Shown here: piece after piece, positions 1 to 64,000 of the stretch
Layout: each line of letters starts with the position of its first letter
How positions within the stretch are numbered: position 1 is the stretch's first letter
Origin: Spirirestis rafaelensis WJT71-NPBG6
GTDB taxonomy: Bacteria; Cyanobacteriota; Cyanobacteriia; Cyanobacteriales; Nostocaceae
NCBI GenBank assembly: GCA_019359015.1
Contig: JAHHID010000006.1
Location: 62,001 to 126,000 of the forward strand
DNA: 64,000 nucleotides
Direction of reading: 5' to 3'
Notes under the pieces: generated by a model
The model's input: only the letters and a program-made list of their open reading frames with translations
Databases searched by the model: none
What the model was told of the DNA's origin: nothing
Position numbers and translations under genes: made by a program

Positions 1-2
1 CG

Positions 3-656
3 ATACTTAGTAATGCCCAGGTTGGGTTGCTAACGCCAGCTGATAACGGTGATAGTAAACATCTGCGTTTAGAGAAGATTGCAGAAATTGCTAAGTCAAT
101 GAATACTCTGATTAGCAATTTATTATTTCTAGCACGGCGCTCCGGGCAATTATCGCCTGAATCTTTAAAAGAAGTTGACCTGACAGATTTACTTGGCGAA
201 CTGATAGACTTTCAAGCTACTACTACCGCTGCACAGAATTTAGATATTAAAAGTGATTTGCCCGAACAGTCAATTGTGGTGGAGGCTGACCCCGATTTGT
301 TGCGTCAAGCAGTGGCGAATCTTTTGGGCAATGCTTGCAAGTATACAAAAGCTGGTGGGATGGTAAATTTACGCTTGTTTACTCAGTCCTGTCGGGCAGT
401 GATTCAAGTAGAAGATAATGGTATTGGCATCCCTGCGGCAGATTTACCTTATATTTTTGAGCGCTTTTATCGAGTAGATGGGCAACGAGGGCGAGAAACT
501 GGTAGCTTTGGTTTAGGATTAGCGATCGCATTGGCAATCGTCGAAGCACATAATGGTCATCTGAGTGTGCAAAGCGAAGTTGGTCAGGGTTCCATTTTTC
601 AAATTGAATTACCGTTGAGTGGATCTGTGTATGAGCAATTTTCACAAATGAAATAG
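3..656 (+). CDS. Sensor histidine kinase, C-terminal part (cut by window start)
   Basis: The reading frame is open from the first complete codon of the window, so the gene starts upstream. The first visible residues (ILSNAQVG) are those usually found just after the phospho-acceptor H-box, so the His itself is outside. What remains is the end of the dimerisation helix and a complete HATPase domain: N-box around LLGNACKYTK, G1 box VEDNGIGIP, F-box IFERFYR and G2 box GSFGLGLAIA. By family, it autophosphorylates and passes phosphate to a response regulator, which must lie upstream because no regulator follows. The next gene is unrelated. Confidence 0.9.
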   Translation: MLSNAQVGLLTPADNGDSKHLRLEKIAEIAKSMNTLISNLLFLARRSGQLSPESLKEVDLTDLLGELIDFQATTTAAQNLDIKSDLPEQSIVVEADPDLLRQAVANLLGNACKYTKAGGMVNLRLFTQSCRAVIQVEDNGIGIPAADLPYIFERFYRVDGQRGRETGSFGLGLAIALAIVEAHNGHLSVQSEVGQGSIFQIELPLSGSVYEQFSQMK

Positions 657-876
657 AATTACTATATTTCTGCTCCAAAATTCAAAAAACACTATCTTGT
701 CATTTTCCAGTCACATTTGTTTTTCACCATAAAAATAGGGAGACCAAAAAATACTCCCTCTAAATAAACCATAATCGCGGTTTATCCAATCAAGTGGGAT
801 TTTGTTCGTTGGAAACCGCGCTCTGGTAAAGCTTTATCCTTGCATTTTTGAACTCATTATTGAGTGTTATTGCATC

Positions 877-1566
877 ATGAATACTCGTTTTTTACAACAA
901 ATTTCTCTAGTCAGCCTCGCAGCTGCGATCGCTACGTTTGGCAGTTTCAAAGCGCAAGCTCAAGCTACTGCGACACCAACCAATACGCAACTCAGTAATA
1001 AAGCTGCTGATTTGTATCTTTGGGCGCAAGTACCAGAACAAACAACACCAGCCCCACTCCAACAGCCAATACAAGATCCAACAACGCCAGCCCCATTCCA
1101 ACAGCCAATACAAGATCCAACAACGCCAGCGCCAGTAGTATCACCCGGTAGAGCTACCCGTGGCGGTCCTAGCTACATTGGTATCGGTGGCAATTTGGGA
1201 ATTGCTGGCGAAACAACATTAAGTGAAGGTTCTTTCGCTGTGATTAGCAAACTTGGTTTGACTAATAACTTATCTGTACGTCCCACAGCTTTAATTGGTG
1301 ACAATGCAGTTTTTCTTGTGCCTGTAACACTTGACTTTCCGGTTGAGTCAGTGACACAGACCGGAGAGACTCAAATTAGTGCTGCTCCCTACCTTGGAGG
1401 TGGAGTAGCAATTTCCACTGGGGATGATAGCAACGTTGGTTTTTTGCTTTCCGGTGGTGTTGATGTGCCGATCGCAAATCAACTAACAGCAAACGCTGGC
1501 GTAAACGTAAGTTTTCTAGATGACACAAATATTGGATTATTGCTCGGTGTTGGCTACAATTTCTAG
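877..1566 (+). CDS. Exported protein with proline-rich repeats and a barrel-like C-terminus
   Basis: The frame is open from 802, but the ATG at 877 gives a standard signal peptide (MNTRFLQQISLVSLAAA...AQA), so I place the start there (229 aa). After the signal come two tandem 13-residue repeats of the type TTPAP-QQPIQDP, visible as 39-bp direct repeats near 1044-1130. The rest is glycine-rich with alternating polar and apolar residues (YIGIGGNLGIAG, YLGGGVAIS, FLLSGGVDVP) and ends in GVGYNF, an aromatic end as in outer-membrane beta-barrels. I infer an outer-membrane or periplasmic protein. No enzymatic motif is visible. Confidence 0.7.
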   Translation: MNTRFLQQISLVSLAAAIATFGSFKAQAQATATPTNTQLSNKAADLYLWAQVPEQTTPAPLQQPIQDPTTPAPFQQPIQDPTTPAPVVSPGRATRGGPSYIGIGGNLGIAGETTLSEGSFAVISKLGLTNNLSVRPTALIGDNAVFLVPVTLDFPVESVTQTGETQISAAPYLGGGVAISTGDDSNVGFLLSGGVDVPIANQLTANAGVNVSFLDDTNIGLLLGVGYNF

Positions 1567-1589
1567 AAGTTTGACAAAAAGGTGTTGAT

Positions 1590-2957
1590 GTGAGCAGACG
1601 TGAAAACTACAGTTTACTCGACGACCAGTCAACAGCAAACGCACTGGCTGCCCCAAAGCCATCGTTGGCTTTTGGCGATGCAGTCGCTCTAATTGTTGGT
1701 ATTGTTATTGGTGCAGGCATTTTTGAAACTCCTGCTTTGGTTGCAGCTCAAGCAGGCAGTGAAATTGCTGTAGTGTTGTTTTGGTTAGCTGGTGGTGTGG
1801 TGTCTCTGATTGGGGCACTATGCTACGCAGAGTTGGCAACGGCTTATCCCCATGTTGGAGGTGTCTATCATTACCTGAAACGTGCTTTTGGGCGTTCAGT
1901 TGCCTTTCTATTTGCCTGGGCGCGGATGATGGTGATTCAAACTGGTTCTATTGCTCTGTTAGCATTTATTTTTGGTGATTATGCCTCTGGGTTATTGCGG
2001 CTAGGGACGTTTTCATCTTCAATTTATGCAGCGATCGCGATCGCTCTTTTAACGGCATTAAACATTTTTGGTTTACGGCAAGGCAAGTGGACGCAAAATT
2101 TGCTCACGGCTGTGACAGTCCTCGGTTTGCTCTCGGTAGTGATAATAGGACTGGCTTTTTCTCCTACCTCTACTGCTGTCTCTGCTGCCCCTACAACTTC
2201 TGGGGGAAGCTGGGGACTGGCGATGGTGTTTGTACTGCTATCTTATGGTGGATGGAATGAAGCCGCTTATATCTCAGCAGAAATTCAAGATAGAAACCGC
2301 AATATTGCGCGATCGCTAATAGTAAGTATTGGTATCATCACCGCTACTTACTTGCTAATTAATTTAGCTTACCTGCGGGGACTGGGATTAGCAGACATGG
2401 CAAATTCACAAGCTGTGGGAGCAGCTTTAATGAATCGAATTTTAGGCAAACCAGGAGCTTTTTTCCTCAGTTTGCTGGTTATAGTTTGTTGCTTGGGGTC
2501 GATCAACGCCACAATTTTTACTGGCGCACGCACTAATTACGCTCTCGCAAAAGACTTTTCTGTGTTTGGTTTTATGGGAGGCTGGCAAGAACGTCCCAGT
2601 ACTCCTACCCGTGCCTTACTGTTACAAGGAGCGATCGGTTTAGCTTTGGTATTCTTGGGCACTATCACCCGCAATGGTTTTGAAACGATGGTAGACTACA
2701 CCGCCCCCATATTTTGGTTCTTTTTCCTACTTTCTGGTATCTCGCTGTTTGTATTGCGAAGGCGAGAACCACACATACTACGCCCGTTCCGAGTGCCTTT
2801 TTATCCTTTAACGCCATTGTTATTTTGTGCGGTTTGTGGCTACTTGCTCTACTCCAGTTTGGTGTATACGGGTGTGGGGGCAGTTATAGGCATTGCGGTG
2901 GTAGCTTCTGGTATCCCCTTGTTGTTATGGAATCGTCATCGTTCCAGCAGAGCGTAA
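1590..2957 (+). CDS. APC-family amino acid permease
   Basis: 455 aa, GTG start preceded by an AAAAGG ribosome site. The protein is almost entirely hydrophobic, with about twelve membrane segments. The first one carries the APC signature of small residues (IVGIVIGAGIFETPALVA), which in this superfamily forms the unwound substrate-binding helix. Segment 3 contains the conserved AELATAYPHVGGVYHYLKRAFG region. The family imports or exchanges amino acids or amines at the plasma membrane; the substrate cannot be read from sequence. It starts 23 bp after the preceding gene, so the two may be co-transcribed. Confidence 0.9.
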   Translation: MSRRENYSLLDDQSTANALAAPKPSLAFGDAVALIVGIVIGAGIFETPALVAAQAGSEIAVVLFWLAGGVVSLIGALCYAELATAYPHVGGVYHYLKRAFGRSVAFLFAWARMMVIQTGSIALLAFIFGDYASGLLRLGTFSSSIYAAIAIALLTALNIFGLRQGKWTQNLLTAVTVLGLLSVVIIGLAFSPTSTAVSAAPTTSGGSWGLAMVFVLLSYGGWNEAAYISAEIQDRNRNIARSLIVSIGIITATYLLINLAYLRGLGLADMANSQAVGAALMNRILGKPGAFFLSLLVIVCCLGSINATIFTGARTNYALAKDFSVFGFMGGWQERPSTPTRALLLQGAIGLALVFLGTITRNGFETMVDYTAPIFWFFFLLSGISLFVLRRREPHILRPFRVPFYPLTPLLFCAVCGYLLYSSLVYTGVGAVIGIAVVASGIPLLLWNRHRSSRA

Positions 2958-3016
2958 AGAATTCAACGTTTAAAGTCCAGATATTGATTCTTAACTATTG
3001 ACAAAGGAGCAAAATC

Positions 3017-3661
3017 ATGGTTTTAAGAAAAAGACTGCTTTTATTAGTTACAGGTCTGAGTGTTGCGAGCTTGGGATTTGCTGGATGCACTCAACAGCGG
3101 GACTTTGAAGCCGAAGCGCAAGCACCTGCTAGCACTACTCAAGTGCAAGAAACAACTCCCACAACTCAACCGCAAGAACGCCCAGCCGATGTACCCTATG
3201 TACCAACGCCACAGCCAGTTGTAGATGCCATGTTGAAATTAGCAAACGTGGGTAAAAATGATGTGCTTTACGACCTTGGCAGTGGTGATGGACGGATTCC
3301 AGTTACTGCCGCGCAGAGATTCGGTACGCGCGGTGTTGGTATAGACATAAGTCCAGAACGCGTTCGAGAGGCTAACCAGAATGCCCAGAGGGCAAAAGTC
3401 ACAGACCGAGTACAATTTCGACAACAAGACTTATTCCAAACTGATTTACGTGATGCCTCGGTGGTGACTCTCTATTTACTACCTGATGTCAACTTAAAAC
3501 TTAGACCTAAACTGTTGCGGGAACTCAAACCAGGTACTCGCATTGTGTCTCACGCTTTTGATATGGGCGACTGGAAACCACAACAAGTACAACAGGTGGA
3601 TGGCAAAACTATCTATTTATGGGTAGTTCCAAAGAATGTGCCAGAAAACTTACGCTCTTAG
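3017..3661 (+). CDS. Lipoprotein-signal SAM-dependent methyltransferase
   Basis: 214 aa, ATG with AAAGGAG upstream. The N-terminus is a lipoprotein signal: basic MVLRKR, a hydrophobic core and lipobox FAGC with Cys24. A low-complexity Thr/Gln/Pro linker (about 30-60) follows. Then comes a class I methyltransferase fold: motif I DLGSGDGR, acidic motif II region GVGIDIS, and RVQFRQQDLF. Methyl donor and fold are known for the family; the acceptor is unknown. A SAM-dependent enzyme predicted to be exported is odd because SAM is cytosolic. Either the domain binds something else, or the signal acts as a membrane anchor. An imperfect hairpin 40 bp downstream may end the transcript. Confidence 0.8.
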   Translation: MVLRKRLLLLVTGLSVASLGFAGCTQQRDFEAEAQAPASTTQVQETTPTTQPQERPADVPYVPTPQPVVDAMLKLANVGKNDVLYDLGSGDGRIPVTAAQRFGTRGVGIDISPERVREANQNAQRAKVTDRVQFRQQDLFQTDLRDASVVTLYLLPDVNLKLRPKLLRELKPGTRIVSHAFDMGDWKPQQVQQVDGKTIYLWVVPKNVPENLRS

Positions 3662-3700
3662 GCACTTACAAGTAATAAGATATCCAGCCCTCAATATTCG

Positions 3701-3737
3701 CCAGTTCGGCGGAAGCCTATGCCGTCCCGCCGACTGG
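3701..3737. terminator. Imperfect hairpin downstream of the methyltransferase gene
   Basis: CCAGTTCGGCGG at 3701 pairs with CCGCCGACTGG ending at 3737 (one bulged base). No T-run follows, so a rho-independent terminator is only possible. The rest of 3738-4016 shows no recognisable gene or repeat. Confidence 0.35.
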
Positions 3738-4016
3738 ACTCACCGTGTATAGCCATTGGTTGGTTGGGTATCCTTGGATCTAAGTTATGCAAGAGTGATA
3801 TTTTATTTTTTGGATCTCCCTTAGCACCCGGGAATTGAATAAATTGATCAGCCGTCTCACAAGGTGCGGAACGTCTCTAAAAATAAGGGTTTTAGGTTTT
3901 AAATTGTTCGCAAAAATATGACAGATCAATGTCTGTGAAGGTGTGAAATAAGCTAGCTCAATCTAATTTTTAAAACCGGAATACATTCTTCGATGTCTAG
4001 TCTCAAGGCGAAGAAA

Positions 4017-4619
4017 ATGAAGACAAAAAATTTTGTTAATTCTATTAAAAAGTTCGCTGGCTTTGCCGCAGCTTTACTCATGCTACCAGCGATCGCAGCT
4101 TGTGCGCCAGACCAAACTGCTGAAGTTCCACCAGCCCAAACAATTCCACCTGGGGTTGCTGTAAATACCCCGATTCCTTCAACAAGCGCAACGACGAATG
4201 AGGATATTAAGGATGTTGTCGCAGCGAATCCTTCACTATCAACTCTTAGAAATCTTCTTGACGAGACGGATTTAGATGAAAAATTGGATGATAGCGATCC
4301 TTACACCTTGTTTGCACCTTCTGACCAAGCTTTTGCCGCACTTCCGGAACTAACTCGACAGCGACTGTTAAAACCGCAAAACCGCCAGCTTTTAAGACAG
4401 GTTTTAGCTTATCACGTCATTCCGGGTAATTTGACTGCTAATCAAATTCAGCCTGGAGAAGTACAAACACTTGGAAATAACCCTGTTAATGTTCAGGTTG
4501 ACCAAGTAAACAATCAAGTTCGAGTCAACGATGCTCGCGTTATTCAGGCGGATATCCAAGCAAGTAATGGTGTAATTCACATAGTTGACCGGGTAATTTT
4601 GCCACCAATGATTCAGTAA
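4017..4619 (+). CDS. Fasciclin-domain lipoprotein
   Basis: The frame opens at 3993, but the ATG at 4017 has an AAGG site at proper spacing and gives a clean lipoprotein signal (MKTKNFVNSIKKFAG..., lipobox IAAC), so the mature protein is about 170 aa. After a Pro/Thr linker, one FAS1 domain covers the C-terminal 135 residues: LSTLRNLLDETDL, the H1 motif YTLFAPSDQAFAALP, the YHVIPG motif and the H2-like GVIHIVDRVILPP. FAS1 domains mediate adhesion or binding of extracellular matrix. In cyanobacteria they are usually single-domain secreted proteins of unknown ligand. A stand-alone gene. Confidence 0.9.
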   Translation: MKTKNFVNSIKKFAGFAAALLMLPAIAACAPDQTAEVPPAQTIPPGVAVNTPIPSTSATTNEDIKDVVAANPSLSTLRNLLDETDLDEKLDDSDPYTLFAPSDQAFAALPELTRQRLLKPQNRQLLRQVLAYHVIPGNLTANQIQPGEVQTLGNNPVNVQVDQVNNQVRVNDARVIQADIQASNGVIHIVDRVILPPMIQ

Positions 4620-4670
4620 TTGAGTATTAATAATTATAAAAAATAATCTGCCCAAAGAGGTAAAAATGCC

Positions 4671-5480
4671 ATGAAAGGATTAAAAGGTAAAAATGCTTTA
4701 ATTACTGGTGGAAGTTCGGGTATTGGACAGGCGATCGCTATTCGTCTTGCCCAAGAAGGTTGCAATATCGCTATTAATTACCGCAAAAGCGCGGAAGATG
4801 CGGAAGATACTGAAGAAATGGCTTTGCAGAAAGCCTGTGGAGATATTAACAATTGTGGTGTTAAGTCTCATTTGGTACAGGGTGATGTCTCAAAAGAAGA
4901 AGACATTGTAGAGATGGTAAATACTGTAATTGATAAATTTGGCAGTCTCGATATTCTGGTTAACAATGCTGGAATTCAAACAGAATGTCCATCGCACGAA
5001 GTTAAAAGCGAAGACTTTGATAGGGTGATTGCGGTAAATCTGCGGGGTGCTTATCTCTGCGCTCGTGAAACTATTAAACACCTGCTGTCTAAAAACCGTC
5101 CGGGAATTATCATCAACATTTCCAGCGTTCACGAAGTTATTCCCAGACCATTTTACCTCAGCTATTCCATCAGCAAAGGTGGAATGGAAAATATGACCAA
5201 AACTCTAGCGCTAGAGTATGCGAGCCGAGGTATTAGAGTGAATGCGATCGCACCAGGAGCCACGATTACACCCATCAACGAAGCTTGGACACAAGACCCC
5301 GAACAAAAGGCTGTTGTAGAAAGTCACATCCCGATGGGTCGTGCTGGCACTTCCGAAGAAATGGCTGCTTCTGTAGCTTTTTTAGCATCTGACGAAGCTG
5401 CATATATTACCGGGCAAACACTGTTTATCGATGGTGGGCTGACTCTTTACGCCGACTTCCGAGAAGCTTGGTCTGCTTAA
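4671..5480 (+). CDS. Short-chain dehydrogenase/reductase (glucose 1-dehydrogenase-like)
   Basis: 269 aa classical SDR. Cofactor motif TGGSSGIGQ near residues 12-20, NNAG near 97-100, catalytic Ser in INISSVHE, and YSISK (Tyr/Lys pair) near 165. The C-terminal LASDEAAYITGQTLFIDGG is typical of the FabG/glucose-1-dehydrogenase branch. It is predicted to be a cytosolic NAD(P)-dependent oxidoreductase, with polyol or sugar substrates likely but not proven. Spacing of 51 bp from the fasciclin gene leaves co-transcription open. Confidence 0.9.
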   Translation: MKGLKGKNALITGGSSGIGQAIAIRLAQEGCNIAINYRKSAEDAEDTEEMALQKACGDINNCGVKSHLVQGDVSKEEDIVEMVNTVIDKFGSLDILVNNAGIQTECPSHEVKSEDFDRVIAVNLRGAYLCARETIKHLLSKNRPGIIINISSVHEVIPRPFYLSYSISKGGMENMTKTLALEYASRGIRVNAIAPGATITPINEAWTQDPEQKAVVESHIPMGRAGTSEEMAASVAFLASDEAAYITGQTLFIDGGLTLYADFREAWSA

Positions 5481-5546
5481 ATAATTAATATTACTGAATA
5501 ATTCAAGTAAAATCAATGCAAAGATCGACATTAAAAGGAGGCTGTT

Positions 5547-6941
5547 GTGAATGAGCGAATATCCTCCTCGCAGTCTCGTAATGATTACCGCAAAGAAATT
5601 CGGGAACTAGTAAAAACGCAACTTCAGACATTGCTGGCGCAGCATAACTACGAAGGAGCCAAAGCGTTATTGATCCCTGTACAGCCTGTAGATATAGCCG
5701 AAGCAATCGAAGGTTTACCAGAGGCAATGCAAGCTATTGCTTTTCGTTTACTTTCTAAGGAAGAAGCAATAGAGGTTTATGAATATTTTCCTCCTAGCGT
5801 GCAGCAAATACTACTAAAAGACTTTCAGCGTCAAGATGTTTTGGATATTGTTGAGCAGATGTCGCCAGATGACCGAGCGCGACTGTTTGAGGAGTTACCA
5901 GCCAAAGTTGTACGGCGACTGTTGAGAGAGCTTAGTCCAGAGGAGCGTGATGCAACTAACCTGCTTTTGGGTTACAAACCCAATACCGCAGGGCGCATCA
6001 TGACACCTGAATACCTGTCTCTAAAAGAACATTTGACGGTTGCCCAAGCATTAGAACGAATTCGCACGGGGGGCAGTGCTAGCGAAACAGTTTACTACCT
6101 TTATGTAACAGATGATGCTCGCCGCTTGATGGGAGTTCTCTCGTTACAAGAACTGGTGATGGCACAGCCTGAGCAAACCATTGATAGCGTCATGTCTGGC
6201 GATGTGGTGTTTGTTCATACCGATGCCGACCAAGAGGAAGTAGCTCGTACTATCCAACGCTACGACCTTTTGGCATTGCCCGTAGTAGATACTGAGGAGA
6301 GATTAGTCGGAATTATCACTGTAGATGATGCCCTTGATGTTGTTGAGCAGGAAACAACTGAGGACATTTACGCCTTGGGTGGACTTGAATCTGGTGGTGA
6401 TGATTATTTTCAAACTAACTTATTCACAGTTGCCCGTCGGCGGGGGGTGTGGTTGCTGGTGCTTTTAGTTACAAATACTGCCACCACTGCCGTTATTCGC
6501 ACTCACGAGGATGTTTTAGAACAGGTAGTTGCCCTCGCAGCCTTTATTCCCTTGTTGATTGATACCGGTGGGAACGTGGGAGCGCAGTCTTCTACGGTAG
6601 TAATTAGGGGTTTAAATACGCGGGAAGTCATAATGAGTAAGGCATTAAGCATAATGCGACGAGAAGCTATAGCTGGAGCATTATTAGGGGCAATGCTGGG
6701 TTTAGTGGTGACTGTGTGGGCTTTTGTGCTTCAGGGGAATTGGGCTGTAGCAAGCACTGTGGGTATTAGTCTGTTTGCTATCTCGCTCATTGCTTCTATA
6801 TCTGGTTCTGCTTTGCCATTTTTATTTCACTCTTTTGGATTAGACCCGGCTTTAATGTCAGCTCCCTTTATCACCACTGCCGTAGATGTACTGGGAGTCT
6901 TAATTTATTTAAACATGGCGAGATGGATTTTAAGGTTGTAA
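5547..6941 (+). CDS. mgtE: Magnesium transporter MgtE
   Basis: 464 aa, GTG start directly after a strong AAAAGGAGG site. Domain order is that of MgtE: an N-terminal acidic helical domain (superhelix, about 30-145), two CBS domains (about 150-275; RIMTPEYLSL and VMSGDVVFVHTDADQEEV), the plug helix, then five membrane segments with the conserved PLLIDTGGNVGAQSSTVVIRGL pore region. It imports Mg2+ at the plasma membrane as a dimer, with the cytosolic CBS/N domains closing the pore at high Mg2+. Full length with no defects. Confidence 0.95.
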   Translation: MNERISSSQSRNDYRKEIRELVKTQLQTLLAQHNYEGAKALLIPVQPVDIAEAIEGLPEAMQAIAFRLLSKEEAIEVYEYFPPSVQQILLKDFQRQDVLDIVEQMSPDDRARLFEELPAKVVRRLLRELSPEERDATNLLLGYKPNTAGRIMTPEYLSLKEHLTVAQALERIRTGGSASETVYYLYVTDDARRLMGVLSLQELVMAQPEQTIDSVMSGDVVFVHTDADQEEVARTIQRYDLLALPVVDTEERLVGIITVDDALDVVEQETTEDIYALGGLESGGDDYFQTNLFTVARRRGVWLLVLLVTNTATTAVIRTHEDVLEQVVALAAFIPLLIDTGGNVGAQSSTVVIRGLNTREVIMSKALSIMRREAIAGALLGAMLGLVVTVWAFVLQGNWAVASTVGISLFAISLIASISGSALPFLFHSFGLDPALMSAPFITTAVDVLGVLIYLNMARWILRL

Positions 6942-7079
6942 GGCTACGCTCATTTGTGTCACTTTTAAGCCACATTTATTTTTTCTTTTAAATATAAATT
7001 AAATATTAAGTCTGGCTGTGCTGACTATTGTTGGTAGTGAGTTAAAAACTAATACCAATTTGAAAAAAGAATGCAACAC

Positions 7080-7165
7080 ATTGGCAAAACCCCTCCCCAA
7101 CCCTCACCTTACCAAGGGGAGGGTGCCCGATAGGGCGGGTGGGGTGATCTGTCGCAAACATTTTT
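7080..7165. repeat. Interspersed GC-rich palindromic repeat
   Basis: CCCCTCCCC...GGGGAGGGTG can pair, followed by GGGCGGGTGGGGTG, just upstream of the holin-like gene. It resembles small intergenic repeats common in filamentous cyanobacteria. It inflates the upstream open frame (open from 7018) but is probably not translated. Confidence 0.5.
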
Positions 7166-7206
7166 TGAATCGGTATAAACTTGAGAAAATTGAGCGCATT
7201 TTTATT

Positions 7207-7560
7207 ATGTTGATAATCAACTTCTTTCTGACTTGGCTCGTTGCAGCTTTATCACTTTTAATTACAGCTTACATTGTTCCCGGCTTTGAATTTGATAGTT
7301 TTGGTACAGCCGCCATAGCAGCATTAATTTTAGGTTTAGTAAATGCATTTGTCCGACCACTTATATTTATTTTTACACTTCCTTTTACCATTATTACGCT
7401 TGGTCTTTTCTTATTTGTTATTAATGCATTTATGCTTTGGTTTGTAGGAGTTCTGACGCCTGGCTTTATAGTTACTGGGTTATTTCCGGCATTATTAGCT
7501 TCAATTGTGCTAACGATTGTTTCTACACTCTTGGGATTATTAGTTAGAAATGCCACTTAA
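7207..7560 (+). CDS. Phage-holin-family (four-TM) small membrane protein
   Basis: The frame is open from 7018, but the upstream part is repeat DNA. The ATG at 7207 begins the conserved protein (117 aa, MLIINFFLTWLVAALSLLITA). Four hydrophobic segments and the features PGFEFDSF, LGLVNAFVRPL and LPFTIITLGLFLFVINA fit the PF04020-type family of 4-TM proteins annotated as phage holin family. These are widespread chromosomal genes, not prophage evidence; the function is unknown. Confidence 0.85.
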   Translation: MLIINFFLTWLVAALSLLITAYIVPGFEFDSFGTAAIAALILGLVNAFVRPLIFIFTLPFTIITLGLFLFVINAFMLWFVGVLTPGFIVTGLFPALLASIVLTIVSTLLGLLVRNAT

Positions 7561-7678
7561 AAGTATGTATTTTACATAGTTAAATTTAATTTATGAGCAA
7601 AATTTATTTTTTAGCGACATATTTATCCCAAAAATTATTGATGAAATTACTAAGTATAAATTAACAGGACAAATCAGC

Positions 7679-8947
7679 ATGGTTCCATTACGTGATAATA
7701 ACCCAATAACGACTACTCCATATATTAACTATGGAATTATCGCCATTAATATTATCATTTTTCTTTATCAACTAAGCCTAAATCCACAACAATTACAAGG
7801 ATTTTTCTACACTGCGGCGTTAGTACCCTGCCAACTTTCAGGTACTTGTCCTATTGCCTTGCCAAGTCAACTAATTCCTGAGTGGATGACTTTGATAACT
7901 TCCCAATTTTTACATGGTGGTTTTTTGCACTTTGGGGGAAATATGTTATTTTTATCGATTTTTGGTAACAATATTGAAGACCGTTTGGGTCATATCAAAT
8001 ATTTAATTTTTTATCTAACGTGTGGTGTTTTAGCCGGGCTAAGTCAATGGTTTTTTTCCCAAAATTCGGCAATTCCATCCTTGGGTGCAAGTGGTGCGAT
8101 CGCTGGCGTTTTGGGTGCGTACATTCTCCGGTTTCCACGAGCAGAAATTTTTACCTTAATTCCCTTTTTGCTTGCGAACGGAACCGAGGGCAAACTGCAA
8201 ACTTTGATTGATGACATACCCGATGCTGGACAACATCCCAATCGCACCATTGCCTTTGGTCCTGACAAAATGCTCTACCTGAGCGTGGGTAGTACCTGCA
8301 ATGCCTGCGACGAACCGAATAAAGAACACGCCACTTTATTGCAGGTGCAACCTGACGGTAGCAAACGTAACATCTATGCCAAAGGCTTGCGAAACACCAT
8401 CGGCTTTGCATGGCATCCCCAAACCCGCGAACTTTGGGGACTAGATCACGGCTCAGATTGGCGGGGTAATGAGCAACCCCCTGAAGAGTTGAATTTGATT
8501 AAACAGGGTGCAGACTATGGCTGGCCCTTTTGCTGGGGCGATCGCCGTCCTGATGTGTATCTATCTGCCGACCCAGACGGAGCCACTAAGAAAGAATACT
8601 GCGCCAAAACTGAATCGCCAGTGCTTACTTACACAGCCCATAGCGCTCCCTTAGCACTCATGTTTTACACTGCATCTCAGTTTCCTACGGAGTATCGTAA
8701 TGATGCTTTTGTGACTATGCGGGGTTCCTGGAACCGCAACCCTCCTTCAGGCTACAAAGTTGTGCGGATACGTTACGAGAATGGTAAACCCGTGAAGTTT
8801 GAAGACTTCGTAACTGGTTTCTTAACAAAAGACGGTAAAGCACAGTTTGGCAGACCCGTTGGTCTAGCTACCGCACCAGATGGTTCACTTTTTTTTACTG
8901 ACGATACGAATGGCGTGATTTATCGCGTGTCCTACACGGCTAAATAG
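7679..8947 (+). CDS. Chimera: rhomboid protease N-part fused to PQQ sugar (sorbosone) dehydrogenase C-part
   Basis: One 422-aa frame made of two unrelated halves. Residues 1 to about 163 are a rhomboid: membrane segments, the H79-GGFLHFGGN88 motif and GASG with the nucleophile Ser138. It stops after TLIPF, so the last segments with the catalytic His are absent and protease activity is not expected. From about residue 166 to the end it is a soluble glucose/sorbosone dehydrogenase beta-propeller (LIDDIPDAGQHPNRTIAFGPD, YAKGLRNTIGFAW, ADYGWPFCWGD) lacking its export signal and first blades. The junction lies near 8165-8180 and is in frame. I infer a deletion joining two neighbouring genes. Whether a product is made or stable is unknown. 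Confidence 0.85.
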   Translation: MVPLRDNNPITTTPYINYGIIAINIIIFLYQLSLNPQQLQGFFYTAALVPCQLSGTCPIALPSQLIPEWMTLITSQFLHGGFLHFGGNMLFLSIFGNNIEDRLGHIKYLIFYLTCGVLAGLSQWFFSQNSAIPSLGASGAIAGVLGAYILRFPRAEIFTLIPFLLANGTEGKLQTLIDDIPDAGQHPNRTIAFGPDKMLYLSVGSTCNACDEPNKEHATLLQVQPDGSKRNIYAKGLRNTIGFAWHPQTRELWGLDHGSDWRGNEQPPEELNLIKQGADYGWPFCWGDRRPDVYLSADPDGATKKEYCAKTESPVLTYTAHSAPLALMFYTASQFPTEYRNDAFVTMRGSWNRNPPSGYKVVRIRYENGKPVKFEDFVTGFLTKDGKAQFGRPVGLATAPDGSLFFTDDTNGVIYRVSYTAK

Positions 8948-9077
8948 AGAGGTAGGGGACATAGGAAGATATTTGAAAGAACTTCACTTTCTCCCCCATT
9001 ATTTGCTCAAACTGTCACTTTCTAATCACATTTTCTTTCCAAAGTAAATATAAAGGACTAAAAAATAGCTTAATTCC

Positions 9078-10448
9078 TTGAAATATAAAGATAAAAATGA
9101 ACATGCCAAGTTCCAAAAAATAGCAATGCAAAGCGAACAAAGGCGTTTGGAAAACCGAAGAGCATTAAACAAAAAGCCATTATGGTGGTTTGGTGGAGGC
9201 ATATTTGCTCTGTTTATCGCTGCTTTGGGCTTTCTCTATCTCCGAGGATTTTTTCGCCAAGAATCTGAGTACAAAATCAGCAATGTTCCCAGCTTGAAAG
9301 ATAACCGTTTTCCACTATTGGTAGTGAGTTTATCTAATGCTTTGGCTACCAGCGGTCGATTGACTGGTTTTTGGGTGGGAGCAGATGCAATTTATGATGC
9401 TCGATTAAACGCTATTCGCCGCGCTCAACGCACGATTATTTTTGAAACGTATTATATCACACCCGGTCGCCGTGCAAACGACTTCGCCGAGGCATTAATT
9501 GAACGTGCTAAAGCAAGGGTTAAAGTCCAACTTTTGGTAGATGAATATGGTACGAATTCTGTTCCTGATGAGTACTGGCAACGCTTGCGTCAAGCTGGTG
9601 TGGAGGTGCGGTTTTTCCGGGAATTCGATTGGAGGGCACCTTTAGAATACAATTCGCGCACGCACCGCAAATTACTGTTAATTGACACTCAACAAGCTTT
9701 GATTGGAGGTGCGGGGGTTTCTGATAATTGGGATGGAGACCCGGAAATAGGCGATCGCGCTCCTTGGTTAGAATTTGAGGCAAGTTATCAAGGACAAATT
9801 GTCAGCTTATTGAAGGGCAATTTTCTCCAAAATTGGGCTTATGTTGGCGGAACAGTAGATTTGGCAGAGGGTGTATCTTGCCCAGAGCCAGAACCAGAAA
9901 ATAAGTTTTATATTACGAATGATACATCTACATTAAGTGAATCTACGATGAGAATGCTATTTCAAATCAGCTTTCTGGCAGCCAGAGAAAGGGTTTGGAT
10001 TGGCAGTCCTTATTTTGTCCCAGATAGCAACACGCGCAGTGTGCTAATTCAAGCCAAACAAAAGGGCGTTGATGTGCGCGTGCTAACGATGGGGAAGAAA
10101 AATGATAAACCGATAGTTCATTTTGCTTCCCGTGAATTGTATGGTGATTTATTAAAAGCTGGAGTGCAGATTTGTGAATATCAACCCAGTATGATGCACG
10201 CTAAAGTAGCTTTAATTGATGATGGCTGGATAAGTGCGGGAAGCGCAAATTTTGACCCCCGTAGCTATCATCACAACGACGAATTAAATATTTCTACAAG
10301 TAATCCAGAACTAGTGAAAAAAATTGACGGCTTTCTTGTAGACGCTTGGCGTACTAGTCGCTGTCTAACTTATTCGGAATGGCAAAACCGCCCATTTACA
10401 GAAAAAATACAGGGTCAATTAGGGTTAATTTTTAAACCTTTGTTGTAA
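9078..10448 (+). CDS. Phospholipase D-family protein (cardiolipin synthase-like)
   Basis: 456 aa from a TTG at 9078 preceded by AAAGGAC; the ATG at 9126 (MQSEQRRLENR) is an alternative start. One N-terminal membrane segment (about 33-57) is followed by two PLD phosphodiesterase motifs: the first around THRKLLLID and IGGAGVSDNWDGD, the second MHAKVALIDDGWISAGSANFD. This pair defines the bacterial cardiolipin synthase/PLD-like branch, which condenses phosphatidylglycerol at the membrane or cleaves phosphodiesters. Both HxK pairs are intact. It sits between two chimeric loci but is itself complete. Confidence 0.88.
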   Translation: MKYKDKNEHAKFQKIAMQSEQRRLENRRALNKKPLWWFGGGIFALFIAALGFLYLRGFFRQESEYKISNVPSLKDNRFPLLVVSLSNALATSGRLTGFWVGADAIYDARLNAIRRAQRTIIFETYYITPGRRANDFAEALIERAKARVKVQLLVDEYGTNSVPDEYWQRLRQAGVEVRFFREFDWRAPLEYNSRTHRKLLLIDTQQALIGGAGVSDNWDGDPEIGDRAPWLEFEASYQGQIVSLLKGNFLQNWAYVGGTVDLAEGVSCPEPEPENKFYITNDTSTLSESTMRMLFQISFLAARERVWIGSPYFVPDSNTRSVLIQAKQKGVDVRVLTMGKKNDKPIVHFASRELYGDLLKAGVQICEYQPSMMHAKVALIDDGWISAGSANFDPRSYHHNDELNISTSNPELVKKIDGFLVDAWRTSRCLTYSEWQNRPFTEKIQGQLGLIFKPLL

Positions 10449-10475
10449 TGATTTTTATCTAAGGGAGTAAGCAAA

Positions 10476-11501
10476 ATGACCGCAGAAGAAAGAAGATTAG
10501 AAGAAGACCGCACCTGTAAAGCATACTGGCGTAGATGGGGACCATATTTAAGCGATCGCCAATGGGGAACTGTGCGCGAAGATTACAGTGAAGATGGTAG
10601 TGCTTGGGATTATTTTCCCCATGAACACGCTCGTGCTCGCGCCTATCGTTGGGGGGAAGATGGTATCGCAGGTATTTCTGATAATCATCAGCGGTTGTGT
10701 TTTGCTGTAGCTTTGTGGAACGGGGAAGACCCAATTTTAAAAGAACGGTTGTTTGGTCTTAGCGGTCCCGAAGGCAATCACGGGGAAGATGTTAAGGAAT
10801 ATTATTTTTATCTAGATAATACCCCGTCTCATGCTTACATGAAATACCTCTATAAATATTCCCAAAAAGCATTTCCATATAAGGAATTAGTAGAGGAAAA
10901 TCAACGACGCGGATACCATGACCCCGAATTTGAATTGGTAGATACTGGCATTTTTGAGGATAATAAATACTTTGATGTATTTGTCGAATATGCCAAGGGT
11001 TCATCGGAAGATATTCTAATGAAAATCACCATTTTTAATAGAAGTGATGAAACCAAAAATATTCATGTTTTACCAACATTATGGTTTCGCAATAGTTGGT
11101 CTTGGTCAGAAAATTGTAAAAAACCAATTCTAACTCAAGATACTCCAGGCGTGATTAATGCTTCTCACCCTACTTTGGGTCAACGTTGGTTTCATTTTCA
11201 AGATTGCAAAACTGTTCTATTTACTGAAAATGAAACAAATAACGAACTACTCTTCGGAGTAAAAAATTCACATCCTTATGTAAAAGATGGAATTAATAAC
11301 TATATTGTTAACGGACAAAAACAAGCAGTTAATAGTAATTCAATAGGTACAAAAGCAGCCGCACATTACGAGTTAACACTTGGCGCAGCAGAAAGCAAAA
11401 CTATCTGCTTAAGATTGACTGATAAAAACAATTTAACAGAAGAATTCGGGACAGAATTTCATGATATTTTTCACCTCAAGCAGCAAAAGACCCGCATTTA
11501 A
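10476..11501 (+). CDS. GH63-like glucosidase, C-terminally truncated
   Basis: 341 aa, ATG after AAGGGAG. The protein reads as the N-terminal region of the long GH63-type (MGH1-like) glycosidases of cyanobacteria: [18 protein letters not shown] near the start, [33 protein letters not shown], and [13 protein letters not shown]. Family members are far longer, and the (alpha/alpha)6 catalytic barrel with its acids follows this region, so it should be inactive here. The homology stops near HDIFHLKQQ and a stop follows four codons later. In the overlapping frame an invertase begins without its own start. See the next feature. Confidence 0.75.
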
Positions 11502-12781
11502 AAGCACTAAATTATGACCAATGTTTTGTCCGCGATTTTGTTCCGGTTGGGTTATTGTTTCTGATGCATGGCAAGACAGAAATTGTTCGTAACTTCTTGG
11601 AAATTACTTTGAAGTTGCAAAGTCACGCTCCAGAAATGGACTGCTTTAAACCGGGACCGGGGTTAATGCCTGCCAGTTTTAAAGTAGTATTTAAAGAGAA
11701 TGAAGAATTTTTAACTGCTGACTTTGGAGAACATGCGATCGCTCGCGTTCCTCCTGTCGATTCCTGTATGTGGTGGTTGCTTCTATTACGTGCTTATAGC
11801 AAAGCAACGGGTGATTTCACTCTTGCCCATCAACCAGAGTTCCAAGAGGGAATTAAGCTGATTTTAGATATGTCTTTGGTGCATCGATTCGCTATGTACC
11901 CAACAATGTTAGTTCCCGACGGTGCGTTTATGATTGACCGTCGAATGGGAGTTGATGGGCATCCCTTAGAAATTCAGGTATTATTTTATGCAGCGCTTCG
12001 GGCAGCGAGCGAGATGCTATTACCAAATGGCTATGGGGAGCGCTATCTAAATCGCGTGTCTGAAAGGTTGGGTGCTTTAAGCTACCACGTGCGCGAATAT
12101 TACTGGCTCGATCTGAAACGTTTAAGCGAAATTTATCGTTATAAAAGTAATGAATTTGGTAAAGAAGTTGCCAATAAATTCAATATTTTTCCTGAATCTA
12201 TCCCTGGGTGGTTAACAGAATGGTTGCCTGAAACCGGGGGATATTTGGCAGGAAATTTGGGACCAGGACGGATAGATTTTCGCTTTTTTAGTTTGGGAAA
12301 TTTGATGGCTATTTTGGTTTCTTTAGCCTGCGAAAAAGAAGCCCAAGCTATCATGAATTTATTTGAGCAACGTTGGCATGATTTAATCGGTTTTATGCCT
12401 GTAAAAATTTGCTTCCCCGCTTTGGAAGGTTTAGAATGGCGAATTGTTACCGGATGCGACCCAAAAAACGCACCTTGGTCTTACCATAATGGGGGCAACT
12501 GGTCTGTTATACTTTGGTTATTTGCAGCCGCAGCACAAAAAACAGGTCGCACCGAATTAGCACAAAAAGCAGTAGAAATTGCCGAAACTCGTTTAATTCG
12601 AGATAATTTTCCTGAGTACTACGACGGCAAAAATGGTCGTTTGATAGGTAAAGAAGCTAGGATTTATCAAACTTGGACAATTGCCGGGTTGTTAGCTGCG
12701 AAAGAGTTGATTGTGAATCCTCAGCATTTAGATTTAATTAGTTTTGAGGAAACTGTGGAGATTCCATATTGTAATTTGTGA
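11465..12781 (+). pseudogene. Neutral/alkaline invertase (GH100), N-terminally truncated
   Basis: The frame opens at 11465, after a stop at 11462. Recognisable GH100 sequence starts within a few codons ([20 protein letters not shown]) with no start codon before it; the first usable ones are TTG 11555 and ATG 11564, inside the conserved core. The rest is complete: [49 protein letters not shown] and [19 protein letters not shown]100 enzymes hydrolyse sucrose in the cytosol. About 50 N-terminal residues are missing, and the frame differs from the GH63 fragment it is joined to. I infer a deletion scar at about 11480. A shortened product from 11564 is possible but would lack part of the catalytic barrel. 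Confidence 0.85.
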
Positions 12782-12918
12782 TTATTATAGGAATCTGGAT
12801 TTTTATGAAGAAGAAATCGAGCTTAATATCTCAGACTTATTGTAAAAGTCGGAGATATTAGCTTGTATAAAAAGGGGATCTGAGTTTGACGGCTGGAGAT
12901 TTATTTACGCTTATGTGC

Positions 12919-13072
12919 CTTATAATCAAAGCCCCAGTATGACCGGGGCAAGCCGAACGTTTCCATTTGTCAAGATAGTAATTAGTGGTGAGTCAAGGTA
13001 AGGGTTTCCCCAATCTTGACATGAAAACATGACAAAGACTAACATTAGACATGACAAAATGTTAGCACTCCT
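12919..13072 (-). ncRNA. Yfr2-like small RNA candidate, copy 1, with its upstream region
   Basis: This 154-bp unit is repeated at 13939-14096 with the same order of blocks. Read on the minus strand: two TTTGTCATG direct repeats, GGGGAAACCC, then ACAAATGGAAACGTTCG, and a hairpin CCCC-GGTCATACT-GGGGC followed by TTTGATT like a terminator. The GGAAAC motif and the GC-rich terminal hairpin resemble the cyanobacterial Yfr2 small RNA family as I remember it. The hairpin ends the transcript only if it is read leftwards, hence the strand. No protein frame is conserved between copies. The RNA proper is likely about 12922-13015, with 13016-13072 as promoter. Confidence 0.5.
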
Positions 13073-13080
13073 CCATCTCG

Positions 13081-13458
13081 ATGTCTGAAAATAAAAATTT
13101 TTATTCACTAAACGAAAGCGAAATTCAGGTAGCAGGGACGGTGAGCAGTGAAATATACCAGCAACTCCTGCGACTTTTGGATAAATTAGACGTAAAAAAT
13201 TTATCTGAGGAAGAATTAGCTACTATCGCGGATAAATTTCAAGAAAAGCTTGCTGAATCTGTCTCCCCCTCCCGTTTAGCTCAAATGATGCGAGGCAACC
13301 AAACGATAATGGGCAACAAGGATATGTTCGCGATCAAAGAGGAAACTTTTTATGGAATGGTTGGGGATATTGTGGACGTTTTGAGCAAGCACCTAGGACC
13401 AGAACCAGCCAACTCAGTGGTAAAAGAGTTAATTAAAGCGGTGATCTCTAAACTGTAA
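13081..13458 (+). CDS. Hypothetical 125-aa protein
   Basis: I do not recognise the family. The protein is soluble, helical and rich in charged residues (NESEIQVAGTVSSEIYQQLLRLLDKLDV, LSEEELATIADKFQEKL), without signal peptide, Cys or membrane segment. Its start lies only 9 bp from the upstream edge of the Yfr2-like unit, so the two diverge from the same short region. No clear Shine-Dalgarno apart from CTCCTCC on the wrong strand. Codon usage looks like that of the neighbours. Confidence 0.6.
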   Translation: MSENKNFYSLNESEIQVAGTVSSEIYQQLLRLLDKLDVKNLSEEELATIADKFQEKLAESVSPSRLAQMMRGNQTIMGNKDMFAIKEETFYGMVGDIVDVLSKHLGPEPANSVVKELIKAVISKL

Positions 13459-13938
13459 TTACCCAAACCCTTGCATTTGCGACGTTTTCTGATGTACGTA
13501 AAATTTCCCTACATCACAGCTTCAATACCCTTGAATTGCGATCGCATTCACTTTATGCACTCTTCAATACCAAGGCAGAAGCCTGGTTACACTTGGTGAG
13601 TTTACTCCAGAGGAAGATCCGATTGTATCTTTTACGATGGTTAATCGTAAATTTGAGAGTTAGACTGACAACACCAAAGCAAGCCCCGCAGTAAGCGCCG
13701 CCTTGGTGAACCAATATCGCGGAGATATTAAGCTGCTGTTGGATACTCCGGAGAAGTAGCCAAAAGACCAACTTGTTGAGCAGTTTTGGCTTTGATGTTG
13801 CGATTGCCTGCAACTAAATCAAATCGCCCACCAAGTTTGATAACTTCTGCTGCTGTAGCGCTCGCTCTTTGCTTGTCATGAAAAGGCGATCGCATTCAAT
13901 TCACCTAAAAGATAGATTGATGCTAAAATCAATTTCTT
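13459..13938. other. Gene-free stretch with a possible decayed coding fragment
   Basis: No intact gene. On the minus strand at about 13733-13880 a frame reads like protein (TAAEVIKLGGRFDLVAGN, then TAQQVGLLATSPE) and ends in a stop, without a start or recognisable family. It may be the tail of a lost gene. The rest shows nothing I can name. Confidence 0.35.
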
Positions 13939-14096
13939 CTTATAATGAAAGCCCCAGTATTACCGGGGCAAGTCGAACGTTTCCATTTGTAAATATAGTT
14001 ATTAGCGGTCAGTTAAGGGTAGGGGTTTCCCCTCCCTTGACATGAAAACATGACAAACGCTAAGATAAAACATGACAAAAATTTGTTAACACTCCT
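13939..14096 (-). ncRNA. Yfr2-like small RNA candidate, copy 2, with its upstream region
   Basis: Second copy of the 12919-13072 unit, about 1 kb away in the same orientation. On the minus strand it has the two TTTGTCATG repeats, a hairpin AGGGGAAACCCCT that is more perfect than in copy 1, ATGGAAACGTTCGACTTG, and the terminal hairpin GCCCC-GGTAATACT-GGGGC followed by TTTCATT. Differences between copies concentrate in the spacers and leave the hairpins intact, as expected for RNA under selection. The region 14097-14345 beyond it holds no gene; CTAGCTAGGG...CCCCTAGCTAAG near 14121-14165 is a further inverted pair. Confidence 0.5.
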
Positions 14097-14345
14097 TCCG
14101 GAGGTTACTTGGTGGAATAGCTAGCTAGGGATGCGGTACAAGAAAGGCAGATGCCCCTAGCTAAGATATTCCTGATTTTAAGGCGTAGATGACCCTGATA
14201 ATTGATAAGTATATCTGCTCAAGCAAGGTTATGTCACGACTAACCCACTCAAGTTTTGGCGCGAAGTGGGTTAAATTAGGTCGCAAGTCATTAGTTACTA
14301 TACTTCCACTTCAATAGGCGAAACTTGTTCATGGGTTACTGTGGT

Positions 14346-14816
14346 TTAGTCGGCATTCAACAGTTTACGAAACACAATCTTATCAGCGCCCGCCGTGTAG
14401 AAGTCCCGGATGCGAGCCTCCTCCTCGTAGCCGCACTTCGCGTAGAACGTCCGTGTCCGCTCGAAGCTCGCTAACGTTTCCACCAGTAGCATTCGCCCAC
14501 CGCGCGCCTTCAAAGTTTCTTCAACGTAGCGCAGCAGTTTACCACCGCGTCCTTGTCCCTGGCGGTCGGGGCGAATGGCTATCAATTGTAGGTTCCACGT
14601 CTGATCGGTCATCCGTTCAGGCTCACAGTAGGCGACCCCCACCAGCCCGTCAGAGTCATCGTCGTCGCTGATCCAGAAGTGATCGCTGTCACTATTGCCA
14701 CCGAGGTAGTCAGCCAGCATTTTGCCGAGCTCATCGAGCTCTTTCGGCTCGAAACCGATTGCGTTGGCTACGGCAATCAGCGCGGTCGTGTCATCGGGTG
14801 TAGTCGGTCGAATCAT
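14346..14816 (-). CDS. GNAT-family N-acetyltransferase
   Basis: 156 aa with the GNAT acetyl-CoA motif RPDRQGQGRGGKLL and the following helix YVEETLKARG; the C-terminal FYAKCGYEEEARIRDFY is also typical. The acceptor is unknown. Base composition is clearly higher in G+C than in the flanks and codons such as GCG/CGC dominate, suggesting horizontal acquisition. Divergent from a TetR regulator. A second, relict start of the same gene lies 76 bp upstream (14864-14899). Confidence 0.88.
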   Translation of the reverse strand: MIRPTTPDDTTALIAVANAIGFEPKELDELGKMLADYLGGNSDSDHFWISDDDDSDGLVGVAYCEPERMTDQTWNLQLIAIRPDRQGQGRGGKLLRYVEETLKARGGRMLLVETLASFERTRTFYAKCGYEEEARIRDFYTAGADKIVFRKLLNAD

Positions 14817-14863
14817 CGCGAACTCCGTGTGCGTGTAAAATGAACTAGCAGAGGTGAAGGAAG

Positions 14864-14899
14864 GTGTCGTCGGGCGTGGTCGGTCGAATCATCGCGAAC
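14864..14899 (-). pseudogene. Relict start of a second GNAT gene copy
   Basis: This 36-bp stretch repeats the first codons of the intact GNAT gene (14788-14823) with 3 mismatches. All three fall at third codon positions and are synonymous (MIRPTTPDDT is preserved), and the frame then stops after 15 codons. That pattern fits the remnant of a diverged paralogue that lost its body by deletion between tandem copies. Confidence 0.6.
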
Positions 14900-14966
14900 G
14901 AAGAGCGAACGGATTCAGGTATGAGGCTACCTAACGACACAAGTTAGCCGCTAGAGGCAACATCAC

Positions 14967-15005
14967 AACAGTTGTTATGTGGTCACAGAAAACATAACAA
15001 CTGTT
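14967..15005. promoter_or_regulatory. Perfect inverted repeat, probable TetR operator
   Basis: Arms AACAGTTGTTATGT (14967-14980) and ACATAACAACTGTT (14992-15005) are exact reverse complements separated by 11 bp, within the divergent GNAT/TetR intergenic region and 52 bp before the TetR start codon. TetR regulators usually bind such palindromes in their own promoter. Confidence 0.7.
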
Positions 15006-15057
15006 ATGATAATATGTCAAGATGATGATTTCATGTTGCTGCAAACCGAGGAGAGCT

Positions 15058-15642
15058 ATGAGTTATGACGATCGCCGTATTGAAGTCGGTAAAGCGGCAT
15101 GGCGGGTGATTGTCCGCGAAGGATTGGATCGCGCCAGCATGCGGGCGATCGCGCAAGAACTTGGCTCCTCAACTGGGGTTGTCACCCACTACTTTCGAGA
15201 TAAAGAAGAACTCACCCTATTTGCCCTGGAACGAGTGTTTGAAAACGTCCTAGAGGACATGAAAGCCTGTGCCAAGGCGTGGCAAGGAATTGACAGGCTA
15301 GAGCAGATGATTTTTTTGGCTTTACCTCTAGAGATCAGTGACAGAGATGATTGGAAGGTTTGGATGGCGTTTTTGGGCTATTCCATCGGGCGCGAACACC
15401 TAGTTCAGGAGCACCGAAAACGCTATGACTTCTTACGGCAGATTATTTGCCAAGAGTTAGCTGACTTACAAACAGCCAAGCTGATTCGAGCCGATCTTGA
15501 TTTAACCCTCGAAGCTAATGCACTCATCGCCCTAGTGGATGGAATTGGCACGCTCGTTGTCATCTGCCCTGAGCAGTTCTCGGCAGAGCAACAACAATAC
15601 CTCGTGCGGCGACATATCAATGCTTTACTGGCATCATCTTGA
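15058..15642 (+). CDS. TetR/AcrR-family transcriptional regulator
   Basis: The frame is open from 15022, but ATG 15058 has GAGGAG at the right distance (194 aa). The N-terminal helix-turn-helix is clear: GLDRASMRAIAQELGSSTG then VVTHYFRDKEELTLFALERVF. The C-terminal ligand-binding region resembles BetI-type members (LEANALIALVDGIGTLVVI; ending in RRHINALL). It most likely represses itself, and perhaps the divergent acetyltransferase, through the palindrome at 14967-15005. The ligand is unknown. The next downstream gene on this strand is nearly 2 kb away. Confidence 0.88.
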   Translation: MSYDDRRIEVGKAAWRVIVREGLDRASMRAIAQELGSSTGVVTHYFRDKEELTLFALERVFENVLEDMKACAKAWQGIDRLEQMIFLALPLEISDRDDWKVWMAFLGYSIGREHLVQEHRKRYDFLRQIICQELADLQTAKLIRADLDLTLEANALIALVDGIGTLVVICPEQFSAEQQQYLVRRHINALLASS

Positions 15643-16138
15643 ACACCGATGAGAAGGTTTCAAACTACTGTCAATACTACCAATTACCTTGCGGACTAAC
15701 TATTATTAGGCTGAAACTTTCCACTTACAATATCGACCGCGTTATCTCTACCAATGCCTTTTGTTTGACAACCTCGTGGAAGGTGTACAAGTAAAATTAT
15801 GAATTTAGCACAAATACTAAAAATCACAATACAATTACTTTGAAAATTGATTAGTCGTGATTTGATCAATGTATTTAGCCTTGGTTTTCAATGTTTGGTT
15901 CATGGCTTCAAACCCGTGGCGATCGCCGATATTTAATTACTGAGCAAGCAAAGGCACCAGTAAACCCTTGAAAGATTCTTGCTGAATGAAGCGATCGCTC
16001 CATTCAGCTTGACGATACACCAAAATGAATGCCTGAATTACTCAACTGAGAAACCAAACAGACAAATTGAGTAAGCAATCAGCCTAATTGCTTGCCCAAA
16101 ACACCAAAATGAATGCGCGATGTACTGAAATGAGAAAG
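15643..16138. other. Gene-free stretch before the 62-bp repeats
   Basis: No gene recognised. From about 16010 degenerate versions of the repeat motifs (AAAATGAATGC, ACTGAAATGAGAAAGC) already occur and lead into the regular array. Confidence 0.5.
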
Positions 16139-16340
16139 CATTTAGGCATTTTACTTGCTAAATCTACCGAAATGAGAAAGCAAACTCAAGTTTGAGAAAG
16201 CATTTAGGCATTTTGCTTGCTGAATCTACTGAAATGAGAAAGCAAACTCAAGTTTGAGAAAGCATTTAGGCATTTTGCTTGCTGAATCTACTGAAATGAG
16301 AAAGCAAACTCAAGTTTGAGAAAGCATTTAGGCATTTTGA
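16139..16340. repeat. 62-bp tandem repeat, about 3.3 copies
   Basis: Copies at 16139-16200, 16201-16262 and 16263-16324, and a partial one to 16340. The unit begins CATTTAGGCATTTTGCTTGC and contains CAAACTCAAGTTTGAG, a near palindrome. Copies 2 and 3 are identical; copy 1 has a few changes. 62 is not a multiple of 3 and there is no open frame across it. Its location between genes and lack of unique spacers exclude coding sequence and CRISPR. Confidence 0.85.
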
Positions 16341-16610
16341 ATAAGCAATCAGGCATTTTGCTTTTCCTTCTACTTTCTTCAATCACTTTTTGTTCACATT
16401 CATCAGCAATCCTGGAATAGAAACGTATTGAGCTAAAGCAACAGCGTTTAACAAGCGTGCCATTCGCCTATATAACCTGTAACAAATATGACATATTTTA
16501 TTGCTGTTGTTTACGGCAGTCGTTCTAACGGTACGGTTCATGCTCACGCTGCTAGCTCTTATCTTGCAGCGTTTCGATCCACTCAACTAGGGGATGCCTA
16601 AGCCAGGAAG

Positions 16611-17453
16611 TCAACCTGGCAGGTGTATCTCTGTAGAAATTTCCTTTTCTACACCTGAGCTAATGACACCAGATAACTTTGTACCGCAAGCTTTACAATA
16701 TTGAGCATCTGCATCGTGGAAACCTAAACCGCATCCAGGACAAACTATTTCTACCTGATTAGCAGTTTTTACCAACCGCTTAATTAAATCACCCACTTGC
16801 CAAGGAATTAAGGCAATACCTGTTAAAATCATCGATACTGTCAGTAAGCGACCTAATTCAGAAATTGGCGTAACGTCGCCAAATCCCACAGTTGTCATGG
16901 TGACAATCGAAAAATAAAACGCATCCAAAAAAGTTTTGAAAACTTTCGGGTTAACTGGATGCTCAACTTGATAAATTAGGCCAGAATAAACAAATATAAT
17001 TGCAAATAGCGTAAATAGTATTCGTCCTAAAATTACACCATCTTCGGTGCTGATATTACCAAAAAAAGATTTTCTATCTATAAATCTGATTAACCTTAAA
17101 ATTCTAAACCATCGTAGTAACCGGATAAAGCTGATATCACCTGTTCCGAGAAAAAATGGCAAAATCGCCATTAAATCAATAATCGAGTAAAAGCTAAAAA
17201 TATACTTAATTTTGTTGTCTGTACTCCACAACCGGAGTATGTATTCCACAGCGAAAATTATTACTATTACCGTATCTACTATATTTAATTGCAATCTAAC
17301 TGCATTGGGAATACTATAAGTCTCCACCACAAATATTGCTGAAGATAGTAAAACTAATCCAGCAATTGTGAGATTAATCGCTTTACCTACAGGTGTTTCT
17401 AAGTCTGTTAAGTAGAATGCTGTTTTTTTTCGTAAAAGTAACATTTTTGACAA
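16611..17453 (-). CDS. Voltage-gated potassium channel-like ion transporter with C-terminal zinc ribbon
   Basis: 280 aa. Six membrane segments; S4 is recognisable by regularly spaced arginines (LLRWFRILRLIRFIDRK). The pore loop carries the K+ filter (MTTVGFGDVTP), with the S6 helix after it. The C-terminus has a four-Cys ribbon (CPGCGLGFHDA, YCKACG), common to bacterial channels of this kind. It is predicted to conduct K+ across the plasma membrane as a tetramer. Divergent from the deaminase gene. Confidence 0.9.
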   Translation of the reverse strand: MSKMLLLRKKTAFYLTDLETPVGKAINLTIAGLVLLSSAIFVVETYSIPNAVRLQLNIVDTVIVIIFAVEYILRLWSTDNKIKYIFSFYSIIDLMAILPFFLGTGDISFIRLLRWFRILRLIRFIDRKSFFGNISTEDGVILGRILFTLFAIIFVYSGLIYQVEHPVNPKVFKTFLDAFYFSIVTMTTVGFGDVTPISELGRLLTVSMILTGIALIPWQVGDLIKRLVKTANQVEIVCPGCGLGFHDADAQYCKACGTKLSGVISSGVEKEISTEIHLPG

Positions 17454-17549
17454 ATTGCTTGTAAATAACTTTACGAATGATTAAAATAAGAGGCATTGCC
17501 AACTCTACATTAACTTACAAATATAAAGCTGTCCCATTTTTAATTATTT

Positions 17550-17975
17550 ATGAAACCTGAAGATTTTATGCGTCTAGCGCTAGAAGAAGCAAAAAAAGGA
17601 GATGCTCCTTACGGTGCAGTCATTGTTAAAGATAATGAAGTGGTTGCAGCAGCTTATAATACTGTCAAGCAAGATAGCGATCCATCTGCTCATGCTGAAG
17701 TTAATGTAATTCGTCGTTTAACATCTAAGTTGAAAAATCCTTCTTTAGAAGGTTATACCATCTATACTACTGGTGAACCTTGTCCGATGTGTGCTACTGC
17801 TTGTGTGTGGACAGGTTTATCAGAAATTGTTTATGGTGCTTCTATAGAAGATTTAATTTCGGTAAATCAGTCGCAGATTAATATCTCTTGTGATGAGGTA
17901 ATAGCTAAGTCATTTAGAAAAATTAAGGTGACAAAAGGGGTTTTGAAAGAAGAATGTCTAAGTTTGTTTAAATGA
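17550..17975 (+). CDS. Nucleoside/guanine-type deaminase (CDA fold)
   Basis: 141 aa with both zinc motifs of the cytidine deaminase-like fold: HAEVNVI (catalytic Glu) and PCPMCATA. Length and GEPCPMCATACVWTG fit the guanine deaminase/tRNA adenosine deaminase branch, and the C-terminal substrate loop is closer to GuaD-like proteins than to TadA. It removes an amino group from a purine base, in the cytosol. ATG follows a weak AATTATTT leader without clear Shine-Dalgarno. Confidence 0.85.
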   Translation: MKPEDFMRLALEEAKKGDAPYGAVIVKDNEVVAAAYNTVKQDSDPSAHAEVNVIRRLTSKLKNPSLEGYTIYTTGEPCPMCATACVWTGLSEIVYGASIEDLISVNQSQINISCDEVIAKSFRKIKVTKGVLKEECLSLFK

Positions 17976-18016
17976 TAATTCACGCAGAGACACAGAGACA
18001 CAGAGAAAGAAAATTT

Positions 18017-18670
18017 TTAATTATTTAAATAAGCTGAAAATGTGTTTGCAAAAATCGCTGCTTGAGTGCGATCGCGTAAATTTAACCTATTCAAAATATT
18101 TGTGACGTGATTCTTCACTGTTCCCTCAGAAATATATAATTTCTGAGCAATTTCTCTATTATTTGCACCTGTTGCGATTAACTGCAAAACGTCTTTTTCT
18201 CTAGGGGTAAGTTCAGCTAAACTAGGTGGTGGGGATAACTCAGATACTGTTACTGCGGGAAACTGAGTCAAAAGTTTTTTTACTATTCCTGGTCCTAGTT
18301 GAGTATATCCTTTGTGGACAGCGCGAATCGCCACAGCTAACTCTTCAGAAGGTGTATCTTTAAGTAAATAACCCATTGCTCCATTCTGCAATGCCGCTGC
18401 CACATATTCATCATTATCAAAAGTTGTCAGTACTAAAACTTTTACTTGGGCAAAACGCTTATGAATTTCTCGCGTAGCTGCAACTCCATCCATAATCGGC
18501 ATTCTCACATCCATCAATACCACATCTGGCTGCAATTGAGAAATAAAATTAATTGCGTTTTCGCCGTTTTCGGCTTCGCCAATAATTTCTAAATCTGCTT
18601 CTAATTCTAACAATGCTTTTAATCCTTGGCGAATTAAATTTTGGTCATCTACAATTAGCACTTTAATCAT
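18017..18670 (-). CDS. NarL/FixJ-family response regulator
   Basis: 217 aa. Receiver domain with the acidic pair DD (8-9), phospho-acceptor Asp54 in VLMDVRMP, Thr in LVLTTFD and Lys in YLLKDT. C-terminal LuxR-type helix-turn-helix (LTPREKDVLQLIATG, EIAQKLYISEGTVKNHV). It is partner of the kinase gene 131 bp upstream in the same direction. Target genes are not evident. Confidence 0.92.
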   Translation of the reverse strand: MIKVLIVDDQNLIRQGLKALLELEADLEIIGEAENGENAINFISQLQPDVVLMDVRMPIMDGVAATREIHKRFAQVKVLVLTTFDNDEYVAAALQNGAMGYLLKDTPSEELAVAIRAVHKGYTQLGPGIVKKLLTQFPAVTVSELSPPPSLAELTPREKDVLQLIATGANNREIAQKLYISEGTVKNHVTNILNRLNLRDRTQAAIFANTFSAYLNN

Positions 18671-18801
18671 ATCAATTTGAAAGTTTGAGTGTTAGTAAAT
18701 TACATGAAAAAGGTGACATTATTCACATTTTTTTTTAAGTATTTATTTTGTTTGCTAGTTGGCGCTTCGTTCACAAATCTAACTACAAGATGATTACTAT
18801 A

Positions 18802-20007
18802 TTAAGATGCTAATTCTGAAAAAGGAATATCAACTGTAATTTTGCAACCGAAACCGGGAGCGCTGTAAATTTTAAATTCACCTCCCCGTGCTAAAGTGCG
18901 ATCGCGCATACTTTGCAATCCAAAACCAGTTGTGTTTTGCTCTACATCAAATCCTCTACCATTATCCTCAATTATTAAATTTATATTTGTTGTCATAGTT
19001 AATTGTATTTTAATTTCTGTTGCATTTGCATATTTAGAAATGTTTGTCAATGATTCTTGGATAATCCGGTAAATAGCGGTGCTAATTTCTGGTGGGAGGG
19101 GATAAGCGAGGTCAATTTGACAAATTGGCACAACACCAGTTGAGCGATAAAAATCTTCTGCAAGTACAGCGATCGCCTCTTCTAAAGATTGAGTGTGCAA
19201 AGGGTGAGAGCGCATTGTAGAAACTGATTGTCGGACATCTTGCAACGCTTTTGAACCTAGTTCTTTTGCTCTAGCTAAGAAACTTTGAGCTTTGCTAGGA
19301 TTAGATTGCCATAACTTTAAAGCAGTTTCTAATTGCAGATTTAAAGCAGTGAGAGAGTGTCCTAAAGAATCATGAATTTCTCGTGCAATGCGGTTACGTT
19401 CTTCCAGAGTAGCTTGATTTTCGATTTTCAGGGCATATTGTCGCAGTTTTTCGTTAGCGATCGCTAGTTTTTCTCGACTTTGCCGTTCAGATAATACTGC
19501 ATTCATTAATAACAATACAAAAACTAAAGCTAATCCAAACGAAACCATAAAGCTGAATGTCAAAAACCAAAATCGCTCTTGTGCCCTTGGTGGTAATGGA
19601 AAGCGGGAAAACCGATGTGCTAGTGACACTAAAATTAAGACAAATGATAAACTGGCAACTACTAAACGACCAGTAAGCTGAAAGATTAAGCAACTGCGAG
19701 TTACTATAATCATATTAAGAAAAGGAAAAAATCGAGCAGTTCCACCCCCTAAAAAAGCAGTTATTAAAATTAAGATTATTTCCAGACCCGTATACAATAA
19801 TTTATTTCTTTGATTATTAGTGGGTAATCTTAAACCCATTAAACCAAAAATCACCAGACAAGAAATTGCCAGTTCTGGAAAATTGGTCTGAAATTTCTCA
19901 GACTTAAATGGTAAAACTGCGCTAATAGCAGAAAACGCTAGTAATATCCACTCTAAATAAAGTAAAAAGCGAAAAGGATGATTTTTAAATTCAATTGGAC
20001 GGGTCAC
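18802..20007 (-). CDS. NarL-system sensor histidine kinase (HisKA_3 type)
   Basis: 401 aa. Five or six N-terminal membrane segments (about 12-170) without a large periplasmic domain, a short coiled coil, then the dimerisation/phospho-acceptor domain ERNRIAREIHDSLGHSLTAL with His212, and a HATPase domain (NISKYANATE, IIEDNGRGFD, GFGLQSMRDR). The DesK/LiaS-like layout suggests it senses a membrane-associated signal. It forms a two-component pair with the regulator that follows. Confidence 0.92.
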   Translation of the reverse strand: MTRPIEFKNHPFRFLLYLEWILLAFSAISAVLPFKSEKFQTNFPELAISCLVIFGLMGLRLPTNNQRNKLLYTGLEIILILITAFLGGGTARFFPFLNMIIVTRSCLIFQLTGRLVVASLSFVLILVSLAHRFSRFPLPPRAQERFWFLTFSFMVSFGLALVFVLLLMNAVLSERQSREKLAIANEKLRQYALKIENQATLEERNRIAREIHDSLGHSLTALNLQLETALKLWQSNPSKAQSFLARAKELGSKALQDVRQSVSTMRSHPLHTQSLEEAIAVLAEDFYRSTGVVPICQIDLAYPLPPEISTAIYRIIQESLTNISKYANATEIKIQLTMTTNINLIIEDNGRGFDVEQNTTGFGLQSMRDRTLARGGEFKIYSAPGFGCKITVDIPFSELAS

Positions 20008-20103
20008 TAGTCATTAGGCTCCAATAATGAGTTAACAGAAGCCAGCTGCGTGGTCGGCAGAGCCGACTTGAGCAATCTGGCATTCAAAAGTTAAGAAAAA
20101 TTG

Positions 20104-20137
20104 CTTCTAACTCTTAACTTCTAACTCTTAACTTCTA
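20104..20137. repeat. Short tandem repeat (CTTCTAACTCTTAA)
   Basis: Two and a half copies of a 14-bp unit upstream of the LTXXQ gene pair; a typical cyanobacterial short tandemly repeated sequence. Confidence 0.6.
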
Positions 20138-20274
20138 CAAATTACTAGTCAAATTTATTGTTCTTTGAATCATGACTTTAGTCATGGGTTTATTCGTGAC
20201 TTTTTCCGGATGTGGTTGTCACTGAATAATTTATATGATGATGTCAGCAAATAAGCAAAGCCAAAAACTAATAA

Positions 20275-20751
20275 ATGAAGCTTAAAAATTTCTCACTGAT
20301 AGCCACAGCCATCGCCCTTAGTTTAACGGCAGTGCCTTTTGCCGTCAACGCACAAATCAACACGCAAACACCAACACAAGTTAAACAAGTTGGCAAAAAG
20401 GGTCTATTTCAACGTTTGGGACTAAGCGAACAACAAAAAACCCAAATGCAAGAGATTCGTCGCAATACCCGCGCTCAAATGGAAGCGATTCTCACCCCAG
20501 AACAAAAACAACAGCTACAGGCTGCAAAACAAGCACGTCAAGGTCAGCCTCGGCAACAAACAGGTCAAGGTCAGCGTCCAAACAAAGGTTTTGCTTCGTT
20601 AAATCTAACAGAAGAACAGAAAACCAAGATGCGCGAAATAAAGGAATCACAGAAAAATCAGATTGAAGCAATCCTGACCCCCGAACAACGGCAACAATTA
20701 CAGCAATTTCAACAAAATAGGGGTTCTCGTCGTCAGCAACCCAATTCTTAG
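20275..20751 (+). CDS. LTXXQ (Spy/CpxP-like) periplasmic protein, copy 1
   Basis: 158 aa with a cleavable signal (MKLKNFSLIATAIALSLTAV...NAQ). The mature part contains two helical repeats with LSEQQKTQMQEIR and LTEEQKTKMREIK, each followed by EAILTPEQ+QQLQ, the LTXXQ motif of Spy/CpxP-related proteins. Gln/Lys/Arg-rich. Family members act as periplasmic chaperones or stress sensors; in cyanobacteria the role is not established. Paralogue of the following gene, with nearly the same signal peptide. Confidence 0.8.
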   Translation: MKLKNFSLIATAIALSLTAVPFAVNAQINTQTPTQVKQVGKKGLFQRLGLSEQQKTQMQEIRRNTRAQMEAILTPEQKQQLQAAKQARQGQPRQQTGQGQRPNKGFASLNLTEEQKTKMREIKESQKNQIEAILTPEQRQQLQQFQQNRGSRRQQPNS

Positions 20752-20964
20752 AGTAATTCTCATCAAAAAGAGATATTAGCTTAGTTGTGGCGGAAATTCC
20801 CATCCGCCATACATGCCATAGATAAAGTTCCCCCTGGACAACCGGACAAAGAAAAATATAACTTTAGTTATAAATACTTGTATTGATCATTCTTCCGGAC
20901 GTGGCAAAGAGCAATCAGTTTCTATAATGGTGAAGACAAACTGGAGAAATCCACGAGGCAATAA

Positions 20965-21420
20965 ATGAAGTTCAAAAATTTATCACTGATAGCTGGAGCA
21001 ATCGCCCTTAGTTTAACGGCAGTTCCTTTCTCGGTCAAAGCAGAAACCACTTCTCAAGCACCAGCAAGGCTAGCACAAGCACAAGCACAACCAACAAAAC
21101 CTGCTCAAGGTGGTATCCAACTGACACCCCAACAACAAACCAAAATCGAGCAAATTCGCGGTAACGTCCGCAAGCAAATTGAAGGAGTGCTAACAAAAGA
21201 CCAACGCACACAAATCAAAACTGCGATGGAAGCTGGTAAACCAGCCCGTGAAGCTTTTGGTGCCCTGAAGTTTAGCCCACAACAGCAAACTCAATTGCAG
21301 CAAATCATGGTATCGTCGCAACAACAAATGGAAGCTGTTTTGACTGCTGACCAAAAGGCAGAACTAGCGCGATTACGCGAGCAAAATTCCCTTCCTGCTG
21401 CTTCAGGACCTAAAAAATAA
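20965..21420 (+). CDS. LTXXQ (Spy/CpxP-like) periplasmic protein, copy 2
   Basis: 151 aa; signal MKFKNLSLIAGAIALSLTAV matches the preceding gene closely at protein and DNA level. The mature part repeats QTKIEQIRGNVRKQIEGVLTKDQR and QLQQIMVSSQQQMEAVLTADQK, the same two-repeat LTXXQ design. A tandem duplication that has diverged more in the mature part than in the signal. A hairpin terminator follows at 21468. Confidence 0.8.
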   Translation: MKFKNLSLIAGAIALSLTAVPFSVKAETTSQAPARLAQAQAQPTKPAQGGIQLTPQQQTKIEQIRGNVRKQIEGVLTKDQRTQIKTAMEAGKPAREAFGALKFSPQQQTQLQQIMVSSQQQMEAVLTADQKAELARLREQNSLPAASGPKK

Positions 21421-21467
21421 TCAATTAATTATTCCTAAATAGCTTTAGGGTACACTACCTCACAAGC

Positions 21468-21508
21468 GCGATCGCCTGTATATCTTAATCAGGCGATCGC
21501 TTGTTTTT
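21468..21508 (+). terminator. Rho-independent terminator built from two HIP1 sites
   Basis: GCGATCGCCTG (21468-21478) pairs exactly with CAGGCGATCGC (21490-21500) and is followed by TTGTTTTTTG. It lies 48 bp after the second LTXXQ gene. Confidence 0.8.
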
Positions 21509-21651
21509 TGTAGCCTTTGCGACAAATTCAATTATTTTGATTGTCAAACTTATCACACATTTATACAAGTATTTTCAAATAATATTTTTAAATAGTTCTT
21601 GTTTGCTTAATTGAAATATTAAATATAACGGTTTGCAGTTAAGTCTAATAC

Positions 21652-21743
21652 AGACCTAACCTACAACCCCTTCCCTACGAGAGAAAGGGGAGAAAATCAA
21701 AACCTCCCTCTTATGAAGACAGAGGTTTACCAGAGAGGTCTGA
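21652..21743. repeat. Interspersed structured repeat
   Basis: Flanked by CAGACCT and AGGTCTG in inverted orientation, with internal inverted pairs CCCCTTCCC/GAAAGGGG and AACCTCCCTCT/AGAGGTT. It looks like a non-coding mobile or structural repeat. No gene in 21509-21837 otherwise. Confidence 0.5.
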
Positions 21744-21837
21744 CTGTACTTGATACAACCGAGAAGCGCTATATTTTGTCAAATTTAAGAATCACTAAGA
21801 TAAAAATCTTCGCATCCGGGCAATCTAGCAGGAGAAA

Positions 21838-23158
21838 TTGACATCCTCACCGGGCTGAAGCCACGGTGATTCCAAGAATTACTTCTTAGACCTTTCTGCT
21901 TCTTTCCATCACTGGACTTTCGCAACTGCCATCAGACTTATGCCTTTCCGGTCTTACGTTCGCTCCACAGACTGTCACCGCAAGCCCTGCGGCGAGTATG
22001 TTTTTGGCTGCATTCACATCTCGGTCATGGTGCGTTCCACACTTGGGGCAATCCCATTCCCGGATATTAAGAGGCAGCTTTTCAACGATATGCCCACACT
22101 CAGCACATCGCTTAGAACTCGGAAACCATCGGTCAATCTTGACGAAGTTTCGACCATAGCAGTCGCACTTGTACTCAAGTTGTCTGACCAATTCCCCCCA
22201 ACTTGCGTCGCTAATAGAAAGAGCAAGCTTCCGATTCTTAACCATATTCTTCACAGCCAAATCCTCAACGGCAATGGTTTGGTTTTCACGCACCAATCGA
22301 GTCGTCAACTTGTGAAGAAAATCTTTTCTTGCGTCACTAATTTCTTGATGCACCTTAGCGACTTTGAGCCGCGCTTTATGCCGATTGCTAGATCCCTTTT
22401 GCTTGCGACTCAACGCCTTCTGAGCTTTCTTCAGTTTGCGGCGTTTCGTATTAAAGCCTTTCGGGTTGGCAATCTTTTCGCCATCGCTCAAAGCGACCAA
22501 ACTTGTTACACCCAAATCTACCCCAATCCCATTGGAGCGTTTCGGCAATGGCTCAATCTCGACATCCACCAGCAAAGAAACCGACCATCGACCCGCTCTC
22601 GTGAGCTTCACCGTAATGGTCGATGGGCTTGCACCTTGAGGAATGTCTCGACTCCAGCGAATCGGCAACGCTTGGGAGCATTTCGCCAAGTAGACTTGTC
22701 CGTCTCTAAACTTAAATGCAGATTTGGTAAATTCTGCACTACCCCCGTTTCGTTTCTTTTTAAATATTGGGTATTTTGCCCGTCCATCGAAGAAGTTCGA
22801 GAATGCTTTCTGAAGGTGTCGCAATCCTTGCTGCAAGGGGACACAGCTCACCTCATTGAGAAATTGCAAGTCTTCTTGTTTTTTCCATTCGGTCAGCAGT
22901 GCCGAAGTATCGCTGTAACCGACTCGTGTTTTCTGTTCGTACCAAGCCTGTGTTCTCACAGCCAAGGCGCGATTATAGACCAAACGAGTACAGCCCATCG
23001 TGCGTCTGAGCAAGGTTTCTTGCTCAGGCGTGGGATAGAAACGGTACTTAAAGGCTCTCTGTGTCATACCTCACATTATAGCAATTACTCTGTGAGGCAT
23101 GGCGAAGTTAATGTAAAGCCGTCCTAGAAGGACGGGGTTTCTACCCAATTTTCTGATG
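21838..23158 (-). mobile_element. IS200/IS605-group tnpB-only element
   Basis: Contains tnpB and no tnpA. The end after tnpB (21838-21885) has the hairpin CACCG-GGCTGAAGCC-ACGGTG; in related elements this region specifies the guide (omega) RNA. The end before tnpB (23113-23158) has the hairpin CCGTCCT-AGA-AGGACGG then GGGTTTCTACCC. Exact boundaries are estimated. The right edge touches the start codon of nifJ. It depends on a TnpA in trans to move. Confidence 0.75.
21886..23067 (-). CDS. tnpB: TnpB, RNA-guided transposon nuclease
   Basis: 393 aa, near full family length. N-terminal helix-turn-helix (YRFYPTPEQETLLRRTMG, VYNRALA), RuvC Asp in GIGVDLGV (D184), Glu in AVEDLAV (E268), zinc ribbon C321/C324/C340/C343 and last RuvC Asp in HHDRDVNAAKNI (348/350). 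All catalytic residues are present, so it may be active as an RNA-guided DNA nuclease, as shown for TnpB relatives. The start was taken at the ATG opening MTQRAFKYRF. A long open frame on the opposite strand is a shadow. Confidence 0.92.
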   Translation of the reverse strand: MTQRAFKYRFYPTPEQETLLRRTMGCTRLVYNRALAVRTQAWYEQKTRVGYSDTSALLTEWKKQEDLQFLNEVSCVPLQQGLRHLQKAFSNFFDGRAKYPIFKKKRNGGSAEFTKSAFKFRDGQVYLAKCSQALPIRWSRDIPQGASPSTITVKLTRAGRWSVSLLVDVEIEPLPKRSNGIGVDLGVTSLVALSDGEKIANPKGFNTKRRKLKKAQKALSRKQKGSSNRHKARLKVAKVHQEISDARKDFLHKLTTRLVRENQTIAVEDLAVKNMVKNRKLALSISDASWGELVRQLEYKCDCYGRNFVKIDRWFPSSKRCAECGHIVEKLPLNIREWDCPKCGTHHDRDVNAAKNILAAGLAVTVCGANVRPERHKSDGSCESPVMERSRKV

Positions 23159-26100
23159 ATGAAGAAAAACTTTGCAACCATCGACGGCAATGAGGCTGTT
23201 GCCCGTGTTGCTTATCGATTAAATGAGGTAATTGCTATTTACCCTATCACCCCCTCTTCAGCAATGGGTGAATGGGCAGATGCATGGTCTTCTGAAAGTC
23301 GCCCTAATTTGTGGGGTACTGTGCCGAGTGTGATTCAGATGCAGAGCGAAGGTGGTGCTGCTGCTGCGGTACATGGAGCTTTACAAACAGGTTCCCTGAC
23401 TACCACCTTCACGGCATCTCAGGGATTATTGTTGATGATTCCTAACCTCTACAAAATCGCTGGAGAACTGACTAGCGCTGTAATTCACGTTGCCGCGCGT
23501 TCTTTGGCTACCCACGCTTTATCAATTTTCGGCGACCAAAGTGATGTAATGGCAGCGCGTGCTACTGGCTTTGCGATGCTGTGTTCTGCCTCAGTCCAGG
23601 AAAGCTTGGATTTTGCCCTGATTGCTCATGCTGCCACCTTAGAAGCGCGAGTGCCGTTTATGCACTTCTTCGACGGTTTCCGCACTTCCCATGAAGTCCA
23701 AAAAGTCGAATTGCTCGAAGACGACGATTTGCGATCGCTTATTAACGACGATCTTATATTCGCTCACCGCGCTCGCAGTCTCACCCCAGATCGTCCAGTA
23801 TTGCGAGGTACGGCTCAAAACCCCGATGTTTACTTTCAGTCCCGCGAAGCTGCTAACTTATATTACAGCGCCTGTCCTGATATTGTTCAGCGTTTGATGG
23901 ATAAATTAGGCGTAAGCACCGGACGACATTACCAAATCTATGAATATCACGGTGCGGTTGATGCTGAACGCGTCATTATACTTATGGGTTCAGGCTGCGA
24001 GACAGTACACGAAACTGTAGATTATCTCAACACCCGTGGGGAAAAAGTAGGCGTACTCAAAGTCAGATTATATCGCCCCTTTGATGCAATACGGTTTGTT
24101 AACGCCCTGCCGTATTGTGTGAAAGCGATCGCTGTCCTCGACCGCACCAAAGAACCCGGTAGCGCCGGTGAACCCTTGTATCTCGATGTAGTCGCGGCTA
24201 TTCATGAAGAATGGAAGGACAAGGAGACAAGGGGACAAGAAGACAAGGAGAATAATTCTTTCCCCCCCTCTCCCCATCCTCCCCTCTCCCCATCCCCCCC
24301 TCCCAAAATCATCGGTGGTCGTTACGGTCTTTCTTCTAAAGAATTTACCCCAGCGATGGTTAAAGGTGTCTTCGACAACCTCGCGCAAGCACAACCTAAA
24401 AACCACTTTACCATCGGTATCAATGACGACGTAAGCCACTCTTCCCTGAACTTTGACTTTAACTTCTCCACCGAACCGGATAACGTCGTCCGGGCAATGT
24501 TCTACGGATTAGGTTCTGATGGGACAGTTGGTGCTAATAAAAACTCAATCAAGATTATTGGTGAACAAACAGACAACTACGCACAAGGCTACTTTGTCTA
24601 CGATTCCAAAAAATCTGGCTCAATGACCGTTTCCCATCTGCGCTTTGGTCAACAACTCATTCGCTCAACTTACCTAATTGACAAAGCCAACTTTATTGGT
24701 TGCCATCACTGGGGATTTTTAGAGCGCGTAGATGTACTGAAAGCTGCTGTGCAGGGGGCAACTTTATTACTCAACAGTCCTCATGATGCTGATATTGTCT
24801 GGGAACATCTGCCAGTAAAAGTGCAGCAGCAAATTATCGTCAAGCAACTTAAATTATACGTCATCAATGCTACCGAAGTTGCCCGGAACAGCGGCATGGG
24901 CGGTAGAATTAACACTATTATGCAAGTGTGCTTTTTTGCTTTAGCGGGTGTTTTGCCAGAAGAAGAAGCCATAAGCAAAATCAAGCAAGCAATTGAAAAA
25001 ACCTACGGCAAAAAAGGCGCCGAAGTCGTCCAGAAGAATTTGCAAGCTGTAGACCAGACCCTGGAGAATTTGCATAAAGTTGATGTCAGAGATATTGTTT
25101 TAACTCCTAAGTTTGGTAGAGACGCGATTAATTTTGGTAGAGACGCGATTAATCTTGATACAGACGCGATTAATCGCGTCTCTACAACTCCCGAATTCGT
25201 GCAAGAAGTTCTGGGTAAAATCATGGCATGGGAGGGTGATGATTTACCTGTAAGTGCGTTACCCATTGATGGTACTTTTCCCACCGGCACTGCAAAATGG
25301 GAAAAACGCAATATCGCTACGGAGATTCCCGTTTGGGATGCGGATGTTTGCGTACAGTGTGGCAAATGTATTATGGTTTGTCCTCACGCAGTCATTCGAG
25401 GCAAGGTTTATGAACCAGGGGAGTTAGCTAACGCACCGGCAACTTTCAAGTCAATCAATGCCAAAGATAAAGACTTTGCTTGCTCAAAATTTACGATTCA
25501 GGTAGCTCCAGAAGACTGTACAGGCTGCGCTATCTGTGTAGATATTTGTCCAGCAAAAAATAAGTTAGAGCCTACGCGCAAGGCGATTAATATGGAAGCG
25601 CAGTTGCCTATACGCGAGCAAGAGCGGGAAAACTGGAATTTCTTTCTCAGTTTACCAAATCCTGACAGACGAGAGTTAAAACTAAATCAGATTCGCCAAC
25701 AACAACTGCAAGAACCTTTATTTGAATTTTCTGGTGCTTGTGCTGGTTGTGGGGAGACACCTTATTTAAAATTATTAACACAACTGTTTGGCGATCGCTC
25801 AGTTATTGCCAATGCCACAGGTTGTTCCTCAATTTACGGTGGAAACCTCCCCACCACCCCTTGGACAACAAACGCTGAAGCAAGAGGTCCTGCTTGGTCG
25901 AATAGTCTTTTTGAAGATAACGCCGAATTCGGTCTTGGGTTTCGTCTTTCTTTAGATAAGCAAGCTGAATTTGCTGCCGAATTACTGCAACAATTAAGCG
26001 GTGAAATAGGCGATAATCTTGTCGAATCCATCCTTAAACAAAAACAAAAATCCGAAGCGGACATTTGGGAACAACGCGAACAAGTAGCGCTCTTGAAACA

Positions 26101-26845
26101 ACGGTTAGAGGAAATCCAGGAAAATAATAATCCCAAATCCAAAATCCAAAATCTAAAATCCCTCGCTGACTACTTGGTCAGAAAAAGTGTCTGGATTGTT
26201 GGCGGTGACGGTTGGGCGTATGATATTGACTTTGGTGGATTAGATCATGTCCTTGCCAGCGGTCGCAATGTCAACATTTTGGTAATGGATACCGAAGTTT
26301 ATTCTAACACTGGCGGTCAATCATCCAAAGCTACACCGCGAGGTGCGATCGCTAAATTCGCTGCCAGCGGTAAGCCAGCACCGAAAAAAGACTTAGGCTT
26401 GATTGCCATGACCTACGGTAATGTCTACGTAGCGAGTGTAGCGCTTGGTGCTAAAGACGAACACACCCTGAAAGCATTTATCGAAGCCGAAGCTTACGAC
26501 GGACCATCACTGATTATCGCTTACAGTCATTGCATCGCCCACGGCATCAACATGACCACAGCTATGAATCATCAAAAAGCTTTGGTAGAATCAGGGCGTT
26601 GGTTGTTGTATCGTTACAATCCCGAATTGCAGCAAGGGGGTAAGAATCCATTGCAATTGGATATGCGTCAGCCTAAGCAGTCCGTAGAACAGTCGATGTA
26701 TCAAGAAAATCGCTTCAAGATGCTGACTAAGAGTAAACCTGAAATTGCCAAACGCCTCTTACAAAAAGCGCAAGCTGAAGTGGATGCGCGTTGGAAAATG
26801 TATGAGTATCTCGCAGCGCGTAATGTATCAGAGAATAAGGAATAG
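23156..26845 (+). CDS. nifJ: Pyruvate:ferredoxin/flavodoxin oxidoreductase NifJ
   Basis: 1229 aa. N-terminal pyruvate-binding region (ATIDGNEAVARVAYRLNEV, IYPITPSSAMGEWAD), two ferredoxin 4Fe-4S motifs (CVQCGKCIMVCP, CTGCAICVDICP), Cys/thiamine-diphosphate part (CAGCGETPY, NATGCSSIYGGNLPTTPW, MDTEVYSNTGGQSSKATPRG). It oxidises pyruvate to acetyl-CoA and reduces ferredoxin or flavodoxin, in anoxic metabolism or for nitrogenase. It is about 40 residues longer than expected because three repeat sequences sit in frame (about residues 354-386, 653-676, 988-1003). Start is ATG 23156 or 23159, immediately next to a tnpB element, with no Shine-Dalgarno of its own; transcription must come from the element or be impaired. 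Confidence 0.93.
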   Translation: MMKKNFATIDGNEAVARVAYRLNEVIAIYPITPSSAMGEWADAWSSESRPNLWGTVPSVIQMQSEGGAAAAVHGALQTGSLTTTFTASQGLLLMIPNLYKIAGELTSAVIHVAARSLATHALSIFGDQSDVMAARATGFAMLCSASVQESLDFALIAHAATLEARVPFMHFFDGFRTSHEVQKVELLEDDDLRSLINDDLIFAHRARSLTPDRPVLRGTAQNPDVYFQSREAANLYYSACPDIVQRLMDKLGVSTGRHYQIYEYHGAVDAERVIILMGSGCETVHETVDYLNTRGEKVGVLKVRLYRPFDAIRFVNALPYCVKAIAVLDRTKEPGSAGEPLYLDVVAAIHEEWKDKETRGQEDKENNSFPPSPHPPLSPSPPPKIIGGRYGLSSKEFTPAMVKGVFDNLAQAQPKNHFTIGINDDVSHSSLNFDFNFSTEPDNVVRAMFYGLGSDGTVGANKNSIKIIGEQTDNYAQGYFVYDSKKSGSMTVSHLRFGQQLIRSTYLIDKANFIGCHHWGFLERVDVLKAAVQGATLLLNSPHDADIVWEHLPVKVQQQIIVKQLKLYVINATEVARNSGMGGRINTIMQVCFFALAGVLPEEEAISKIKQAIEKTYGKKGAEVVQKNLQAVDQTLENLHKVDVRDIVLTPKFGRDAINFGRDAINLDTDAINRVSTTPEFVQEVLGKIMAWEGDDLPVSALPIDGTFPTGTAKWEKRNIATEIPVWDADVCVQCGKCIMVCPHAVIRGKVYEPGELANAPATFKSINAKDKDFACSKFTIQVAPEDCTGCAICVDICPAKNKLEPTRKAINMEAQLPIREQERENWNFFLSLPNPDRRELKLNQIRQQQLQEPLFEFSGACAGCGETPYLKLLTQLFGDRSVIANATGCSSIYGGNLPTTPWTTNAEARGPAWSNSLFEDNAEFGLGFRLSLDKQAEFAAELLQQLSGEIGDNLVESILKQKQKSEADIWEQREQVALLKQRLEEIQENNNPKSKIQNLKSLADYLVRKSVWIVGGDGWAYDIDFGGLDHVLASGRNVNILVMDTEVYSNTGGQSSKATPRGAIAKFAASGKPAPKKDLGLIAMTYGNVYVASVALGAKDEHTLKAFIEAEAYDGPSLIIAYSHCIAHGINMTTAMNHQKALVESGRWLLYRYNPELQQGGKNPLQLDMRQPKQSVEQSMYQENRFKMLTKSKPEIAKRLLQKAQAEVDARWKMYEYLAARNVSENKE
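24216..24305. repeat. In-frame low-complexity repeat inside nifJ (1)
   Basis: GACAAGGAGACAAGGGGACAA-type purine repeats followed by a CCCTC/CCCCAT pyrimidine block, encoding charged then Pro/Ser-rich residues (KDKETRGQEDKE, SPHPPLSPSPPP). Such sequence normally lies between genes in these genomes. Confidence 0.75.
25112..25180. repeat. In-frame 21-bp repeats inside nifJ (2)
   Basis: Three 21-bp units (25112-25132, 25133-25153, 25154-25174) encoding FGRDAIN, FGRDAIN and LDTDAIN, ending in the perfect 18-bp palindrome GACGCGATTAATCGCGTC at 25163-25180. Unit length is a multiple of three, so the frame survives. Confidence 0.8.
26118..26163. repeat. In-frame CAAAATC repeat inside nifJ (3)
   Basis: CCCAAATC/CAAAATC/CAAAATC/TAAAATC heptamer-like units encoding NNPKSKIQNLKS. 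The same kind of sequence occurs between genes elsewhere in the window, for example near 48712. Confidence 0.7.
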
Positions 26846-26869
26846 GCAAGTAAACTACCCGCCACTATC

Positions 26870-26914
26870 GACCAACAAACGAAATTGAACACAGTTCAAT
26901 TTCGTTTGTTGGTC
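26870..26914. terminator. Perfect 21-bp hairpin between convergent nifJ and thioredoxin genes
   Basis: Arms 26870-26890 and 26894-26914 are exact reverse complements with a 3-nt ACA loop. It lies 25 bp after nifJ and 69 bp beyond the end of the thioredoxin gene on the other strand. No T-run follows on either strand, so it may be a bidirectional transcription barrier or a small repeat. Confidence 0.6.
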
Positions 26915-26982
26915 AATTCCTCACTCACGCGCATTCATCCTACACTGCCTGAGTACAGGTCAGATGTAGGACTTCTGCTGAA

Positions 26983-27318
26983 TTAAGTTAAATGTTTGTC
27001 AACGGCGCTGCTGAACTGCTCGTAAGGAGAAACTCCTACAATTGTTTCTGCTAAGGAACCATCAAAGAAAATTAAAACCGCCGGAATGCTGCGAAGACCG
27101 AATTTTTTGAACATCGGCTTATTGTTATCCACGTCTACCTTAACAACCTTGGCGCGACCTTTGTATTCCTGGGCGAGCTGAACCATTAATGGACTAATCA
27201 GACGACAAGGACCACACCAAGTAGCAGTAAAGTCAACAACAACAACTTTTTGTTCACTTAAAAGAGCATCAAATTCACTTTCTTGAATGTAAGCAACTAT
27301 CTCAGTTTCAGTAGACAT
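26983..27318 (-). CDS. trxA: Thioredoxin
   Basis: 111 aa, single thioredoxin domain with active site FTATWCGPCRL (C35/C38), cis-Pro in SIPAVLIF, and the conserved KVDVDNN strand. Cytosolic disulfide reductase; m-type/TrxA-like by motif, exact class not certain. Convergent with nifJ. Confidence 0.92.
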   Translation of the reverse strand: MSTETEIVAYIQESEFDALLSEQKVVVVDFTATWCGPCRLISPLMVQLAQEYKGRAKVVKVDVDNNKPMFKKFGLRSIPAVLIFFDGSLAETIVGVSPYEQFSSAVDKHLT

Positions 27319-27371
27319 TTCTTAATTCCCTAATATTAAACTAAAATTTTAGTAACAAGGTGACTCTATAA

Positions 27372-27569
27372 ACTATATACTACGAGCGATCGCCGAGTTT
27401 CCAAGAGAACCATATTGATAGTGCTGCACAGCTGCTGTTGTATGTGGGCGAAACTTGCAGAAGTAACAAGCGGTGGAAAGGGCAACAGTTAGAGCAGGCA
27501 TTAATTCAAAAATGGAAGTCACCGTTTAATAAAGAATGCTGGCAGAGGTGGGGGCAACCGTTTGGGTAG
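27372..27569 (+). pseudogene. GIY-YIG nuclease-family gene with internal deletion
   Basis: The frame encodes LLLYVGETCRSNKRWKG, the start of a GIY-YIG-like domain, followed immediately by QQLEQALIQKWKSPFNKE and the end CWQRWGQPFG. In relatives I recall some 40 residues between these blocks, so the middle is missing. No start codon of its own is convincing. The remainder of 27319-27810 contains nothing recognisable. Confidence 0.6.
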
Positions 27570-27810
27570 TGTTTTGTAACATTTTTATCCGTGAGTCCGG
27601 CGTATGATTTTATCTTGTGGATGCATCGCTTTTACCACGAGAGGAAAAGCACCATCGCACCCAAGGCTCAAAGTTTGTCAAGCTAGCATTTGAGAAAAAT
27701 CTGAAATTTTTATGCTTGTACGTCCGGAATGGGCAAATTAAAAAGTGATATTAAGTATGTATTTACACCAAATACGAAATACTAAAACGCAATTAAGCGC
27801 TTGACAAATT

Positions 27811-28380
27811 ATGAACGCTATTTCTGTTGTGCTTAAAGAAGGTTCAAGAGGTGCAGAAGTTACTAAGCTGCAAGAAGGTTTGAAAAAGCTCAATTTTTAT
27901 TCAGGTATTGTTGACGGTGTTTTTGGGGCAAAAACCAAGGAAGCTGTCATCAATTTTCAAAAATCCCAACAACTAGTAGCCGACGGCATTGTAGGCGAGA
28001 AAACTTGGTTTAAATTAAACGCAGCACTCCAAGAAAGCAATCCACGAGCCGATTTTCGAGTAATTAACGTACAAGAATTTATCTCTTCTAACCGGCTCAG
28101 AGTTTCTACCCCAAAAACAGTAGCTGTACAATTGTTTAGCAACTCAGAAGAAGAAGAAGCAAGAAAGTCTGAGGATATAACAGTAGCGTATCCTACAAGA
28201 GAAACTGCTGTCATCGTATATACCATAATAGGTTTGGGTGATGATTCAGTGGCTGGAATACGAAATCGCATTGAATTGAGACGCAACCAAAATAAATGGG
28301 AAATTGTCTGGGTGGGTGAGCAATACAAGTGTCAACCAAATCGAGGACATCAAGACTGGTCTGGCAGTATTTGCTCGTAA
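27811..28380 (+). CDS. Peptidoglycan-binding domain protein
   Basis: 189 aa. Residues about 8-68 form a PG_binding_1 domain (LKEGSRGAEVTKLQEGLKKL, GIVDGVFGAKTKEAVINFQ, VADGIVGEKTW). The C-terminal 110 residues are not recognised; they end with paired Cys in CQPNRG and SICS. No signal peptide is visible in front of the binding domain, so either export is unconventional or the true start is elsewhere. A perfect 11-bp hairpin terminator follows at 28466. Confidence 0.8.
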   Translation: MNAISVVLKEGSRGAEVTKLQEGLKKLNFYSGIVDGVFGAKTKEAVINFQKSQQLVADGIVGEKTWFKLNAALQESNPRADFRVINVQEFISSNRLRVSTPKTVAVQLFSNSEEEEARKSEDITVAYPTRETAVIVYTIIGLGDDSVAGIRNRIELRRNQNKWEIVWVGEQYKCQPNRGHQDWSGSICS

Positions 28381-28465
28381 TTGGCTTTTTAGCCTTCGCC
28401 AAGCCTAATTTAATTGCTACTTCAGTCTCTGTAATTAGATATATGAAGTAGTATTTTATTCTCTG

Positions 28466-28495
28466 ACAAAAGCGTGCAATTTTCACGCTTTTGTT
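28466..28495 (+). terminator. Rho-independent terminator
   Basis: ACAAAAGCGTG (28466-28476) pairs exactly with CACGCTTTTGT (28484-28494), 7-nt loop; the stem itself contributes the T-rich end. It follows the peptidoglycan-binding gene by 85 bp. Confidence 0.65.
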
Positions 28496-28622
28496 ACAGC
28501 GCTTGTGGGATTGGGGAATGCGCGAGCTATGCAGGGCGGCTCCCTTCGGGACCATCGCTTTGTTTGTCATGGTTGAAGGTGCTGAAGCTGATACCAAAAC
28601 GGGGTAAAAATAGCAAAGGCAC

Positions 28623-28772
28623 ATTTTAGCCGGATATTACAAGCGCAAATATCGTGGCAAGCTGGAGCCTGCTGGCTGGTTTTTACTCACTAATCTTGAT
28701 AGCCTCAAAGATGCAATATTAAGCAGATTTCTAACGTTTTATTGTAGATTGGCGGAAAACTGCATAAGTTGA
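28623..28772 (+). pseudogene. IS4-type transposase remnant
   Basis: A 49-codon frame containing YKRKYRGKLEPAGWFLLTNL followed by DSLKDAI, which matches the end of the catalytic region of IS4-group transposases. After DAI the frame reads into unrelated residues and a stop. No start and no terminal repeats were seen. Confidence 0.5.
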
Positions 28773-28838
28773 TTTTGCTAACACCTAACTAAAAAGAGAG
28801 CTAGTTTAGCTCTTATCTAATAAAAAGGAGAATCGACA

Positions 28839-29234
28839 ATGCTTTTGAAGTTTAATCAAAAAATAGCAATTCTCAGTTCAATGCCTTTAATATTTTTACC
28901 AGTTGTCGGAATAGTAACCCTACCCCATTCTTCTGCGTTAGCACAAAGTGGAATATGTGCTTGTGCATCAAGTGAAGCTCAACCTCAACGGGGTCAAAAG
29001 AATCGCTCAAGCGGAAACTTTTCGACCCAAGGATGTACTACTACTTTAAGCTGGGATGCTCCAAAGGGTGTTAGTTTTAATGTGATGCGAGATGTATCTG
29101 GTGGGAGAGACCCTGTTGAACTTTCAAATGTTGCTAGAGGTTTACGAACCCAAAACCCTAACCAAAGAAGTTTGTATATTGCAAATCCAAAGGGTGCAAG
29201 AGAAGGCTTTCGAGTTTGTGCGCGTAATACATAA
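28839..29234 (+). CDS. Exported hypothetical protein
   Basis: 131 aa, ATG after AAAAAGGAG. A signal peptide (basic NQK, hydrophobic core, ALA-Q cleavage region) is followed by a mature part of about 95 residues with four cysteines (ICACAS, QGCTT, RVCARNT), suggesting disulfides in the periplasm. I do not recognise the family. An excellent hairpin terminator follows. Confidence 0.7.
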   Translation: MLLKFNQKIAILSSMPLIFLPVVGIVTLPHSSALAQSGICACASSEAQPQRGQKNRSSGNFSTQGCTTTLSWDAPKGVSFNVMRDVSGGRDPVELSNVARGLRTQNPNQRSLYIANPKGAREGFRVCARNT

Positions 29235-29311
29235 AATTATTAGAAAAGGTAGTTAATCAAGCCTAATACAAGTCAATTAAAAAACTACCTCATTTAATAA
29301 TTGTGTTAATC

Positions 29312-29360
29312 AGCTTAGTACTAAACCTCTGCTTAAGAAGTTTAGTACTAAGCTTTTTAT
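29312..29360 (+). terminator. Rho-independent terminator
   Basis: AGCTTAGTACTAAAC (29312-29326) and GTTTAGTACTAAGCT (29340-29354) are exact complements, followed by TTTTAT. 78 bp after the exported protein gene. Confidence 0.85.
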
Positions 29361-29699
29361 TTACTTATTACTGATAATATAACTGATAATTTAGGCTATC
29401 TTTTAGAGATGAATGTGAACATCCTGTACTTAAATACTCAAATCATTGCAGAGTATTCATTTAAAAGGATGCGATCGCTGTGGGCAGCAATGTCTGCGTC
29501 CAGGTGAGAAGTCAAAAGAACTGTCACGATCTGAGTGAACTGTATTGACGCTCTCAGTACACCATGCCAACTTCACGCCTGAAGATAACCGACCAGAGAA
29601 CTTAATTCCGCTTTGCACACCATGCCACCTTGCGCTTCACAGTCGAGCGCGAGGAAGGACGAATACCTCAGCTGGGCAGTTGGAGTTACAACTTTGGAC

Positions 29700-29870
29700 G
29701 AATTAAATGTTGGGGTGCAGGGTGCGATCGCTTGGGGTTTCCTCGCTTGATTGGGGGGCTGGGCGATCGCTTCTGCTGGTAAATATCCTAATTTCCTCGC
29801 TTGAATTGGGAGAGCGATCGCTTGGCTTTTCCTCGCTTGAATAGGAGCGATCGCGCTTGGCTTGAATTTT
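29700..29870. repeat. HIP1-containing imperfect tandem repeat
   Basis: At least three units with the pattern GCGATCGCTTGG-TTTCCTCGCTTGA-T-GG spaced about 40-60 bp. A minus-strand open frame over it (29703-30050) is repetitive and I do not take it as a gene. 29361-29699 shows no gene. Confidence 0.6.
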
Positions 29871-29922
29871 CAATGGTTTCTCTCTTGAGCCATCGCCCTT
29901 CATCGCCCGATTGACCCCAAAA

Positions 29923-30138
29923 CTAATCCCCCCAAACTGCCATAAATTTTTCCCACTCCTCCTCAGTCTGGGGTGGTTTATATGAAGGTCAGCCCCACTA
30001 CTCGCGCTAGCTTCCTGGCTTGGTCTATGCTCTCGCGCCCGTTCAATCAACTGGTGTTCGCTTGTTGGGGTCGTAGCCTTGGGCTGCTAGTTGTGCATAC
30101 TCGGTATCGGTCATGCCGAGGTTGTGGATGTTGGTCAT
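29923..30138 (-). pseudogene. Decayed small gene with two frameshifts
   Basis: Starts at ATG 30138 (MTNIHNLGMTDTEYAQLAAQ, then GYDPNKRTPVD and a stop). Plausible protein continues in a second frame (HQLIERAREHRPSQEA) and a third (PSYKPPQTEEEWEKFMAVWG, stop at 29923). Family not recognised. The continuation across frames is my inference. Confidence 0.35.
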
Positions 30139-30522
30139 GCAGGTTGGGAGCGATCGCTTGGGTTTTCCTCTAAAAAAAAGTTGAAGTTCAAAGGTTCTGG
30201 CAATTTGGATCAGTGGCTTAAAATTCTACCGCGCTCAACTAAAACGCATCCAAATTGTGCGATCCACTTTTCACCAAAAAAACGAGTGTCGTTTCACTGT
30301 TTAGCGCAGGTAGGAGGAGACACCGAACTAGTACCGCAAGGCGGAATTCAAAATTCAAAATTCAAAATTCAAAATTAATACAACGTAAGCGTTTCATTGA
30401 TTTAGAATGGGTGGTTTATTTACGCCGTGTTGTACTAGTAGCATTAAACGCCGAACAAATTCTTAGAATTTAGCCTGAAAATAAATGCCAAGATTTCCTT
30501 CAATAGATATCTGCAATTAGGA
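30139..30522. other. Gene-free stretch with AATTCAAA repeats
   Basis: No gene recognised. At 30343-30377 there are about four copies of ATTCAAA. The rest is without visible structure. Confidence 0.5.
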
Positions 30523-30690
30523 CTACGGCTCTATTCCTTCATCAATCCAAACATCAATTGCTGTTTTTACCTCTAATTCAGTCACGCTAGACCATTCTTT
30601 TTCGTTAATAGTTGTTTGAAATACCGCCCTTTTCCCGTGACCAACTTTTTCTATTGCGTGTCCGCGATACAAATTTTTAGGCTTAATCAT
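30523..30690 (-). CDS. Small hypothetical protein (55 aa)
   Basis: The frame is open to 30726, but the second Met (30690) begins the plausible protein MIKPKNLYRGHAIEKVGHGK, rich in charged residues and ending in an amphipathic helix EVKTAIDVWIDEGIEP. It resembles small conserved cyanobacterial proteins of unknown role. No Cys, no signal. Confidence 0.5.
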   Translation of the reverse strand: MIKPKNLYRGHAIEKVGHGKRAVFQTTINEKEWSSVTELEVKTAIDVWIDEGIEP

Positions 30691-30977
30691 TTTTATTGAC
30701 CATTCTAACCAAAATACTGTAACCATTCCTCGCGCCTATTGGTACGAGGCTTTATCCCCCTCCCCAAGCTACCGACAAAATATGTGCCTACTTACTTGGT
30801 TTGCGGAATTTCAGGCGCGGTTACGTTTATCCAGAAGGTGTAGACTCACCTCCACGCCCCAAGACTCAATTTGCGTTGCTACTCGTAAGACAACTCAGTT
30901 ACTGGCAAGCCTTGGAATCGAGTCAAACTCCTGCGTTAAGTCGATTTCACAGTATATCTATTTTACCACAAATTCAC

Positions 30978-31024
30978 GTAAAGCCGTCCTGCAAGGACGG
31001 GGTTTCTACCCATTTTTCTGATGA
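30978..31024. mobile_element. Solo end of the tnpB element
   Basis: 44 of 47 bases match the end of the tnpB element at 23113-23159, including the hairpin CCGTCCT-GCA-AGGACGG, GGGTTTCTACCC and TTCTGATGA. No tnpB or opposite end follows. The 200 bp before it contain open but unrecognised sequence, perhaps the rest of a decayed element. Confidence 0.75.
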
Positions 31025-31240
31025 GCAAAACTGAATGCAGTGAAGCCACAATCTTCTCAAAGCGGTTAGACGCACGAGTGACTACAGTTCTCACGCGTGA
31101 AATTAGCTTTTTTTCGTAAACTACGTGTGCTTGATTTTATGCACTCTGCGCGATCGCCTGCGGCAGGTGAAGCGAGGAATTAAACTGGTGATATGCCAAA
31201 AATCCCCCAATGCCTACGGCGTAGCCCGCCGTAGGCATCG

Positions 31241-31498
31241 CTGTCTCCTTTACAGTCACAACCCCCACCTCGTCTGTGCCGTTCACCCAACCGGACCAGA
31301 GGAAAATAGCTGCTTGGACTTTCGAGAAGACCCCAACATTGAACCAGAGGAAGTGTGGGAGCCAGAAAAAGTAAGCTACTATAACGGCAGTTAATTTTGC
31401 AGCCCGAACAGCGGTGGACGCAACAGCAGCAGCTAGAACTGATTGACTGGCATCCAATGTTTACTGGGAAATATCCGCTCGTGCGGAGCCGAGTTTGA
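31241..31498 (+). pseudogene. Decayed gene fragment with a frameshift
   Basis: Protein-like sequence HNPHLVCAVHPTGPEENSCL and REDPNIEPEEVWEPEKVSYY is interrupted by a stop, and continues one frame over as LILQPEQRWTQQQQLELIDW then HPMFTG before a stop at 31496. The family is not recognised. A GCCTACGG/CCGTAGGC palindromic repeat (about 31211-31236) precedes it and may have broken the gene. Confidence 0.45.
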
Positions 31499-31647
31499 CC
31501 GCGATTACATCTACTAGGTGCATGTTCGTCTGCTTTTGTGGCTGGATTGATAATATGCTGTATAAGTTTACTTCTTCAGCAGGTATGAAATGAACGAAAA
31601 TAATGAAGGCAATTGCTATTCATCAAACCTTGGGGAGTAAATTTGTA

Positions 31648-32112
31648 ATGTCTCGTATAATTGCTTTCGCTTTATTGATATTCCTGACCCTGACTGCTAG
31701 TTTAATGCTTCCTACAGATGCTTGGGCTGTTGCTTCTGGTTTGGGAGTAAGTAGCGGTCATCTTTCTCTGTGTCCGGCTTCAGATAACTGCGTTGTCAGT
31801 CAAAGTGGCGATCGCAAACACGCCATTGACCCGATTGAATATCATGTAGACCGAAATAAAGCAAGAGAAACTTTACTAAAAGTTCTCACCGTTGTTCCTC
31901 GCACATCCGTTTTAGAACAAACAGATAATTACATCCATGCTACGAGCAAAAGCCGCATCTTTAAATTTATTGATGACGTAGAGTTTTATTTCCCTCCCAA
32001 CGAAAACATAATTCATCTACGCTCGGCATCTCGCATTGGAGAGTCGGATCTCGGTGTCAACCGCAGACGGTTGGAGCAAATTCGTTTGGCTTTGGGCGAT
32101 TTAAATATTTGA
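31648..32112 (+). CDS. DUF1499 protein with signal peptide
   Basis: The frame opens at 31603, but ATG 31648 has GGGGAG upstream and starts a proper signal peptide (MSRIIAFALLIFLTLTASL...AWA). Mature part about 128 aa has the DUF1499 features LSLCPASDNCVVSQ, DDVEFYFPP and LRSASRIGESDLGVNRRR. Role unknown. A second member without signal lies at 54844. Confidence 0.88.
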   Translation: MSRIIAFALLIFLTLTASLMLPTDAWAVASGLGVSSGHLSLCPASDNCVVSQSGDRKHAIDPIEYHVDRNKARETLLKVLTVVPRTSVLEQTDNYIHATSKSRIFKFIDDVEFYFPPNENIIHLRSASRIGESDLGVNRRRLEQIRLALGDLNI

Positions 32113-32295
32113 TTTTTCGGTTGAGCCTCTTAACGGCGCTGGTCAGGGTCGTATCAACAAGCAGTTTTGTATAAATCACTCTTTTATGGCTGCGTTTCTT
32201 GGAACGCAATTACGGGTGAGTGTTCGTTATTAACAGACCTTATTGCAACAGACACAGTTTAATAGTTCAACATATGTAATAGACACTAACAGTTA

Positions 32296-32478
32296 ATGGA
32301 CATCGCAGAAAATAACCAACTCGATATACGCAATATTAGTCCTAAAGTGAGACAGTTGATTAAAATGTACGCCCATGTTAATAAGTGTAAGCAGTCTGAG
32401 ATGTTGGAGCGCATAGTTCTGGAGTGGAACGCCCAACAAAGCGACAGCGAACGACCGTCAGGAGACGAAGATGAATAA
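32296..32478 (+). CDS. Small hypothetical protein (60 aa), possibly ribbon-helix-helix-like
   Basis: MDIAENNQLDIRNISPKVRQ followed by LIKMYAHVNKCKQSEMLERI: a short strand then two helices as in RHH proteins, and an acidic tail. Inferred from pattern only. An overlapping tiny frame (32471-32524, 17 codons, ATGA overlap) follows. Confidence 0.5.
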   Translation: MDIAENNQLDIRNISPKVRQLIKMYAHVNKCKQSEMLERIVLEWNAQQSDSERPSGDEDE

Positions 32479-32621
32479 CTTTTTTGTCCAAGCCCTTGGC
32501 GTATGTGTTAACGACGACAAATAAGAGCGTTATTTGACACCATATTAAGCAAGGATAATATAGAAGGTGATCGCCCTTGACACGCGCAAGTTGTCTTGCC
32601 CAGCTGCAATGAGGCTAAGAT

Positions 32622-32713
32622 TGAATGCGGTTAAAACCGCTCGCGTCGCTTATATCTCTTTCTCTGAAGCCACTGAGCTTTACGCCTACCGAGTATCTTG
32701 TAAACCGCATTCA
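32622..32713. repeat. Inverted-repeat-bounded segment
   Basis: TGAATGCGGTT (32622-32632) and AACCGCATTCA (32703-32713) flank 70 bp. It lies just upstream of the small Cys protein and may be a remnant of a small mobile unit or a leader structure. Confidence 0.45.
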
Positions 32714-32728
32714 TATTCCTCCACCCTT

Positions 32729-32893
32729 ATGACTGTAAAACTCCAGACCGAAAAAGACTTTTTTACTGCAAGCACTAATGTAAATATCAATCAAGAAACA
32801 GAAAAGGAAAAAGTTCTGTGTTCTCATTGTCAGCGCACATCTACGAACGGTATTAAATGTAAAGGAATTTGTGTGGCTGACAATGACTATTAA
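32729..32893 (+). CDS. Small cysteine-containing hypothetical protein (54 aa)
   Basis: The frame is open from 32567, but the part before 32729 overlaps the inverted repeat and does not look like protein. ATG 32729 gives MTVKLQTEKDFFTA with C-terminal CSHCQRTSTNGIKCKGICVA, four Cys in a CxxC-x10-CxxxC arrangement that could bind zinc. I recall similar short cyanobacterial proteins ending in CVADxDY; function unknown. Confidence 0.55.
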   Translation: MTVKLQTEKDFFTASTNVNINQETEKEKVLCSHCQRTSTNGIKCKGICVADNDY

Positions 32894-32991
32894 GGTATGA
32901 ATTTTAAACAGTTGTCTCACCATAGTCCACTTTTTTAGGTGAAACTAAGCGATATTCTGCCACGGACATATTTTTACGATCAATGGCTATT

Positions 32992-33279
32992 TCAAGCAAT
33001 TAAAAAGCGATCGCTTTTAACACAGACTTTGACCGTTGCTTTGGTAGAGTTATTAATTTGTTCACCCAAGCGGTTATAGTAACTACCATCGATGCCACAA
33101 GAGAGAGTAATACTACTTGGCTGCGAACTACAACTGCTTAAAGTTAAGATAGCTCCCTCTGCTAAACCACTCAACAGAAGGAAAACACCTTTCGGGCGAT
33201 CAATAAATTGAGCACACTTGGACGCAATATTTTCCAGTATATTTGCCCTAGCTTGACTGCCAGATAGTCTAGGTATCAT
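32992..33279 (-). pseudogene. TAXI-family TRAP/solute-binding protein, N-terminal fragment
   Basis: 95 codons: a hydrophobic leader with lipoprotein-like LSSCSS, then ITLSCGIDGSYYNRLGEQIN, the start of the TAXI-family binding fold (consensus IT-tG--gg-Yy--g). It ends after KVCVKSDRFLIA whereas full proteins are several times longer, so this is a truncated remnant. Confidence 0.5.
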
Positions 33280-33438
33280 CTCAATTAGTAGCCTTTATGG
33301 CTTTGTTTTCTTGAAAAATAATTTTACAGCTTAAAGACCAGCCAGTGGAAAAATTCTCTTCAAGGCTTCATTTATTTTCGTTGAGATTACGCCAAAACTT
33401 AACAATCTGCGATGCTTGATATTTGAGAACTTATATTA

Positions 33439-34221
33439 TTAAGCTTTCAACAAAGATTCTGCCCCATCAATCCAAACTTCGGTACCGGTGATATGGCTAG
33501 AAGCATCTGATGCTAAGAAGAACACTAATTGTGCTACTTGCTCAGATGTTCCTGGTTTGCCATCAGTTAAGGGAATTTTACCTTCAGGAAACTCAACTGG
33601 TTCTTGGATATGCTCTAAATCTCTTCTTTCAGTGTTTTCATCAATATTGGTTTCAATTGCCCCAGGACAAATCACATTTACACGAATGCGGTGTTTAGCA
33701 AGTTCTAAAGCAGTCATTTTCGTGAAAGCTACTTGTGCGGCTTTTGAACAAGAATAAGCGGTTGCACCAGTATTACTAAAAATGCGTGTCCCGTTGACAG
33801 AAGAAGTGATAATAACAGATCCACCCTGCTTTTTCAGAAGAGGTACGGCATACTTAACTGTTAAAAAAGTTCCCGTAAGATTGATGTTTATTGTTTTCTC
33901 CCATTCTTCGGGTGTCAATTCTTCTATAGGTGCCCAAACGCCATTAATTCCAGCGTTAGCAAATACAATATCTAAGCGTCCCCACTTATCTGCAATCTGC
34001 TGGATTGCTTGTTGCATTTCTTCGGGTTTAGAAATATCGGCAATGACAGGTATTGCTTCACCATTGTCGCTTTGAATTTGGGCAACAGTTTCTTCAAGCT
34101 CTTCTTTTGTGCGTCCTAAAGCGGCAACTTTAGCACCTTCTTTAGCAAACAACTTTGCCGTTGCTTTTGCAATGCCGGAACCTGCTCCTGTCACCAATGC
34201 TACTTTATTTGTAAGTTGCAT
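33439..34221 (-). CDS. Short-chain dehydrogenase/reductase
   Basis: 260 aa. Cofactor motif TGAGSGIAKA (11-20), NAGINGVW, catalytic Ser in IITSSVNG, YSCSK, and the C-terminal GTEVWIDGAESLL. Cytosolic NAD(P)-dependent oxidoreductase of unknown substrate; not a close paralogue of the SDR at 4671. Stand-alone gene. Confidence 0.9.
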   Translation of the reverse strand: MQLTNKVALVTGAGSGIAKATAKLFAKEGAKVAALGRTKEELEETVAQIQSDNGEAIPVIADISKPEEMQQAIQQIADKWGRLDIVFANAGINGVWAPIEELTPEEWEKTININLTGTFLTVKYAVPLLKKQGGSVIITSSVNGTRIFSNTGATAYSCSKAAQVAFTKMTALELAKHRIRVNVICPGAIETNIDENTERRDLEHIQEPVEFPEGKIPLTDGKPGTSEQVAQLVFFLASDASSHITGTEVWIDGAESLLKA

Positions 34222-34507
34222 AAATAAATATTTTATTTAGGATTTGGGCATTATTAATAGTTAGTTGGATAAAATCCCACTAACTACATCTTTATCATTT
34301 AATTTGCGACTAACGCACGCTAATGTCATAAAGTCGGTTTGTTAGTGCTTGATTTTTCAATACACTCTTTTTCAGAAAAACTGCTTATTTTTGCGTAAGT
34401 CCTATAGTTATTTAATATAAAGTGAAGCCATTAGTCATACAACTAATGGCAGAAATCTATTCTCTACCTAATGGCATAAAATTTACAATGGTCGATAGGG
34501 GCTTAAA

Positions 34508-35389
34508 CTATATTGATGGAATCTTTTTCAGTCTAGCTTTAGTAGCAACGGCGACTAAGACAGATAAAAGAAGTAAAGCTGTACTAGTTGAAGGTTCAGG
34601 TACTGAAACTTTGACCTGAGTTCTTCTAACTTGGATGAAAGTTAAATTTGTTGGAGTGGCAAAAGAGCGTTTTAAAGAACCTTCAAACAAAGCCGTCGCA
34701 AATTCCGTATTGCCAACAAAATTAAAGTTAGTATATTGATTAGATAAAGTGATATAATCGCTTTTTGTACTTGTAATAAAATCTTCGTCATTGAAAGAAT
34801 TTACATTTGCCGTCAATGAGAAAAAGTCTAAAGGAGTTTTTTTAATCTTAGACGTAGGATTAGATAATACCTGATCAAAAAAATCATCTAAAAGATTTTG
34901 GTCGGTAATATCAGTTGTGTCAAATAATAAAAAAGAAATATCTGCACTTGCCTTGGCATTCTCTGCTGATGGTTCATCTATTGATGTTTCCAAGCCTAAA
35001 AATGCTGTAAAGTCTACAGAAAAAGATTCACCAGCATCTACAAAAAAGTTACCTAATACTTTACCCTCAGCGTTTGCCAATCCTAAATAATTTTTATTTT
35101 GACCAAAAGCTTCACTCAAAGATGTATTAATTACTTCTGATGGATCATCGAAAAAATCTATGTTTGCATTATTGGTGGCTGATACCTCACCACCCTTAGC
35201 AATACTTGAGATGTTCGCATTATTTCGAGTTGCGGTTACATCAGGGTCGAGACTAAAGTTTATTAAAGAAAATTCCCCCTCAGATGAAGCGAGTGTAGCA
35301 GCTTGAGCCGATGAGGTTACTAAGCTAGAAGTAGCTATTAAAGGAGTAACCAATAGAAAAAAGCGCCGAGTAAATCCCAAAGTACGCAT
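34508..35389 (-). CDS. PEP-CTERM-sorted exported protein
   Basis: 293 aa. Signal peptide (MRTLGFTRRFFLLVTPLIAT...AQA), an acidic Asn/Ser/Thr-rich body, and a C-terminal VPEPSTSTALLLLSVLVAVA helix followed by basic KARLKK: the PEP-CTERM sorting signal recognised by exosortase. Such proteins go to the cell surface or extracellular matrix. The body is not recognised further. The hairpin GCCATTAGT/ACTAATGGC at 34427-34450 lies downstream. Confidence 0.88.
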   Translation of the reverse strand: MRTLGFTRRFFLLVTPLIATSSLVTSSAQAATLASSEGEFSLINFSLDPDVTATRNNANISSIAKGGEVSATNNANIDFFDDPSEVINTSLSEAFGQNKNYLGLANAEGKVLGNFFVDAGESFSVDFTAFLGLETSIDEPSAENAKASADISFLLFDTTDITDQNLLDDFFDQVLSNPTSKIKKTPLDFFSLTANVNSFNDEDFITSTKSDYITLSNQYTNFNFVGNTEFATALFEGSLKRSFATPTNLTFIQVRRTQVKVSVPEPSTSTALLLLSVLVAVATKARLKKIPSI

Positions 35390-35702
35390 GATGGACTTAT
35401 AATTTTATAGTGATTTAGCGAACTGGTCAGCTACCCTGTGATTGTTTGTTACCAGTAGTATTGCAGTTGTTATAATATACATGTAATTTGGCGCTATTTA
35501 CGGAAAATTTGAGAAATTATGTAGATAAATTTGGCTTTTACTTTTTTTTGCCCAGATTTTATAGAACAAGTCTAATTGTATTTAACTGCAATTCTGCCTC
35601 AAGGACGCTAGAGAAACGCCTTCGGGCAGATGTGGCGGTTTAGGATATTGAGTATCAATTAAGTCTAAGGCAAGCTAGATAGTGGCAAAAGGAGACTTGT
35701 TG

Positions 35703-36728
35703 ATGAATGCGAAGGCAATTTTGGGGCTATTCCAAGAGACATTTCAAGAATGGAATAATGATAAAGCCTCGCGGTTATCCGCAGCGTTAGCTTATTACAC
35801 GATATTTTCCATCGCCCCGTTGTTAATTATTGTAATTGCGATCGCTGGTGCGGTATTTGGAGAAGAAGCCGCAAGTGGTCAAATTTTCGCGCAAATTCAA
35901 GGTTTAGTTGGTGAAGCTGGGGCAAAAGTCATCCAAGAAGCAATTAAAAATGCCAGTCAACCAAAGCAGGGTACGATCGCTTCCATTATCAGTGTTGTAG
36001 TTCTGCTATTTGGTGCCACTGGTTTATTTACCGAACTACAAGATGCTTTAAATACAATTTGGGAAGTACAACCGAAACCAGGACGCGCTGTGAAAAACAT
36101 GGTTCGCAATCGCTTTTTGTCGTTTGCGATGGTACTGGGTATCGGCTTTTTACTTCTGGTCTCGCTGATAATTAGTGGAATATTAGCAGCATTGGTAGGT
36201 TACTTTAACAACTTGATACCGGGTATTGATTTTATCTGGCAGATAGTTAATTTCTTACTTGGTTTTGCAATCAGTACTGTGCTGTTTGGGCTAATTTTTA
36301 AAGTTCTACCAGATGTAAAAATTACCTGGAGTGATGTTTCGATTGGAGCTGCTATCACTGCACTATTATTTTCCTTCGGTAGGTTTGTTTTAGGGCAATA
36401 TTTAGGAAACGGCAGCTTCGGTTCAACTTACGGTGCGGCAGGTTCAGTAGTAGTTGTCATCGCTTGGGTTTATTATGCTGCCCAGATTCTCTTTTTCGGT
36501 GCTGAGTTTACCCAAGTTTACGCCAGAAGGTACGGTTCGCAAATTGTCCCAGATAAAAATGCTATCCCGATGACTGATAAAGCTCGCGCTAATCTAGGGA
36601 TGAAATCCAAGGGTACAGGGCAAACTGAGCAACCATCGGCAAAGAAACGAAATTCCAACTTTATTAATCGTCTATTTAGGAAACTTACACAACCCAAGCG
36701 GTTAAAACGCAGAAGCAAAAATCAGTGA
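35703..36728 (+). CDS. YihY/BrkB-family inner membrane protein
   Basis: The frame opens at GTG 35682, but ATG 35703 has AAAGGAG 12 bp before it; 341 aa. Conserved features ASRLSAALAYYTIFSIAPLL, FGATGLFTELQDALNTIW and SFGSTYGAAGSVVVVIAWVYYAAQ, with six membrane segments and a basic C-terminal tail. The family was once misnamed RNase BN; function remains unknown. Confidence 0.9.
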   Translation: MNAKAILGLFQETFQEWNNDKASRLSAALAYYTIFSIAPLLIIVIAIAGAVFGEEAASGQIFAQIQGLVGEAGAKVIQEAIKNASQPKQGTIASIISVVVLLFGATGLFTELQDALNTIWEVQPKPGRAVKNMVRNRFLSFAMVLGIGFLLLVSLIISGILAALVGYFNNLIPGIDFIWQIVNFLLGFAISTVLFGLIFKVLPDVKITWSDVSIGAAITALLFSFGRFVLGQYLGNGSFGSTYGAAGSVVVVIAWVYYAAQILFFGAEFTQVYARRYGSQIVPDKNAIPMTDKARANLGMKSKGTGQTEQPSAKKRNSNFINRLFRKLTQPKRLKRRSKNQ

Positions 36729-36755
36729 TTTTTACAAATACTTGCCATAGAAAAA

Positions 36756-36992
36756 GATTTGAAAACACTTTTGCCAAAAATTGAATCTCCTTGCCTGCTT
36801 GTATGGGGTAAAAACGACCTCACTAGTCCTCTGACTGCTGGTGAGCAGTTTTAGCAAAGTATAAAAGATTCGCAATTGATAGTTGTCGATGCAGTTTATG
36901 ATGAATGGAGTATTTTCTTTGTCAATAAATTTACTAATATTGTCTTTGATTTTATTAATAGAATTCAAGCAGACGAAAAGGGAGAAAAATAG
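36756..36992 (+). pseudogene. Alpha/beta hydrolase C-terminal remnant with in-frame stop
   Basis: 79 codons: LPKIESPCLLVWGKNDLTSP is the strand and loop carrying the catalytic-acid region of alpha/beta hydrolases. A TAG follows GEQF and the frame continues LIVVDAVYDEWSIFF to a stop just before the next gene. The expected His near the end (usually GH-) is replaced by VYDEW. No N-terminal part is present. Confidence 0.55.
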
Positions 36993-36997
36993 CGCTA

Positions 36998-37543
36998 ATG
37001 GACAAATGGTTGGCAATTAATTGGCAAGCAGTTTTTGTTCCCAGCATGAGTATCCTGGAACTGATTGTTAGAGGTTCGCTGGTATACCTAGCATTGTTCA
37101 CAGTATTACGCTTTCTCCCAAGTAGACAAATGGGAACCCTTGGAATTACCGATTTGCTGGTGGTTGTATTATTTGCTGAAGCTGCACAAAATGCGATGGC
37201 AAGCAGTTATACATCGATTACTGAAGGAGCAATTCTAGTAGGAACTGTTATTTTTTGGAGCTATTTACTCAACTGGTTAGGCTACAAAGTTCCCCAGTTT
37301 CAACGCTTTCTTAATCCTCCACCTTTACTGCTTGTAAAAAATGGGCGAATGATCCTCCGTCATCTGGAACGCGAACTAATTACAGAAGAAGAGTTAATGA
37401 GCCAATTACGTCAGCAGGGTGTAGAGTTTTTAGCTGATGTGAAAAAGGCGTATTTGGAAGCTGATGGTAGCATTAGTATTATTGCATCTGATACCAAAAG
37501 CAGTTCTTTACCTCAACAGAAAGGAAATAAGACTGTAGTATAA
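36998..37543 (+). CDS. DUF421 (YetF-like) membrane protein
   Basis: 181 aa, ATG after AAAAGGGAG. Three N-terminal membrane segments (LIVRGSLVYLALFTVLRFL), conserved RQMGTLGITDLLVVVLFAEA, then the cytosolic DUF421 domain (PPPLLLVKNGRMILRHLERE, ITEEELMSQLRQQGV). Function unknown; relatives form dimers at the membrane. Confidence 0.88.
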   Translation: MDKWLAINWQAVFVPSMSILELIVRGSLVYLALFTVLRFLPSRQMGTLGITDLLVVVLFAEAAQNAMASSYTSITEGAILVGTVIFWSYLLNWLGYKVPQFQRFLNPPPLLLVKNGRMILRHLERELITEEELMSQLRQQGVEFLADVKKAYLEADGSISIIASDTKSSSLPQQKGNKTVV

Positions 37544-37674
37544 GTGAATATATTTATATATAATGTATAATTTCGATTAGTAAGAGCCCGTTCTTGGCGG
37601 TTAACTGATGTTTTTTTCTACAACACTTTTACTGTAAAACTGTAAAATATGACGGTTGAACTCTGTGGCAGTCT

Positions 37675-38970
37675 GTGATTGAGCGTTATACCTTGCCAGA
37701 AATGGGCAATTTGTGGACGGAAGCTTATAAATTAAAAACGTGGTTGCAAGTAGAAATTGCTGTTTGTGAGGCTCAAGCTGAATTAGGTTACATTCCTAGT
37801 GAGGCAGTTGAGGAAATTAAGGCAAAGGCGAATTTTGACCCAAAGAGGGTGTTAGAAATTGAAGCAGAAGTCCGCCACGATGTGATTGCTTTTTTGACAA
37901 ATGTAAATGAATATGTTGGCGATGCCGGACGTTATATTCACTTAGGTTTGACTAGTTCGGATGTGCTGGATACGGCTTTAGCTTTGCAATTGGTAGCAAG
38001 TCTTGATTTGTTGTTGCAAGGTGTGGAAGATTTGATAGTTACCATTCGTGAAAAGGCATCATTACATCGTCATACGGTGATGGCAGGACGATCGCATGGT
38101 ATTCATGCTGAACCGATGACTTTTGGCTTTAAGCTGGCTGGATGGTTGGCAGAAGTGTTACGCCATCAAGAACGCTTGAAAATTCTCAAAGGAACGATCG
38201 CTGTGGGAAAAATCTCCGGTGCGGTAGGAACTTATGCGAATGTCGAACCGCGTGTGGAAGCGATCGCCTGCGCTAAGTTGGGACTACAACCCGACACTGC
38301 ATCAACTCAAGTTATTTCACGCGATCGCCATGCCGATTATGTCCAACAATTGGCTTTACTCGCTGCCTCTATTGAACGCTTTGCCGTGGAAATTCGCAAC
38401 TTGCAAAGAACAGACGTTCTCGAAGTTGAAGAATTCTTTTCCAAAGGGCAAAAAGGCTCCTCAGCGATGCCGCACAAGCGTAATCCCATCCGTTCTGAAC
38501 GATTAACGGGAATGGCACGCATTATTAGAAGTCATACAGTTGCAGCTTTGGAAAATGTTGCACTTTGGCACGAGCGGGACATTTCTCACAGTTCTGTTGA
38601 ACGGGTGATGTTTCCTGATACTTGCATTTTGACACATTTCATGCTCAAAGAAACCATCGACTTGGTGAAAAACCTGCTGGTTTATCCTGAGAACATGGAG
38701 CGAAATCTCAACTGCTATGGTGGTGTGGTCTTTAGTCAGAAAGTGCTACTGGCTTTAATAGAAAAAGGAATGAAGCGAGAAGAAGCTTATAAAATTGTCC
38801 AAGAAAGCGCTCATGCAGCATGGAATAAGCCAGAAGGCAATTTTCACGATTTGATTAGCAAAGAGCCTCGCGTTACTGAAAAGTTATCGCCGGCAGAAAT
38901 TGCGGAATGTTTTGATCCACAGCAGCATCTGAAACATTTAGAGGAGGTTTACCAAAGGTTGGGTATTTAG
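37675..38970 (+). CDS. purB: Adenylosuccinate lyase
   Basis: 431 aa, GTG start (MIERYTLPEMGNLW). Fumarase/aspartase-superfamily signature GSSAMPHKRNPIRSER with the mobile catalytic loop, active-site His in AGRSHGIHAEP, and TSSDVLDTALALQL. It cleaves SAICAR and adenylosuccinate, two steps of purine synthesis, as a cytosolic tetramer. Complete. Confidence 0.96.
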   Translation: MIERYTLPEMGNLWTEAYKLKTWLQVEIAVCEAQAELGYIPSEAVEEIKAKANFDPKRVLEIEAEVRHDVIAFLTNVNEYVGDAGRYIHLGLTSSDVLDTALALQLVASLDLLLQGVEDLIVTIREKASLHRHTVMAGRSHGIHAEPMTFGFKLAGWLAEVLRHQERLKILKGTIAVGKISGAVGTYANVEPRVEAIACAKLGLQPDTASTQVISRDRHADYVQQLALLAASIERFAVEIRNLQRTDVLEVEEFFSKGQKGSSAMPHKRNPIRSERLTGMARIIRSHTVAALENVALWHERDISHSSVERVMFPDTCILTHFMLKETIDLVKNLLVYPENMERNLNCYGGVVFSQKVLLALIEKGMKREEAYKIVQESAHAAWNKPEGNFHDLISKEPRVTEKLSPAEIAECFDPQQHLKHLEEVYQRLGI

Positions 38971-38984
38971 AACCGATTGGTAAT

Positions 38985-39048
38985 TGTTAGTGGTTATTGG
39001 TTAGTGGTTAGTTGCTTTATTAACTACTAACTATTAACTACTAACTAT
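38985..39048. repeat. Short tandem repeats flanking a pair of complementary blocks
   Basis: GTTAGTGGTTATTGGTTAGTG followed by TTAACTACTAACTATTAACT: two complementary repeat blocks that can pair, between convergent purB and the metallopeptidase gene. Confidence 0.6.
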
Positions 39049-39899
39049 TGAACATTTCCTCTAGCAAACGTATTACATTGCTTAGGATCACCCGTTTGGA
39101 TACCCCGCTTGAACCAGCTAACCCGTTGAGCCGAGGAACCATGCGTAAAAGATTCTGGTACAACATAGCCTTTAGCTTGTTGTTGCAAGCGATCATCGCC
39201 AATGCTACTGGCAGCATTTAGTGCTTCTTCAATGTCACCTTCTTCCAGAATTTGTCGCGATCGCTCGGCACGATTTGCCCATACTCCGGCAAAACAATCT
39301 GCTTGTAATTCCAAGCGCACAGAAAGTTGATTTGCTTCTACCTCACCGACCTGCTTCTGCAACGCTTGAACTTTATCGGAAATACCAAGTAAATTTTGAA
39401 CATGATGCCCAACTTCATGAGCAATCACATATGCTTGGGCAAAATCTCCTGGTGCTTGATATTTATTTTTCAGATCGCGGTAAAAACTCAAGTCAATATA
39501 GACTTTTTGATCTCGCGGACAATAAAATGGACCAACTGCCGATCGCGCAAATCCACAAGCCGACTCAACCGCGTTTGAATAAAGGACTAATTTCGGTTCT
39601 ACGTAAGTATTTCCGTCTTGCCGAAATATAGTGCTCCATGTATCTTCTGTATCAGCCAGGACGACAGATACAAAATCAGCCATTTGATCTTGAGCTTGAG
39701 TAGTCCGAGGTGACTCAGTAGTCGGGCGATCGCTCTGTGCGCCATCCTGTTGCCAAATTACACTCGGATCGCCACCCAGAAGCGCTACCACGAGCGATAA
39801 AATTACTGCTCCAATACCGCCACCCACCACAGGAGCGGAAATCCGCGATCCACGGCGATCCTCAACATTCTCGCTCCGACGACCGATTTGCCAACGCAT
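39045..39899 (-). CDS. Neutral zinc metallopeptidase (YpfJ/KPN_02809 family)
   Basis: 284 aa. One N-terminal membrane segment (about 23-42), Gln/Thr/Ser-rich linker, then the catalytic domain with CPRDQKVYIDLSFY, HEVGHHVQNLLG (HExxH zinc site), and LQADCFAGVWAN (third ligand). C-terminal ESFTHGSSAQRVSWFKRG is conserved. Predicted membrane-anchored periplasmic protease; substrates unknown. Confidence 0.92.
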   Translation of the reverse strand: MRWQIGRRSENVEDRRGSRISAPVVGGGIGAVILSLVVALLGGDPSVIWQQDGAQSDRPTTESPRTTQAQDQMADFVSVVLADTEDTWSTIFRQDGNTYVEPKLVLYSNAVESACGFARSAVGPFYCPRDQKVYIDLSFYRDLKNKYQAPGDFAQAYVIAHEVGHHVQNLLGISDKVQALQKQVGEVEANQLSVRLELQADCFAGVWANRAERSRQILEEGDIEEALNAASSIGDDRLQQQAKGYVVPESFTHGSSAQRVSWFKRGIQTGDPKQCNTFARGNVQ

Positions 39900-40284
39900 A
39901 ATTACAGCTTGCCAAAGTTACATATATTGCACAGCTTGAATTAAGTAGGGTAAAATCCGTACCAGTTTTTGAGCTATACAACTAAGACTTTACTCGTTTG
40001 GTGCATCAAAATCTTCTACCTGTAGACGAAGCGGCAACAAAGAACAGTAAGCCTTAATGAATAATTATTGTGAGCGATCGCAGCGTTCGCGGAGCGTTTC
40101 CCTTAAGAGAAGCAATCTTAAACGTTGATTTTACATCGAGAGTGCCTAAGCCCTAGACAAATAAACTGCAATAGATAGTTCAATCCATTGCAATAAATTT
40201 TGTCAAAGTGAAAAAACGGACCATTTTCGGTAATTGGTGTTTTACCAATCTAAGCAGCAATTTCTTTATCTGGAGGCAAAGATT
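39900..40284. other. Intergenic region upstream of cysC
   Basis: Contains a palindromic repeat common in cyanobacteria (GCAGCGTTCGCGGAGCGTTT, about 40080-40100) next to a HIP1 site; no gene. The upstream part of the cysC frame (40234-40284) is probably leader. Confidence 0.5.
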
Positions 40285-40869
40285 ATGAATCAAGCTAAAG
40301 ATTGTTCTGGGATGACGATCTGGTTTACAGGCTTAAGTGGTGCAGGTAAAACTACCATCTCTCAAGTCGTTGAACGCGCCTTAACAAGCGAAGGATATAA
40401 AATTGAAAAATTAGATGGCGATATAGTTCGTCAGTTTTTGACCAAGGATTTGGGCTTTAGCAAAGCGGATCGTGATGAAAACCTAAGACGAATTAGCTTT
40501 GTAGCAAATTTGCTCACCAGAAATGGAGTGATTGTCTTAGTCTCCGCAATTTCGCCTTACCGTGATATTAGGGCAGAAATACGACAAAATATTGGTCAGT
40601 TTATCGAAGTTTATGTGAATGCGTCTTTAGAAACTTGTGAAAAACGGGATGTAAAAGGTTTATACCGCAAGGCTCGTGCTAATGAAATTAAGAATTTCAC
40701 TGGCATCGACGATCCTTACGAGCCACCCCTGAATCCAGAAGTAACTTGCTACACTGATTGCGAGTCAGTTGATGAAAGTGCTGCGAAGGTCATTAAATAC
40801 CTCAAGCAAAGAATTCCACCAAACCTCATACAGAAGTTATTTAAGAGGACAGACTTAGTAGCATCCTGA
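40285..40869 (+). CDS. cysC: Adenylyl-sulfate (APS) kinase
   Basis: The frame opens at 40234, but ATG 40285 has GGAGG at the right distance (194 aa). P-loop GLSGAGKTT (16-24), DGDIVRQFLTKDLGFSKADR (APS-binding), and the lid region GLYRKARANEIKNFTGIDDP. It phosphorylates APS to PAPS in sulfate activation. Stand-alone kinase without a sulfurylase domain. Confidence 0.95.
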   Translation: MNQAKDCSGMTIWFTGLSGAGKTTISQVVERALTSEGYKIEKLDGDIVRQFLTKDLGFSKADRDENLRRISFVANLLTRNGVIVLVSAISPYRDIRAEIRQNIGQFIEVYVNASLETCEKRDVKGLYRKARANEIKNFTGIDDPYEPPLNPEVTCYTDCESVDESAAKVIKYLKQRIPPNLIQKLFKRTDLVAS

Positions 40870-40871
40870 TT

Positions 40872-40987
40872 TAGTTACATATCTTTGACCGCTCATAAAG
40901 CCTCGTGGGATGTGTGGAAACGAGCGCGTCTTCAGCCCTGGGTCGGTGACTTTTTTCTACCCTTATGGTCAAAGATATGATAGTTAC
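40872..40987. mobile_element. MITE-like inverted-repeat unit with 7-bp target duplication
   Basis: A 102-bp unit (40879-40980) flanked on both sides by TAGTTAC (40872-40878, 40981-40987). Inverted ends CATATCTTTGACC (40878-40890) and GGTCAAAGATATG (40967-40979) are perfect; the stem extends by ATAA/TTAT after a 4-nt bulge. Inside are two further hairpins (CTCGT/ACGAG, GGGT/ACCC). No open frame. Either a miniature transposable element or a structured RNA; the exact flanking repeat favours the former. No gene elsewhere in 40870-41112. Confidence 0.6.
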
Positions 40988-41112
40988 GACAATAATCGTT
41001 AAACACAGACCAGGCTAGCCTTCACAGAACGCTAAGGGCGAACAGCCTGAAGGCTTTTGAAGTTTGAAGATACGCCTTAAGAGGCAATTTTTACCTTTTA
41101 TATCTTAATCTT

Positions 41113-42276
41113 TTACAAAAGACCTATCATGTGCAGCAGACCGCGACCAGTAATTAGCTCGAAAACTAAGGCAATAAAGCCTAGCATGGCGATACGACCA
41201 TTCCAAACTTCCGCGCTAGTAGTCAGACCCCACTCCCAACGCTCTGGTGGGTAAATTCTCACCTTTTTCTTCATCTGATTGACTTGTGAGAGTGGCAGAC
41301 TGGGCGATTTTAGCGCCTCTAAAACTAAATCCGCCAAAGCTCTAATAAACAATGGATGAGTATTGGGAGCAGGTACGCGACGGAAGTTTTCAATTCCTGA
41401 TTCCTCTGCGAGTTCCCGATACTCAATATCAATTTCTTGTAATGTCTCGATGTGTTCTGAGACAAAACTGATAGGTACAACCACCAAATCTTTCACGCCT
41501 TTTGCGCCTAGTTCTTCAAGCGCGTCATCAGTATAAGGTTGCAGCCATTCTACCGGACCAACGCGACTTTGATAAGCTAAGGTGTGTTCATTTGGTCGAT
41601 TGAGGGTCTGCATGATTAAGGCAGTACATTCCTCAATTTCTTGCTGGTAGGGGTCGCCGGCTTCTTCAACGTAGTTTTTAGGAACACCATGAGCGCTGAA
41701 GAAGACACGAACAGAGTCAGGATTAGGAAATTGATCGAGTTCCTGAGCTATCAGTTCTGCCATTGCTTGCAGGTAGCTTGGTTCTTTGTACCAGGAGGGA
41801 ATAACTTTGTATTCAATGCGCTGAAGTTTTGGGTCTTCTCGCCACAGTTTATCTAACAGGCGAAAGCTGGAACCACTGGTACTGATGGAAAATTGGGGAT
41901 AAAGAGGTAAAATTACTAGATGTTCGATGTCGTCTTGGGTAAGTTGAGCGATCGCTTCTTCGGTATAAGGATGCCAATAACGCATTCCTACATATATGTT
42001 CGCTTCTTGCCCCAAAGCTTGCAATTGTTCTTTTAAGGCTTCTCCTTGCGCTTCGGTAATCCGCCGTAATGGAGAACCACCGCCAATTTGCTTGTAGTTT
42101 TCTTGAGATTTTTGGGTTCGCCTTGACGCAATCAACCATGCCAGGGGTTTTTGCAACCAGCTAAAGGGTAAGCGAATAATTTCTGGATCGGAAAACAGAT
42201 TATACAGAAATGGTCCAACATCTTCCAATTTATCTGGACCGCCCAGATTGAGTAATAATACGCCTACACGATCCAT
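41113..42276 (-). CDS. hemH: Ferrochelatase with C-terminal chlorophyll-binding (CAB) segment
   Basis: 387 aa. Core ferrochelatase: [31 protein letters not shown] (catalytic His) and [20 protein letters not shown]. The last 45 residues after a basic linker form a single LHC-like helix with the chlorophyll-binding motif ([20 protein letters not shown]), as in other cyanobacterial HemH. It inserts Fe2+ into protoporphyrin IX to make heme; the tail helps balance heme and chlorophyll synthesis. Divergent from the following methyltransferase. Confidence 0.96.
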
Positions 42277-42369
42277 AGCAATTACAATCCCCCAATCTTT
42301 TCAGATTTTTTACTAATGTTAACAATATATCTTTATTAAATATAAAGGCTAATGGGGAGGGTGGAAACA

Positions 42370-42993
42370 GTGGCAACAATTTTCAGGGATTGGAGTTACC
42401 GCTATCAATGGTTGTATGATGCCATATCTGGCTTGGCAGCTTTAAGCGTCGGTGGTGAAGGGCGTTTCCGGCAGCTTGCTTTGCAAGGCTTAACGATTGA
42501 ATCTGATACGAAAATTTTAGATTTGTGTTGCGGTAGCGGTCAAGCAACGCAAGTATTAGTCAAATATTCACAAAATGTAACAGGACTCGATGCTTCACCG
42601 CTATCTTTAAAACGAGCAAGGCAGAATGTGCCTCAAGCGCAATATGTGGAAGCTTTTGCGGAGAAAATGCCGTTTGCAGATAATGAATTTGATGTTGTGC
42701 ATACTAGTGTCGCCTTACATGAAATGCAGCCAGAGCAATTACGACAAATTATTAAAGAAGTTTATCGAGTGCTAAAACCAGGGGGGATATTTACATTAGT
42801 GGATTTTCATAATCCCACGAACCCGCTATTTGTGCCTGGATTGTCGCTGTTTTTGCTATTGTTTGAGACAGAGACAGCTTGGCAGTTGTTGAAAACCGAT
42901 TTAGCTGGATTGCTTACAGAGACAGGATTTCAAGAATGCGATCGCACTTTGACTGCGGGTGGAAGTTTGCAATTAATCAAAGCGAGAAAATAG
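42370..42993 (+). CDS. Class I SAM-dependent methyltransferase (UbiE-like)
   Basis: The frame has an ATG at 42352, but GGGGAGG lies between it and GTG 42370, which starts MATIFRDWSYRYQWLYDA; I choose 42370 (207 aa). Motif I ILDLCCGSGQATQVL, VTGLDASPLSLKRA, FDVVHTSVALHEM. Substrate unknown; quinone or lipid methylation is possible. Divergent from hemH with 75-93 bp between starts. Confidence 0.85.
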   Translation: MATIFRDWSYRYQWLYDAISGLAALSVGGEGRFRQLALQGLTIESDTKILDLCCGSGQATQVLVKYSQNVTGLDASPLSLKRARQNVPQAQYVEAFAEKMPFADNEFDVVHTSVALHEMQPEQLRQIIKEVYRVLKPGGIFTLVDFHNPTNPLFVPGLSLFLLLFETETAWQLLKTDLAGLLTETGFQECDRTLTAGGSLQLIKARK

Positions 42994-43051
42994 GGTCGTA
43001 TTCATTTACCCACACTGCTGAATACAACTCGTAGTAAGCGATTTATCTCTT

Positions 43052-43090
43052 AAAAAAAAGCGCCCCCCGAAATTCGGGAGGCGCTTTTTA
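43052..43090. terminator. Bidirectional terminator between methyltransferase and psbA
   Basis: AAAAAGCGCC-CCCGAA-TTCGGG-AGGCGCTTTTT: a strong stem with A-tract before and T-tract after, so it works for both convergent genes (psbA ends at 43110). Confidence 0.9.
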
Positions 43091-43109
43091 TTTAGCTAAG
43101 ACTTGAAGA

Positions 43110-44192
43110 TTAGCCGTTGATAGCAGGTGCTGTTAGAGCAACAGGAGCGAAGTCACCAGCAGCCAAATCTAGAGGGAAGTTGTGAGCGTTACGCTCGTGC
43201 ATTACTTCCATACCTAGGTTAGCGCGGTTGATTACGTCAGCCCATGTGTTGATTACACGACCACTTGAATCAATTACTGATTGGTTGAAGTTGAAACCGT
43301 TCAGGTTGAATGCCATTGTGCTCACACCCAAGGAGGTGAACCAGATACCAACTACTGGCCATGCTGCCAAGAAGAAGTGCAAGGAGCGGCTGTTGTTGAA
43401 TGAAGCGTATTGGAAAATCAAGCGACCGAAGTAACCGTGTGCTGCAACAATGTTGTAGGTTTCTTCTTCTTGACCGAATTTGTAACCGTAGTTTTGTGAT
43501 TCGGTTTCGGTGGTTTCACGAACCAACGAAGAAGTTACTAGTGAACCGTGCATTGCAGAGAACAAACTTCCGCCGAATACACCAGCTACACCTAGTTGGT
43601 GGAAGGGGTGCATCAAGATGTTGTGTTCTGCTTGGAACACAATCATGAAGTTGAAGGTTCCGGAGATACCCAAAGGCATACCGTCAGAGAATGAACCTTG
43701 ACCGATTGGGTAGATCAAGAATACTGCGGTTGCTGCTGCAACAGGGGCACTGAATGCTAGGCAGATCCAAGGACGCATACCTAAGCGGTAAGAAAGTTCC
43801 CATTCACGACCGAGGTAGCAGAATACGCCAATTAGGAAGTGGAATACTACCAATTGGTAAGGACCACCGTTGTACAACCACTCATCTAACGAAGCTGCTT
43901 CCCAAATTGGGTAGAAGTGCAAGCCAATTGCGTTAGAAGAAGGAACAACTGCACCGCTTATGATGTTGTTTCCGTAAATCAATGAACCTGCAACAGGCTC
44001 ACGGATACCATCGATGTCAACTGGAGGTGCTGCGATGAACGCAATGATGAAGCAGGTGGTAGCGGCTAGCAGGGTTGGGATCATTAATACGCCGAACCAA
44101 CCGATGTATAAACGGTTTTCTGTGCTGGTGATCCAGGTACAGAACCGTTCCCATACGTTGGCGCTTTCGCGTCTTTGTAAGGTTGTGGTCAT
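43110..44192 (-). CDS. psbA: Photosystem II D1 protein, Glu130 (high-light) form
   Basis: 360 aa, full length. Residue 130 is Glu ([14 protein letters not shown]), the form linked to high light in cyanobacteria with several psbA genes. Functional residues are in place: Tyr161, Asp170, His190, His198, and the Mn-cluster C-terminus ending NFPLDLA344, followed by a 16-residue extension removed by CtpA. D1 carries P680, pheophytin, QB and most Mn4CaO5 ligands in the thylakoid. Its own promoter and terminator are recognisable. Confidence 0.98.
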
Positions 44193-44227
44193 TTTTTTAT
44201 GATTGCTTGATTTGTGTATGAAATATG

Positions 44228-44285
44228 CAGGTAGGTGTTTCTACCTGTTGTTAAACATAGTAGAACTAATATTGAGTTTTGTAAA
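44228..44285 (-). promoter_or_regulatory. psbA promoter and leader hairpin
   Basis: On the minus strand: -35 TTTACA (44280-44285), 17-bp spacer, -10 TACTAT (44257-44262). The leader then holds the hairpin CAGGTAG-AAACAC-CTACCTG (44247-44228) about 35 nt before the start codon, which may affect mRNA stability. Confidence 0.75.
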
Positions 44286-44498
44286 GTACTTTCAGAAACT
44301 TTTTTACAATTAGTGTAGCTTGGCGGCAATCACTATTCGTTCAAAAAGGTTAAAAAGCTTACTACACAAGCTTTACTGATGGTTTAATACCCTATAATTT
44401 TTCGGCTGATAAAAGCTTGTTTGCGCCAGATAAGCACAACTTAGAGGTAATCGGGGACTAACTTATAGATATATATGAATTATTAGATTCTGTTTTTT

Positions 44499-45485
44499 AT
44501 GGAAATTTCTCATTTACATACAGTTACTTATAGCCCTGCTTACACAATTGTTCCGACATACGAGTGCTTTAATCGCTGTAGTTACTGCAACTTTCGGACA
44601 GATTCGGCTAAAAGTCCCTGGATGACTCTATCAGCCGCAGAAAATCTTTTAAAACAACTTCAAAGCAAAGATGTCTGTGAAATCTTGATACTCAGTGGTG
44701 AGGTACATCCCTCTTCATCGCGGCGTCAAGCTTGGTTTCAGCGGATTTACGATTTATGTAAATTGGCACTTTCAATGGGGTTTCTGCCGCACACCAATGC
44801 AGGAGTCCTGAGTTATGAAGAAATGCAAAAATTAAAGACAGTTAACGTTTCTATGGGGTTGATGTTAGAGCAATTAAACCCAGTATTGTTAAATACAGTG
44901 CATAAATACGCACCAAGTAAAGTACCAGAAGTCCGGTTGCAACAATTAGAGTGGGCAGGTGAGTTGCAAATTCCTTTTACAACAGGGCTACTACTGGGAA
45001 TAGGAGAAACTGAGGATGATTGGTGGGAAACATTAGAAGCTATAACTTGCCTGCATCAGCGTTACCATCATATCCAAGAAGTCATTTTGCAACCCCACAG
45101 CCCTGGATATCAGCAAACGTTTGATGCACCGGCTTTTGACCTATATAAATTACCAGAAGTCGTTTTCAGGGCACGTCAAATTCTTCCCCCAGATATTAGC
45201 ATCCAAATTCCACCAAATTTAGTCAAAGATGACCGCTGGTTACTCGCTTGTATAGAAGCTGGGGCAAGGGATTTAGGGGGAATTGGACCAAAAGATGAAG
45301 TAAATCCCGATTATCTGCATCTTCAAGTGGAGGCTTTGCAAGAAATTTTACAACAAGCTAGGTGGGAAGTGCTGCCGAGGTTGCCAATTTATCCGCAGTT
45401 CGATGATTGGTTATCAGTGGAATTGCAAGTAGCGGTGAAGCGGTGGCGCAGTATCACCCATAGACTACAACAGCATAGTATTTAA
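44499..45485 (+). CDS. cofG: F0 synthase subunit CofG
   Basis: 328 aa. Radical-SAM cluster motif CFNRCSYCNF (CxxxCxxC) near residues 23-30, LSGEVHPSSSRRQAWFQRIY, GLLLGIGETEDDWWETLEAI and a C-terminal GIGPKDEVNP. With CofH it makes the deazaflavin FO, an antenna cofactor of photolyases in cyanobacteria. CofH is not in the window, as is usual for separate cofG/cofH. No defects. Confidence 0.93.
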   Translation: MEISHLHTVTYSPAYTIVPTYECFNRCSYCNFRTDSAKSPWMTLSAAENLLKQLQSKDVCEILILSGEVHPSSSRRQAWFQRIYDLCKLALSMGFLPHTNAGVLSYEEMQKLKTVNVSMGLMLEQLNPVLLNTVHKYAPSKVPEVRLQQLEWAGELQIPFTTGLLLGIGETEDDWWETLEAITCLHQRYHHIQEVILQPHSPGYQQTFDAPAFDLYKLPEVVFRARQILPPDISIQIPPNLVKDDRWLLACIEAGARDLGGIGPKDEVNPDYLHLQVEALQEILQQARWEVLPRLPIYPQFDDWLSVELQVAVKRWRSITHRLQQHSI

Positions 45486-45963
45486 GGTAAGCTCAAGACT
45501 GGATTTTAAAATAAAAGGAGGCGATGTCTTACGACAAGCCGATGCAGCGTCTACGCCTAAAATCTCATTCTGTATATTATATTGGTAAGTTTTTATTATT
45601 TATACAAATACAGCAAAATTTCAAAGATGCATTGGATACTTGAATACGGTTTTTATCCCAGCCTCAGTTAAAGAAATGAAATGAATTATGAGAATTGCTA
45701 ATTGACACGTACAATCATTGAGGGTGCTAACGGTAGTCATAATCAAAGTAATCAGGCGATCGCTTAACTTAAGCTAAATATCAATTGCAATTAAATACTT
45801 TTAAGTTATTTTCTCTCACTTTTTTAAGTTTGCACTTCTTTTAGTCGATAAATTTCTCTTTTTTTCGACTACATACTCCAAAAAAAGCCCTATCTGTGGC
45901 AATCTGGGAAACAGAGATTTTTAAATCTGATATTTTTGCTACAGCAAATTTACCTAAGAGGTT
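45486..45963. other. Gene-free stretch upstream of ispG
   Basis: 478 bp without recognisable gene. A weak hairpin (AGTCGA/TCGACT around 45842-45870) and AT-rich sequence precede ispG; the promoter is probably here but not assignable. Confidence 0.4.
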
Positions 45964-47190
45964 ATGCAAACCTTACCAACACTAAATACTTCCAACACTG
46001 CACCGAGTCAAGCCTCTTTTGACACAACTATTAAGCGTCGCAAAACACGTCCTGTGAAAGTTGGCAATGTCACTATTGGGGGTGGCTTCCCGGTGGTGGT
46101 GCAATCGATGATTAATGAAGACACACTTGATATTGATGGTTCTGTAGCAGGAATTCGGCGTTTGCACGAAATTGGCTGCGAAATTGTCCGAGTCACAGTA
46201 CCAAGTATGGCTCATGCGAAAGCATTGGCAGAAATTAAACAAAAATTAATTAAAACTTACCAAGACGTACCCATCGTTGCTGATGTCCATCACAACGGGA
46301 TGAAAATTGCCTTGGAAGTAGCCAAACACATAGAAAAAGTGCGGATTAATCCAGGTTTATATGTGTTTGAAAAGCCAAACGCCAATAGAGGCGAATTTAC
46401 CAAAACCGAATTTGATGAAATCGGCGAAAAAGTCCGCGAAACTCTAGAACCTCTGGTAGTTTCTTTGCGCGATCAAGGTAAATCAATGCGAATCGGCGTA
46501 AATCACGGTTCCCTAGCCGAAAGGATGCTATTTACCTACGGCGACACGCCTGAAGGAATGGTAGAATCGGCTTTGGAATTCATTCGCATCTGTGAATCTT
46601 TGGATTTTCATAATTTGGTAATTTCCATGAAAGCTTCACGGGTGCCGGTGATGGTAGCTGCGTATCGTCTGATGGCAAAGCGCATGGACGAACTCGGTAT
46701 GGATTATCCTTTGCATTTGGGTGTGACAGAAGCTGGTGATGGCGAATACGGACGGATTAAATCCACTGCGGGTATTGCGACATTGCTAGCTGATGGCATT
46801 GGTGACACGATTCGAGTGTCTCTGACTGAAGCACCAGAAAAAGAAATTCCCGTCTGTTATAGCATTTTGCAAGCTTTAGGATTGCGGAAGACGATGGTGG
46901 AGTACGTCGCGTGCCCTTCCTGCGGACGTACTTTATTTAATTTAGAAGAAGTGTTACACAAAGTCAGGGAAGCAACAAAACACCTAACTGGGCTAGACAT
47001 TGCAGTTATGGGTTGTATCGTCAATGGTCCCGGAGAAATGGCTGATGCTGACTATGGTTATGTCGGCAAAACTCCAGGTTATATTTCTCTCTATCGAGGG
47101 AGAGAAGAAATTAAAAAAGTACCAGAAGATAAAGGTGTAGAGGAGTTAATTAATTTGATTAAAGCTGATGATCGCTGGGTAGAACCGTAA
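45964..47190 (+). CDS. ispG: 4-hydroxy-3-methylbut-2-enyl diphosphate synthase
   Basis: 408 aa. TIM-barrel part ([34 protein letters not shown]) and the 4Fe-4S domain with [14 protein letters not shown] and [20 protein letters not shown]. Converts MEcPP to HMBPP in the MEP isoprenoid pathway using ferredoxin; it supplies carotenoids, quinones and phytol. ATG follows AAGAGG. Confidence 0.96.
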
Positions 47191-47413
47191 ATAAATTAGG
47201 GCTAGGGACGCTTAGGCTAGGGGCTAGTTGAAAGAAATTCTTAAATACTAATCCTAGTCCCCAGTCAAGAGTCCCCAGTCCTTAATCCCTAGAACAACCG
47301 GATTGCAAATCATTTTTCTGAAAGAAGAATACATGTCCGGTCTTTACAGTGATACCCTGTGTTAGATTGAGCATACTGAATATATTTTTTCCTTAGCCCT
47401 TGCAACTGTCATT

Positions 47414-48697
47414 ATGGTGATTACAAGAAATGGACTTGTTTTGGGTGCTACGGCAGTAACACTAACCACAATTGCTGTTACTAGTCTTGGCATTCACTCC
47501 CAAGGACAGGCTTTATTTAAAGAAAGTCCCAAAGAATTAGTAGACGAAGTTTGGCAAATTGTTCAACGCCAATATGTAGACGGTACTTTTAATAAGTTAG
47601 ATTGGCAGGCTGTTCGTCGTGAGTACTTGAGCAAGTCCTACACCAACAAGCAGGAAGCTTACAAATCCATCCGGGAAATGCTCAAAAAGCTAGATGACCC
47701 CTACACCCGGTTTATGGACCCCCAAGAGTTCAAGAATATGCAAGTTGACACCTCTGGGGAACTCATAGGAATAGGCATCACAATCAGTCAAGATGAAAAA
47801 ACGAAGCAATTGGTTGTGATTGCCCCGATTGAGGATACACCAGCTTTTAAGGCTGGAATTTTGGCAAAGGACAAGATCCTCAAAATTAACGGTAAATCTA
47901 CCAAGGGAATGGATACTAATCAGGCTGTATCTTTGATTCGAGGTGAACCGAATACTACGGTAAATTTAACTGTTGATCGTGACGGTCAACAAAAAGATTT
48001 TCAAATTAAACGCGCACGGATTGAAATCCATCCGGTGAAGTATTCCCAAAAGCAAACACCAGCAGGCAATACCGGATACATTCGCTTGAACCAGTTCAGC
48101 GCTAATGCGGCTAAGGAAATGCAAAGCGCAATTAAAGATTTAGAAAGGAAAAATGTTGCTGGCTATGTTCTGGATCTGCGCGGAAACCCAGGTGGTTTAT
48201 TATTCGCTAGTGTAGACATTGCCCGCATGTTTATAAATAGAGGTACGATTGTCTCAACTATTCCTCGCCAGGGTGAGGCAGAAAAAGAAGTGGCAAACGG
48301 ACGCGCTTTGACAAATAAACCGGTGGTGGTATTGGTGGATAAAGGTTCGGCTAGCGCAAGTGAAATCCTATCAGGGGCGTTGCAGGATAACAAGCGTGCT
48401 GTTATAGTTGGTACTCAAACTTTTGGTAAAGGTTTAGTGCAATCAGTGCGTCCTCTAGATGATGGTTCAGGGTTGGCAGTAACGATCGCTAAATATCATA
48501 CCCCCAATGGCAAAGATATTAATAAGCATGGAATCGACCCAGATGTCAAAGTAGATTTGACTGATGCCCAGAAACAGGAATTGTGGCTGCGCGATCGCGA
48601 GAAACTTGCTACATTAGCAGACCCGCAATTCGCTAAAGCAATAGAAATTCTAGGTAAAGAAATTGCTGGCAAAGGCACAACTAGGGCAGAAAAATAA
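47414..48697 (+). CDS. S41-family C-terminal processing peptidase
   Basis: 427 aa. N-terminal signal anchor (VLGATAVTLTTIAVTSLGI), PDZ domain (about 100-185; GIGITISQDEKT, AFKAGILAKDKILKINGK), peptidase core with Ser in DKGSASASEIL and Lys in TFGKGLVQSV. Start and N-terminal ESPKELVDEVWQIVQRQYVD look like the CtpB/CtpC branch rather than CtpA, the enzyme that trims D1, so a D1 role should not be assumed although psbA is 3 kb away. Repeats with CTAGTCCCCAGTC lie upstream (47205-47300). Confidence 0.9.
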   Translation: MVITRNGLVLGATAVTLTTIAVTSLGIHSQGQALFKESPKELVDEVWQIVQRQYVDGTFNKLDWQAVRREYLSKSYTNKQEAYKSIREMLKKLDDPYTRFMDPQEFKNMQVDTSGELIGIGITISQDEKTKQLVVIAPIEDTPAFKAGILAKDKILKINGKSTKGMDTNQAVSLIRGEPNTTVNLTVDRDGQQKDFQIKRARIEIHPVKYSQKQTPAGNTGYIRLNQFSANAAKEMQSAIKDLERKNVAGYVLDLRGNPGGLLFASVDIARMFINRGTIVSTIPRQGEAEKEVANGRALTNKPVVVLVDKGSASASEILSGALQDNKRAVIVGTQTFGKGLVQSVRPLDDGSGLAVTIAKYHTPNGKDINKHGIDPDVKVDLTDAQKQELWLRDREKLATLADPQFAKAIEILGKEIAGKGTTRAEK

Positions 48698-48756
48698 AGA
48701 AAAATAAATTTGAGATTTGGGATTTGGGATTTTAGATTGGCATTTAAAATCCTAAA

Positions 48757-48945
48757 TCAGACGGGTTGACATTTACCTGAGCGAATCAGTCCGACACGAC
48801 GGGCGATCGCTTCTCCTTCTGAGGTAAAAGGTCCCCAAGTTTCTACAATCTCTGGATTATCGTCTTCGGTTACTTCTTGGCTGGGGACGATTTCGCAATT
48901 TCCGGCAGGACGCTTGACTATATGCCACAATTGTGCGTTATTCAT
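48757..48945 (-). CDS. Small conserved hypothetical protein (62 aa)
   Basis: MNNAQLWHIVKRPAGNCEIV, then ETWGPFTSEGEAIARRVGLI and GKCQPV. Looks like a compact soluble domain, the GPF-S-EGEA-AR-GLIR pattern being one I have seen in short cyanobacterial proteins. Function unknown. Convergent with the S41 peptidase; heptamer repeats (GATTTGG) fill the gap. Confidence 0.7.
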   Translation of the reverse strand: MNNAQLWHIVKRPAGNCEIVPSQEVTEDDNPEIVETWGPFTSEGEAIARRVGLIRSGKCQPV

Positions 48946-49102
48946 AAGTGATATAAAAATTTTGTTTCTTACAGAAGAGATTTTACGGCATACTCAAAGC
49001 ATCTGAGCGCTTTTTAAATTTAAAATTGTTTACTGGCTCAGTCAGATTATCGCATTTTGGTAAGTCGTAACGAGTCTCGCCCAAAAGCGGAATTATACCC
49101 TT

Positions 49103-49504
49103 TTGGGCTGCAAGAAAAAATTCCAGCTTTTTTGTTATCGCTACGTCGAGGCGATCGCAGTTGTCAATCAATTAATTCGTTCTGGAAAAGCGGTAATTAG
49201 TACCCAGGTGATCGGAGAGTTTTTTATGGCAACAACCCGGACTCGGCGATCGCTTCTAACTCCGGCTGAAGCGGTGGTACGAATGCGTAATTATTCAGCT
49301 GCTTGCCATGTTCTTGATATTACAAGACTCATCTGTCTAGAAGCAATTCGCGGTGTGGAAATTCATCACTTTGGATTTTGGGATGCCCAAATTTGGGCAA
49401 CAGCGCGACTTAACCAAATTGAAGAAGTTTACACTGAGGACTTTGCATCTGGTGCTACAGTTGAGGGTGTGCGGTTTACAAATCCTTTTGTAGAGGTATT
49501 GTAG
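49103..49504 (+). pseudogene. PIN-domain (VapC-like) nuclease lacking its N-terminus
   Basis: From about codon 14 the frame is a PIN domain: EAIAVVNQLIRSGKAVISTQ, VIGEFFMATTR, and the later acidic residues in GFWDAQIWATA and YTEDF. The first strand with the essential Asp (usually M---DTNVLVY) is missing; the preceding codons (GCKKKFQLFCYRY) do not fit. No antitoxin gene is adjacent. Probably an inactivated toxin gene. Confidence 0.6.
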
Positions 49505-49684
49505 TCAACAAAACTTACGCAAAAAGCGCCAAAAAGCTTAATTTATCGAACTGCCAAGATGCTAAGAACCGCAAGGAATAAGAGGAGCGAGAGAGTTTTT
49601 GCGTCAGTCATAAAATTAAGGACACCCATAAAAGAGTGTCCCTAGGAGAAATTGTTTGATCTCAAACTAATCTAAAATCCCAAA

Positions 49685-51730
49685 TTATTTGCCGTTACCG
49701 TTGCCGTTGCCATTACCACCGTTCGTTAAGATACGTTCGGTGAGTTTTTCTGGCACCTCTTGGAGATGGTCATAATTCCAATGGAAGGAACCGACACCTA
49801 AAGTAAGCGATCGCAACTCTACTATAAAGTCGTGCATCTCGGCTTGCGGCAAATAAGCTGAGATATTATCCCATCCTTGCCAATCGTTTCTACCTTCATA
49901 ACCTAAAATTTGCCCTCGTTTGCCACTTAAAAGTTGCAGCGCTTTCGAGGTAAATTCGCTGGGGGTTGTCACTTCCACATGCAAAATCGGTTCTAGCAAA
50001 GTGGGTTCTCCTTGAGGTATTCCCGTTTGCATTGCTAATCGGGCAGCTTGCTTAAATGCTTGTTCGGAACTATCAACGTTGTGGTAAGAGCCATTCGTTA
50101 AAGTTACGGCTACATCTACCACAGGGAAGCCCAAGGGACCATGTGCGAGAAACTCGCGCACACCCATTTCTACCCCAGGAATGTATTGTTTAGGGACGAC
50201 ACCCCCAACAATGCGATCGCTAAAATTAAAGCCTTCGCCGCGTGCTAACGGTTTAATATCTAGAAAAACATCGCCAAATTGCCCGTGTCCACCGCTTTGG
50301 TGTTTGTAGCGTCCATGAATTGATGCTACAGGTTTGCGGATCGTTTCTTTGTAAGGAACTTGCGGCAAATGGGTTGTCATTGGTAAGTTATACTTACGGC
50401 GCAGTCTATCTAAAGCGACTTGCAGATGTATCTCACCTTGTCCCCAAAGAATAACTTCGTGAGTATCACCGTGTTGTTCCCAAGCTAGAGATGGATCTTC
50501 TTCTAAGAGTTTAGCGATCGCAGCGCTGAGTTTAACTTCATCGTTACGCTTTTCGGGAGTAATCGCCAGAGCATACACTGGTTCTAATTGTTCAGCTTTC
50601 GGTAATTCCTTGGACTGCTGTGTGCAAAGTGTATCCCCAGTCTTTACATTTTCTAAACGGCTTAAAGCAACGATTTCACCAGCACCAGCTTCTTGAAGCG
50701 ATTGCTGTTGTTGCCCCATGAGGCGATAAATTCCCCCAGCGCGAACACCGTTGAGGAGAATACCATCAGTTAGTTTACCGCGCCAAACACGTACTAAAGA
50801 GAGTTTGCCACCTTGAGGAGTGTAATAGGTTTTCAGAACCTGCGCTATAGGAGTATCGCCTTTGCGGTCTTTTAAACGGCGTTCTGCGGTCGTTTCTGGT
50901 TCGGGTGCTTCTCGTAGTAAAGCTTCTAATAAAGGTCGGACGCCATAATCAAGTTCGGCAATACCAAAGAAAACAGGTACAACTAAATCTGCACCTAATT
51001 CTAGTTTTAAATCTTTGAGAATTTCTTCTTGGTCCGGTTCGATATCTTCTAAAAGTTCTTCGAGTAAATGATCGTCAAAATTTGCTAAAGCTTCGAGCAT
51101 TTCTGCCCGTGCTATGTGTTCTTCTTCTTTCAGGTTTTCGGGAAAGGGGATAGGATCGGCAGGAGCGCCAGGATGATATTGATAAGCTTGTTCGGTTACT
51201 AAATCGATAAAGCCGGTTAGTTGTTCCCCTTGCATGATGGGGTATTGGTGCGCTACCAGAGGACGACTAGAAACAGCTTTGAGAGCGTGTAAAGTTTCTA
51301 AAACATGGATATTCGCCCGATCCATTTTGTTAACAAAGACGAGATGGGGAATTTCCCAATCGTCGAGGAATTTAAATAAAGGTGCTAGGGTGAGGACGCG
51401 CTCGCGTATGGGTTCGCAAACTACAATTGCTGCATCGACTCCCATTAAGGCATTGTAGGTTTCTTGGGCAAATTCCACCGAACCCGGACAGTCAATAAAG
51501 GTGAAGCGAACATCGTTGTATTGAGTGCTTGCTGCGCCTACCTCTACAGTCATATGGCGATCGCGCGATTCTGCCGCACTGTCTCCTATTGTATTGCCAT
51601 CCTTGACATTGCCTTTGCGGGAAATTGATCCTGTGACAAATAACAAACTTTCTAATAACGTCGTCTTCCCGCTTAAATAAGGACCGACAATTGCAACGTT
51701 CCGCGAACCCGATTTTACTTTTTCGTTCAT
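49685..51730 (-). CDS. Elongation factor G-like GTPase
   Basis: The frame opens at 51766, but ATG 51730 has AAAGGAGG just before it (681 aa). GTPase motifs GPYLSGKTT, DCPGSVEFAQE, NKMDRANIHV; then domains II-V of EF-G (FGDVFLDIKPLARGEGF, GQILGYEGRNDWQGW). The sequence is distant from canonical translocase FusA and belongs to the second EF-G type of cyanobacteria, with an unusual C-terminal (GN)n tail (NGGNGNGNGNGK). Likely ribosome-associated; precise role uncertain. Confidence 0.88.
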   Translation of the reverse strand: MNEKVKSGSRNVAIVGPYLSGKTTLLESLLFVTGSISRKGNVKDGNTIGDSAAESRDRHMTVEVGAASTQYNDVRFTFIDCPGSVEFAQETYNALMGVDAAIVVCEPIRERVLTLAPLFKFLDDWEIPHLVFVNKMDRANIHVLETLHALKAVSSRPLVAHQYPIMQGEQLTGFIDLVTEQAYQYHPGAPADPIPFPENLKEEEHIARAEMLEALANFDDHLLEELLEDIEPDQEEILKDLKLELGADLVVPVFFGIAELDYGVRPLLEALLREAPEPETTAERRLKDRKGDTPIAQVLKTYYTPQGGKLSLVRVWRGKLTDGILLNGVRAGGIYRLMGQQQQSLQEAGAGEIVALSRLENVKTGDTLCTQQSKELPKAEQLEPVYALAITPEKRNDEVKLSAAIAKLLEEDPSLAWEQHGDTHEVILWGQGEIHLQVALDRLRRKYNLPMTTHLPQVPYKETIRKPVASIHGRYKHQSGGHGQFGDVFLDIKPLARGEGFNFSDRIVGGVVPKQYIPGVEMGVREFLAHGPLGFPVVDVAVTLTNGSYHNVDSSEQAFKQAARLAMQTGIPQGEPTLLEPILHVEVTTPSEFTSKALQLLSGKRGQILGYEGRNDWQGWDNISAYLPQAEMHDFIVELRSLTLGVGSFHWNYDHLQEVPEKLTERILTNGGNGNGNGNGK

Positions 51731-52009
51731 AAAACCTCCTTTGCGGTGAGCTACGCGTCTCCGCATTATGCTGATTTATTTTGGGTAACTAATCTTTATC
51801 CACGATTATTACCCCGTCTTTAATTTGTCATTATCCTCCCTTTAACCTGGGTAACAAAAAATCGTAGCTTGTTGTAAGATTTACCTGAAGAAAATTTAAG
51901 TTGCACAAACTTTAATGCAAAATTACAAAGTTTTGTAAAAACATTTTGTTTCAACCAAACTTTTTGTCAACTAAACGTCACTAAAGATGTTACGAGGAGC
52001 GAAAAATCA

Positions 52010-52939
52010 ATGAGATTATCATTTTATAAATATCGTAAAGCAGGGCTGGTAAGTTTGATTTTGCTGGCTGGTAGCATCCTTACTCCCTCCCCCTCTCTCC
52101 CCCTCCCCCCTTCTCCCACAAAGCTGGCGCAATATAATAGTAATCAAACTGCTACAGATTGGTTAAATCAAGGCTTGCAGGCGATAAATGTGGGAAGGGT
52201 AGAAGATGCGATCGCTTCTTTTCGTCAAGCAATTCAGCTAGATCCAAATTTGGCACCAGCACACTATAATTTAGGGTTAGCGCTGCGACAAGTGGGAGAA
52301 TTACAACCTGCGGCAGATGCATTTTATCGCGCTACTCTAGCCGATCCAAAATTTGCCCCCGCTTTTGCGAATTTGGGTGGAGCGTTGTTAGAAGGTAATA
52401 ATTTACAACAGGCAAATGATTACTTGCAACGAGCATTGCAACTCGATTCTAAACTCGGTTTCGCTCACTATAATTTTGGCTTGCTAAGAGAGCAACAACG
52501 CGATTGGGATAAGGCGATCGCATCTTTTAAAAAAGCGATGGAATATAGCCAGAATGCACCAGAACCAGCTTATCATTTGGGGATATGTTATCTGCAACAA
52601 AATAAAATTAATCAAGCTAAAGATGCATTTCGTAAGGCAGTAAAAATTAACCCGAAATATTCAGAAGCTCATTATAATCTGGGAACGATTTGGTATAACC
52701 AAAATAAGTCAAAAGAAGCGTTAGAAGCATTTAGAAAATCGGCTGAGGGAAACTCAAATTATGCCAACGCTTATTACGGGGCAGGGTTAGTTTTTATGCA
52801 ATTAAGACAATATCCGGAAGCCGTACAGGTATTACAATACGCCAGAGATTTATATAATGCCCAGAATAATACTTTGTGGGCTAGAAATGCCGACCAATTG
52901 TTACAACAAGTACAGAATTTTAATTATCAACCCCGTTAA
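52010..52939 (+). CDS. TPR-repeat exported protein
   Basis: 309 aa. Signal segment (LVSLILLAGSILTP) running into a Pro/Ser-rich low-complexity stretch (SPSLPLPPSP) encoded by CCCTCCCC-type repeats, then about seven tetratricopeptide repeats (AIASFRQAIQLDPNLAPAHY, AFRKAVKINPKYSEAHYNLG) to near the end. TPR superhelices bind partner proteins; partner unknown. Preceded by GAGGAGCG. Confidence 0.88.
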   Translation: MRLSFYKYRKAGLVSLILLAGSILTPSPSLPLPPSPTKLAQYNSNQTATDWLNQGLQAINVGRVEDAIASFRQAIQLDPNLAPAHYNLGLALRQVGELQPAADAFYRATLADPKFAPAFANLGGALLEGNNLQQANDYLQRALQLDSKLGFAHYNFGLLREQQRDWDKAIASFKKAMEYSQNAPEPAYHLGICYLQQNKINQAKDAFRKAVKINPKYSEAHYNLGTIWYNQNKSKEALEAFRKSAEGNSNYANAYYGAGLVFMQLRQYPEAVQVLQYARDLYNAQNNTLWARNADQLLQQVQNFNYQPR

Positions 52940-53014
52940 GGTGCAATTGCTTCACATTGCGTAACAATAGGATTATTGGTTGGGTTGGTGTAGTCGAAAA
53001 TTGTTCGCCTGAGA

Positions 53015-53575
53015 ATGCAAATGTACAAGCAAAAGCGCTTAAAGAGTCAATTTTTAGTAGCCGATCGCTGGTTTGATCGTCATTCAATCGTTCGTAACAT
53101 GGAGGCTTTCCAAGACTTAATTGTCATAGTTCTGTGTTTGACTTTGTTCACTGTTATGGTAATGCAGTTGTGGGGGATATTTACTGCCCTCACGCAAACA
53201 TTAGACTATAAACATGTGACTTCCAAGATACTGTTTATCTTAATTTTGGTCGAGTTATTTCGATTGCTAGTGGTTTACTTACAAGAACATAGTATTTCTG
53301 TTGGTGTAGCAGTGGAGGTAACAATTGTATCTGTATTGCGAGAAGTAGTTGTTCACGGAGCGTTAGAAATTTCTTCGATGCAGACAGCAGCAATGTGTGG
53401 CTTATTGTTTATTCTCGGTGCGCTACTAATAGTGTGTGCCAAAACGCCACACATGGATTGCATTAGTGCTAACACCAAATATTGTCCAATTAGGCATCGA
53501 GGAAGTAGAGAACATCAAAATGAGTTTGAATTCTCCCATTCTCATCACTATGATGAAAATCAACCCGTTGCATAA
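53015..53575 (+). CDS. PsiE-family (phosphate-starvation-inducible) membrane protein
   Basis: 186 aa. Four membrane segments; conserved VELFRLLVVYLQEHSISVGV and VEVTIVSVLREVVVHG match PsiE. C-terminal His-rich tail (FEFSHSHHYDENQ). Role of the family is unknown. No Pho box was recognised upstream. Confidence 0.85.
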   Translation: MQMYKQKRLKSQFLVADRWFDRHSIVRNMEAFQDLIVIVLCLTLFTVMVMQLWGIFTALTQTLDYKHVTSKILFILILVELFRLLVVYLQEHSISVGVAVEVTIVSVLREVVVHGALEISSMQTAAMCGLLFILGALLIVCAKTPHMDCISANTKYCPIRHRGSREHQNEFEFSHSHHYDENQPVA

Positions 53576-53834
53576 TTAATTCTATTAGTGCATCGGGCAT
53601 CGGGCAGAAGCAAAGAAAGCTTATTTTATGAGCTTTGTTATCTACGTAGTGAAAAAATATCACCTTTGCCGCACTTTCATGCAATGCGGCTAGACGAGTA
53701 GTAATATTCAACAAGTGCCAGGAGGCATCATACCAAGGTTGCGAATAATGTATCTGTAACTACGCTTTTGGGCAGATGAATGACTCTTTTAGAATAGGTA
53801 GAAATTAATTACAAACCTAAAGGAGTGTAAATCT

Positions 53835-54071
53835 ATGACCACAGGTAACGGAAATTCTCAACCTATTAGCAATCTTGAGTACGATTTTATCACCGTACTG
53901 CACAACAAGGCGGAAGCAGTTAAAGCTTACGATTCTTACATTCAAGACGCACAGCAAGCAGGTTCGCAACCTTGTGTGGAGTTGTTTGAGAAGTTGCGCT
54001 CCTCTGATATGGAACAAGCACAGGAAATTCGCCAGCATCTTCAACAAGTGATGCAGCACGGTAAGATGTAA
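53835..54071 (+). CDS. Small hypothetical protein (78 aa)
   Basis: ATG after AAAGGAGTG. Soluble and helical: NLEYDFITVLHNKAEAVKAY, YIQDAQQAGSQPCVELFEKL, AQEIRQHLQQVMQ. Similar short proteins are conserved in cyanobacteria; no function known to me. Ends before a HIP1-built hairpin shared with the convergent GAF gene. Confidence 0.75.
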   Translation: MTTGNGNSQPISNLEYDFITVLHNKAEAVKAYDSYIQDAQQAGSQPCVELFEKLRSSDMEQAQEIRQHLQQVMQHGKM

Positions 54072-54123
54072 GATTAATCATCAAAGGTCTAAGCTTTGCG
54101 CGGAAATTTTGAATAGAATTAAC

Positions 54124-54178
54124 AAAGCGATCGCTGTTTTTCCAACTTGTATTTGGAATTTGTAAGCGATCGCTTTTT
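54124..54178. terminator. Bidirectional hairpin built from HIP1 sites
   Basis: AAAGCGATCGCT (54124-54135) pairs with AGCGATCGCTTT (54165-54176), with inner TCCAA/TTGGA; TTTTTG follows on one strand and AAACAGCGA on the other side. It separates two convergent genes. Confidence 0.75.
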
Positions 54179-54198
54179 GCCATCTGTTGCGATAAGCC

Positions 54199-54735
54199 TT
54201 ATTGCTTCACGGTAGCAGCTTTAACAAAAGCAACCGCTAATGGTACTATTTTACTTACGACTTGATTAATAACCGCGCGATCGCTTTCTGACCAAACTCG
54301 CTTATTACCGAAAATACAAGGCTGTAAAACTCCCCAAAGTTGATTTTCCCAGCAAAGGTGAGCGTGAATTAGTGCGCGATGTCCAAACTCACTACGCTCA
54401 AACTCGCGGTTAAGTACTTTCGGATCAGCTGTTTCTACGTCTTCTACAAAAATTGATGGCTCTGTGCGGAGTGCAGCTGCAAATAACGGATCTTTTTCAG
54501 GTAGATGTGCTGGTTCTGGTTTCCAATCAATATCTTTTGCTAAAGGAATATCTGAATTTCGCCGCCAAGAATAATCAATTTTACCCATTTTCGTTTCCGG
54601 ATTTCTTAGGTAAAGAAAAATGCGATCGCACTGCAATATTTCCCCAAGGGTCGGCAGCAAAGCCGCAAACATAGCATCCGGCTCACTATATTTGTCTAAG
54701 ATATTTTGTAGGTTTTCTGGGATTACATCAGTCAT
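54199..54735 (-). CDS. GAF-domain protein
   Basis: 178 aa, essentially one GAF domain: LPTLGEILQCDRIFLYLRNP, AHLPEKDPLFAAALRTEPSI, GHRALIHAHLCWENQLWGVL. There is no chromophore Cys in the usual place (only C near 39 and later), so bilin binding is doubtful. No output domain; a stand-alone small-ligand sensor is inferred. Confidence 0.85.
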   Translation of the reverse strand: MTDVIPENLQNILDKYSEPDAMFAALLPTLGEILQCDRIFLYLRNPETKMGKIDYSWRRNSDIPLAKDIDWKPEPAHLPEKDPLFAAALRTEPSIFVEDVETADPKVLNREFERSEFGHRALIHAHLCWENQLWGVLQPCIFGNKRVWSESDRAVINQVVSKIVPLAVAFVKAATVKQ

Positions 54736-54843
54736 ATATTTAGGAAAAATCTACCTAATAGTAGATGCATTTAGAATTGAGCGATAAATCGGTTACTACA
54801 TTGTAGAGTAATATACAGTCTACCTATTTATGGAAGCATAATT

Positions 54844-55242
54844 ATGATTTTTGCTGGCAACCGACCAAACAATTTAGGTGTGAACAATGGGAAATTAGCA
54901 CCTTGCCCTAATAGCCCTAACTGTGTTTCTAGTCAAAGTTCAGATGTAGGTCATTCAATTGCACCACTTACTTACAACTCTACCCCAGAAGAAGCGATCG
55001 CTAAACTCAAAAGTGTCATTGAGTCTTTGCCAAGAACCAAAATTATCACAGAAAGCAATGATTATTTGTATGCAGAATTTAAAAGCGCTTTGATGGGATT
55101 TGTCGATGATGTGGAATTTTATCTAGACCCTAAAGCGAACGTCATCCAAGTTCGTTCCGCGTCGCGTTTGGGTCAAAGCGATTTGGGTGTGAATCGCAAA
55201 CGGATAGAGACGATTAGAGCCAAGCTAACCGAAGTTAATTGA
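54844..55242 (+). CDS. DUF1499 protein without signal peptide
   Basis: 132 aa. LAPCPNSPNCVSSQSSDVGH, DDVEFYLDPKAN and RSASRLGQSDLGVNRKRIE match the protein at 31648 over nearly its whole mature length. Cytosolic by sequence, unlike the paralogue. Function unknown. Confidence 0.88.
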   Translation: MIFAGNRPNNLGVNNGKLAPCPNSPNCVSSQSSDVGHSIAPLTYNSTPEEAIAKLKSVIESLPRTKIITESNDYLYAEFKSALMGFVDDVEFYLDPKANVIQVRSASRLGQSDLGVNRKRIETIRAKLTEVN

Positions 55243-55328
55243 CATCCCACTAAGCTGACGCTGTGGATAGAACTTACCTTAGCTAGACGAAAATTAATCA
55301 CTTTCTGTTTACGATAAATAAGCAGTTA

Positions 55329-56894
55329 TTGTCAAAAAAACAACCCATTATTATGACCCCAGCAGTTAGCACCGTAACCGTTGCCCCAATGGATCGGTAT
55401 AATCAGGAGTTAATTGATAACCTTCATCCTCCAGATTGGGTTAACCCTGAACCTGCACCGAGTTACAACTTGGTTGTCATTGGTGCCGGTACAGCTGGAT
55501 TGGTGACTGCTGCGGGTGCAGCAATGTTAGGTGCAAAAGTGGCTTTAATAGAAAAGCACTTAATGGGGGGTGATTGTACTAATGTGGGTTGTGTGCCATC
55601 AAAAACTCTGATTCGTTCTGCGCGGGTGGTTGCAGATATATACTACGCGCAAGAATTTGGCATTGACAACCGTCATCAGATTAATGTAGATTTTCCGGCA
55701 GTGATGGAGCGATTGCGACGAATACGCACAGAAATTAGTCCGAATGATTCTGCTAAACGCTTTCAGGAAGAATTTGGCGTAGACGTATTTTTTGGCGAGG
55801 CTCGATTTAAAGATACTGGTACGATAGAAGTAGGCGAGAGTATTTTACACTTCAAAAAAGCGGCGATCGCTACAGGTTCACGCCCTACTCAACTATTGAT
55901 TGACGGTTTGAATAAGGCAAAATATCTCACTAATGAAACAGTATTTTCTCTGACACAATGCCCTAATCGATTGGCGGTAATTGGTGGAGGCTACATTGGT
56001 TGCGAATTGGCTCAAACGTTTCAACGTCTAGGCTCAGAAGTTACTTTACTACAAAAAGGCTCGCGTTTACTAAGTCGTGAAGATGCTGACGCAGCAGAGA
56101 TTATTCAAAAAGCTTTTGCGCGTGAAGGCATTCAGTTACTTTTTGAGTCTAAAATTAAACGCGTTGAACGCAACGATGCAGAAAAAGTTATCTATTACGA
56201 GATTAACGGACAAGAGGAAGCGCTTACAGTCGATGAAATTTTAGTAGCGACAGGGCGATCGCCTAATGTAGAAAACTTGAATCTTGAAGCTGTGGGTGTG
56301 GAATACGACCAAAAGCAAGGAGTTATAATCAATGACTACTTACAGACAACTAATCCCCGCATTTATGCGGTGGGTGATGTCTGCATGAAGTGGAAGTTTA
56401 CTCATGCTGCTGATGCTGCGGCTCGGATTTTGATTCAAAATGCACTGTTTTCGATTCTTGGGCTGGGACGTAAGAAACTTAGTTCTTTGATTATGCCTTG
56501 GTGTACTTATACCGATCCTGAGGTTGCCCATGTAGGGATGTATCCGCAAGAAGCTGAAGAGAAGGGCATTGAAGTTGATACATTTTGCGTTCCTCTCAAC
56601 GATGTTGATCGAGCGATCGTTGATGGTGAAACTGAAGGATTTACCAAGTTACATGTAAAGAAGGGAACAGATAAGATTTTAGGAGCAACGATAGTAGCTC
56701 GACATGCGGGTGAGATGATTAGCGAAGTTACTTTAGCAATAACTAATAATTTGGGTTTGAGTGCGATCGCAAAAACAATTCATCCATATCCCACGCAAGC
56801 AGAAGCTATCCGTAAAGCTGCTGATAAATATAGCATTGCCCGTTTGGACAGCTTTAAGAAGTTATCCTCCGCTTGGTTAGCGTGGAGACGTTAA
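55329..56894 (+). CDS. FAD-dependent disulfide oxidoreductase (mercuric reductase/dihydrolipoyl dehydrogenase-like)
   Basis: 521 aa from TTG 55329 (ATG 55353 is an alternative). FAD motif VVIGAGTAGLVTA, redox CTNVGC(VP), NAD(P) motif IGGGYIGCELA, GDV in YAVGDVCMKWKFTHAAD, and the catalytic HPYPTQAEA. It lacks the heavy-metal N-domain and the vicinal C-terminal cysteines of true MerA, so mercury reduction is not supported. Its stop codon is the first base triplet of a 21-bp repeat array. Confidence 0.88.
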   Translation: MSKKQPIIMTPAVSTVTVAPMDRYNQELIDNLHPPDWVNPEPAPSYNLVVIGAGTAGLVTAAGAAMLGAKVALIEKHLMGGDCTNVGCVPSKTLIRSARVVADIYYAQEFGIDNRHQINVDFPAVMERLRRIRTEISPNDSAKRFQEEFGVDVFFGEARFKDTGTIEVGESILHFKKAAIATGSRPTQLLIDGLNKAKYLTNETVFSLTQCPNRLAVIGGGYIGCELAQTFQRLGSEVTLLQKGSRLLSREDADAAEIIQKAFAREGIQLLFESKIKRVERNDAEKVIYYEINGQEEALTVDEILVATGRSPNVENLNLEAVGVEYDQKQGVIINDYLQTTNPRIYAVGDVCMKWKFTHAADAAARILIQNALFSILGLGRKKLSSLIMPWCTYTDPEVAHVGMYPQEAEEKGIEVDTFCVPLNDVDRAIVDGETEGFTKLHVKKGTDKILGATIVARHAGEMISEVTLAITNNLGLSAIAKTIHPYPTQAEAIRKAADKYSIARLDSFKKLSSAWLAWRR

Positions 56895-57140
56895 TGCATT
56901 GACCGACAATGCGATTGTATCGGCTGACAATGCGATTGTATCGACCGACAATGCGATTGTATCGGCTGACAATGCGATTGTATCGACCCGTTATGTTAAT
57001 GCATCGACCCGTTATGTTAATGCATCGACCCGTTATGTTAATGCATCGGCTTGCATTGTTAATGCATCGACCCGTTATGTTAATGCATCGACCCGTTATG
57101 TTAATGCATCGGCTTGCATTGTTAATGCATCGACTTGCAA
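56890..57140. repeat. 21-bp tandem repeat array, encoding heptapeptides in one frame
   Basis: About twelve 21-bp units. The first four (TCGGCTGACAATGCGATTGTA type) encode [TA]DNAIVS; the later ones (TCGACCCGTTATGTTAATGCA type, and TCGGCTTGCATTGTTAATGCA) encode TRYVNAS and ACIVNAS. The open frame from TTG 56899 to 57147 (82 aa) lacks a Shine-Dalgarno and other frames stay open too because 21 is a multiple of 3, so coding is doubtful. Confidence 0.8.
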
Positions 57141-57173
57141 AAATTAACCGACCTTTGTTTAACCTTGCCCTAG

Positions 57174-59876
57174 TTAACTTGTAATCGCACCCCTGACTAA
57201 AATCACTGTACTCTCTACATTGGATGCGATCGCTTCCGGAATATTCCCTTTAACCGCGTGCTGTAGCAATCCTTCTCGCGAAGCTCCTAAAACCACTACA
57301 TCATAACCTTCGGTTTTTACTAATTTAATTATTCCTTCAGCAACCGATTCCGCTTTCACAGCTTCAGCGGTAACAGTGCTAGATAACTTGCGACGACGAA
57401 TCAATTGACGAATTGATTGTTCTAAAACTGTCATATCTGGTTTTAACTCAGATGGTTTGAATACCCGTGTGAGACGAATTTTCGGATCTTTCCCTAATGT
57501 GACTAACGCAGGTAGCAATTTAATCGCCAATAAAGCATTGGGACCACCAGCCATTGGTACTAACCAGCTGTTGAATTGAGGAGCGGGAGATGAGGGAGAT
57601 GACGAGACAAACTCTCCCTGTCCCCTGCCCCCTGCCCCCTGCTCCCTGCTCCCTGCTCCCTTATCTCCTTGTCTCCTTGTCTCAACACTCGCAGCCAACT
57701 TCACCAGCAACAAATCGCAGGTAGCTTGCTTAATTAAGGTATCGACAACATTACCAAAAATCCGACCTGGAGTAGATGTATTTCCTTTCCATCCCATTAA
57801 AAGTATGTCTATATGTTGTTCGTTGATAGTTTCTAAAATTGCTTGGGCTGCATCGTGGGCAACGCGAATTTGTGTATGTAGAGGAATTTCCCACTTTTTA
57901 GCCATCACTTCAGCTTGTCTGAGCAAACGCCGACTTTTTGCAGTTCTGACTGACGTTTCTGATGGCGAACTATGGCGGGATACGGGTATCACTTGGATGC
58001 ATTCTATTTCATAATGGCGATCGCGGGCAATTGCGAAAGCCATTTCTAATAATGTCCCTGCTGTTTCGGGATTAGCTATTGGTACTAATAATTTGCCTCT
58101 GCCAATGCTAGGCGATCGCGTTTGATAAACTACATAAGAAGGTTCTGGTTGCGGTGCTGACGATGCATTTTTACCATTGAGATGATTTGCTTCCGCACGA
58201 ATTATATCTGCACGGGTAATAATCCCAATCAGCTTTCGTCCTTGGAGTACCGGCAAGCGACTGATTTTATAACGATCTAGTAAATACAGTACATTGCTTA
58301 GGTTGTGAGTAGGTGATACTGTCACCGGACTGCTGGTCATGATTTCCTTTAAAGGAATATCATTTGCGAGATTGCCAGCGCCTATTTTTAGTAAATCTGA
58401 TTGGGTGACAATTCCAACTAACTTTCCTTCTTCTACCACCGGGAAACCACGATGATGAGAATCGGCAAATGCCTGCATTGCTTCTTCTAAAGTTGTCTCT
58501 GCTTCTAGAGTTTCCACTCGTTCCTGCATTACTTGTTTTGCAGTTAACTGTGTCAATATCCCTTCAGCAAAAGCTTGTTTGTTGATATTTATACCATTCA
58601 ATTGCAAAATTTTGTCATACAGTGATCCAGGCACAACTTTGTCAGCAACTAAGTAAGATGTCACAGAAACAATCATTAAAGGTAGCACCAAATTGAAATC
58701 TGTAGTTATCTCAAATACAATCACAATTGCTGTAATTGGTACTTTGGAAACCGCGCTGAAAAATCCTCCCATTCCCGCTAGTGCATAAGTTGTGGGAGAA
58801 CCCCCACCTAAAAGGTGGAACTCGCCTACACCGACTAAATAGCCTAAAGTAGAACCTAAAATCAGACTGGGTGCAAATAAACCTCCCGGCGCCCCCGATC
58901 CAAATGCAATCAAAGTCAAGATAAACTGAGCTATAAAGGCGATCGCTGCCCAAGAAGCATTGGCATTGCCAGTAATTATCTGCTCCCTTAAGCCAGTATT
59001 ATCACGGAAATACTCTGGCAGTGTTGCCATGATAATTCCGGAAACCAAACCAGCTAACGCCACCCGTAATGGTAAGCTGATATGCAGACCGCGATAAAAT
59101 TTTATACTTGCAATTAAACCGCGATTAAATACCGCACCTAGCAACCCCGCTAGAACTCCCAACAGTACGAAAAAGGGAATTTCCGGAATCGAGAAACTGG
59201 TAGAATACTTTATTGATTCTAGGTTTAGTAGCAAACTGCCACCACCCAACAGTCTGGATATTACGCCACCAATAAATGAGGCGATAATGGCGGTTCCCAG
59301 AGTCATTCCCGATAAATCTTGAAGTAACTCCTCGACAATAAAGAATACACCAGCGAGTGGAGCGTTGAAAGCTGCCGCCAAACCCGCACCTGCACCCGCA
59401 GCAATCATTTGTCGGCGATGCTCCGGAGAAGTGGGAACCAAGCGACTCATTCCCGCAGCCAAACCCGCTCCTAATTGGACGGTAGGTCCTTGTCGTCCTA
59501 AAGTTATTCCCGAACCTAAAGCAATAATTGCACTAATTAACTTGACACCTGCGACGCGCCATGATAATTTCATCGGAAAATTAGCAAGCGAAGCTTTAAC
59601 TTGAGGAATCCCACTACCAGAAGCCTCAGGTGCAAATCTTTCTACCAGAAAACCAGCGATAAAGCCAAAACTCACACCAATTGCTGGTAATACGAACCAG
59701 GCAGGAAAAACGTGCGATGTATGAACTCTCCATGTCCCTAACCATCCCGATCCGAATTTCAGAAATACAGCAGATAAAGCAGCGACGATACCAATCAAAC
59801 AAGCTTCGGCGATCGCTAAACCTCTTCTAGGTTGCCAAAAACGGCGAAACCCCTGATTAAGAACAGCAAGCGACAT
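57174..59876 (-). CDS. ClC-family chloride channel with CBS and USP domains
   Basis: 900 aa. Residues 1 to about 430 form the ClC membrane domain: GSGIPQVKASL, GRQGPTVQLGAG, GAGAGLAAAFNAPLAG. Two CBS domains follow (about 445-565; VMQERVETL and KEIMTSSPVTV), then two universal-stress-protein-like domains (about 600-725 and 770-897; LLMGWKGN, VVLGASREGLLQHAV). A Gly/Glu/Gln-rich low-complexity insert of about 34 residues lies between them (57590-57690). It conducts or exchanges Cl- at a membrane; CBS/USP parts suggest nucleotide control. Confidence 0.9.
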   Translation of the reverse strand: MSLAVLNQGFRRFWQPRRGLAIAEACLIGIVAALSAVFLKFGSGWLGTWRVHTSHVFPAWFVLPAIGVSFGFIAGFLVERFAPEASGSGIPQVKASLANFPMKLSWRVAGVKLISAIIALGSGITLGRQGPTVQLGAGLAAGMSRLVPTSPEHRRQMIAAGAGAGLAAAFNAPLAGVFFIVEELLQDLSGMTLGTAIIASFIGGVISRLLGGGSLLLNLESIKYSTSFSIPEIPFFVLLGVLAGLLGAVFNRGLIASIKFYRGLHISLPLRVALAGLVSGIIMATLPEYFRDNTGLREQIITGNANASWAAIAFIAQFILTLIAFGSGAPGGLFAPSLILGSTLGYLVGVGEFHLLGGGSPTTYALAGMGGFFSAVSKVPITAIVIVFEITTDFNLVLPLMIVSVTSYLVADKVVPGSLYDKILQLNGININKQAFAEGILTQLTAKQVMQERVETLEAETTLEEAMQAFADSHHRGFPVVEEGKLVGIVTQSDLLKIGAGNLANDIPLKEIMTSSPVTVSPTHNLSNVLYLLDRYKISRLPVLQGRKLIGIITRADIIRAEANHLNGKNASSAPQPEPSYVVYQTRSPSIGRGKLLVPIANPETAGTLLEMAFAIARDRHYEIECIQVIPVSRHSSPSETSVRTAKSRRLLRQAEVMAKKWEIPLHTQIRVAHDAAQAILETINEQHIDILLMGWKGNTSTPGRIFGNVVDTLIKQATCDLLLVKLAASVETRRQGDKGAGSREQGAGGRGQGEFVSSSPSSPAPQFNSWLVPMAGGPNALLAIKLLPALVTLGKDPKIRLTRVFKPSELKPDMTVLEQSIRQLIRRRKLSSTVTAEAVKAESVAEGIIKLVKTEGYDVVVLGASREGLLQHAVKGNIPEAIASNVESTVILVRGAITS
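57590..57690. repeat. In-frame short tandem repeats inside the ClC gene
   Basis: CCCCTGC and CCCTGCT heptamers (57617-57660), then TCTCCTTG units: a sequence type normally found between genes, here translated as GDKGAGSREQGAGGRGQGE. Confidence 0.8.
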
Positions 59877-59902
59877 AAGATTAAAGATTTAAAGTAAAAA
59901 AC

Positions 59903-59948
59903 GGTCATTGGTCATTGGTCATTGGTCATTGGGCATTGGGCATTGGGG
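59903..59948. repeat. Heptamer short tandem repeat (CATTGGT/CATTGGG)
   Basis: Four CATTGGT units followed by CATTGGG units between the PmbA-type gene and the ClC gene. Confidence 0.8.
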
Positions 59949-60005
59949 AATAACCTTCTTACCTAATCGCTAGTCCCCAGTCCCTAGTCCCCATTTTCCA
60001 ATCCT

Positions 60006-61319
60006 TCAAGTTTTTCTCCCGGTGGTAAAAAGTCCATCCACTATCAGAGACGGAGTGTAACAAGAACCATTCCAATCAGCATCGCCACCAAGTAGAACCA
60101 CTTCTTTAAGAGCAGTATAGACATTACCTGCAACCATAGTATCCTTAACCCGCCCAATTACTTGACCATTTTGGACGCGGTAGCCCAAATCAATATTGAT
60201 GGAAAAGTCGCCAGAAATGCCGTTACCGCCGCCCAAGATTTGATCTACAATCAAGCCACGATCCAACTTTTGAATCAAATATTGTAGCGAAGCTGAACCT
60301 GGCTCGATTAAGAAATTAAATAAACCAGGGGTAGGATAGCTACTTAAATCAGGGCGAAAACCGTTACCAGTGCTACCTGTACCTAATTGATGTCCGATAG
60401 TGCGATCGCCATAAAAATTTTGCAAAACCCCATTTTGGATAAATACCAAAGGCTGAGTCGGTGTACCTTCATCATCAAAAGGACAGCTGTAAGGTCCAGC
60501 AACCGGGTCTTGGTATAAAGTCAGAGTTGGTGCCATTACTGGTTTACCAATTCGTTCTGCCCAAGGAGAAGTTACCTCAATCACTCGTTTACCATTCAAA
60601 GCAGCTTGCACAGTACCCCAAAGCATATCAGCGGCTTTAGAAGTAAATAATACTGGAACGCGACCGCTAGGGGGTGAAACATTTTTTTTTGCCCACATCA
60701 AGCGCTGTAAAATTTGATTAGCTACTTTCTCAGGATGCAAATTATTTCGCTGAGTTTGACCATCGGCGACACTCAAAAAATCATCGCCACGTATCCATTC
60801 AGCCTCTACATAAGAATTAAGAGTTGTGTCGGTGTAGTAGCAATCTAAACCTTTAGTGTTGACAAGTCTGGTAGTTTCGACATCGCATTCCCACTCAGCC
60901 GTACAGAGAACATCTGGGTAAGCATCTCGAATGATAGCGATCGCTTCTTTGCCCCAGTTTACCAACATCTCTATCGGCACATCTTCCCCCAAGTCTGGGT
61001 AAGAAGGTTGAGACTTGGTATTTAATTCTACAGTTTCTGGTTGATTAAGTTGACTTAGAGATAGCGCCCGTTCTACCATTGCGGCAGCGGTGACAGAACC
61101 ATAAGCTACCGTAATTCCCGGACACCCATTGCGCCACAACCGTAGTGCTGTACCTTCAGCTTGATTGGTTTCTAGCTGTTTTAGACGATTTGCCTCAAAA
61201 AACACAGGTCGAGAAAGCGATCGCGACTGATACACCTCAGCCTCTTCTGCCCCCGACTTGATAGCTAGTTCCAACAACTCTTCTGCTAGTGTATCTTGTG
61301 ACAAATTTTCAGAACCCAT
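60006..61319 (-). CDS. TldD/PmbA-family protein
   Basis: 437 aa. N-terminal ELAIKSGAEEAEVYQSRSLS, and later VLFTSKAADMLWGTVQAALN, LTLYQDPVAGPYSCPFDDEG and FSINIDLGYRVQNGQVIGRV. The absence of HExxxH indicates the PmbA/TldE-type partner, not the metal-bearing TldD. The TldD/TldE pair is a cytosolic protease that trims peptides such as microcin or amino-terminal leaders; its partner is not in the window. Confidence 0.88.
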   Translation of the reverse strand: MGSENLSQDTLAEELLELAIKSGAEEAEVYQSRSLSRPVFFEANRLKQLETNQAEGTALRLWRNGCPGITVAYGSVTAAAMVERALSLSQLNQPETVELNTKSQPSYPDLGEDVPIEMLVNWGKEAIAIIRDAYPDVLCTAEWECDVETTRLVNTKGLDCYYTDTTLNSYVEAEWIRGDDFLSVADGQTQRNNLHPEKVANQILQRLMWAKKNVSPPSGRVPVLFTSKAADMLWGTVQAALNGKRVIEVTSPWAERIGKPVMAPTLTLYQDPVAGPYSCPFDDEGTPTQPLVFIQNGVLQNFYGDRTIGHQLGTGSTGNGFRPDLSSYPTPGLFNFLIEPGSASLQYLIQKLDRGLIVDQILGGGNGISGDFSINIDLGYRVQNGQVIGRVKDTMVAGNVYTALKEVVLLGGDADWNGSCYTPSLIVDGLFTTGRKT

Positions 61320-61340
61320 GACCCTTGATGAATTTTGGAT

Positions 61341-61515
61341 TAGTCATTGGTAATTGGGGGATTGGGCAATGGTAATTGGGGGATTGGGCAATGGGCAATG
61401 GGAATTAAAAACGCTTGACTAATTGTAATGCCCGAATAAATATGATTCTTTCCATGCCCCATGCCCATTGCCCCATGCCCCATGCCCCATGCCCCATGCC
61501 CCATCCCCAATGCCC
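61341..61515. repeat. Two complementary heptamer repeat blocks
   Basis: GGATTGGGCAATGGTAATTG-type repeats (61341-61405) and CCCATGCCCCATGCC-type repeats (61452-61515) are near complements, so the region could fold back on itself. No gene. Confidence 0.75.
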
Positions 61516-61524
61516 TAACTAAAT

Positions 61525-62388
61525 TTACGGCAAATTGACCTCTTGCAACAGCCAGAAGCCAGCAAAAGATTCGGCTTGGCGATCGGATTGCACCCCGATA
61601 AAGTGAACTCCGTTAGCTTTTTGCTTTGCTTCTTCAAAAGCTTTTGCTTCTGCTATAGGTTGAGGATTTTTGATATTCGCCAAAATCCAGCTTTCAGTAG
61701 CACCAGTTTCTAAAACCAATCTCGTTCCTTTAGTTGTGTCAAGTCTCAACCAAGCCAACTCCAAACCAGACATCCAACCCGCTAAAGGTAACGCTCGTGG
61801 TGATAAAATTAACACACCAGGAATGCGGCTTTCCGGTGACAAATTCGCCAATTCCATCGGGAATGATTCACCAAAGGCGATTTCCCATTCATGCATTTCC
61901 GCAAAGTCCGCACCTGTTAACGTAACAAATATCCATTGCTGTCCTTCCAAAGCATCTGGTAAGCGTTGAGGTAAAGGACTTTCCAAACGCACTGAAGCAT
62001 TAGTTGCCTCTTCATACCCAGGTTCTTGAGGATACACCTGTTCGCTCCGCTGTTGTAGCCATTGATTAAGCATCAAAGTGCGACGACTAGCTTGAGCCGG
62101 AATGCCGACTTCCTGGCAAGCTTTAGTAATCATATTGTTCATTTGGCGACGGAAAAACCGGATTTTCAGCGGTGGTTCTCCAGCTTGCTCGATTGCTTGT
62201 TGCAAAGCCGTCCGCAACCAACCAGAATTTACCTGCGTACTGGGGCAATACTGAGCATAGCGAAATAAAGAATCAGTTTTTGTGCGCGTATCCAAAGGAC
62301 TCTCGCACACCAACACCTCCCAAATCTTTTTGTTGTTTTCGTCCAAAATTGGACGGGAGTAAAAATCGAGTTCCCAAATACTGCCCAT
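61525..62388 (-). CDS. Tab2/Atab2-family RNA-binding protein
   Basis: 287 aa beginning MGSIWELDFYSRPILDENNK, the family hallmark, with FFRRQMNNMITKACQEVGIP and the C-terminal SFAGFWLLQEVNLP. Plant and algal members (Tab2/Atab2) bind photosystem I/II mRNAs and assist translation; the cyanobacterial role is less well established. Cytosolic. The ATG at 62388 is used. Confidence 0.92.
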   Translation of the reverse strand: MGSIWELDFYSRPILDENNKKIWEVLVCESPLDTRTKTDSLFRYAQYCPSTQVNSGWLRTALQQAIEQAGEPPLKIRFFRRQMNNMITKACQEVGIPAQASRRTLMLNQWLQQRSEQVYPQEPGYEEATNASVRLESPLPQRLPDALEGQQWIFVTLTGADFAEMHEWEIAFGESFPMELANLSPESRIPGVLILSPRALPLAGWMSGLELAWLRLDTTKGTRLVLETGATESWILANIKNPQPIAEAKAFEEAKQKANGVHFIGVQSDRQAESFAGFWLLQEVNLP

Positions 62389-62670
62389 GTTATGCCGTTT
62401 AAGTCTGGCGACTTCATATTTTTTCTTATATTTTCATGATATAGGGCGTTGGTTGCGAGTCTGCTCTTGAACTAAAGTTATTAATTCGTAGTAAGCCAGA
62501 AGAGCGCTTTTAATGGGCACTTAAGTGCCCACTACGTGTGACAGTTACGTAAGTTTTATATCTGATACGCAAGTCCACGCCTTCTGGATGATGACGATTT
62601 TCATTTATATTTATTAAGCTTTTAGAGACATAAGCACAAATATGTATAGCAATATCTGTGTCAAACTGAA

Positions 62671-62925
62671 ATGAAGCTACCTGAACTAGATTTAGAAACC
62701 ATTGACAGAGTTATCGAAATGGCATGGGAAGATAGAACGCCATTTGAAGCAATTGAAAAACAATTTGCTTTGCACGAACAGCAGGTTATTACCCTCATGC
62801 GTCGAGAAATGAAGCCATCCAGCTTTCGGATGTGGCGCGAACGTGTTGAAGGACGCAATACTAAGCATTTGCACAAGCGAGAATTTCTGGCTGGTCGATT
62901 TAAGTCAGATAATCAAAAGACTTAA
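62671..62925 (+). CDS. TIGR03643-family small protein
   Basis: 84 aa: LDLETIDRVIEMAWEDRTPF, FALHEQQVITLMRREM, SSFRMWRERVEGRNTKH. A short helix-turn-helix-like protein found in many bacteria, function unknown. Upstream 62389-62670 has no gene. Confidence 0.88.
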   Translation: MKLPELDLETIDRVIEMAWEDRTPFEAIEKQFALHEQQVITLMRREMKPSSFRMWRERVEGRNTKHLHKREFLAGRFKSDNQKT

Positions 62926-63156
62926 GCGATCGCTCCACACTCAATACGGTTCGGTTAGGAAAGTTATCTCTTGAGGGAAGCAGGGGGTGCAGGGGGAGAG
63001 AAAAGCTTATCCGAAGCGTATTGGCTCCACACTTATTTTGATTAAGATACAGCAACCTTTATTGGCAAATGCCTTAAGGATTTGCAATGCCCCTCAACCC
63101 TTGTAAACATAGAGGCGGTAAAATAGTTCTATTTTCAAAGCTTCAAAAAACTAACT

Positions 63157-63894
63157 ATGACGATGCATCCGATCCAACGTGCATTTGCTAACCGCGACGC
63201 CCTCAAAGTGATCAGCGGCTTAAATAACTTTGATGCCGATCGCACAGCCGCTATTGTTAAAGCAGCCGATCTCGGCGGTGCTACTTTTGTTGATATTGCC
63301 GCAGATCCGACTTTAGTTCAATTAGCAAAAAGTTTGACAAGTTTACCAATTTGTGTTTCAGCAGTTGAGCCAGAAAAATTTGTTCAAGCTGTGGCTGCTG
63401 GTGCTGATTTAATTGAAATCGGCAATTTTGATTCTTTCTATGCCCAAGGACGCCGTTTTGAGGGTGAGGAAGTTTTAGCACTGACTCGCGAAACTCGCGC
63501 CTTGCTGCCAGAAATCACCTTATCTGTCACCGTTCCCCACATCCTGACGCTGGATAAACAAGTACAGCTAGCTGAGGAATTAGTAAAAGCAGGGGCTGAC
63601 ATCATCCAAACCGAAGGTGGTACTAGCAGTCAACCCACACACCCCGGAACTCTAGGATTAATTGAAAAAGCTGCTCCTACCTTGGCAGCAGCTTATGAAA
63701 TTTCTCGTGTAGTATCAGTGCCAGTGTTATGTGCTTCCGGCATTTCTAACGTCACAGTTCCACTCGCGATCGCTAGCGGTGCAGCTGGTGTTGGTGTCGG
63801 TTCCGCCATCAATCAACTTAATAGTGAAGTGGCAATGATTGCTGCTGTGCGTGGGTTGGTAGAAGCTTTAGCAAAAACAAGAGTGCTGAAATAA
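63157..63894 (+). CDS. ycf23: Ycf23/DUF561 protein
   Basis: 245 aa. TIM-barrel-like sequence: DALKVISGLNNFD, ATFVDIAADP, AGADLIEIGNFDSFY, ADIIQTEGGTSSQP and VLCASGISNVTVPLAIASGA. Also encoded in red algal plastids; precise activity unknown. Hairpins follow. Confidence 0.92.
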   Translation: MTMHPIQRAFANRDALKVISGLNNFDADRTAAIVKAADLGGATFVDIAADPTLVQLAKSLTSLPICVSAVEPEKFVQAVAAGADLIEIGNFDSFYAQGRRFEGEEVLALTRETRALLPEITLSVTVPHILTLDKQVQLAEELVKAGADIIQTEGGTSSQPTHPGTLGLIEKAAPTLAAAYEISRVVSVPVLCASGISNVTVPLAIASGAAGVGVGSAINQLNSEVAMIAAVRGLVEALAKTRVLK

Positions 63895-63931
63895 CCGTCC
63901 TTACCCTATAAGGGTGGGGCTACACAAGCAA

Positions 63932-63959
63932 AGACCGCCTACGCGGTCTAAAATTATTT
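63932..63959 (+). terminator. Hairpin terminator after ycf23
   Basis: AGACCGC-CTAC-GCGGTCT (63932-63949) followed by AAAATTATTT; 37 bp after the stop. The last 40 bases of the window hold another palindromic repeat (AGCCTGC...GCAGGCT). Confidence 0.6.
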
Positions 63960-64000
63960 AGCCTGCGTTCGCGTAACGTGTCGCAGACAAGGCAGGCTTT

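Follow-up and report, generated by a model that had tools for sequence, protein, structure and literature searches.

In this study, we show that the open frame at 7679-8947 of the window (the whole stretch of 64,000 nucleotides analysed here) joins the 5' part of a rhomboid protease gene to the 3' part of a gene for a PQQ-type sugar dehydrogenase (GSDH). Very probably, this frame is a chimeric remnant, left when an illegitimate deletion fused the rhomboid gene with a GSDH gene lying behind it in the same orientation. A second scar, absent from a preliminary description of this DNA, lies 3.3 kb downstream of the first. The features are as follows.

7679 to 8947, plus strand: chimeric open frame of 422 codons with no internal stop (from the ORF list and its translation)
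7679 to 8164, plus strand: 5' part of the rhomboid gene, residues 1-162, TM1-TM4 with Ser138; TM5, TM6 and the catalytic His are lost
8165 to 8167, plus strand: junction 1, three bases assignable to neither parent
8168 to 8947, plus strand: 3' part of the PQQ-type GSDH gene, blades 3-6, without signal peptide and blades 1-2
9078 to 10448, plus strand: PLD-like gene, not truncated compared to relatives; in the relatives G122 and G135 it lies between the rhomboid and the GH63-like gene
10476 to 11501, plus strand: 5' part of a GH63/MGH1-like gene, approximately the first 339 of 878 residues, without Pfam domain
11481 to 11485, plus strand: junction 2, CAGCA, which in relatives both parent genes carry in register; the join is out of frame
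11480 to 12781, plus strand: GH100 alkaline/neutral invertase gene lacking the 5' end, with profile positions 21-435 of 435 matched; first listed start codon at 11555

The preliminary description had proposed an in-frame chimera of two unrelated families, and the ORF, the Pfam matches and the genes of relatives all agree with it. Rhomboid (PF01694) matches residues 68-160 of the 422-residue ORF (profile 3-94 of 143, E 1.4e-26) and GSDH (PF07995) matches residues 173-415 (profile 99-331 of 332, E 8.5e-23). In relatives the two are separate genes, with open frames of about 230-260 codons for the rhomboid and of about 400-450 for the GSDH. Residues 1-163 are up to 87-88% identical to rhomboids of other genomes, and the last approximately 259 residues (from about 164 to 422) are up to 85-86% identical to GSDHs of other genomes. 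On the DNA level, all three rhomboid genes compared, those of G102, G122 and G135, resemble the window up to 8164 and no further, and similarity to GSDH genes is traceable from about 8168. Thus the join falls at 8165-8167, which narrows the previously given range of about 8165-8180 to its very start. The last rhomboid residue is P162 and the first GSDH residue is L164, part of an LLANG motif that is also present in the intact GSDH L147. No assignable common stretch longer than about 3 nt was found at junction 1, nor any repeat pair of note at its two ends in a comparison covering what remains in the window.

The gene order in the window is MgtE, holin-like (PHol), truncated rhomboid, truncated GSDH, PLD-like, truncated GH63-like and truncated GH100 invertase. 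In G122 and G135, PHol and rhomboid are followed by a gap, PLD and a GH63-like gene of which 870 of 878 residues are matched. The gap between rhomboid and PLD holds in G122 a small frame with ANLQxADL-like repeats, which we take to be pentapeptide repeats, and a search for a GSDH relic in this place in the two genomes gave a best match of E 0.21. In G111 the PLD, GH63-like (870 of 878) and GH100 genes are whole and consecutive. G131, G143 and G153 carry rhomboid, GH63-like DNA and then GSDH on one strand with a rhomboid-GSDH spacing of 4.6-7.5 kb, and the spacing in G172 is alike. The preliminary description had suggested looking in related genomes for two intact neighbouring genes: the genes are whole there, but in G131, G143 and G153 they stand apart by the distance just given, and adjoining whole rhomboid and GSDH genes were found in no genome searched. 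For this reason, and since another small gene occupies the G122/G135 gap, a parent order of rhomboid-GSDH-PLD is one that we infer. A one-step deletion starting from the Calothrix-type order (rhomboid, GH63-like, other genes, GSDH; loci L146, L151 and L152) was considered and rejected, because it would also have deleted the GH63-like gene, which is still downstream in the window. None of the four genus-mates G001-G004 gave a match for PLD, and the gene island is therefore patchy.

At the second scar, the GH63-like remnant shows 73% identity over approximately 339 residues and then passes into the GH100 gene in another reading frame. The CAGCA at 11481-11485 is common to the window, the GH63-like genes and the GH100 gene, in register. 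Both parents are whole and adjoining in G111, and compared to this genome about 1.77 kb are missing at junction 2, as judged from match coordinates. The remnant has no Pfam match, versus two in the whole relative. As a separate observation, a 393-codon frame on the minus strand at 21886-23067, about 9 kb from the second scar, looks by eye like one for a TnpB/IS605-type transposon protein.

The following course of events would account for both scars. A first deletion would have removed approximately the last 69 rhomboid codons, the intervening DNA and approximately the first 143 GSDH codons. A second one, of approximately 1.77 kb by G111, would have cut off the end of the GH63-like gene together with the beginning of the GH100 invertase gene that comes next. 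The frame at the first join would have been kept by chance (one in three) and by youth, while the second join fell out of frame. Chimeric remnants of this kind arise by illegitimate recombination between neighbouring genes. As in other deletion-born remnants, two genes of one orientation are fused here, the upstream one contributing its 5' part and the downstream one its 3' part, and the missing parts are absent, while the genes are whole in relatives. Unlike in those, there are two scars 3.3 kb apart, one of them in frame, and the exact parent order of the first scar is found in no genome.

The host genome is a draft of 7.07 Mb in 143 contigs, rated 99.98% complete, and contains no orthologous copy of the missing pieces, only parts of paralogues. 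For the rhomboid C-terminus these lie on contigs C81 (73% and 60%) and C29 (47%), for the GSDH N-terminus on C72 (39%) and for the missing GH63-like part on C95 (58%). Each of the four broken families has paralogues with long, full-length open frames elsewhere in the genome, on C81 (244 and 227 aa), C72 (450 aa), C95 (891 aa) and C4 (493 aa). The losses may therefore have been tolerated.

These searches also bear on the idea that one or both joins are false and that the genes are whole in the true genome. The number of contigs, and two scars within 3.3 kb, which is unusual, speak for such an artefact. However, a distant misjoin should leave the missing pieces behind, and when we searched the host genome for them, just paralogues were found. 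Moreover, the sequence shared at the joins amounts to about 3 and 5 nt, far below the overlaps used by assemblers. In 19 of 20 other window proteins scanned, a Pfam match was obtained and the principal family was matched close to end to end; the protein encoded at 34508-35389 was the sole one without a Pfam match. Finally, other genomes also have broken genes in this island, with breaks at different places. An assembly error is thus an unlikely source of the joins, and we give it very little probability.

Several other genomes carry damaged genes of this island. In Calothrix sp. PCC 7103 (L046 2983-3885; L152 7737-8591) the GH63-like gene by the rhomboid is cut at another place, with 285 of 878 residues matched and a 300-codon frame. 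In Nostoc sp. FACHB-892 (L068 5561-5860) a large internal deletion has left the MgtE of this island with matches to no more than residues 3-62 and 421-464 of 464. A whole-looking rhomboid stands together with broken GSDH, GH63-like and PLD pieces on one contig in L155 1538-8937 and G041:C87:6857-7428, and the PLD pieces of G041 contain stops, which makes this a further genome with a decaying copy of the island. Such damage is consistent with an island whose genes decay often. In Brasilonema sp. CT11 (L084 7989-8581), the match to a GSDH relative is split into two pieces that overlap (residues 69-172 and 169-257) and resemble a frameshifted gene.

Like a rhomboid protease, the predicted product is up to 88% identical to rhomboids over residues 1-162 and keeps the serine, S138 in GASG, in agreement with the GxSG motif. 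Unlike a rhomboid protease, it is devoid of TM5, TM6 and the catalytic histidine; in intact L149 this is H211 (WAHAG), which falls in the missing part, as do the last two hydrophobic regions, past the join. The six-helix core is incomplete accordingly, with a Pfam match to profile positions 3-94 of 143 compared to 3-139 of 143 in L149. The preliminary description, which had noticed a rhomboid part of residues 1-163 with the active-site Ser and without the catalytic His, was right in this, and likewise in stating that the dehydrogenase part has lost its start and export signal: the N-terminal part of relatives, a signal peptide by eye, precedes the join.

Residues 164-422 are up to 86% identical to the GSDHs of relatives. 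A model of the intact GSDH L147 (mean pLDDT 77, pTM 0.79) shares the fold of known PQQ-type GSDH structures, as seen with 6h7t (Z 35.9, rmsd 2.9, 333 aligned), 1qbi (Z 32.2, rmsd 3.2, 316 aligned) and 3a9g (Z 32.1, rmsd 2.7, 293 aligned). H186 (GQHPNR) lies in the retained half, is aligned with the histidine of 2ism and is invariant in the GSDH alignment; we take it to be the active-site histidine, with a role as in Acinetobacter sGDH. The join corresponds to residue 147 of L147, at the end of the eighth strand and, with blades counted by eye, between blades 2 and 3, so that four of six blades are left. Unlike intact GSDHs, the chimera has thus lost the signal peptide and the first eight strands, that is blades 1 and 2, and has not lost the conserved H186. 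A model of the fusion itself had a mean pLDDT of 58 with nearly all of residues 1-165 below 50, too poor for conclusions.

If made, the product would consist of a four-helix rhomboid stump and a four-bladed propeller fragment. The N-terminus of rhomboids is cytoplasmic, and hence the end of TM4 and the GSDH part behind it would be cytoplasmic too, on the wrong side for an exported enzyme; such GSDH enzymes work in the periplasm. The suggestion that a membrane-anchored enzyme fragment could be made holds as far as the frame permits it, but the GSDH part would face the cytoplasm. Judged from the residues and segments lost, the product is probably inactive both as a protease and as a PQQ dehydrogenase.

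Selection was analysed with a two-ratio codon model written for the purpose, which compares the window branch with the rest of FastTree trees. Per gene, the 8-10 nearest sequences were taken from 68 (halves) and 106 (neighbours) preselected loci, leaving out loci of the own genome, L086-L121, short loci, sequences less than 2% different from a kept one and more distant ones. For the rhomboid half dN/dS was 0.224 versus 0.084 (2dlnL 3.56, p about 0.06 by hand chi-square, 1 df, uncorrected, six tests) and for the GH63-like remnant 0.167 versus 0.074 (2dlnL 5.77, p about 0.016, 1 df, uncorrected, six tests). No relaxation was seen in the GSDH half (0.067 versus 0.086, 2dlnL 0.54) or the GH100 part (0.095 versus 0.085, 2dlnL 0.14); the values for PLD were 0.147 versus 0.122 (2dlnL 0.40). 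The control PHol gave 0.049 versus 0.158 (2dlnL 3.10), in the opposite direction and comparable in size, so that such shifts occur without truncation. These data hint that constraint was relaxed in the two 5' fragments and not in the two 3' fragments, and much of the window branch may predate the deletions. A neutral frame of 422 codons would remain free of new stops with a probability of 0.60 at 1% and of 0.08 at 5% divergence. The open frame thus means either youth or selection.

One of the two origins offered previously was a fresh deletion scar. The scar is supported by the whole genes in relatives, the absence of the missing pieces, the lack of a second fusion and the sister scar; its freshness we infer from a frame that is still intact and a dN/dS shift of modest size.

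The preliminary description had also named an old conserved protein in many species as a finding that would speak against it. At E<=1e-70, a threshold admitting strong matches only (54 of the 217 family genomes gave any match), the rhomboid-GSDH fusion was found in a single one of the 217, the own genome, as it was in a single one of 39 relatives. Among the named genomes, none of 79 loci from the best 80 of more than 593 stretches spans the join, and in none of 408 plasmid records matching the query does any one place cover 80% of the fusion. No other fusion was among the matches listed in an earlier survey of 145 genomes of the family, and our literature search found nothing on a rhomboid joined to a sorbosone dehydrogenase. 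The genomes compared represent one per species, and a fusion between distant paralogues, or one confined to a different strain of this species, may have escaped the comparison. As far as close relatives are concerned, we have dropped the notion of an old, conserved fusion family, whose probability we regard as negligible. A different GSDH architecture was encountered under several plasmid matches: on an Agrobacterium vitis plasmid (L182 2102-3895), residues approximately 134-396 of a 598-codon gene annotated as YbhB/YbcL family match the GSDH half.

The other origin offered was a neofunctional fusion, namely a four-helix pseudo-rhomboid anchor with a four-bladed, GSDH-derived cytoplasmic domain, kept by selection. 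We count against the scar, and in favour of this protein, that 422 codons are free of stops, which neutrality makes less probable the more the sequence has diverged, and that the GSDH half is unrelaxed; the GH100 part, unrelaxed as well, also counts against the scar. The break between blades 2 and 3, by the count made by eye, and the retention of H186 point the same way. The join further falls at structural borders, after TM4 and between these blades, which selection for a folded product could explain too. However, the fusion occurs in no other genome searched, the rhomboid half appears relaxed rather than constrained, the protease histidine and two helices are gone, the GSDH fragment is without signal peptide and two of six blades, and the nearby sister scar is out of frame. 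With one genome, two incomplete catalytic units and no sign of gained constraint, this proposal has found no positive support, and we consider it improbable. A more specific version, in which a membrane protein of this one lineage stands near its birth, with a pseudo-rhomboid anchor and cytoplasmic blades 3-6 that carry the conserved histidine and bind a sugar or quinone, has a slighter chance than either this general proposal or the assembly error discussed above.

Two illegitimate deletions within an accessory gene island of patchy occurrence explain the data best, and the feature is real and its kind ordinary. The chimera looks like a lineage-specific scar that left both enzymes broken and not like a new kind of protein. 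Hence a deletion can yield an open frame that mimics a new domain architecture, and a gene finder could call it as a normal gene of 422 amino acids. The out-of-frame sister scar 3.3 kb away is a warning against inferring function from a kept frame. If the product were stable and useful, this would be a protein fusion observed near its birth.
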